DNA of 32,365 nt from Kiritimatiellia bacterium. GTDB taxonomy: Bacteria; Verrucomicrobiota; Kiritimatiellia; RFP12; UBA1067. The notes under the pieces are model-generated. The model ran no database searches, was not told the origin of the DNA, and saw nothing but the letters and a program-made list of their open reading frames with translations. Of this stretch, positions 1 to 32,365 are shown in pieces. The translations under genes were made by a program, and so were the position numbers. The stretch spans positions 1 to 32,365 of the forward strand of contig JAFRJH010000075.1 in assembly GCA_017432385.1 (NCBI GenBank), in the 5' to 3' direction. Each line of letters opens with the position of its first letter. Position 1 is the first letter of the stretch.

Positions 1-641
1 ACCCCGCCCGTCAGCTCTGGTGTGTCGCCCATCTGCACGCGCATGTAGCCCTCCATGCCCGTCACGTAGATCGACATGCCGTCGGCTTCCGGGACAATGC
101 GCTTCACCCTGGGTTGCTCGGCCCCCTCGGCCGGCTTTGCCGCGGCGCTGACGGACTTGCCGCGCGGCGCGGACAGGTCGGCCGGGGCGCCGCCCTGGCC
201 GGCGCCGATCGTGACGCCTTCCGCAACCTCGCCGTAGCCGTTCAGGACCTCGAGCCTGCCGTTCGCCATGCCGCGTGGCTTAGTCACGCCGTTCTCGGTC
301 ACCCGCGTGTCAAGCACATAGACCGCGTAGACGCCCTTCGCCAGTTCCTTCGCGAGGGTCGCCCTGTACTCGAAAGCGGCCCTCCAGCGTCCGCCCTTCG
401 CAACCGCCCCGACGTTCACGATCCGGTCGTTGGAGTCGACCGGCGTGCCGTCCGCCGCGAACCCCTCGAACCTGCCGTCCCGCGACCACACCAGCGCGTA
501 GCATTCCCCGTCCTGGACTACCTCGCCGCCAAGATATCGGTCGGGGCCTGCCGTGGACACGAGCACGGTGATGTTGTCGTCGCCGTCGGCAAACGCGCCG
601 AGAACGACGGACATTGCCGCCGCAAACACGAGTTTTCTCAT
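1..641 (-). CDS. Small exported protein of unknown function (3' end outside window)
   Basis: I do not recognise a named family. The product starts MRKLVFAAAMSVVLGAFADG, a short Sec signal peptide with likely cleavage after AFA. A beta-rich, acidic region follows (DDNITVLVSTAGPDRYLGG, then GECYALVWSRDGRFEGFAADG), and the reading stays open to the window edge (at least 213 residues). The start at 641 is supported by an AGGAGG site just upstream. It is also supported by an ATGA overlap with the stop of the preceding PEP-CTERM gene, which implies translational coupling. It is the third gene of an operon led by the giant surface protein, so it is probably an exported partner of that protein. That role is inference only. 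From memory, proteins with an FADG-type start and a CYALVW motif occur in other gut Kiritimatiellae; a search is needed to confirm this. Confidence 0.8.
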   Translation of the reverse strand, partial: MRKLVFAAAMSVVLGAFADGDDNITVLVSTAGPDRYLGGEVVQDGECYALVWSRDGRFEGFAADGTPVDSNDRIVNVGAVAKGGRWRAAFEYRATLAKELAKGVYAVYVLDTRVTENGVTKPRGMANGRLEVLNGYGEVAEGVTIGAGQGGAPADLSAPRGKSVSAAAKPAEGAEQPRVKRIVPEADGMSIYVTGMEGYMRVQMGDTPELTGG

Positions 642-1252
642 CTCCTGCCTCCTTCCTCACGACATCTCGACACCCTTCCGCGCCTCAGCGCAAGAAGCGC
701 CGCGCCTACAAGGACAAGCAACCCGGACGCCGGCTCGGGCACGGCGTAAGTCGTCGGATTCCACGGCGTCGCATAGAGCGGCTGGTATCCGCTGAAGACG
801 TCTATGTGGTGGTTCGCCACAAGGTCGACGTAGGAGGCGCTCTCCGACACCGCCAGCGTCGACCATGACCCGGACTCGTAGGCGCCGAGCTCGATCACAA
901 AGGCGTATTCCGGCGATCCGCCCGCGAAATCCGAAACGTCGGCGGCCCATGTCATCGGGACGTTCATCGAGTCAAGCCCGAAGCTGTCGCTCCCAGGGAT
1001 CTGCAGGCCGAGATAGCCTCCCGTCGACACTTCGCGGATCCGCGCGTGGGAGACACCAAGGTCCTTCGCCGTCGTCGTCCCGCCGTCGTTGGCGAGGTGG
1101 ACGATCACGCCTTCGAGCGAATCGAAGTCCGTCATGTCGCCGACCTGCCACAAGAGGACCGTCGTCTCCTCCGCGCACACGCCGTGCACAGGAAGCAGCG
1201 CCGCCATGCCTGCGAGCATCGTGGCGGCAAATCGCATCGCGGCCCCCTTCAT
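638..1252 (-). CDS. PEP-CTERM sorting domain protein
   Basis: A 204-residue exported protein. A Sec signal peptide (MRFAATMLAGMAALLPVHGVCA, from residue 6) is followed by a beta-rich body with no recognised enzyme motif. The C terminus carries VPEP at 171-174, a hydrophobic helix (GLLVLVGAALLAL) and an RRGR basic cluster. This is the PEP-CTERM signal, which in the known family is recognised by an exosortase after export. The tail after the basic cluster is longer than usual: its last codons (EEGGRR) also form the AGGAGG site of the next gene. The start at 1252 shares one base with the upstream stop (TGATG) and has an AGGAG 8 nt upstream. Residue 6 is an alternative start. Likely role: cell-envelope protein made with the giant surface protein. 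No exosortase gene is in the window. Confidence 0.88.
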   Translation of the reverse strand: MKGAAMRFAATMLAGMAALLPVHGVCAEETTVLLWQVGDMTDFDSLEGVIVHLANDGGTTTAKDLGVSHARIREVSTGGYLGLQIPGSDSFGLDSMNVPMTWAADVSDFAGGSPEYAFVIELGAYESGSWSTLAVSESASYVDLVANHHIDVFSGYQPLYATPWNPTTYAVPEPASGLLVLVGAALLALRRGRVSRCREEGGRR

Positions 1253-4200
1253 CAGTCGATCTCCTCCGCCGCCTTGACCGACACCGAGAAGGCCGGTCCG
1301 CCGGCACGGTAGTACCAGAAGCCCATGCCTGCCGGGATTTCGTGGTCCGTGGGCACGGCTACATCATACCGCTGCGTCTCCGGGTTCCAGGTCAGGGTCG
1401 GCAGCAGCCCGCCCCAGAGCCCCGCCCGGCCCATCCTCGGATACCACTTGAGGCGGACGGACATCCTGCCGTCGGCATCCGCCGGAATCTCTATCTCGTC
1501 GCCCTCCCCCGGGTTGCCGCCCCAGTCGATGTCGTTGATCCTTAGCGCGCCAAGGTTCGGGTTGGCGACCATTGTCGCCCCGACGACGGCCTTGCCGGCG
1601 GCGTCCGAGGAGGAACCCGCGATCTGGACCGTCACCGGCTCGCCGGAGAACTGGCCGACAATCGTGAACGGCCTGCCGTGGTCCGAACGCGTCACCCAGA
1701 CCGCGCGCCCCGGCGCAAGCGGGCACTTCTCCGCGCCGGCGACCTCGACCGTCGATCCGTCGGCCCTCACCGCCGTGTACGGAACGAAGGTCCCGCCCTC
1801 CATCTTCCAGACCTTGAACGCGCCGTCCTCTCGCAGGCGGATGACGTCCCCGTCCTTCACGAAGCCGGAACCGACATATTCCTCGACCTTGACCGGCTCC
1901 TTCAGCGCGGGATCCCTCGGTAGCTCGACGAACGGAACGGCCGCCATCGTGTGCGTCGCCGTGCTCGCGATGCGCAGCACGCCGACGATGTTCGTGGTCG
2001 GTATCTCGTTCGTGATCGCGAGGTTCGAGTCGGGGATGATGAGCGTGACTATGCGGTAGTACCCCGTCACGTCGTCCGAATCCAGCGGGAACGTCGGGAT
2101 CTTATCGGCCGTTATGCCGCCGAGGCGCGTCCAGGAGCCGCCCGTGCGCTTGCGCAGCTCGTGCAGGACGGCGTAGCCGAGGTTTTCCGTCCGCACGGGA
2201 TCCTCGGAAAGCCTGAACGTCAGGCTGGTGCCGGCCGCGTCCACCGCCGTGCTGAGCAGCAGCTCGTTCGTCGCCGTGCCGGTCACGAGGTTCTCCCAGC
2301 GGCGCAGGCCGTTGGGGTCCATCTTGTTCATGGTCTCTGCGACGGTCGCGGCGGAGAGCTCGGACCGGCTGTCGAAACCCAGTTCGTCGAGCATCTCGTC
2401 CGAGACAGGCACGGAGACCGACACGCCGGATCCGGTAGCGCGCTGTATCAGGTCCAGCGCCTCAATCGTGAGCGTCCCCGCCTCGTAGGCGACCGCGTAG
2501 TTGCCCTGGGCGGCATTGCCTGCCGCCGTGATCGCGTAGGTTCCGGGCGCCTCGCCGGCGGCTCGCGACAGCGCGTACTCAACCGTGTCGCCGCCGAAAA
2601 GCCCCGTCACCGTGGCCGTCAGCGACGGATCGGCCCTGTTCAATATCTTCACCTTGTTGTCGGCCTTCACCGTAACGGGCGCGGGCGTGATCTCGAGGTA
2701 GCCGTTCGCCGCCACGACGACCTCGGAAACCGACATGCCTTCCGGCACGGTCACGATCACATGGTTCGCGCTGATGGCCATGTCGCTGCGCCCGACATCC
2801 TTGCGCCAGGCCATCTGGTAGTCTGGCGGGATGGACACGTAGACACTGTCGCTCGTGATGACCTCGTGGCTAGTCGCATGCGTGATGACGTAGGTGTAGC
2901 CCTGCACGGACTGCTCCTTGCCGTTGTAGACCACGTTCGTCGTGTTCCCCGTGATGGTCACGACAATCGGCGTCGGCTCGATCGAGAGCGCGCCAGGGGT
3001 CACCTTGATCATGTATTCGTTCGTGACATCCTCGTCCTCTGAATCGCGCACCGTGAAGCGCACGTTCTCGACGCGCCCCGTGTAGCTGCCGACCGCCGTG
3101 CCGTGCGGCGCGACGTAGCGCTCGACGGTCAGGACATGCCCGCCCTTCAGGCCCGTGACGGTGTAGGCGTCTTCGTCGATCGCGGAACCCGTGCCGGCCA
3201 CGGTCGAGATCGCGTAGCCGTGCTGCTCCTCGCCCGTGAATATCACGGACATGTCCTTCATCGCGATCTCGATGTCGGTCTTGTGCGTGTTCGTGAATGC
3301 GACCACGGTCGTCGCGCCCGCCTCCACCGTGCCGGCCGCGTTCGCGGGGACGGTGGCGATGTACTTCGCCAGCCCGGCCTCCTCGACCTTGTAGCTCGCG
3401 CCCGCGGGGAGCCCGGGGAGCGTCACGCTGCCGCCGTCCGCCAGGGAGAATGTAAACACCTTGCCGTAGGGCCCGAGGCGTACGCCCGGCGGCGGCGTGT
3501 AGCTGTCCTTGCCCACGACCGTCTCGCCGATAGTGACGATGAACGGGAACGTGTCGCCCTCCTCGCCGTCCACCACCGTCTTCGTCACCGTCACGGAGCC
3601 TGTCTTGCGCGTGTTCGTGAAGACCGCCGTGTCCAGCGGCGTGTAGTCGTAGTAGCTCGGGTTGTCCGACGAGCGCGGCAGGTCGCGCAGTGACGAGATC
3701 GTGTACGTGCGCTGGCCAAGGTCGGACTTGCCGCTGTGGCCCGCCGACTGCGAGAGCGGATCGGGGCCGATGGCGGTCAGCACGAAGTTGGAATTCTCGC
3801 CTTCCTGGATCGTCACCGTTTCGTAGCGGTAGGCCGCGTTGTACGTGACGACCTGGGTAATGGTGCGCGTCTGGGTGTAGTTCCTCCCCGAGGCGCCCGA
3901 GTCGGATTCGTCCGCACCCTTGCCGGTGACCGTGTTCTCGCGCGCGTCGGTCTGCGGGTCTGCGCGGTCGTAGAAGATCGTGAACGGATGGCGCTCCCCG
4001 TCCTTCAGGACCACCGTCTCGGGGCTTCTGAGCTGCCCGAACAAGTTGGTGTCGACGCCCAGCTGCCGACCGGTCACGTTCGTGCTGACGCCGGTCAGGA
4101 CGGGATCGGTCCACTGACCTGCGCTCCAGTTGCCGTAGGTGAAGAAGTACCACGGGCGAGTCCACTCCCTTGTCTGCGTGTACGTGTGCGTCACCACGTA

Positions 4201-7200
4201 CTCGATGTTCGTCGAGTGCGCGGAATAGGTGGCGGTGAAAGCAAACGGAACGTCCCTGTCCTCTTCGGAGCCCACGACCGACTTCTGGAGCGTCACATGC
4301 ACCGGGATGCGCTTGTAGAACGCGACGTAGACCGCCGTGTCCGCGGCGTCGTACTGGTTCCATATCTGCGAGTAGCGCGACCACATGAGCGATTCGCGGG
4401 CGAACCTGAGGTACGAACCGCCGCTCGGACGTCCGCGGACGTTCGTGATCGTGCGGTATTCGCACTCCGAGAAGTTCTCCGCCGTCACGACGGCGCTCCG
4501 CGAGCCGACGCCGATCGTCGTGTGGCCGTACTGCTCCCGGACTTCCGGCGCGAGGAATCCGACAACGCCCAGGGAATCGCTGTAGCGCAGCGTCGCGGCC
4601 AGGTCGTTCGTCGCGGCGCCGAGGCCGGATATCGTCCTGAGGGGCTTTTGCGGACCCCAGGCGGCTCCGCCGTCAACAGTTGCATTGTCGGCGGTGATCT
4701 CGTCCACGCCGCCGTCGGGGTGGTGGATGAAGTAGCGCACAGGCACGTCCGCCGTCGTAGCGCACGCGGTCCTCGTGAACCTCACCTGCACCGGGGACGG
4801 GCTGACCTTCATCGTGCCAGCGACCATGTAGTGCTCGCCGGGATAGACTGACTGGACGACGTCGGGGACCGCCTCCTGCCCATCGACCGAAGGCTGGATG
4901 CGCGTGACCACGAGCTTGCTGCCCTCGGCGTAGCCGCACGTCCCGCCGACGGTGAAGTCCTTGTCCGCCGCGTCCGGCAGGACGAGGCGAAGCGTCTCGC
5001 CTGCCGCAAGGTCGAACGTCGCCGTCCCTTCCGAGAATGCCGTGAACGCCTCGCGGCCGTACGTGCCGGTGACGTTGTTCACGCGGAAAAGCTCGCCGTC
5101 CACCCACGACGGGATGTAGAGCTGCACGCCGGACAGGTCGTAGCCCGTGTCGTTCACGAATTCAACGTATATCTGCGGCTCCCAGACGGCGTAGAGCGCG
5201 TTCTCGGCGTCCGTCTTCGTGTCCACGCCGATAGTCTGCTCAGCAGTGAATGTCGGAATCAGCGAATTGACGTGGCTGAGCGGATCCCAGCCGAGGAGGA
5301 AGTAGCCGTTGTCGTGGGCGAACATGTCGGAATAGTCCGCGAGGTTCACGGAGAAGTTGTTCTGCTGCCCGGCGAACCAGACGCCCTGGTTGAGGCCGTT
5401 CACGGAACCAACCGTGCCGTCGGTGTAGGTGCCCGTTCGCCCTTCATGCGGGGGCAGCGCGGCGCCCCCGGCAAGCCCGGCGTTCTCGTTGGAGTCGAGC
5501 ACGAAGTCGGTCACGTTCGGGATGTGCCGAGACGAACCGTCGCCGATGTACTTGTACACCGCGCGGAAGTGGATGACGTTGTCGGGGTCTGCGTGCGCGG
5601 GCTTGACGAGGTAAGGGTCGCCCGGAGAACGGACATTGGTCAGCGGGATGTTGTTGTTGTACGTGTCGATGACCTGCCAGCCCTCCCACACCCACTCTTT
5701 CGGGTCGTAGTTCGTCGGGGTCTTCGCCAAGGTCGTCTCGGCGTCGGCGACATAGCCGTCTTCGATGTTGCCGGTGGCGTGGCGCAACGGGTCGTAGATG
5801 ACTTCGTTGTCCTGCCACCCGTCCGGGTCGATCGACTCGTATTTGAGCGTGTAGATGCCCGTCCGCCGCCAGATGGCGCGGATCGTGATCGGCCTGTTCG
5901 GCGGCTCGCCGAAGCTGAACGGGTCGACCGCCAGGGTGCCGTCCGCCAGCACCTCAAACCACCCCATGAACGCGTATGCGCCGGGATCGTAGGTGTAGCG
6001 GTTCTCGGGGTTGGAGACCTCGTTGGACGTCGCCTGCGCGATGTCGGTCGTGTAGAATGCCTTGCGCGAAATGTTGTGGATGAAGCTCGGCGAATTCGTG
6101 TCCGTCACGTGCTTGTCGCCCAGCGGATCCCAGAGGTCGTGGTGGTAGTAGTAGGTGCCATTGTGCATGTCGAGGCGGTAGTCGCGAGTAGGATGGTACT
6201 CCTTTATCGTCTCGTTCTTGTCCGGATCAACGTAGAACCACGTGGAGTCGTTGCCGTGCAGCTCGCCGCCGTTCGGATCGATGATGACCTTGTACTGGAG
6301 CGGCGACCACTTCGCGTAGATGATCTTCTTTGCGTTGGGCATCGTGGCGGTGAAGTCAAACGGCACTGTCAGCGATGCGTCTTCGTACCATCCCGAGAAC
6401 GTGCGGTTCGTAACGTCGCACCCGCTCCAGTTCAGGTTGGTGTAGGCGATATCGTACTCGGCGAGCGGCTTTTCGAAGGCCACTTCATTGACGGTGCGCA
6501 GCGTGTGCTCCCTGGTGTCGTCGTTATACTTGTAGATCAGCTCGTGCGCTTTGCGCTTGAAGCGGATGTCAAGAGTGGTGTAACTTGAAACCTGGCTCCC
6601 ATAGTACTTTGTCGATTCGTTATAGGCGCCTACACTTTGGTAATCCCCACCATTTTTGCTGTACTGGTACGCCTCGAAACCATTGTACTTGTCGGAGATA
6701 TTGAAACTACCGGAACCACTTGGTACGGAGTTCGCAAGAATCCAAGAGCCGTCAAGCGCCTCCTTATAGAAATTTATCGTCGTACTGGTTGAAGATGGGT
6801 TTTCACCGTAAAACGTCTCGTCACTGCCGCTCGTAGGCAGAAATGCATCGAGGAACGTTGTCCTGGTACGCGACGAAGAACTTGAAGGCTTGTCATACCA
6901 CCACTGCGTTGAATCCCACGTGTATCCGTTGTCCGCCAACGTCTGTCCATAAAGCCCCGTCATGGTTCTCGAGTCATCAATAGTCTGCGAAGTCGTTACG
7001 CTGCGCGTATATCGATTCCCGCTGTAAGCATTCCTGTAGTTCTGATCCTTATACCAGCCCTTGTTCTGGCCACTGCTCTTGTAATACAGCTGATAGTAGT
7101 CCGTTCCATTGTCAGTGCCATATTGAGTACCAGAGTTGCCCGTCGTCCTTGTGTACGTGTAGGTCGACTGGGCCACACAGAAACTTAGCGTGATGAGGTC

Positions 7201-9150
7201 GCGGTCGTAGTAGACGTTGATGACGGTGGAGGCGTCGGGGGCCACGGTCTCATCCTTGCACTCCCAACGTCCATAGTGGAAGCCGGTGAAATCCTCGTCT
7301 GTGAGGTTGTCCTTGCCGGATATGGTCGTGAGGTTCGAGCGGTCGGGGTTGGTTCCCGAAGCCGCCGTTCCGGAGAAGCTCTTGATCAGGTTCTCGGAGA
7401 TCTGCGTCGTGGAGGGAACCACGGGGCTCGTATAGTGCGTGACGTAGTAGTACTTCTTCTCGGCGTCCGCCGCGTCCTTCGAATCCGTCACGCGCTGCTG
7501 CCAGATGATCACGCGGTAGGTGGAGTCCGAGTTCGCCGCCCAGGTTCCGTAGAGCGTCACGTCCTCGTTCATGCGAATGTTGCCTTGCGCATCCGTGTAG
7601 AAGGCCACGGCGCCGGTCAACGGGTTCGTGATGGTCTTGTTGGGGATGAAGTTGCCGTTCGCGTCGGTGACCATATCGCCGAACGTGACCTCCTTGGTGG
7701 CTTCGTCCTTGAACCCGGCGCGCCAGCCCGTGAAGTTGTAGCCCTTGCGCTCGCCGCTCGTCTCCACGGTGCTGAAGTTGCTGGACGAGCGGACGAACAC
7801 CGAGCCGACGTACTTCGCATGAGAGCCCCCGGCGTTCGAGTCGAAGTGGAGGAAGTGCGCGGAGACGTAGTAGGGATACAGCGGTATGACGCTGCCGCCG
7901 TTGGCCTCGAAAAGCGCGTCGTCGACGGTGATGTACTGATCCTGCGGCTTGCCGGCCCCCGAATAGACCGGCAGCTGCCTGAGCTGTCCGTCGACGCCAA
8001 GATACTCCCATCCGCAGAAATACTCGTCGCGGCTGTTCTTGAGCGCCGCCTGCACGTCGCTCACCTTGAGCGTCGCCACGCCCGTTTCGTCGTTGATGGC
8101 GACGAGCTTGCGCTTGATGATGTGCGCGGCGGCCCCCTGCTCGGTTTCGGTCTTGGCGTTCTCGTTGAACTGGAGAAAGCGCGCGTGTTCGTAGAGCGGC
8201 ACCACGTAGTAGTCCCAGTCCTCCGTCTCCGTCACCGAAACGGCGTTGGTGAACGTCATGCGCCTGTCCGTCGCGCCGACGGGCCACACGAACTGGAAGT
8301 ATTCGTTCGTCGGGTCGAGCTTGCTCTCTACGGCGCTCGCGGAGCGCACGTGGTTGCTGACCACGTACCACCCCTCGAACATGCTCTTGATCAAGCCGTA
8401 CTCGTCGAGGATGTCAAGCGGGATCGGCGGCTCCTTGAGCATGTCGCCGTCCTTGACGATCTGGACGTTCACGACGTCGTTGGTCTCGTCGCGGTAGATG
8501 TACGGAAGCGCGGAGCTGCGCCCGCTCTCCGTTGTCGGATGGCCGTAGAAGTGGTAGAACCGGCGAGGCTCGACCAGGTTGCCGGACTTGTCGACGATGG
8601 AGTACACGGAGAAACCCGTGGCCGAGAACCAGAACGCGGTGACGGCAGTCTGCCCGGCGTTGAAGGTGAAGCCGTACCGCGACGACGGCAGCTCCTCGAC
8701 CGTGCCGTCGTCCGCAAGGTGGACCACGCCGAGACTGGCCGCGGCGGAAACCGGCACCGGCTCCGCAAGCTCCACGTCGACCCGCACCGGCTCGCCGGTC
8801 CTGGGCTGCCACTTGCGCCCTCCGGCGTTTACGGACACGTCGTACATCGCCAGGACGCGCGGCGACGGCGCGCTGGCTCCGCCTCTGCCGCCTCGGCGGC
8901 TCCTGGCCAGGGCGGCGGCGACCCTGCTGCTGGTCTCCATGGAACGCGTCCGGGAAAAGGAAGCCCTGGCGTCACCAGGGAATCGGGCATCGCCCGCGTC
9001 CAGCGCAATGTGTCCATGGGATCCGCGGATACGCAATAGGCCGACATGCCCACGTCCGTCAGCGGGGGAATCACGCCCGACAGCCAAAGCCCCGGCCGAA
9101 CCCAGGCCGAGGAACAGATACGCCGCCAGCTTGCATAGGCATCGTCGCAT
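1252..9150 (-). CDS. Giant exported surface protein with InlB-type B repeats, Cna-B-like and MBG domains
   Basis: A 2632-residue protein, probably a cell-surface adhesin or extracellular fibre. A Sec signal peptide (MRRCLCKLAAYLFLGLGSAGALA) opens it. About five InlB/Listeria-Bacteroides B-repeat-like units follow, each ending in a YGTW, YAKW, RAIW, RAVY or YAVW signature, at roughly 430-535, 880-945, 945-1095, 1097-1210 and 1230-1320. Between the first two sits a Tyr/Ser/Thr-rich module (about 661-861) containing YGQTLADNGYTW. Two Cna-B/SpaA-like units begin near 1616 (VTLQKSVVGSEED) and 1849 (VTVTKTVVDGEEGD). MBG-type domains span about 2069-2240, and a C-terminal domain closes it. There is no LPXTG or PEP-CTERM anchor; the co-transcribed small protein has one. 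Oddities: lower GC across residues 661-861, and an N-terminal stretch (about 24-90) whose codon usage suits another frame. Function is inferred from architecture only. Confidence 0.9.
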   Translation of the reverse strand: MRRCLCKLAAYLFLGLGSAGALAVGRDSPADGRGHVGLLRIRGSHGHIALDAGDARFPGDARASFSRTRSMETSSRVAAALARSRRGGRGGASAPSPRVLAMYDVSVNAGGRKWQPRTGEPVRVDVELAEPVPVSAAASLGVVHLADDGTVEELPSSRYGFTFNAGQTAVTAFWFSATGFSVYSIVDKSGNLVEPRRFYHFYGHPTTESGRSSALPYIYRDETNDVVNVQIVKDGDMLKEPPIPLDILDEYGLIKSMFEGWYVVSNHVRSASAVESKLDPTNEYFQFVWPVGATDRRMTFTNAVSVTETEDWDYYVVPLYEHARFLQFNENAKTETEQGAAAHIIKRKLVAINDETGVATLKVSDVQAALKNSRDEYFCGWEYLGVDGQLRQLPVYSGAGKPQDQYITVDDALFEANGGSVIPLYPYYVSAHFLHFDSNAGGSHAKYVGSVFVRSSSNFSTVETSGERKGYNFTGWRAGFKDEATKEVTFGDMVTDANGNFIPNKTITNPLTGAVAFYTDAQGNIRMNEDVTLYGTWAANSDSTYRVIIWQQRVTDSKDAADAEKKYYYVTHYTSPVVPSTTQISENLIKSFSGTAASGTNPDRSNLTTISGKDNLTDEDFTGFHYGRWECKDETVAPDASTVINVYYDRDLITLSFCVAQSTYTYTRTTGNSGTQYGTDNGTDYYQLYYKSSGQNKGWYKDQNYRNAYSGNRYTRSVTTSQTIDDSRTMTGLYGQTLADNGYTWDSTQWWYDKPSSSSSRTRTTFLDAFLPTSGSDETFYGENPSSTSTTINFYKEALDGSWILANSVPSGSGSFNISDKYNGFEAYQYSKNGGDYQSVGAYNESTKYYGSQVSSYTTLDIRFKRKAHELIYKYNDDTREHTLRTVNEVAFEKPLAEYDIAYTNLNWSGCDVTNRTFSGWYEDASLTVPFDFTATMPNAKKIIYAKWSPLQYKVIIDPNGGELHGNDSTWFYVDPDKNETIKEYHPTRDYRLDMHNGTYYYHHDLWDPLGDKHVTDTNSPSFIHNISRKAFYTTDIAQATSNEVSNPENRYTYDPGAYAFMGWFEVLADGTLAVDPFSFGEPPNRPITIRAIWRRTGIYTLKYESIDPDGWQDNEVIYDPLRHATGNIEDGYVADAETTLAKTPTNYDPKEWVWEGWQVIDTYNNNIPLTNVRSPGDPYLVKPAHADPDNVIHFRAVYKYIGDGSSRHIPNVTDFVLDSNENAGLAGGAALPPHEGRTGTYTDGTVGSVNGLNQGVWFAGQQNNFSVNLADYSDMFAHDNGYFLLGWDPLSHVNSLIPTFTAEQTIGVDTKTDAENALYAVWEPQIYVEFVNDTGYDLSGVQLYIPSWVDGELFRVNNVTGTYGREAFTAFSEGTATFDLAAGETLRLVLPDAADKDFTVGGTCGYAEGSKLVVTRIQPSVDGQEAVPDVVQSVYPGEHYMVAGTMKVSPSPVQVRFTRTACATTADVPVRYFIHHPDGGVDEITADNATVDGGAAWGPQKPLRTISGLGAATNDLAATLRYSDSLGVVGFLAPEVREQYGHTTIGVGSRSAVVTAENFSECEYRTITNVRGRPSGGSYLRFARESLMWSRYSQIWNQYDAADTAVYVAFYKRIPVHVTLQKSVVGSEEDRDVPFAFTATYSAHSTNIEYVVTHTYTQTREWTRPWYFFTYGNWSAGQWTDPVLTGVSTNVTGRQLGVDTNLFGQLRSPETVVLKDGERHPFTIFYDRADPQTDARENTVTGKGADESDSGASGRNYTQTRTITQVVTYNAAYRYETVTIQEGENSNFVLTAIGPDPLSQSAGHSGKSDLGQRTYTISSLRDLPRSSDNPSYYDYTPLDTAVFTNTRKTGSVTVTKTVVDGEEGDTFPFIVTIGETVVGKDSYTPPPGVRLGPYGKVFTFSLADGGSVTLPGLPAGASYKVEEAGLAKYIATVPANAAGTVEAGATTVVAFTNTHKTDIEIAMKDMSVIFTGEEQHGYAISTVAGTGSAIDEDAYTVTGLKGGHVLTVERYVAPHGTAVGSYTGRVENVRFTVRDSEDEDVTNEYMIKVTPGALSIEPTPIVVTITGNTTNVVYNGKEQSVQGYTYVITHATSHEVITSDSVYVSIPPDYQMAWRKDVGRSDMAISANHVIVTVPEGMSVSEVVVAANGYLEITPAPVTVKADNKVKILNRADPSLTATVTGLFGGDTVEYALSRAAGEAPGTYAITAAGNAAQGNYAVAYEAGTLTIEALDLIQRATGSGVSVSVPVSDEMLDELGFDSRSELSAATVAETMNKMDPNGLRRWENLVTGTATNELLLSTAVDAAGTSLTFRLSEDPVRTENLGYAVLHELRKRTGGSWTRLGGITADKIPTFPLDSDDVTGYYRIVTLIIPDSNLAITNEIPTTNIVGVLRIASTATHTMAAVPFVELPRDPALKEPVKVEEYVGSGFVKDGDVIRLREDGAFKVWKMEGGTFVPYTAVRADGSTVEVAGAEKCPLAPGRAVWVTRSDHGRPFTIVGQFSGEPVTVQIAGSSSDAAGKAVVGATMVANPNLGALRINDIDWGGNPGEGDEIEIPADADGRMSVRLKWYPRMGRAGLWGGLLPTLTWNPETQRYDVAVPTDHEIPAGMGFWYYRAGGPAFSVSVKAAEEID

Positions 9151-9199
9151 CAGCTTTCCCTCTCTTGAAAATTGCCAAAATACCCCCCGTGAAAGACAT

Positions 9200-9208
9200 A
9201 TTATAGCA
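9200..9208 (-). promoter_or_regulatory. Extended -10 promoter of the giant surface protein operon
   Basis: The minus strand reads TGC-TATAAT, a consensus -10 with the TGN extension. No convincing -35 lies at 16-18 nt. Unlike the other promoters here, it leaves 49 nt before the start codon, giving a leader of about 43 nt. That leader contains a GAGAGGG stretch which could act as the ribosome-binding site. Confidence 0.75.
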
Positions 9209-9227
9209 AATAGGCGGGGGTTGAGAG

Positions 9228-9242
9228 GTATCCAAATGATAC
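9228..9242. repeat. Perfect inverted repeat GTATC-5 nt-GATAC upstream of the giant gene promoter
   Basis: A 15-nt palindrome with arms GTATC/GATAC and a 5-nt centre lies in the 134-bp gap between the buk stop and the giant gene start. It begins where a -35 element would be. No T-run follows on either strand, so it is more plausibly an operator than a terminator. No regulator is known. Confidence 0.4.
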
Positions 9243-9284
9243 GAAATCACGGAAAATCAATCGCAGGCAATCTGCATTCCCAGT

Positions 9285-10394
9285 CTAAAGCCCGATGTCG
9301 CCGAAGCCCTGCCAGACGTTCCTGCCGCTGTAGTCCCGCGGCTCGATCTCGCCGCGGAGGACCCTGAGCGCCGGAATCGCCAGCGCCTCCTGCTCCATCT
9401 CGCCGGGATAGACCTCGATCGGCGCGATGAAGCCGCAGCGCGTCCGGATTCCGTCGACGATGTCGGCGAATCGGACGAGCCCCCCCGTGAGCAGGATCGC
9501 GTCCACCTTCCCGCAGAGGACCGCCGACATCTCGCCGATCATCTTGCAGATCTGGTAGATCATAGTGTTCCAGACAAGCGTCGCCTTGCGGTCGCCCTTC
9601 TCGACGAGCGAGTGTATCGTGTCGGAGTTGGACGTGCCGAAGAGGTCGACGAATCCGCCCGCCCTCGAGCACCTGAGGCGCACGTCCGCGACGGAGTGCG
9701 CCTCGATGTAGTCGAGAAGCTGCAGCACCGGCACCGAGCCGATGCGCGTCGGTGTGAACGCGCCCTCGCCGTCCGCGCCCATGTTGCCGTCGACCATCCG
9801 TCCGCGCTCGTGCGCGGAAACGGTGATGCCGCCGTCGATGTGCGCGACGATGAAGTTGCAGTCTTCGTACTTGCGGCCGAGCTTCGCGGCGTGGAACTCG
9901 GCGACGGCCTTCTGGTTGAGGACGTGCGAGTGGGAGACGCGGTAGACGCCCTTGATGCCGGTGAGGCGCGCGAGGTCGCAGTACTCGTCGACGTTCGTAG
10001 GGTTGAGCGTGAACGCGGGCCTGCCGTACTCCTGCGAGAACGACCACGCGAGCATGACGCCGAGCTTCGCGGGATGCTCCGAGCCGCCGACGGCGGCGAC
10101 CGTGTCGTCGTAGAGCTTCCGTCCGATGCGCGTGACGCCGCCCGGCTGGGTGCAGGCGCTCCCGCCGCGCCCGACGAACGCGTCGATGGACGATGGGTCG
10201 ACGCCCTCGGACTTCAGCATGTCCATGATGACGCCGCGGCGGAACGGCACCTGGTCGTTAACGTGCGGGAACTTCAGCAGGACGGACGCGTCATGGAAGA
10301 GGCTCTTCTCGAAAACCGACGTCTCGTCCTCGAACAGGCTCACCTTCGTCGAGGTCGAGCCCGGATTTATCACAAGTATCCTATATGGTTTCAT
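9285..10394 (-). CDS. buk: Butyrate kinase (acetokinase family)
   Basis: Predicted to interconvert butyryl phosphate (or a branched-chain acyl phosphate) and the free acid with ATP formation, in the cytoplasm. The product is 369 residues against about 355 for the family. Visible motifs are the phosphate-binding start ILVINPGSTSTK (6-17), VGRGG near 74-78, HIDGGITVSAH (185-195) and DGEGAFTPTRIGS (208-220). Most butyrate kinases, as I recall them, read HLGGGISVGAH at the second site, so this copy is somewhat divergent. The start at 10394 (MKPYRIL) fits the family N terminus. A second ATG at 10406 lies only 1 nt from a GGAGG, too close for normal use, so the start is not certain. The gene overlaps the upstream membrane protein gene and ends the V-ATPase operon. 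No phosphotransbutyrylase gene (ptb) is nearby. Confidence 0.88.
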   Translation of the reverse strand: MKPYRILVINPGSTSTKVSLFEDETSVFEKSLFHDASVLLKFPHVNDQVPFRRGVIMDMLKSEGVDPSSIDAFVGRGGSACTQPGGVTRIGRKLYDDTVAAVGGSEHPAKLGVMLAWSFSQEYGRPAFTLNPTNVDEYCDLARLTGIKGVYRVSHSHVLNQKAVAEFHAAKLGRKYEDCNFIVAHIDGGITVSAHERGRMVDGNMGADGEGAFTPTRIGSVPVLQLLDYIEAHSVADVRLRCSRAGGFVDLFGTSNSDTIHSLVEKGDRKATLVWNTMIYQICKMIGEMSAVLCGKVDAILLTGGLVRFADIVDGIRTRCGFIAPIEVYPGEMEQEALAIPALRVLRGEIEPRDYSGRNVWQGFGDIGL

Positions 10395-12030
10395 TTTGAT
10401 GGACATGCCTCCAAAAGCCGCCGGCCAACGCCGAAAGCGCGGCAAGCGTTCCGATTAGCGAAAGAATGCCCAGCGCAAGCGTCGTCGCCTGCGGCCCGGG
10501 AAGGCCTTCCGGACGCGACGCCACAGGCCGCTCCCTGGGGATCTCGATCAGCGCGGCGTTCTGGTAGAAGCCGATGACCCTCGCCCGCATCTGGTCGAGC
10601 TGCGCCCTCCCGCGCGGGTCCTGCAGCATGCGTCCGTCGACAAACTGCATGTCCGCATCCGCCCGATGTGGCGCACAGTAGAGCCGGTCGTTGCCTACAA
10701 GTTCGATGACGCCGAGAAGGACGACGACTGCCGCTCCGATCGTCTTGACACGGACGCTGGCCCATTTGCCTTCCACCTGCATCCAGCCCCAGATACCATA
10801 CCCAGCCAAGACGCAAACGCAGAACTCCGTGAGATGATGCCACTTTACCGGGGCGCGAAGGTAGTCGCCAAACGGCAGCGCGTAGACAATTCGATAGACC
10901 GGCTCGCAGAAACGTCCCATCGAGAAAAGCCAGAAGACAACTGCGGAAATGGCGAAGAAGAAGATTGTACTGGCGGCCGGCGCTTTAAACCGCTTGAAGA
11001 TCGCCCAAAAGACGCAGGCAAAGGCGAGAATGCAAGTGGCAATGCCGACATAGAGCGAATGCTGGCGGTAGTTGCCCTGCGTTGCGCCGAGCGGACGGCC
11101 GAGGCGGCCGGTGTATGGGCGGATCCCGCTGCGACGCTTCTGCCCGATCGCGAGCGTATACGGGCAGCTCGTGTCGCCTTCGACGCCGGCGTGCCAGAAC
11201 TCCTTTGTGGCTTCTGGCGGCATCGACCAGTTGGTCGTGAATATCCAGCGCTTCTCGGCGTCGTCCTTGGCGGCGTTCGCGCCGAGGGTCTGGCCCTCCT
11301 CGATCTGCTTGTCTCGTCCGGCGAGGTCGTTCACGAACGCGCTCCTGAAGCTCGCGCCGCCGATTGCGAGAAGCGCGGCTAGCGCAATCGCCGAGCCCTT
11401 GGCCCATTTTGCAAGCGCGACGCGCCGCGCTCCGCGCGCCGTTCCGCGCAGGACGACAACCAGCCTGAACACGAAATACACGCCCGAGAACGCCGAAAAG
11501 AGGAGCCAGAGGTCGGGCTGGCGCATCGAGCCCCATGCAAGGCACGCGCCGAGGAGAAGCCAGTGGCGCGGCCTCCCCTTCTCGAGCGCGCGGTCGACGA
11601 GCCCGAACACGAAGACTCCGTAGGTCATCCACTGGAACCAGCCGAGGTGCCCGGCGGAGAAGAGCGTGAACCAGTATCCGGAGAATGCCAAAAGAAGCCC
11701 CGCGCCGTAAGCCGCGACGCGGGGAAGACCCCTTCCAAGGAGGAAATAGGCGAGGCCGAGCGCCGACATGTATGCGGCGAACGCATACTGGAACTCCGTC
11801 CATATGTACGGGCTCCCTATCCAGTTCATCGCCTCGGCCGGGGCGAACTTCCCGCTCTCCAGCCAGCCGCACAGCCATTCGCGGAACCAGTGCACCGGAT
11901 AGGAGGTCGGGCAGTCCGGCATGACGGGGGCCATGTCCGTCGACCACGTCCCCCAGAAAACGAAGGCGGCGCACACGGCGAAGACCGCCGTGAACGCCGC
12001 GAACCATCCCCATTTAGGGCTCAGGCGCAT
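10381..12030 (-). CDS. Large polytopic membrane protein, YfhO-like in appearance
   Basis: A 549-residue integral membrane protein with about 10-12 hydrophobic segments. The first is at 9-27 (WFAAFTAVFAVCAAFVFWG), and others include AYMSALGLAYFLLG, YGAGLLLAFSGYWFTLFSAG and TIGAAVVVLLGVIELVG. The long non-cytoplasmic loop after the first helix and the overall layout resemble YfhO-type or GT-C-fold proteins that act on lipid-linked sugars. I see no motif that decides this, so the substrate is unknown. The ATG follows the TAA of the V-ATPase K gene with no gap (TAAATG), so it is probably translated by coupling. It overlaps butyrate kinase downstream. Placement inside an energy operon may be only transcriptional convenience. 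Confidence 0.8.
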   Translation of the reverse strand: MRLSPKWGWFAAFTAVFAVCAAFVFWGTWSTDMAPVMPDCPTSYPVHWFREWLCGWLESGKFAPAEAMNWIGSPYIWTEFQYAFAAYMSALGLAYFLLGRGLPRVAAYGAGLLLAFSGYWFTLFSAGHLGWFQWMTYGVFVFGLVDRALEKGRPRHWLLLGACLAWGSMRQPDLWLLFSAFSGVYFVFRLVVVLRGTARGARRVALAKWAKGSAIALAALLAIGGASFRSAFVNDLAGRDKQIEEGQTLGANAAKDDAEKRWIFTTNWSMPPEATKEFWHAGVEGDTSCPYTLAIGQKRRSGIRPYTGRLGRPLGATQGNYRQHSLYVGIATCILAFACVFWAIFKRFKAPAASTIFFFAISAVVFWLFSMGRFCEPVYRIVYALPFGDYLRAPVKWHHLTEFCVCVLAGYGIWGWMQVEGKWASVRVKTIGAAVVVLLGVIELVGNDRLYCAPHRADADMQFVDGRMLQDPRGRAQLDQMRARVIGFYQNAALIEIPRERPVASRPEGLPGPQATTLALGILSLIGTLAALSALAGGFWRHVHQNETI

Positions 12031-12495
12031 TTACGCGATCTTGCCGATGGCGAGATAGGCGAACACCAGCGCGAAGATTGCGACAGTCTCGACGATGCCG
12101 AGCGCGGCGAGGTAGTTGGAGAAGCCCTGGTTCGTCTCGGCCTGCGCGTCGCACGCGGCCGCGCCGGCGCGGCCCTGGAAGAGCGCCGAAAGGCCGATGG
12201 CGAGGCCGGCGAAGATGCCGGCGACAAGAAGCGGAACGCCGAGCCCGGCGACCTTGTCGGGCGTCTTGAGGAAGTCGAGCATCTTGTTCATCACGATCAT
12301 CCCGTACAGGACCTGGGTTATCGGCGCGCCGACGAACGTAAGCAGAAGGAACGGAGCCGGCTTGTTCGCGGCATAGCACTTCTTCCACGCGCCGACGGCG
12401 GCGGCCGAGGCAAAGCCGGTGCCGAACGCACTTCCCGCGCCCGCGAGGCCCATGCAGGCTATAGCGCCTGCGACGATCATTGCAGCATCACTCAT
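12031..12495 (-). CDS. atpK: V/A-type ATP synthase subunit K (membrane rotor ring)
   Basis: A 154-residue proteolipid with four transmembrane helices arranged as two hairpins (Gly/Ala-rich GAGSAFGTGFASAAAVG in the first, GIFAGLAIGLSALFQGRAG in the second). It forms the rotating ion-carrying ring. The carboxylate is Glu136 in LGIVETVAIFALVF. Thr60-Gln61 (APITQVLYG) and Gln107 (LFQGRAG) align by eye with the sodium ligands Thr64, Gln65 and Gln110 of Enterococcus hirae NtpK, and Glu136 with Glu139. This suggests sodium coupling, which is inference from alignment. The first hairpin has no carboxylate, as in V-type K subunits. A GGGAGC site precedes the ATG, 10 nt after the subunit I stop. Confidence 0.95.
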   Translation of the reverse strand: MSDAAMIVAGAIACMGLAGAGSAFGTGFASAAAVGAWKKCYAANKPAPFLLLTFVGAPITQVLYGMIVMNKMLDFLKTPDKVAGLGVPLLVAGIFAGLAIGLSALFQGRAGAAACDAQAETNQGFSNYLAALGIVETVAIFALVFAYLAIGKIA

Positions 12496-12505
12496 TGTTT
12501 GCTCC

Positions 12506-14146
12506 CTAGTGTTTTTTGAACGGATTGAAGGCGTACCCAGACCAGGAGACGCCCTTGTGGTTTGAGAATTCGAGGGTGTTCAGGCGCACGGCGTGCACCA
12601 GAATCGAAAGCGCGGCCATCGCCAGGTTGAGGGCATGCCCCGCGACGAGTATAAGCACCGTTCCGACGGCCAGCAGCATGTTCAGCCAGAGCGGCTTGTC
12701 GCCCGAAAGGAGGCCAAGGGCCATCGAATTGAAGTTCTCCGCGACCTTGACGGACGCAAGGCCGACGGCGAAGAGCCTGACGTAGCTGATGATGTCGCCG
12801 AGCGACGACATGATGTTGAGCGGAAGCATGCCGAGGGAGATTCCGTTCGTCTTGAGGTCCTTCGGCTTGACCGAGAACAGAAACACCGCAACAAGCGAAA
12901 CGCCGAACACCCAAGTCATGAACGACGGTATCGACGCGAATATCCCGACGAGCGAATTGGTCACGAAATACATGAAGAGCAGAATTCCCGCCCAGCCGAA
13001 TTCCGCCACAGCCGTCGAGTCCGGCAGCCGGCAGACGCCGTTCCAGATTCGCGCCAGCATTAGATGCGAGGCCCCGATTGTGAAGCAGACGAGCATGATG
13101 TTCTTGTACGTGACGTCGCCGAGCCACTTCACCGTCGGCCAGTCTGCGCCCGCGGGGATGCCCGCGCCGAACCAGGTATTGGACAGGACGCCCCATGCAA
13201 TCGTCGCAAGGGAGAACACCGTGAGCAGCGTGAACCAGCTCTTCGGAAGCTTCTTCCTCATCGCGAGCGTGCCCGCGAGGAAGATCGCGCCGTACGCGCC
13301 GTCGCCGACGAGCATCGCGAAGAAGAGCGAGAAGTAGCACATGAACGGAACGGACACGTCCGCCTCCGTGTACGCCGGGGCGATGCCGAGGCCGTCGAAA
13401 AGCGCCTTCATCGGACGGAACATCCTGGGCGGCTCGACCAGGGTAGGCGGAGCCTCGCCGTCGGCGGGGTCGCGCAGAAGGACGCCCCATCCCTCCTCGT
13501 GCGCTGCGGACGCGAGATCTCCCGTGCGCATCTCGGGAATCCAGCCCGAGACGAAGGCCACGGCGCCGCTGCTCTCCATCAGCTCCCTGGCCGCGGCAAA
13601 CTCCATCCGGTCCGCGAGCTTCGGATATCGCCGGAGGATATGGCCCTCGTCGCACTCCGCGAGCTTCATGTCGTCGATCGCGATCCTGTTCCGCACGCGC
13701 GCGAGCTTCTCCTGCATCTTGGAAAGCCTCATCGCGGGAAGCGTCTCGGGGATGTCCGCGACGCCGCGGAGACCCTCCACCTCGGCGAGGAGCTTCTTCG
13801 CGAGCTCTGGATCGAAGTCGCCGTAGGGCTCGTAGAGGCGTATTTCGCGGGAAAGATCCTCTGCGGCGGACTTGAGCGTGTCGCGGTCGCGGTCCACGGC
13901 CAGGACCTCGGCGACTTCGCGCGGCCTCAGCTCAAGCGACTCCGCGTCCATGCCCTCGCGCGCCTTGCGGATCGTCCTGACGGCCCTCTCGGCGTCGACT
14001 ATGTCGCCCTTCGCCGCGGCGAACTCCGCCCCCTGCGCGCCGGAAAGGTCGAGGTGCACAGCGCCGAGCGCGCGCAGGCGCTCGAGCGTGCGGTCGCGGT
14101 CGGCGGCAACGCAGACGAGGTCGACGTGCTTCATCGGCGCGATCAT
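12506..14146 (-). CDS. atpI: V/A-type ATP synthase subunit I (stator a-subunit)
   Basis: A 546-residue protein, shorter than the roughly 600-660 usual for the family. The N-terminal 250 residues are cytoplasmic and charged, with helical stator-arm-like segments (ERAVRTIRKAREG, MQEKLARVRNRI). The C-terminal half has about seven membrane helices. The channel arginines are visible in SYVRLFAVGLAS (Arg457) and VHAVRLNTLEFSNHKG (Arg521), and the protein ends in the typical GYAFNPFKKH. It carries ions between the membrane and the K ring. The start at 14146 was chosen because ATGA overlaps the subunit D stop and GAGGGGGTGG lies just upstream. Longer readings only run antisense or out of frame through subunit D. 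Coupled to D upstream and K downstream. Confidence 0.94.
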   Translation of the reverse strand: MIAPMKHVDLVCVAADRDRTLERLRALGAVHLDLSGAQGAEFAAAKGDIVDAERAVRTIRKAREGMDAESLELRPREVAEVLAVDRDRDTLKSAAEDLSREIRLYEPYGDFDPELAKKLLAEVEGLRGVADIPETLPAMRLSKMQEKLARVRNRIAIDDMKLAECDEGHILRRYPKLADRMEFAAARELMESSGAVAFVSGWIPEMRTGDLASAAHEEGWGVLLRDPADGEAPPTLVEPPRMFRPMKALFDGLGIAPAYTEADVSVPFMCYFSLFFAMLVGDGAYGAIFLAGTLAMRKKLPKSWFTLLTVFSLATIAWGVLSNTWFGAGIPAGADWPTVKWLGDVTYKNIMLVCFTIGASHLMLARIWNGVCRLPDSTAVAEFGWAGILLFMYFVTNSLVGIFASIPSFMTWVFGVSLVAVFLFSVKPKDLKTNGISLGMLPLNIMSSLGDIISYVRLFAVGLASVKVAENFNSMALGLLSGDKPLWLNMLLAVGTVLILVAGHALNLAMAALSILVHAVRLNTLEFSNHKGVSWSGYAFNPFKKH

Positions 14147-14757
14147 GCGGCCACCCCCTCTCCGGACTCGGGAACCCTCGACTTCGCGATCTTGCCGCGC
14201 GTGACGGCCGCGGTCTGCTCGTCGCCGAGCGCGATCTTGATGACGCGTATCGCCTCCCTGCAGGCCGGGATCTTCACCTTCTCGAAGAGGTTCACGCGCT
14301 GGGAGGTCTGCTGGAGCTCCGCCGCGACGAGCCTGCGCTGCTCCTCGAACACCGCGCGCTCGCACTGGAGCGAAAGTATCTCCTTCGCCGCCTCCACCGC
14401 CCCGTCGACCCAGGCGGGCGTCGCCCAGAGGTCGATCTCCCCGACGTCGGTCTCTATCGACTCGAATGTCGGTATCTGGACGCCGGCGATGTTGGCGGAG
14501 CCGGTGTTGACCTTCCTGACCGTGACCAGCCCCTCGAGCTGCCCGTCGTCCGTCGCGAGAAGCCCGACCCAGCGCTCAAGCCCCGCCCGCACCGCGCGTT
14601 CCTTCGCCGAGACCTCCTCGGCCTTCGCGACGATGCCGGCGATCTCGCCCTGAAGCTGCTGCTTCTTGAGCTGAAGCATCGGCAGAAAGCGCTGGAAACG
14701 CTTGAGAGCGTCCGTCTGCGCCTTCAGTTCTGTCTTCGTGAGCTTGATCTTGGCCAT
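14143..14757 (-). CDS. atpD: V/A-type ATP synthase subunit D (central stalk)
   Basis: A 204-residue, mostly helical protein: an N-terminal coiled-coil half (MAKIKLTKTELKAQTDALKR, then QLKKQQLQGEI) and a C-terminal one (AVFEEQRRLVAAELQQTSQRVN, with NLFEKVKIPACREAIRVIKI). The FEKVKIP-x-IRxIKIxLGDEQ signature is typical of subunit D, the rotor shaft joining the A/B head to the K ring. A frame extending upstream from 15024 was rejected: the family N terminus begins here and a full promoter lies directly before it. It is the first gene of the D-I-K-membrane protein-buk operon. The A, B, E, C and F subunits are not in this window and must be encoded elsewhere. Confidence 0.94.
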   Translation of the reverse strand: MAKIKLTKTELKAQTDALKRFQRFLPMLQLKKQQLQGEIAGIVAKAEEVSAKERAVRAGLERWVGLLATDDGQLEGLVTVRKVNTGSANIAGVQIPTFESIETDVGEIDLWATPAWVDGAVEAAKEILSLQCERAVFEEQRRLVAAELQQTSQRVNLFEKVKIPACREAIRVIKIALGDEQTAAVTRGKIAKSRVPESGEGVAA

Positions 14758-14766
14758 TGAGACTAT

Positions 14767-14795
14767 ATTATACGCTTTTTTCGCCGTGGATTCAA
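14767..14795 (-). promoter_or_regulatory. Promoter of the V-ATPase D-I-K operon (-35 TTGAAT, -10 TATAAT)
   Basis: The minus strand shows TTGAAT (14795-14790), a 17-nt spacer with an A6 tract, then TATAAT (14772-14767). Only 9 nt separate the -10 from the subunit D ATG, so the predicted leader is about 3 nt. The -35 overlaps the stop codon of the upstream DUF975 gene. This is the one promoter here with a recognisable -35, and it lacks the TGN extension. Confidence 0.78.
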
Positions 14796-15616
14796 ACGGG
14801 CATGTCCGCCGCGGACGCCTCCCGGGAGATTTCGCAGTAGAACGCGGCCGATCCAACGGACGAGTGGAATCCGTACACGAAGGCAACCGCGTAGAAGGCG
14901 AGGAAGATCGGCAGTCCGAGGAGTATGACGGGCACGATCCATGCATAGGCGTTGGAGAAGGCCACATAGCAGCCCAGCCCCACCAGCGAAAGCCCCGCGA
15001 CAAGAAGCGCGACGAGCGCGACAAGCCACTTCCAGTAGGAGAAGATGAACACGACGAAGCTCCACTTGCGGCCCTCCATGATCCTGGCGCTTTCGTCCAT
15101 GCACTGGCGGGCCGTCCAGTCGGGATTGTCCGCCCGCACGTACCAGACCATGGAGTAGCGCAGGGCGGCGATGATCCCGGGAACTATGAACAGCAGGGTC
15201 CAGAGCGAGATGACGAGGCACTGGAGGGATATGAGCCAGAAAGCCTCGAACGGGCACTTGAAACCGACGAACGACTCCTCGAACCAGCGCTCCCGGTCGT
15301 CGCGCACGACCTTGAGATACAGTCTGGACAATCCCCAGGTCTGGCAGGCAGCGAGCATGAACCTCACGCTGAGGAGCACCAGCAGCGCGGCAAGCCCCCA
15401 CGCTATCACGACGAGGGCGGCGGGAGTCAGCCCCTCGGCGGAACCCAGCGCCAGCCCGCCCGCGAACCCCGCCAGACGGAACGAAAGCTCCAGAACGAAG
15501 TTCCCCATCCCGACGACAAACCCCACGACAAGCGCCGCGGCGAGCACCCGCCAGAACCAGCCGTCCTCCCACAGCCTGTGCCAGGACAGGCCCCTGATCT
15601 CGTCGTTCGACATCAT
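14792..15616 (-). CDS. DUF975 family integral membrane protein
   Basis: A 274-residue membrane protein of unknown function with five or six hydrophobic segments (for example FWRVLAAALVVGFVVGMGNF, LISLQCLVISLWTLLFIVPG and WLVALVALLVAGLSLVGLG). The central LFIVPGIIAALRYSMVWYVRADNPDWTA-type stretch, with a following RIMEGRKWSFVVF, is characteristic of DUF975 proteins. The start at 15616 is followed at once by a second ATG at 15613; a GGAG 7 nt upstream supports this region, and longer readings would run into the end of nadA. It is the last gene of a yfcE-nadA-DUF975 operon, 16 nt after nadA. Confidence 0.85.
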   Translation of the reverse strand: MMSNDEIRGLSWHRLWEDGWFWRVLAAALVVGFVVGMGNFVLELSFRLAGFAGGLALGSAEGLTPAALVVIAWGLAALLVLLSVRFMLAACQTWGLSRLYLKVVRDDRERWFEESFVGFKCPFEAFWLISLQCLVISLWTLLFIVPGIIAALRYSMVWYVRADNPDWTARQCMDESARIMEGRKWSFVVFIFSYWKWLVALVALLVAGLSLVGLGCYVAFSNAYAWIVPVILLGLPIFLAFYAVAFVYGFHSSVGSAAFYCEISREASAADMPV

Positions 15617-15632
15617 TGTCGGACTCCTTTCC

Positions 15633-16535
15633 CTACGCAATCTCCAGCATCGCAGCTATCGCCCTTCTCGCGGCGGACGCGGTCGGCTCCTTGACCCTGA
15701 CGACGTGCTTCATGTCCCTCAGGCACTCGTACAGGCCCTCCAGCGTCGTCTTCTTCATGTTCGGGCAGACAAGTCGTTCGTTCACCGGATGGAAGCGTCT
15801 GCCGGGGTTCTCCGCGCGGAGCCGGTGGAGGATCCCCACCTCCGTTCCGACGACCACGTCCGCCGCGTCCGTCTCGCGCGCGAATCGGCACATGCCGCCC
15901 GTGGAGAGGCATTCGTCGGCCGCGTCGCGGACGTCGCGCGCGCATTCGGGATGGACGAGGACCGGCGCGCCCGGATGCGCGGCGCGCGCGTCGGCGATCG
16001 ACTTCGCCGTGAGCGCCGCGTGCGTGGGGCAGTACCCGGGCCAGAGGATGTAGCTGCGCCCCAGCAGCCCCGCGATGTGGGAGCCGAGATGGCGGTCGGG
16101 CACGAAGATAATCTCCTGTTCCGGGGGGAAGGTCCTCATCACCTTCTCGGCGTTTCCGCTCGTCACGCACATGTCGCACTCGGCCTTGACCTCGGCGGTG
16201 GAGTTCACGTAGCACACCGCCTTCGCGCCGGGGTGCTTCGCCTTCAGCTCCCTGAGCTGCGCGCCCGTGATCATGTCGGCCATCGGACATCCCGCGGACG
16301 GGTCGGGGATGAGCACCGTCCTCCCCGGATTGAGTATCGCCGCGGTCTCGGCCATGAAGTAGACGCCGCAGAAGACTATCACGTCGGCGTCCACCTCAGT
16401 CGCCTTGCGCGCGAGCTCCAGCGAGTCGCCGGTTATGTCGGCCGCGTCCTGGACCTCGCCCCGCTGGTAGTTGTGCGCCAGGATCACCGCGTTGCGCTCC
16501 TTCGCGAGCGCGCGTATCTGTTCGGTAAGCGTCAT
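15633..16535 (-). CDS. nadA: Quinolinate synthase A
   Basis: A 300-residue cytoplasmic 4Fe-4S enzyme that condenses iminoaspartate with dihydroxyacetone phosphate to quinolinate in NAD synthesis. Three cysteines match the cluster ligands by position and context: Cys83 (PSAGCPMAD), Cys169 (WPGYCPTH) and Cys257 (RLVCPNMKKT). Other conserved stretches are ILAHNYQRGEVQD (18-30), CYVNSTAEVKAE (108-119) and VHPEC (194-198). Length fits the short NadA form. The ATG overlaps the yfcE stop (ATGA), indicating coupled translation; a GAGG lies 11 nt upstream, which is far for an SD site. The partners nadB and nadC are not in this window. Confidence 0.97.
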   Translation of the reverse strand: MTLTEQIRALAKERNAVILAHNYQRGEVQDAADITGDSLELARKATEVDADVIVFCGVYFMAETAAILNPGRTVLIPDPSAGCPMADMITGAQLRELKAKHPGAKAVCYVNSTAEVKAECDMCVTSGNAEKVMRTFPPEQEIIFVPDRHLGSHIAGLLGRSYILWPGYCPTHAALTAKSIADARAAHPGAPVLVHPECARDVRDAADECLSTGGMCRFARETDAADVVVGTEVGILHRLRAENPGRRFHPVNERLVCPNMKKTTLEGLYECLRDMKHVVRVKEPTASAARRAIAAMLEIA

Positions 16536-17047
16536 ATCGTGTAGTGCCTCAGTTCACGTCCGTCGAAATGGCCGAACGACCGGCTGGAACCGCCCTTCGG
16601 CAGCGCGACCGACCCGGGGTTGAATATCTTCATCCCGCACTCGAGCGTCTTGAGCTCCGGGATGTGCGTATGCCCGTGGGCGAGCACGGTTCCCATGCCG
16701 AGCGGCGGAAGCCTGTACTCGTTCCAGATGTGCCCGTGAGTCAGGAAGAACGTCTCCTCCCCCGCGTCGAGGATGGCGTAGTCGCCCATCATCGGGAACT
16801 CGAACATCATCTGGTCGACCTCCGCGTCGCAGTTGCCGCGGACGGCGACTATGCGGTCCTTGAGGGAGTTGAGCGTCCTGGCGACCTTCACTGGGTCGTA
16901 GAAGTCCGGCACGCCGTTGCGCGGCCCGTGGTAGAGCAGGTCGCCCAGCAGCGCGATCTTGTCGTAGCCCAGCGCCTCGCCGGCCTTGAGCGCGGCCTCG
17001 AGCGCGGAGGGCACGCCGTGTATGTCGCTCAGGAACAGGATTCTCAT
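16532..17047 (-). CDS. yfcE: YfcE-type metallophosphodiesterase
   Basis: A 171-residue cytoplasmic calcineurin-fold phosphodiesterase. Metal-binding motifs are complete: SDIHG (Asp8, His10), GDLLYHGPRN (Asp36), RGNCDAEVDQM (Asn72), THGH (His104, His106) and AHGHTHIP (124-130). The HGPRN and RGNCDAEVDQM stretches closely match E. coli YfcE as I remember it, a phosphodiesterase active on artificial substrates whose natural substrate is unknown. It is first in an operon with nadA (4-nt overlap) and a DUF975 membrane protein. There is no Shine-Dalgarno site; the -10 ends 9 nt before the ATG. Confidence 0.93.
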   Translation of the reverse strand: MRILFLSDIHGVPSALEAALKAGEALGYDKIALLGDLLYHGPRNGVPDFYDPVKVARTLNSLKDRIVAVRGNCDAEVDQMMFEFPMMGDYAILDAGEETFFLTHGHIWNEYRLPPLGMGTVLAHGHTHIPELKTLECGMKIFNPGSVALPKGGSSRSFGHFDGRELRHYTI

Positions 17048-17056
17048 GTCCCCGAT

Positions 17057-17065
17057 ATTATATCA
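17057..17065 (-). promoter_or_regulatory. Extended -10 promoter of yfcE-nadA-DUF975
   Basis: The minus strand reads TGA-TATAAT directly after a T5 run, with no good -35. It lies in the 34-bp gap between the glgB stop and the yfcE ATG. Nine nt separate the -10 from the ATG, so the predicted leader is about 3 nt. Confidence 0.72.
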
Positions 17066-17081
17066 AAAAGCCGCGGCGCGC

Positions 17082-19100
17082 TCACGCGTACTTGAGCACC
17101 ACGGCGGTGCGGGAGGGAAGGTACAGCCTGATCTGCTGGACGAGCTCGCCGCGGTCGAGGACGAGCGACGGCGAGTAGACCATGCCGGGCATGATGCGCC
17201 CCTGCCCGCCGAAGCGCGGCTCGTCGGTGTCGAACAGGTGCTTCCAGTCGGACGCGGGGGGGACCGTTATGCCATAGTCCTCGAACGACCGGACAGGGTT
17301 GAAGTTGAAGACGAACAGAAGGTTCCCGCGCACGAACGCAAGCACCTTGTCCGACTCGTTCGCCGCGAGCTTCGCGGGTATCGCGCGAGCGCGCCCCCCG
17401 CCGAATATCGCCTTCGCCTTCGAAAGCTCGGAGAGCATCGTCTCGTCGAAGTCGGCGAGGCCCTTGAAGCGCAGGTTGGGGTCGTCCCTCAGCGACCACT
17501 GCCGGCGTGCGTGGCTGTAGCTCCAGCCGTTCTCCTCGCGGGGGAAGTCGATCCATTCGGGATGTCCGAACTCGTTGCCCATGAAGTTGAGGTACGCGCC
17601 GCCGTTGAGCGCGCACGTCGCGAGGCGCGCCATCTTGTGGAGCGCGATCGCCCGCTCGACCTCGAGGCCGTGCTGGTCCCTGCCCATGCCCCAGTAGATC
17701 GCCGCGTCCGCAAGCTGGAAGAAGAAGGTCTTGCCGCCGACGAGCGCCTGGTCGTGCGACTCGACGTAGCTTACGACCTTCTCCTCGGCGCGCTTGTTGG
17801 TGAGCTCCCAGAAGATGCCGCCCATTGGCCAGTCGTCGTCGCGCACCTTCTCCGCGAGGCGGAACCAGAAGTCGGGCTCGCCCATCGCCATGCGATAGTC
17901 GAAGCCGATCCCGCAATCCTCCGCCGGCGCGGCGACGCCCGGCATGCCCGATACGTCCTCGGCAATCGTTATCGCCCCCGGGTGCGACTCGTGGACCACG
18001 CGGTTCGCCATCTGGAGATAGGCCCACGCGTCGTCGTCCATGGAGCCGTTGAAGTACATCCCGTAGTTCGTGAACGCGGCGCCGAGCCCGTGGTCCCAGA
18101 AAAGCATCGAGGTCACCCCGTCGAAGCGGTACCCGTCGAAGCGGTACTCGTCGAGCCAGAACCGGCAGTTGGAGAGCAGGAAGTGGAGGACGTCCGTCTT
18201 GCCGTAGTCGAAGCACCGGCTGTCCCACGCCGAGTGCCATCCCTTGCCGCCGGAGTGGAAGTACTGGTAGTCGGTCCCGTCGAAGAAGCCGAGTCCGTCC
18301 CGTTCGTTCTTGACGGCGTGGCTGTGGACGAGGTCCATGATCACGGCGAGCCCCATCCCGTGCGCCGCGTCGACGAGGGACTTCAGGTCGTCCGGCGTCC
18401 CGAAGCGCGAGGACGCGGCGAAGAAGGAGCTCACGTGGTACCCGAAGGACCCGTAGTAGGGATGCTCCATCACGGCCATCAGCTGGACGGTGTTGTAGCC
18501 GGCCTTCTTTATGCGCGGCAGGACGTCGTCGCGGAACTCGGCGTAGGTGTGGACGCGCTCCTCCTCGCCGGCCATGCCGACGTGCGCCTCGTAGATGAGC
18601 GGCGTCACCGGCCGCTTCCCGGACTCGACCGGGGAGCGGTTCCTCCAGACGTACTTCCTGCGCGGCTCGAAGACCTGCGCGCAGAAGAGTTTCGTCTCCG
18701 GATCCTGCACGACGTAGCGCGCATACGCGGGAATCCGCTCGCCGTGCCCGCCCTCCCAGCGCATCTCCAGCCGGTAGTTGTCGCCGTGGCGGATGAGCTT
18801 CGCGGGCGCCTCCATCTCCCAGACGTCGCTCCCGGGCCTCCTTCTGCACTCGAACCTGGGGTCGATCTTCCACCTGGAGAAGTCTCCCACGAGCCACATC
18901 GACGTCGCGTTGGGCGCCCATTCGCGGAAGACCCATCCACGCGCGGTGCGGTGTAGCCCGTAGAACTCGTGGGCAGACGCCCACTCGGCGAGCGGACGGT
19001 CCCCGGCGAGCTCCCGCGCGCGCGCATACGCATGCGCCGCGCGCCCGCGCACCGCGTCTTCGAAGGGCCTGAGATACGGATCATCGAGCAGACGGGGCAT
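17082..19100 (-). CDS. glgB: 1,4-alpha-glucan branching enzyme, eukaryotic-like GH13_8 type
   Basis: A 672-residue cytoplasmic enzyme that adds alpha-1,6 branches to glycogen. A CBM48 domain (about 50-145, with FREWAPNATSMWLVGDFSRW) precedes the GH13 barrel. The catalytic triad is Asp327 (YRFDGVTSMLF), Glu381 (TIAEDVSGMP) and Asp450 (VESHDQALVG). MEHPYYGSFGYHVSSFFA, DLVHSHAVKN and the LLSNCRFWLDEYRFDGYRFDG stretch resemble plant and animal branching enzymes more than the classical longer bacterial GlgB, hence the GH13_8 assignment. The start at 19100 has AGGAGG with a 5-nt gap. A much longer upstream reading is an out-of-frame shadow of glgA. It follows glgA by 20 nt and ends the operon. Confidence 0.95.
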   Translation of the reverse strand: MPRLLDDPYLRPFEDAVRGRAAHAYARARELAGDRPLAEWASAHEFYGLHRTARGWVFREWAPNATSMWLVGDFSRWKIDPRFECRRRPGSDVWEMEAPAKLIRHGDNYRLEMRWEGGHGERIPAYARYVVQDPETKLFCAQVFEPRRKYVWRNRSPVESGKRPVTPLIYEAHVGMAGEEERVHTYAEFRDDVLPRIKKAGYNTVQLMAVMEHPYYGSFGYHVSSFFAASSRFGTPDDLKSLVDAAHGMGLAVIMDLVHSHAVKNERDGLGFFDGTDYQYFHSGGKGWHSAWDSRCFDYGKTDVLHFLLSNCRFWLDEYRFDGYRFDGVTSMLFWDHGLGAAFTNYGMYFNGSMDDDAWAYLQMANRVVHESHPGAITIAEDVSGMPGVAAPAEDCGIGFDYRMAMGEPDFWFRLAEKVRDDDWPMGGIFWELTNKRAEEKVVSYVESHDQALVGGKTFFFQLADAAIYWGMGRDQHGLEVERAIALHKMARLATCALNGGAYLNFMGNEFGHPEWIDFPREENGWSYSHARRQWSLRDDPNLRFKGLADFDETMLSELSKAKAIFGGGRARAIPAKLAANESDKVLAFVRGNLLFVFNFNPVRSFEDYGITVPPASDWKHLFDTDEPRFGGQGRIMPGMVYSPSLVLDRGELVQQIRLYLPSRTAVVLKYA

Positions 19101-19120
19101 AGACACCTCCTTCCGTGCGG

Positions 19121-20638
19121 TCACCTTGCGGCGGACTTGCGGACCAGCGGACGGTCCAGCATCTTCTCGTAGAGCTTGATGTACTCCTTCGCGCAGGCCT
19201 GGTGGTTGAAGCGGCGGAGCGACTCGGACATTATGCGCGCGACCTCGCGCTCGCGGACCTCGCGCGGCTGCATGTAGAACTCCATCGCCTGGTCCATCGC
19301 CCAGAAAAGCCCGTTCGAGTCGTAGGTGTCGAAACGGAAGCCGTTGCCCTTCGACTTCTGCCAGTCGAGCGGCTCGACGGTGTCGTGGAGGCCGCCCGTG
19401 TTGTGCGCGACCGCGAGCGAGCCGTAGATCGGGGCCTGCATCTGCGGGAGCCCGCACGGCTCGAAGAGGGACGGCATGAGCGTGAAGTCGCTCGCCGCGA
19501 AGCCGAGCTGCGAGAGGCGTCCGTCGAAGTTGTGCACGGCGAGCCTGTCGGATATGCCGTGGAACGCCTGGATGTCCCAGAACGGCTGCTGGTAGGGCCC
19601 GTTCGCGATGATCGCGATCTGCGCGCCCTGCTCGTGGTACTTGTCGAGGAACCTGAAGGTGATGTCGGTCAGGAGCTGCGGCCCCTTCTGCACCGGGTCG
19701 AGGCGGCTCGGCCAGAAGAAGAGCGGCGCGTCGGGATTCTCCTCGAGGCCCAGCGCGTGCTGAAGGGCGAGCTTGTTGCGGCGCTTCATCTCCCAGTGCC
19801 CGCCGGGACCGTACTTGAACGGTATCTTGTCGTCCGTCTCCGGGTTGTCGGAGGGATCCGGCGCGTTCAGGATGCCGGCCGCGCAGCCTGCGTTGGCCTT
19901 GTTCCTGATCTCGCTCCTGATCGACTCCGGCACGAACGAGTGCCACCCGTTCACGATTTCCTGGAGGAACGTCGGGGATACCGTGTTGATGAAGTGCGCG
20001 GCGAAGCAGCCGGACGCCTGCAGGTCCACCTGGTTGCAGTTCCTGGACTCCTCGTAGTTGTACGGCGGATAGCTGTAGTAGAGGTTGGACCAGAACTCCG
20101 CTGCGTCTATGCCCGCGTCCTCGACCTGCGCGAGCGTCAGCTTGTGGGTGTGGATGTTGTGCACCGTGAAGAGGCACGGTATCCCCTCGCGGCGGGCGGC
20201 AGCCGGGATGAGGCCCGTCATCCAGTCGGTGCAGTGGATGAGGTCCGGCTGCACATGCGGGATGATGTTGTTGATGACCTCGCGCTGGAACGCGAGCGCG
20301 AGCTTGACGTTGCCGTCGCCCTGCGCGTAGACGGTGTCGCGGTAGTAGAAGCAGCGGTCCTCGGCGAGATGGATGCGCTCGTCGGGGAGGTGGCTCTTGT
20401 ACTTCCTCAGCTCGTCCGCGACGAGCTGAGCCGTCTCGACGTGGAACATGCGGCGGTAGTGCGGGAGCGCGACGTGGACGTCGGCGCCGAGTTCGTGCAG
20501 CGCCGCGACAAGCGAGGCGGAGACGTCGGCCATGCCACCCGCCTTCGCGGACATCCTGCCCGCGAGGTTGCCCATGCCCTCCGGAAGATACGTGATCTCC
20601 GGCGTGACGATCAAGATGCGCGGTTTCTCCTTCGACAT
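19121..20638 (-). CDS. glgA: Glycogen synthase (GT5 family)
   Basis: A 505-residue cytoplasmic glycosyltransferase extending alpha-1,4-glucan from ADP- or UDP-glucose. It has the GT-B fold. The N-terminal KAGGMADV (32-39) matches the KxGGLADV nucleotide-sugar motif. SRLDPVQKG carries Arg312 and Lys318, LFEPCGLPQM (391-400) holds the conserved Glu393, and NTGGLHDTVEP (413-423) matches the family TGGLxDTV. The insert ILNAPDPSDNPETDDKIPFKY matches the GIxNGID...DP region of the family. AGGAGG precedes the ATG. It lies between the carboxyltransferase gene (51-nt gap, no promoter seen) and glgB, so the three are probably co-transcribed. Confidence 0.96.
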   Translation of the reverse strand: MSKEKPRILIVTPEITYLPEGMGNLAGRMSAKAGGMADVSASLVAALHELGADVHVALPHYRRMFHVETAQLVADELRKYKSHLPDERIHLAEDRCFYYRDTVYAQGDGNVKLALAFQREVINNIIPHVQPDLIHCTDWMTGLIPAAARREGIPCLFTVHNIHTHKLTLAQVEDAGIDAAEFWSNLYYSYPPYNYEESRNCNQVDLQASGCFAAHFINTVSPTFLQEIVNGWHSFVPESIRSEIRNKANAGCAAGILNAPDPSDNPETDDKIPFKYGPGGHWEMKRRNKLALQHALGLEENPDAPLFFWPSRLDPVQKGPQLLTDITFRFLDKYHEQGAQIAIIANGPYQQPFWDIQAFHGISDRLAVHNFDGRLSQLGFAASDFTLMPSLFEPCGLPQMQAPIYGSLAVAHNTGGLHDTVEPLDWQKSKGNGFRFDTYDSNGLFWAMDQAMEFYMQPREVREREVARIMSESLRRFNHQACAKEYIKLYEKMLDRPLVRKSAAR

Positions 20639-20689
20639 GCTGCCTCCTCTCGTTCTTTTTCCGTTCTCCGCCCCCGTCGCGCGACCACG

Positions 20690-22390
20690 TCACCCGACGG
20701 TAGCGAGCACCTGTCCCTTCGTCACCGGCCTGCCATGCTCGACGAGGAACGTTATCTTCCCGCCGGCGGGCGCCTTGATCGGATTGAAAAGCTTCATCGC
20801 CTCCACGACGCAGACCGCGTCGCCGGCCTTCACCGCCGCGCCGTCCGCCGCCATCTGCGGCTTCCCCGGCGCGTCGCTGCGGTAGAACGTGCCGTTCAGC
20901 GGCGCAAGCACAGGGGCGCCCCTGACTGGCGCCTGCTGGCCTCCGGCAGCCTGCGCCGCCGGGCTTTCGGCCTTCGCCTTAGGGCCTTCGGCCGTCCCCG
21001 CCGTCGCCTCCGAGTCCGCCGGGATCGGCCCGCCCTCCCTGCGCCACTTGAAGTAGCCGAGCGCCACCTCGGGGAAAAGCGCGTAGGACAGGATGTCCTC
21101 CTCGGCCCTGATCGTGTTCGGCGGCAGCTCCGCCGCGGCCGCGACGAGCCCGGGCTTGAGCAGGTCCGCCGGACGGCACGTGATCGGCTTGAGGCCGCCG
21201 CAGAGCCTCTTCCTGAGCTTCGGGTCGATCGGCGCAGGCGTACGGCCGTAGTAGCCCGCCGCATAGCGCTTCGTCTCGTCCGTCACCATCGAATAGCGCT
21301 TCCCGGAGAGGACGTTCAGCACCGACTGCACGCCGACGATCTGGGAGGTCGGCGTGACGAGCGGCGGATACCCCATGTCGGCGCGCGTCCTCGGGAGCTC
21401 CTCCAGCACCTCGGGGAGGCGGTCGAGGGCGTCCTGCTGGGCAAGCTGCGAACGGAGGTTCGAGATCATGCCGCCGGGGATCGCGTGGACGAGGACACCC
21501 GCGTCCACGGGCTCCACGCCCTTGGCGGTCGCCGCAGGCTGGCGCTTCGCCTTGAGGCCCTTGAAGTATTCGTTGATCGCGGTCAGCGCGCCGGTGTCGA
21601 GACCCGTGTCGAACCCGCAGCTCTCGAGGATGACCTTGACGGACTCCGTCGGCGGCTGGGACGAGAACGACGAAAGCGTCGATATCGCGCAGTCGAAGCA
21701 ACCCGCCCCGGCCTCCGCCGCCGCCAGATACATCGCCGCCGCCATCCCGCTCGTCATGTGGGAGTGAATCTGGATCGGCATCTCCGGCATCGCCTTCACA
21801 AGGGCGGACACGAGTTCGCGCGCGGCTCCCGGCGTGAGTATGCCCGCCATGTCCTTGATCGCGAGGGAGTCGACGCCCATCGCCTCCTGCTCCTTCGCGA
21901 GCTCGACGTACTTCCCGACCGTGTGGACGGGCGAGGTCGTGTAGCAGATCGTGCCCTGGGCGTGGCCGCCGTACTTCTTCACGGACCTGATCGCCTGCTC
22001 GAGGTTGCGGGGGTCGTTGAGCGCGTCGAAGACGCGGAAGATGTCCATCCCGTTCTCGCACGCGAGCGCGACGAAGCGGTCGACGACATCGTCCGGATAG
22101 TGCCTGTAGCCGAGGATGTTCTGGCCCCTGAGAAGCATCTGGAGCGGAGTCTTCCTGCACACCTTCTTGATCTGCCTGAGGCGCTCCCACGGATTCTCGC
22201 GGAGGAAGCGCATGCACACGTCGAACGTCGCGCCGCCCCAGCATTCGAGGGAGTAGTACCCGGCGCCGTCGATCGTCTCGGCGATCTTGAGTATGTCGTC
22301 CGTGCGCATGCGCGTCGCCCAGAGCGACTGGTGCGCGTCGCGCAGCGTAGTGTCGGTTATCCGTATCTGTCTTGACTTGGTCTTGCTCAT
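20690..22390 (-). CDS. oadA: Biotin-dependent carboxyltransferase: oxaloacetate decarboxylase alpha / pyruvate carboxylase subunit B
   Basis: A 566-residue protein moving a carboxyl group between biotin and pyruvate/oxaloacetate. The TIM-barrel carboxyltransferase domain opens with ITDTTLRDAHQS (metal ligand Asp18). It shows Lys179 (AIKDMAG), the usual carbamylated lysine, and His209/His211 (IHSHMTSG) as metal ligands. After an Ala/Pro-rich linker (about 460-490) comes a biotinyl domain with VEAMKLFNP, biotin on Lys533. The fold does not tell oxaloacetate decarboxylase alpha from pyruvate carboxylase subunit B or a transcarboxylase 5S-type subunit. Neither biotin carboxylase nor the OadB/OadG membrane subunits are in the window. 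First gene of an operon with glgA and glgB; no Shine-Dalgarno site. Confidence 0.92.
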   Translation of the reverse strand: MSKTKSRQIRITDTTLRDAHQSLWATRMRTDDILKIAETIDGAGYYSLECWGGATFDVCMRFLRENPWERLRQIKKVCRKTPLQMLLRGQNILGYRHYPDDVVDRFVALACENGMDIFRVFDALNDPRNLEQAIRSVKKYGGHAQGTICYTTSPVHTVGKYVELAKEQEAMGVDSLAIKDMAGILTPGAARELVSALVKAMPEMPIQIHSHMTSGMAAAMYLAAAEAGAGCFDCAISTLSSFSSQPPTESVKVILESCGFDTGLDTGALTAINEYFKGLKAKRQPAATAKGVEPVDAGVLVHAIPGGMISNLRSQLAQQDALDRLPEVLEELPRTRADMGYPPLVTPTSQIVGVQSVLNVLSGKRYSMVTDETKRYAAGYYGRTPAPIDPKLRKRLCGGLKPITCRPADLLKPGLVAAAAELPPNTIRAEEDILSYALFPEVALGYFKWRREGGPIPADSEATAGTAEGPKAKAESPAAQAAGGQQAPVRGAPVLAPLNGTFYRSDAPGKPQMAADGAAVKAGDAVCVVEAMKLFNPIKAPAGGKITFLVEHGRPVTKGQVLATVG

Positions 22391-22401
22391 ATGTTGATGC
22401 T

Positions 22402-22410
22402 ATTATACCA
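22402..22410 (-). promoter_or_regulatory. Extended -10 promoter of the carboxyltransferase-glgA-glgB operon
   Basis: The minus strand reads TGG-TATAAT immediately after the T6 run of the plsY terminator-like hairpin. Eleven nt separate the -10 from the ATG at 22390, giving a predicted leader of about 5 nt. No -35 was found at 16-18 nt. Confidence 0.72.
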
Positions 22411-22411
22411 C

Positions 22412-22433
22412 AAAAAACGGAATCAATCTTCCG
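22412..22433 (-). terminator. Short intrinsic-terminator-like hairpin overlapping the plsY stop
   Basis: On the minus strand, CGGAA and TTCCG form a 5-bp stem with a 6-nt loop and are followed directly by six T residues. The plsY stop codon lies in the loop. The stem is weak, so partial read-through is likely. It abuts the next promoter. Confidence 0.5.
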
Positions 22434-23091
22434 CTTTCTTCTTGCCGAAGAGATATATCCTGCTTTCCTCCCCGCGGACGAGCCGCGCGATGTTGGAGCG
22501 GTGCTTGAATATGACGAACGCGGCGATCAGCGTGACGAGCACGCACTGCGGCAGGTTCGCGAAGCCCTCGGAACCGAGCCGCGGCATCGGAATCCACACC
22601 GCGACCATGAGGAACGCCGCCGCCGCGCAGCTTCCGAGCGAGATGTAGTGGGTGCACGCGAAGACGAGCGCGAAGAGCGCGAACGCCGCCCCGACAAGCG
22701 CCGGAGCAAGCCCGATCAGCATGCCGAACGCCGTCGCGACCCCCTTCCCGCCCCTGAACTTCATGTACGGCGTCAGCATATGGCCGATGACGCACGTCAC
22801 GCCGACGACGAGCGGGAACCACGAACCGTCCGGCGGCAGCTCGGGATCCATGGCCCACTGCCGCGCCAGGAGCGTCGGGACAAGCCCCTTGAGGACGTCG
22901 CACGCGAACGCGAGCAGCCCCCACCCCTTCCCTACGGTGCGAAAGACGTTCGTGGCGCCGATGTTCTTCGATCCGACCGTGCGCACGTCCACTCCGCGCG
23001 CCTTGCCGATGAGAAATCCGAATGGAATCCCACCGACAAGGTACGCGGCGAGCATCCACACGGCGACAATGATGGCTGTTTCCTGGTTCAT
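22423..23091 (-). CDS. plsY: Glycerol-3-phosphate acyltransferase PlsY
   Basis: A 222-residue inner-membrane protein, slightly longer than usual, with about five hydrophobic segments. It transfers an acyl group from acyl phosphate to glycerol-3-phosphate, the first step of phospholipid synthesis. The three family motifs are present: GSKNIGATNVFR (40-51), GHMLTPYMKFRGGKGVAT (103-120) and HRSNIARL near 201. The C terminus ends in a basic-acidic tail (FGKKKAED). It appears to be transcribed alone: a promoter sits 8 nt before the ATG and a hairpin with T6 overlaps its stop. PlsX is not in the window. Confidence 0.97.
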   Translation of the reverse strand: MNQETAIIVAVWMLAAYLVGGIPFGFLIGKARGVDVRTVGSKNIGATNVFRTVGKGWGLLAFACDVLKGLVPTLLARQWAMDPELPPDGSWFPLVVGVTCVIGHMLTPYMKFRGGKGVATAFGMLIGLAPALVGAAFALFALVFACTHYISLGSCAAAAFLMVAVWIPMPRLGSEGFANLPQCVLVTLIAAFVIFKHRSNIARLVRGEESRIYLFGKKKAED

Positions 23092-23099
23092 CGCCGCCT

Positions 23100-23108
23100 A
23101 TTATACCA
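23100..23108 (-). promoter_or_regulatory. Extended -10 promoter of plsY
   Basis: The minus strand reads an A6 tract, then TGG-TATAAT, then 8 nt, then the plsY ATG. The predicted leader is about 2 nt and leaves no space for a ribosome-binding site. No -35 was seen. Confidence 0.75.
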
Positions 23109-23139
23109 TTTTTTGCGCTGCGGGGTTTCGCGGAGCCGG

Positions 23140-25548
23140 TCACTGGCGCGGAGACATCAGCGCGCCGCAGATCCACGACATCGCGGCCTGTCCGTGGGGA
23201 TCGCCGTCCTCGCGCGGACGCTCCATGTACCACGTGCGGTCGTTCTTCTTGCCGGTGCCGATGCAGACGCCCCTGAGGTTCGCGTATTCGTCGAGCCTGT
23301 CGACGAGCGCGAGCCACGCCTTGCGGGCGGCGGGACCGTACTGGTCGGGCTCCAGCCATCCGCGGCGCACGCCCGTCACGAATGCGTAGGCGTACATGGC
23401 GCTGCCGGACGTCTCGTCCCAGCTTTCGGGGTCGTTCACGAGCTGACCCCACAGCCCGTTCCCGCGCTGGTGCCCCAGAAGCGCCGCCATCATCCTGCGG
23501 TAGCCCTTCATCACGACATGCCACTCGTCGGCATGCGGCGGCACCTCCGTCAGCAGGAGCGCCATCCCTGCCGCCATCCACCCGGCGCCGCGCCCCCAGA
23601 CGAACGGCACGTCGGGCGCGTGGTAGAAGAGCCCCGCCGCCGGGCCTTCCTTGACCTGCAGCTCGTCGAGGTAGAGGCACATCTCGTGGAGCGCACGGTT
23701 GAGGTACTTCTTGTCTTTCGTGAGCTTGTACGCCTGGAGCTGGAGCAGCGTGATCATGTACATGTCGTCGATCCAGAGCCTCGTCTGCGGCGTGTAGCCC
23801 GCCTTCCAGAGCTCCTGCTGGCGCTCCGCCGGCAGGGCGTGCTTGGCGTTGAACGTGCTTTCCGACGGAGGCGTCCACTGGGCATTGGCGTACTTCAGCC
23901 CCAGCCTGCGGCAGCGTTCGTCGCCGCCGAGGATGGCGATCTCGAGCGGCAGTGCGCCGAACACGCTGTAGTCGACGTGGTTGTCCGGCGACTGCTTTTC
24001 CCTCTTCTCCCCGAGAAACGGCTCGAAGTGCTCGACAAGCCGCTTCTCCAGGCCGGCGTCGCCTGCGAGGCGCGCGTTCGCGAGCGCGTTGACCCACAGC
24101 GACACGAGCGGATACTCCACGAGCTTCCCGCCGTAGTTGCGGTACTTGTACCCCCGCGGCCGGTAGTCGTCGGCCGGACACTCCAGGAAGTGCTCCGCGA
24201 GCCGCTTCGCCACCACTTCTGGGCGCGCCCGCTCCGGGAGGCCGGCAAAGAACGAATCGGGGTCGGTCGCCGTGCGCGCGACAAGCGGCTTGACCGGCGT
24301 AAGCGAGAGGTTCATGCGTCCGTCCTCCCCGTTCATCGTGCAGAGCACGTACCTGTCGTTGCACACGAACGCCGGATGCGGATCGGGATGGTCGTGCCAT
24401 CCGTCGTCGTTGTCGCACAGCCTCGGACGGAACGCGTGGATGTAGACGCCGCGTCCCGCGTCTCGGTTCCAGAATCCGACCTGCCACTGGCAGCCGCGGT
24501 ACCACCTGCCCACCGGCGAGTCGAACGCCACCAGCCGGTTGTCCGCCGACATCGTGGCGTGCGCCGCCGTCCAGGGGCACACGGTCTCCTGCGCTCCGGT
24601 CTCGAGGTCCTGGTAGTGTACGCCCGAAGCGCACCAGTAGAAGCCCTTCCCGTCCTCCGCCCAGTGCTCGTGCGTGGCGTAGTTGCGACCGGTGATGCGG
24701 CTCGGCTGCATCTCGCGCCGTCCGTCGGGATACACCAGCCACATGCGCGGATACCACCCCGTCTTCTCCCTGTAGGCCTTCGCGTCCGGCGTTTCCCAGC
24801 ACCGTTCCCACGCAATCATGGCGACGTCGTCGCGCACGGGGTTGAGCTGGTCGTGGTTGGCGTAGAACGGCGTGGTGCCCCAGCTCTCCCATGCGCCCGT
24901 CTCCAAGTTGATGCACCCCTGCTCGTAGCGGTCGTCGAGATGCGCGGCGATGAACATCTTCCTGCGGTCGCGAGTGAGAGTCGGATGCGTGCTGAGGTAG
25001 TGGATCGCCTTCACGCCCCCAATGAGCGCATCCGGCACCTTGCAGGCCACGATCTCGGCAAGGGGGTCCGCGAGAAGGTCCCTGCGGCAGACGAACCTTC
25101 CCGACTTGTCGGTGCGGAAGTACCACAGCTGGTCGGTCTTAACGTCGAGAAACGGAATCTGAGGCCTGACTCCGAGGTCGACGATGGTGTCCGTCTTGAA
25201 GTCTATGAGCGCCGTCGTCATGAGGCGGTTCTTCTTCGGCGTCTTGCCGTCCGCCTCGAACTCGGGGTCGCGCGCCCAGAAGAACAGGAAGCGTCCGTCG
25301 TCCGTCATCGACTTCTGCGTGAAATAGCAGCCCTGCTGGTGGAACGAGAAGACGCCGGGCTTCAGCAGCCAACTCTCCACCCCAGACAGCGGGTCGACAT
25401 GGCGCACGAAGAGGCTCGACGTCTCGGGCGTCTTCAGCTCCTGGCCGGCGGACGCAATGGACGGCGCGCACACAATCGCCGCCAAGGCAAAAACGGCAGC
25501 GGCATTCAGCGCATGGCGCGCCAATTGGCAACATCGGATTTTCATCAT
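23140..25548 (-). CDS. Exported fusion: oligogalacturonate-lyase-like propeller plus GH105 unsaturated glucuronyl/galacturonyl hydrolase
   Basis: An 802-residue protein with a signal peptide (hydrophobic ALNAAAVFALAAIVCAPSIASAG, cleavage near 35). Residues 45-430 look like the seven-bladed PL22 oligogalacturonate lyase: NHDQLNPV (231-238), THEHWAEDGKGFYW (292-305) and HPDPHPAFVCNDRYV (387-401) recall its His-rich metal and active-site blades. Residues 460-802 are an (alpha/alpha)6 GH105 domain with RLWIDDMYMITLL (590-602), which holds the likely catalytic Asp, WGRGAGWMAAGMAL (651-664) and ETSGSAMYAYAF (712-723). GH105 removes the unsaturated uronic acid that lyases leave at chain ends, so the halves could act in sequence on pectin. 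The PL22 half is less certain. The start at 25548 follows the promoter by 6 nt; a longer frame starting at 25605 would include the promoter. Confidence 0.85.
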   Translation of the reverse strand: MMKIRCCQLARHALNAAAVFALAAIVCAPSIASAGQELKTPETSSLFVRHVDPLSGVESWLLKPGVFSFHQQGCYFTQKSMTDDGRFLFFWARDPEFEADGKTPKKNRLMTTALIDFKTDTIVDLGVRPQIPFLDVKTDQLWYFRTDKSGRFVCRRDLLADPLAEIVACKVPDALIGGVKAIHYLSTHPTLTRDRRKMFIAAHLDDRYEQGCINLETGAWESWGTTPFYANHDQLNPVRDDVAMIAWERCWETPDAKAYREKTGWYPRMWLVYPDGRREMQPSRITGRNYATHEHWAEDGKGFYWCASGVHYQDLETGAQETVCPWTAAHATMSADNRLVAFDSPVGRWYRGCQWQVGFWNRDAGRGVYIHAFRPRLCDNDDGWHDHPDPHPAFVCNDRYVLCTMNGEDGRMNLSLTPVKPLVARTATDPDSFFAGLPERARPEVVAKRLAEHFLECPADDYRPRGYKYRNYGGKLVEYPLVSLWVNALANARLAGDAGLEKRLVEHFEPFLGEKREKQSPDNHVDYSVFGALPLEIAILGGDERCRRLGLKYANAQWTPPSESTFNAKHALPAERQQELWKAGYTPQTRLWIDDMYMITLLQLQAYKLTKDKKYLNRALHEMCLYLDELQVKEGPAAGLFYHAPDVPFVWGRGAGWMAAGMALLLTEVPPHADEWHVVMKGYRRMMAALLGHQRGNGLWGQLVNDPESWDETSGSAMYAYAFVTGVRRGWLEPDQYGPAARKAWLALVDRLDEYANLRGVCIGTGKKNDRTWYMERPREDGDPHGQAAMSWICGALMSPRQ

Positions 25549-25554
25549 GCCGGT

Positions 25555-25563
25555 ATTATACCA
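25555..25563 (-). promoter_or_regulatory. Extended -10 promoter of the lyase-GH105 gene
   Basis: The minus strand reads TGG-TATAAT, then 6 nt, then ATGATG. With standard spacing, transcription would start at the A of the first ATG, so this is the clearest leaderless case here. No -35 was found. Confidence 0.75.
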
Positions 25564-25573
25564 CATTCCGCCA

Positions 25574-25587
25574 GCATGATTCCATGC
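25574..25587. repeat. Inverted repeat GCATG-4 nt-CATGC near the -35 position of the lyase-GH105 promoter
   Basis: Perfect 5-bp arms lie around the position where a -35 would be. Copies of GGAATC occur within and beside it on the minus strand. It could be an operator, but it is short and the evidence is weak. Confidence 0.3.
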
Positions 25588-25659
25588 CGATTCCGTCTGG
25601 CGCACCCCGCCAAAGGGGGTTCCATCTCACTGTGGCCGGAGCGGCACCCGCCGCGCGCC

Positions 25660-27186
25660 TCATTCCACTGCGCCGGGTATTGTCGGGAGCACGAGGTGAG
25701 ACTCGCCGCGGACAAGCCGCGTCGTCGCCGCCTCCTTCGCCTTGTCGTAGTGCGGGAAGTTGGAGCCCGCGATCTCGACGCGGACCTTGTGCCCCTTCTT
25801 GAAGACGTAGCTCGTGATGTCCACGCGGAAGTCGAGCTTCGTCGCGGTTTCCGCGGCGAATTCGCCGCGGCAGATCGAATCGAGCACATTGTAGGGCGTG
25901 CCGTCCGGATAGACGTCTACGAGCTTGACCGCCACGTCCGCGACCCTGGCGGACGACTTCGCGACAATCGACGCCCTCACTACGCCCGTCACCTCCAGGT
26001 CCCCGTCCAGCGTCTTCGTCGTGTACGAGAGCACGTCCTTGCGCGCCTCGATCTCCGCCTGCGAATACTGTCCGCCGGCGTGGATGACGCGCCCGCCCTT
26101 CGTCGGAACCGGGTTCTCCGGGTCGTAGGCGAACGAATCCTCGCCAGCCGCTCCCCTCGGCGCGTCGAAGGCAAGGGAAAGTCCCTCGTCGAAGCAGAGC
26201 TTCCGGTAGACGGTGCGCTTTAGCGGCCACTCGTTCTCGTAGCGCCAGACATTCGCTCCCATCACGAATATCTGGATCCTTCCCGGGAGCTTTGCCGTCT
26301 CGCTCGCCCTACCCTCGAGCGCAGAGCGGAGGAACTCGATTTCCATGTCCTCGGTGACGGATGTCCCCTCAACCTTGCTGTAGTCGATCTCCGGCCTGTC
26401 GAAGGTGTTGACGCCGTGGCTCCACGGCCCGACGCGCAGGAACGACCCCTCCGGCATCAGCGCGAACGACTCGAACGTCTCCACGCCGAGCATGTCGAAC
26501 CATCCGGCCTGGTAGAGCGCGCGTCCTTTCGCCGACGAAAGGTTCCTCAGGCCGCAGCGCGACGCCCAGTACGGGTCGTTGCGGTCAGGATGGCGGGTCA
26601 GCTCCTCCCAGCTCTCGGACGAGCTGAGCCCGGAATGCCACTTCTGGAAGAACTCGGGGATCAGCACGCCGCCGGGCGCGTAGAGGATCGAATGCGGATT
26701 GACTGTAATGACGGACGGCGCGCACGCGACGAGAGCGGGATTGCCGCTCTTCAGGCACGCAAGCTGCGTGTTTCCGGGGTACGACCCGCCGACGGTCACA
26801 ACGCGCCCGTTGGACCACGGCTGCGCGGCTATCCACTTGAGCAGGTCGTCCGCATCGTCGACCAGCCGCCCTTCCCACGGCTCGAAGACGCCTTCCGAAT
26901 GACAGCACCCGCGGCAGTCGACCGCCAGCGTCGCGACGCCCCACTCCTCGGCGCGTTCCGGGCAGTAGGGCTTCTCCCCTCCCGTCGCCTTGTAGGGGGA
27001 GAACGACATGAAGCAGCCGATCTTCTCCGCGCGGTTCGTCGGGAGATACAGGTCCCCCGCGAGGTTCACGCCGTCGCGCATCGGTATCTTCACGTCGTTG
27101 AAGAACACGGCGGACGCAGCGCCCGCAAGAGGAAGCGCCAGCGCCAGTGCCAGCGTCGCATGCAGTTTGTTGGGAATGGTGGTCAT
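25660..27186 (-). CDS. Exported CocE/NonD family hydrolase (X-Pro dipeptidyl-peptidase S15 fold)
   Basis: A 508-residue protein with a Sec signal peptide (LHATLALALALPLAGAASA, cleavage near 26). The alpha/beta-hydrolase domain begins with IPMRDGVNLAGDLYLP (34-49), followed by VDCRGCCHSEG (89-99), equivalent to the family DxRGxGxSxG. The nucleophile is Ser135 in VGGSYPGNTQ, and GPWSHG near 260 holds the probable catalytic His. The C-terminal jelly roll has the expected KGHKVRVEIAGSNFPHYDK. Family members cleave acyl esters, amides or X-Pro peptides. Here the substrate is unknown; the neighbouring pectin-type enzyme suggests a carbohydrate ester, which is only inference. Own promoter, 9 nt before the ATG; no Shine-Dalgarno site. 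Confidence 0.88.
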   Translation of the reverse strand: MTTIPNKLHATLALALALPLAGAASAVFFNDVKIPMRDGVNLAGDLYLPTNRAEKIGCFMSFSPYKATGGEKPYCPERAEEWGVATLAVDCRGCCHSEGVFEPWEGRLVDDADDLLKWIAAQPWSNGRVVTVGGSYPGNTQLACLKSGNPALVACAPSVITVNPHSILYAPGGVLIPEFFQKWHSGLSSSESWEELTRHPDRNDPYWASRCGLRNLSSAKGRALYQAGWFDMLGVETFESFALMPEGSFLRVGPWSHGVNTFDRPEIDYSKVEGTSVTEDMEIEFLRSALEGRASETAKLPGRIQIFVMGANVWRYENEWPLKRTVYRKLCFDEGLSLAFDAPRGAAGEDSFAYDPENPVPTKGGRVIHAGGQYSQAEIEARKDVLSYTTKTLDGDLEVTGVVRASIVAKSSARVADVAVKLVDVYPDGTPYNVLDSICRGEFAAETATKLDFRVDITSYVFKKGHKVRVEIAGSNFPHYDKAKEAATTRLVRGESHLVLPTIPGAVE

Positions 27187-27189
27187 TGC

Positions 27190-27212
27190 GCCGGTATTAT
27201 ACTAAAACCGGC
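27190..27212 (-). promoter_or_regulatory. CocE-gene promoter with TATAAT inside a GCCGGT/ACCGGC palindrome
   Basis: TATAAT at 27201-27196 on the minus strand lies 9 nt before the ATG (predicted leader about 3 nt). Perfect 6-bp inverted arms (27190-27195 and 27207-27212) flank it with 11 nt between. There is no TGN extension (it reads TAG) and no -35, so the palindrome could be an operator for a regulator controlling access to the -10. Confidence 0.6.
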
Positions 27213-27237
27213 ACCGTTTTGCACTTATACGAAAGTA

Positions 27238-27254
27238 GCATGCGACGTCCATGC
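27238..27254. repeat. Inverted repeat GCATG-7 nt-CATGC between the Tat metallophosphatase and CocE genes
   Basis: Perfect 5-bp arms (27238-27242 and 27250-27254) enclose a GACGTC core. The arms are the same as in the repeat upstream of the lyase-GH105 gene, but with a different spacer. It lies about 50 nt upstream of the CocE start. Significance is uncertain. Confidence 0.25.
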
Positions 27255-27285
27255 CTAAGCCGCGGAATCAGGGGCTGACGACGTC

Positions 27286-28317
27286 CTAGGACAGTTGCGG
27301 CCTGAATGTGCAGCGGCTGCCGGCGTTGTCGCGGACGATGGCCTGCCACGAGGGATTCGGGGCGGCGTCCGCCGAAGGCGGTTTCGGCGAGAAGTAGTCG
27401 TACTGCACGAGGGAGAGCTCAGCGCGGTCGGGATACTCGCGCAGGAGCGCGTATCCGATGTCGCCCCAGTGCCCGGTCGAGGGGATCCCGGCCGTATGTC
27501 CTACGCGGCCTTCGCTCCAGTGTATCAGGGAGCGTGTAACATACCACCGGTGGTCGTGTCCGTGAATGTATCCGCAGCATCGGGTGGGCGCGTGCTTTGA
27601 CCCCATTATGAGTTCGCCGAACTTCCTCGCCGAGGCGATGGTGTTGCCGTCCCCGGGAGTGCCGAGCTCTCCCGCCGGATGGTGGGCGAGGACCAGCAGC
27701 GGACGCTTCGCCGCCGCGCACTCGGCCTTCAGCCATTCGCGCTGTTCGCCGTCAAGCGTTCCAGGCGTGATCCACCGGTCCGTCTCCGCAGGCTGGTCGA
27801 GCGTATCCGCCATTATATAGTCGAAATAGGCGCCGCGCACCTTGCTGACGATGCGCCCGCGGACAGGCGACCGGCCGGCGTATTCCGGCCAGCGCTCGAG
27901 GAAGTTCTCGCGGCGGTCGTGGTTCCCCATGCCGATGGTGACCTCGATGCCGGCGTCTAGGACAGGCTGAAGCAGCCGCCGCGACAGCTCGTAGTCCTCC
28001 TTGCGCCCCCATAGATACGCAAGGTCCCCTGGAATAAGCATCCTCGCGGGAAGCGGGTCGAGCGCGAGCACCCGCGCAATGCACTCCGCAAATTTCACGC
28101 CCTGGTACTCCGGAGAGCGCCATGCCCCCACATGGCAGTCGGAGAGTATCGCCACGAGGGCCTCGTCCCTGCGCAGGGAGCCCGAGACGGGGATTCCCGT
28201 GCATGCGCCCATCCCGAAAAGGGCAGTTCCCGCGGCTCCGCGCAGGAAATCCCTGCGGGAAACCCCAAAGACGCCGACTGCGTTGCTGTGCCCGCCATTT
28301 GCATTTTCAGCATTCAT
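27286..28317 (-). CDS. Tat-exported calcineurin-like metallophosphoesterase
   Basis: A 343-residue protein. A long N-region precedes a twin-arginine signal, SRRDFLRGAAGTALFGMGA (20-38), predicting folded export by the Tat pathway. A cysteine (GMGACTG) follows, but the preceding residues do not make a good lipobox. The metal motifs are complete: SDCHVG (59-64), IPGDLAYLWG (95-104), MGNHDRREN (130-138), VLAHHPAGE and YIHGHDHRWY. Substrate unknown. The start at 28317 was chosen because it lies 7 nt after TATAAT; the earlier in-frame starts at 28326 and 28356 lie in or before the -10. It follows two other exported phosphatase-like genes. Confidence 0.9.
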   Translation of the reverse strand: MNAENANGGHSNAVGVFGVSRRDFLRGAAGTALFGMGACTGIPVSGSLRRDEALVAILSDCHVGAWRSPEYQGVKFAECIARVLALDPLPARMLIPGDLAYLWGRKEDYELSRRLLQPVLDAGIEVTIGMGNHDRRENFLERWPEYAGRSPVRGRIVSKVRGAYFDYIMADTLDQPAETDRWITPGTLDGEQREWLKAECAAAKRPLLVLAHHPAGELGTPGDGNTIASARKFGELIMGSKHAPTRCCGYIHGHDHRWYVTRSLIHWSEGRVGHTAGIPSTGHWGDIGYALLREYPDRAELSLVQYDYFSPKPPSADAAPNPSWQAIVRDNAGSRCTFRPQLS

Positions 28318-28324
28318 GGCGCCC

Positions 28325-28333
28325 ATTATACCA
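28325..28333 (-). promoter_or_regulatory. Extended -10 promoter of the Tat metallophosphatase gene
   Basis: The minus strand reads TGG-TATAAT followed by 7 nt and the ATG, giving a predicted leader of about 1 nt. No -35 was seen. A 5-bp hairpin (28346-28361, GGCGT/ACGCC) lies just upstream and may mark the end of the previous transcript. Confidence 0.72.
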
Positions 28334-28345
28334 AAATCTCGCGCA

Positions 28346-28361
28346 GGCGTGAGCATACGCC
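28346..28361. repeat. Inverted repeat GGCGT-6 nt-ACGCC downstream of the tyrosine phosphatase gene
   Basis: A short perfect hairpin lies 8 nt past the phosphatase stop. A TTTT occurs only about 11 nt after it on the minus strand, so it is at best a weak terminator. Confidence 0.3.
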
Positions 28362-28368
28362 GCGGTTT

Positions 28369-29475
28369 TCAGGGCCTCAGCAGAAGCGCGCGCAGCCGCG
28401 CGATGCCGGCGCCGGAAAAGCCCGTGGACTTCACGTAGGATTCGATCCGCTCGTTCAGCGTCTCGCCAGGATATTTGCCTATCACGGCGAGAAGCGCGGC
28501 GTATGTGTTGTTGCGGTTGAACCAGTCGTGCTCGTCCTTCCAGAGGGCCGACGCCTCCCAGTCGCGCACAAGGTCCTCGGGAGACACGCCGAGGAGTCCG
28601 TTGATGATGAACGCAAGCGTGCCCGTGCGGTCCTGCCCGCTCGAGCAGTGGAAGAGAAGCGGCAGGTTCCCCTCGTCGCTCACAAGCTCAAGCGCCTTTC
28701 GGCACGCCTCCTTCGCCCACGGCTCGTCCATCTGCGAATAGCAGCCTGACGAAATTTCCACGCGGTGCACCGACTGTCCAAGCGGCGAACCAACGAGCCC
28801 TTCGCATTCCCTTGGGCTGCGCAGGTCGAGTTCCGTGCGGACGGCGAGGGCGTTCGTCATGAAGTGGACTCCCGCGTCGTCGAGACGTATCCGCGGCTGC
28901 TCGCCAGGCGGACACTCCGACGCGTTCTCGCAGAGATTCGCCGAGCGGTAGAGAAGCCCCTGCTTCACTCTTCGCCCATCTGCGGCCCGCCAGCCGCCGA
29001 GATCGCGCACATTCGGCACGCCCGGAACGCGAATGAGCCGCGGCGCGCGGTCCTCCGTCCTGAAAGTCCCCGTTGCCGACCCCTTTCCGGCTACGTCAAC
29101 CTCCCAGCGATAGCGGCAGCCGACGCGGAAATTGTCCCACTCAAACCGACCGGTCGTGAGATAGACGAAGTTCGTGTCGCACACGCACGCGCCGTCATCC
29201 TCGCGCCAGATGCGGAAACGGAGGCGTTCCTTCCTGGAGTTGATGCCGGACCAGACGAACACGACCGGCTGCGGATACCATCCGAGCGCCAGGAGGTCAG
29301 CCCTGTACGCCGCATTGCCCGCCTTCGCGAGACGCTCCCCGTCGGAAGAGTCGAAGAAAGCCTTCTGTCCGTCGCTAAGAAGCGGCACCGTCGCTCCGTC
29401 CGCCGGGAGCATCAGCTCGACGGCGGACGCAGCGCTGCAGGTCGCAGCCAGGACGATGGCAAGAAGCGTCTTCAC
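28369..29475 (-). CDS. Exported tyrosine-phosphatase-like protein (Y_phosphatase3 type)
   Basis: A 368-residue protein starting at GTG. The signal peptide (MKTLLAIVLAATCSAASA) is followed by a beta-sandwich-like domain (about 25-145), probably fibronectin-III-like. The phosphatase domain shows NVRDLGGW (155-162), LDLRSPRE (217-224) and the CX5R P-loop HCSSGQDRTGT with Cys277 and Arg283. Family members such as Listeria LipA and mycobacterial PtpB read GKDRTG, and that lysine goes with phosphoinositide activity; here it is Gln281. The target could be protein phosphotyrosine, a phospholipid or a sugar/inositol phosphate. The gene follows the beta-helix metallophosphatase gene by 11 nt, with only a weak purine-rich site before GTG, so the two are probably co-transcribed. 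Confidence 0.87.
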   Translation of the reverse strand: MKTLLAIVLAATCSAASAVELMLPADGATVPLLSDGQKAFFDSSDGERLAKAGNAAYRADLLALGWYPQPVVFVWSGINSRKERLRFRIWREDDGACVCDTNFVYLTTGRFEWDNFRVGCRYRWEVDVAGKGSATGTFRTEDRAPRLIRVPGVPNVRDLGGWRAADGRRVKQGLLYRSANLCENASECPPGEQPRIRLDDAGVHFMTNALAVRTELDLRSPRECEGLVGSPLGQSVHRVEISSGCYSQMDEPWAKEACRKALELVSDEGNLPLLFHCSSGQDRTGTLAFIINGLLGVSPEDLVRDWEASALWKDEHDWFNRNNTYAALLAVIGKYPGETLNERIESYVKSTGFSGAGIARLRALLLRP

Positions 29476-29486
29476 GTTTCGTCCGC

Positions 29487-32365
29487 TCAGTTGCTACCCG
29501 CGGCTCCGATGCCGACGATGAAGAGCTGCGACTTTGTTGTGGTGGCCTGGAGCTCACCGAGCGCACCCTCGACATCCGTGAGGGTCGCGTTGAGCGTGAA
29601 CGTCTCGGCGTCTTCGAGATTGTCCTTGCAGACGAGGCCGAAGGACGCGCCGACGCTCGCGCCGATTTCCGCAGCCCGGAACCCGACCGCGAGCGTGCTG
29701 CCCTCACGCGCAATCGCCGTGAACGCGATGAACTTTCCGCCCTGTCCGTCATCGAGCCCCTTGATGCCGCCGTTGCCGCCGGGTATATCCCACTCGTCTT
29801 CGGGGCGCGGACCGTATTCGCCGTACTCGTAACACCCGATTGCCGGCTTCTGGTATGAGAAGTACTTGCCGTCGAGGTCTTTTTCAAGGCCTGCGTAGTC
29901 CGTGCCCGCCTCGATCGCAGGCGAATTCGCCGCGAGATGGTAGTCGCCGTTCGCCGCGTTGGCGAAAAGCGGCGTGCCGCCGAAGAGGCAGGTCGTTGTC
30001 TTGGCAACGACTGCGGAGGCGATTGTTGCGTCCTTGTACGCCACATCCGCATCGCCTGTAGTCGCGGCAGCTTCCGACGTGTTGCCGGATACGATGCAGT
30101 TGATCAGCGTCGTATCGGCCTGGGCGATGTAGATTCCACCGCCAAGCCCCGAGCCGACGACGCCATTGTTCGCAACCGTCGTGTTGCGTATGACCGTCGT
30201 GATGTGGTCGGTGTTCGCGTTCCTGGCGCCGATCGCGATTCCGCCGCCATTGCTCGTCCTGCCCGAGGCGCCCACCGCGTTGCCGTAGACGAGGCAGCTG
30301 TCGATCTCAACGCGGAGCCCATCGTACCCGCGAACGCAGATGCCGCCGCCAGCGCCGTCCATAAATGCCGTTCCCGCGGAATTGCCGGCAATGATCGAGT
30401 GGTCGATCTTAACGCTTCCATTGCCACTGACGAAAACACCGCCCCCGCCATAGTTGCGCTTCGCGTAGTTGTTGGTGACGCAGCACCACGATATCGTACC
30501 GTCCGTGATGATGGCCCCGCCGCCACAATTGCCGTTGTTGTCGACCTTGCCGCCGGTCAACGCAACATGGCTGACGACACCGCCGGAAATATTCACGACG
30601 CGATTGTCGCTGCCCGCTTTCGTCCCGGCAAAACGAATCGTCGTGCTCTCCCATCCCTGGCCGACTAGCGTGACGCCGCCAGTGACCATCAGCTGCGCGT
30701 CGATGTCGAAAAGGCCGTTGCCGAGCGTGACGGTTCCCTGCGTCGGAACTGCGGCGTCGATCGCGTCCTGTATCGTCTGGCGCGTGGCGGCAGCCGTCTC
30801 ACCCGGCAGAATGCCCTCGCCCGGCTGCGGCGGAGGAACTACTTTTGGAATCGTAACGTCCTTCGTCTGGGTTGCAAACGGGGCACCAGGGAATACCGCC
30901 GTGTAGCGGCCCGTGCCGGTCGCTTCGGTTGTCGCGGCCTGGACGACCGCGTAGGTCGCCGTGACGGTTTCGTTCGTCACATGCGCGGAATCGACGGTGC
31001 ACGTCGCGCTTCCCGCGCACGTCGCGTTGTCGGCGGACCAGACGTACGTCGCATCGCCCCAACTATGGATGTGCGTTTCGGGACCGGGCTCAACAGGCTC
31101 GGCCCCTGTGGTAAAATTTCCGCTTTTCGCCGCACCCATCACGGTCTCGGCGTTGTTGGAGATCGAAAGCGAGTAGTAGTATGTCGTCGTTGCGGTCAAA
31201 TTGGAGACAACATAGTTGAACGACGCCGTCGCGCCCTCGGCGATCTTCGTCGCCGCGCCGAGCGTGTTCGCGCTCGCACCAAGCGCGAGATAGACGTCGC
31301 ACGCGGTCGCGCCTGAGCCAAGCGAGGAGATCGCGCCGGAAACCGTCGCGTTCGTGACCGCCGGCGTAACGGTGACCGTGCCGAGGGCAGGCGGCGTCTG
31401 GACGGGCTGAGCGCTGGACGAGGCCGTGCGGATGTTGTAGTCGTGGAGCTGCACGACGGGGTCCTCGTGAGGATTGGGATAGGTGCCGCTCCACCCGCCG
31501 AGACGGACCTCGCGAAGCTTGTTGTTGTCCGTGTCGACGACGAAGATGCTGAAGTGGTAGGCCGCAGCGGTCCCGAGCTCGTGGCTCTTCGGCTTGCTCG
31601 GGCAGTTCACGGCGTAGGCACTTGCGACGGAGACTGCGGAGGCGTAGACATTGTTGTCCGGGTTCGCCTGCGTGTCGTAGCTGTCCGTAATCTCCTTTTC
31701 GTTCGTGAAGTGGAAATGCGCGGCGACAAGTCCGAAGAAGCCCATGCCCTTGTGCGTGCCGAGATTCCATGCGCCCGTCTTGTTCGCCGGATTTGAATAG
31801 CCGTTCATGAACCCGCACTGGAGCGAACCGGCGGCGCTGCGTCCCGAAACCCCGCTGCACTTCTCCTCGGCGCCGTGCGCGACCATGCCCATCACCGTGT
31901 TCTCGGGCGTGAGGTCGGCGTCGAGAAGATTGCCGGCGGCGTCGTAGAACTGACCCGCATCGTAGACGCGGTACTGAGACTCGCCGCCCGTGGCGCTGTC
32001 ATAGAGGCTCACGCAGGCGATGCGCACGTTGTTCCCGCCGGACGCGAGAAGGCGCTTGAAGTCAAGGTGGAAGGAGTTGCCCGTGAAGCGGCCCGTCGCA
32101 TTGGCGCCGAGCTTCGCGCTAGCGAGGTCGCGGTGGTAGGTGACGTCCACGCCTTGCGCATGCGCGGCCGCGGCGGAGGTGTTGAAGTTCGTCTGGACGT
32201 AGGCCCACGCCTCGTCCGACATGTGCATGTCGGCGCCGTTGAGCGAATAGTTGCGCTCGTGGTTGCCGTCGATCGTGAAGAGCGGAACACTCGTCGGGAT
32301 GTATCGGTCGAACATCGCCTTCACGTTCCATATCTCGTTCGTATACTCGGCTTCCGTGAGGCCGC
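29487..32365 (-). CDS. Exported metallophosphoesterase / parallel beta-helix chimera (5' end outside window)
   Basis: At least 958 residues; the frame stays open to the window edge, so signal peptide and true start are not visible. The visible N-terminal third is a calcineurin-like phosphoesterase (IDGNHERNY near 32280 and AAHFHFTNEK near 31715 are the GNHE and metal-His motifs; the first motifs lie outside). A fibronectin-III-like domain follows (about 31390-31100), then one HxHxW...YxW module of the kind seen in gut Firmicutes surface proteins (about 31070-30845). Next is a right-handed beta-helix with many GGGI/GNxA turns (about 30770-29960). It ends in a choice-of-anchor-Q-like segment (NSPAIEAGTDY...DLDGK...PAIGCYEYG, about 29945-29820) and a C-terminal domain. 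Probably a surface or secreted enzyme whose helix binds a polysaccharide; this is inference. Confidence 0.85.
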   Translation of the reverse strand, partial: GLTEAEYTNEIWNVKAMFDRYIPTSVPLFTIDGNHERNYSLNGADMHMSDEAWAYVQTNFNTSAAAAHAQGVDVTYHRDLASAKLGANATGRFTGNSFHLDFKRLLASGGNNVRIACVSLYDSATGGESQYRVYDAGQFYDAAGNLLDADLTPENTVMGMVAHGAEEKCSGVSGRSAAGSLQCGFMNGYSNPANKTGAWNLGTHKGMGFFGLVAAHFHFTNEKEITDSYDTQANPDNNVYASAVSVASAYAVNCPSKPKSHELGTAAAYHFSIFVVDTDNNKLREVRLGGWSGTYPNPHEDPVVQLHDYNIRTASSSAQPVQTPPALGTVTVTPAVTNATVSGAISSLGSGATACDVYLALGASANTLGAATKIAEGATASFNYVVSNLTATTTYYYSLSISNNAETVMGAAKSGNFTTGAEPVEPGPETHIHSWGDATYVWSADNATCAGSATCTVDSAHVTNETVTATYAVVQAATTEATGTGRYTAVFPGAPFATQTKDVTIPKVVPPPQPGEGILPGETAAATRQTIQDAIDAAVPTQGTVTLGNGLFDIDAQLMVTGGVTLVGQGWESTTIRFAGTKAGSDNRVVNISGGVVSHVALTGGKVDNNGNCGGGAIITDGTISWCCVTNNYAKRNYGGGGVFVSGNGSVKIDHSIIAGNSAGTAFMDGAGGGICVRGYDGLRVEIDSCLVYGNAVGASGRTSNGGGIAIGARNANTDHITTVIRNTTVANNGVVGSGLGGGIYIAQADTTLINCIVSGNTSEAAATTGDADVAYKDATIASAVVAKTTTCLFGGTPLFANAANGDYHLAANSPAIEAGTDYAGLEKDLDGKYFSYQKPAIGCYEYGEYGPRPEDEWDIPGGNGGIKGLDDGQGGKFIAFTAIAREGSTLAVGFRAAEIGASVGASFGLVCKDNLEDAETFTLNATLTDVEGALGELQATTTKSQLFIVGIGAAGSN

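Follow-up and report, generated by a model that had tools for sequence, protein, structure and literature searches.

An AT-rich and probably exchangeable cassette in a large surface protein of a Kiritimatiellia bacterium

The surface-protein gene and its low-GC segment

The window, a stretch of 32,365 nucleotides from a Kiritimatiellia bacterium, contains a gene for a giant surface protein with Pfam and NCBIfam matches to MBG_2, DUF7601, and InlB-type repeats. Judging from this domain context, which also bears on adhesive function and ligand, the host protein is probably an adhesin. The genes that flank it are those of ordinary metabolism and encode, all on the minus strand, a butyrate kinase (9285-10445), V-type ATP synthase subunits K and I (12031-14365), and a pyruvate/oxaloacetate carboxylase-like protein (20690-22390). 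Adjoining the giant gene, a 204-amino-acid protein (638-1252, minus strand) has a PEP-CTERM sorting signal (18.6 bits against a cut-off of 16); none was found in the giant protein itself. This signal points to a Gram-negative, Verrucomicrobiota-like lineage, and on that basis the window's group and the Atopobiaceae discussed below are treated as different phyla. An Rfam search of the window gave no match. The features discussed below are as follows.

1252-9150, minus strand: gene for the giant surface protein that hosts the cassette, 2632 amino acids (open frame, translation, Pfam/NCBIfam matches)
7201-7533, minus strand: upstream scaffold domain, residues 540-650, MUB-like beta-grasp (collinear in homologs; weak structural match)
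7201-7224, minus strand: VINVYYDR anchor, the conserved end of the upstream scaffold domain (anchor position)
6553-7200, minus strand: probably exchangeable cassette, 216 residues (651-866), made up of insert and type-A core (conserved VYYDR and RFxR; paralog swap in genome G129)
6967-7200, minus strand: segment with the Tyr-rich insert, residues 651-728, motif GTQYG...WYK...GNRYT (length variation among homologs; alignment A6; model)
6553-6966, minus strand: type-A core, residues 729-866, TMTGLYG...DKYNGF...DIRFKR (core tree; DNA identity to homolog L049)
6571-7134, minus strand: best-fit low-GC3 segment, residues 673-860 (change-point fit)
6301-6402, minus strand: InlB B-repeat (List_Bact_rpt), immediately downstream of the cassette (TIGR02543; model match to 2y5p)

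A first-pass annotation had described a discrete low-GC module in this gene. Its G/C counts for 6601-6660 (25/60) and 7021-7080 (29/60) were reproduced exactly; the comparison stretch at 5401-5460 has 42 of 60 and not 41, one base that leaves the contrast intact. Across 6570-7170, G/C is 295/601 (49%), against about 63 to 66% in most of the remaining gene. In a change-point fit, GC3 was 0.55 within residues 673 to 860 and 0.89 elsewhere in the gene, with a log-likelihood gain of 56, whereas 20 codon permutations gave at most 8.9. Codon usage from mechanically picked open reading frames was dropped because wrong-frame ORFs contaminate such a set in high-GC DNA, and the gene's own flanks replaced it as the codon reference. 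After correction for amino acid identity, for which the gene's own codon use was the reference, the segment had a z of -14.8, and the lowest of 200 flank windows had -3.7. The richness in Tyr, Ser, Thr, and Asn contributes to the drop in total GC, but by this z value amino acid composition does not explain the dip. The GC3 shift affects almost all amino acids (Ser, 0.47 versus 0.95; Asn, 0.50 versus 0.93; Pro, 0.00 from four codons versus 0.93). Together, the change-point and z bear out a compositionally distinct module, in which the annotated strings YGQTLADNGYTW and DKYNGFEAYQYSK occupy residues 734 to 745 and 820 to 832.

In the gene, the order is MUB-like domain, cassette (residues 651 to 866), and InlB B-repeat, in one collinear unit. 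The segment had been placed between InlB-type repeats, which is correct on one side. Downstream, both profile (TIGR02543, 30.5 bits; cut-off, 20.95) and fold identify an InlB B-repeat, model residues 327 to 413 matching 2y5p with Z 9.3 and an rmsd of 1.9 over 72 aligned residues. Upstream, a MUB-like beta-grasp domain fits better, on a weak match of model residues 3 to 113 to the MUB repeat 3i57 (Z 5.8, 73 aligned, rmsd 3.3); the MucBP profile gave no match.

The cassette segment itself had no Pfam match at E-values up to 10, PF09479 included, so that it does not classify as an InlB B-repeat by profile. When Pfam was run on 12 homologous units, it returned only the repeats Flg_new and Flg_new_2 and three sub-threshold singletons. 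AlphaFold models (pLDDT 75.6 and 77.1) were mostly beta. The cassette model matched 2y5p with Z 4.3 and its best chain of any kind with 5.4, the latter among weak ubiquitin-like or beta-grasp matches, and its second half matched a MUB structure weakly (Z 4.4). On these weak matches, the cassette is modeled as two beta-grasp-like domains, with the Tyr-rich insert predicted to form extra strands in the beta1-beta2 hairpin of the first. A BFVD fold search with the cassette alone gave nothing significant, and matches in a PDB sequence search were confined to the B-repeat part.

Homologs and recurrence of the GC3 dip

We searched for homologs with the segment and with alignments built from it. The first found was L005, from an Atopobiaceae genome (UBA1367, Actinomycetota); others came from the window's genus, family, and phylum and from the Atopobiaceae and their class, the Coriobacteriia. 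The aligned homologs share one layout: a domain ending in GFH...VINVYYDR, the segment, RFxR, and InlB repeats. Because the flanks are homologous to and collinear with those of proteins from another phylum, the segment is an integral cassette and not a piece added to a native gene, and the term "inserted," used in the first-pass annotation, is misleading. Within the window's genus, the search found the module in 2 of 61 genomes, many of which are incomplete. A tblastn search with the module against plasmids and phages found nothing, viral contigs held no relative of it, and a literature search found no paper on it. No Firmicutes match turned up either, in searches whose coverage of gut Firmicutes was not systematic. 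Directly 3' of the Atopobiaceae homolog lies an ORF (L005:3429-3995, plus strand) that looks signal peptidase I-like by eye; such ORFs are common in Gram-positive surface-protein or pilin clusters.

For 21 homologous genes, we compared cassette GC3 with that of the same gene's flanks after amino acid correction. The cassette was lower in 19, with z below -3 in 16 (Wilcoxon p 7e-6, a value that overstates independence, as the genes are related). The dip spans hosts as different as L025 (gene GC3, 0.97; z, -21.4) and L032 (gene GC3, 0.53; z, -4.1), and no clear dip was seen in five genes (L024, L029, L030, L100, and L107). Because it recurs in most homologs of both groups, the GC3 dip cannot date an arrival in any one genome; low GC is a recurrent trait of the cassette and not a date of entry. 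The state of the window genome (355 contigs, 83% complete, 3.5% contamination) might suggest assembly chimerism or contamination. However, the frame is open across 2632 codons, and the independent genomes G027, G488, and G610 share the arrangement and a similar dip in the insert, which leaves an artifact of this kind very improbable.

The segment had also been read as a possible recent acquisition from another phylum, and a recent import of the whole of it from a low-GC gut Firmicute or another phylum would fit a GC3 far under the gene's level and core relatives at 53% in the Atopobiaceae. The comparison with L049, from the same family, argues otherwise. Over cassette bases 244 to 553, the window core is 69.9% identical in DNA to that of L049, and the flanks are 69.7% and 73.9% identical; the two cores pair in the core tree (94/88). 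As core and flanks resemble L049 equally, the core was inherited from at least a family-level ancestor, and by these identities the segment is no closer to a foreign lineage than its flanks allow. Given also that the dip recurs in homologs whose hosts are GC-rich, we consider import of the whole segment improbable, and "recent" is not supported for the core. What survives of the claim is cross-phylum exchange at some time, from the core held in common with the Atopobiaceae and the tree conflict with the flanks described below. The window insert, which has no DNA match, may be younger than the core and may be the only part exchanged since. Core GC3 is 0.84 in L049 and 0.57 in the window; therefore, the two lineages have drifted differently since.

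Exchange of core and insert between genes

In genome G129, the paralogs L025 and L044 are 90.6% identical in DNA along an upstream flank of 1592 bp and 88.9% along a downstream flank of at least 1035 bp, whereas their interiors (roughly 620 and 467 bp) are unrelated and give no full-length match. One break point lies directly behind VYYDR and the other at the strand that follows RFxR, which is also how the window cassette is framed. Near-identical flanks around an unrelated interior, as in a mosaic gene, were thus seen in this homolog pair and not in the window gene itself. Additional scaffold copies exist in G129, with a recognizable close cassette in two only. The dip differs in strength between the two paralogs (z of -21.4 versus -3.9) and so goes with the cassette rather than with position.

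The trees of interior and flanks were also in conflict. In the core tree, types A and B each had 100/100 support and each contained both phyla, and grouping the cores of the window's phylum was rejected (p-AU 1e-34). For the upstream scaffold, a grouping by phylum was not rejected (0.20), but type A as a group (0.0019) and the clade that the window core forms with L005, L024, and L025 (0.010) both were. The downstream scaffold rejected all three: type A (0.00013), the window's core clade (0.002), and phylum (0.0044). Several of these groupings were picked after the core tree had been viewed, and their p-values are somewhat optimistic. Given this caveat, the AU tests still place interior and flanks on conflicting trees. 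The scaffold itself may also have moved, since on its downstream part the window's phylum does not form a coherent group. The core of the window is 53% identical to that of L005 and the flanks 26 to 31%, but within the Coriobacteriia (L005, L024, and L025) the core is 47 to 51% identical and the flanks 52 to 63%. Since the core exceeds the flanks across phyla but not within the Coriobacteriia, a uniformly slow core cannot explain both. At the VINVYYDR codons, as many as 23 bases are the same in the two groups. A search that did not go into detail found no mobile element or dedicated recombinase.

The insert segment ranges from about 14 to 280 residues among homologs and is nearly absent (13 to 24 residues) in several genes. 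The window insert is closest to that of L087 (66%), the core of which is type B. In L085, from the window's family, the insert is 62 to 65% identical to the Coriobacteriia inserts of L024 and L005 and has a GC3 of 0.48 against 0.93 in the gene flank, whereas L050 is the best-scoring partner for its core (53%) and scaffold (52%). At the level of sequence, these pairings indicate that the Tyr-rich insert shuffles separately from the core. Taken together, the homologous genes of the two phyla show a conserved scaffold with core types A and B and the inner insert in independent combinations.

Expanded and relocated inserts were also seen. In L089 and L090 (genomes G438 and G611, of the window's family), tandem copies of a YYIRQGTSGNWYQI-like unit lengthen the insert to roughly 280 residues, and L144 (genome G216) has two tandem insert units within a single gene. 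An insert of similar, Tyr-rich sequence, GTQYGLVDGEYVQLTR...GTRYNGTRYT, occurs in a VWA-domain surface protein (L043:1537-1719, plus strand; genome G218), where it follows a DRSGSM motif, immediately precedes the region that matches the VWA profile, and coincides with a local drop in GC3. The insert is therefore also found outside the InlB-type scaffold.

Origin and meaning of the AT-rich cassette

We think it fairly probable that this part of the large surface protein is a two-domain, beta-grasp-like cassette that can be exchanged within a string-of-beads stalk, shaped by exchange and, here, with an inherited core. Cassettes would be swapped by recombination anchored on the conserved flanks, and such swapping would vary an exposed binding or antigenic surface. 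In the window genome, the core would have come from the family-level ancestor. Two sources, alone or combined, could account for the low GC: exchange within a pool of higher AT content, with amelioration still incomplete, and drift toward AT in segments that turn over quickly. Against exchange as the source of the dip stands its direction: 19 of 21 cassettes are lower than their flanks, which is not expected if hosts of every GC content exchanged at random.

For this almost-always-downward dip, the main rival is intrinsic AT drift, in which GC3 falls toward mutational equilibrium without import in a fast-evolving exposed region where selection on codons is weak or gene conversion is scarce. 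Cassette GC3 does follow flank GC3 (r 0.71, slope 0.85; 21 genes), and the inherited window core has nevertheless come to differ from its sister in L049. There is also a precedent in Salmonella SPI-1, where AT-richness outlasts acquisition and is maintained by excess GC-to-AT substitution, with H-NS control as the proposed cause (PMC7232297). However, five of the 21 carriers have no clear dip, two paralogs of one genome are strongly unlike, and drift leaves the conflict between core and scaffold trees unaccounted for. Site-specific codon selection, a related possibility, is opposed by the AT-ending codons of the window, whose positions do not coincide with those of the homologs beyond chance. 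As a complete account, we consider intrinsic drift or a codon effect rather unlikely. Slightly more doubtful is an extension of the exchange reading in which scaffold, core, and a Tyr-rich hairpin of about 45 residues would move independently across phyla in nested tiers, guided by conserved GC-rich anchor codons and keeping an AT-rich signature against nearly every host.

An exchangeable cassette has parallels in known systems. The InlB B-repeat, or Listeria-Bacteroides repeat (PF09479, TIGR02543), directly follows it, and the cassette domains are modeled with the same general beta-grasp-like arrangement; unlike that repeat, the cassette lacks a Pfam match, contains an insert rich in Tyr, and occurs with either of two core types. 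The weak matches of the upstream domain and the second cassette half (Z 5.8 and 4.4) recall MUB/MucBP mucus-binding repeats, although upstream domain and cassette lack a MucBP profile match and the likeness is one of predicted fold. Mosaic surface proteins with exchanged variable domains are a general phenomenon, and conserved flanks, unrelated interiors, and tree conflict are shared with them; here, in contrast, the exchange would run between phyla and in nested tiers, with a cassette that is AT-rich against most hosts. As in SPI-1, lasting AT-richness does not date an arrival (PMC7232297), although a whole island is concerned there and a 650-bp segment within one gene here.

The locus is thus a worked case in which a within-gene GC anomaly would be taken for a recent import across phyla, whereas comparison reveals that the cassette looks AT-rich in most of its hosts. 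It adds a putative adhesin module outside Pfam coverage, one for which the data indicate exchange across two phyla of bacteria, and it makes testable the general question of why exchangeable surface segments remain AT-richer than their hosts.
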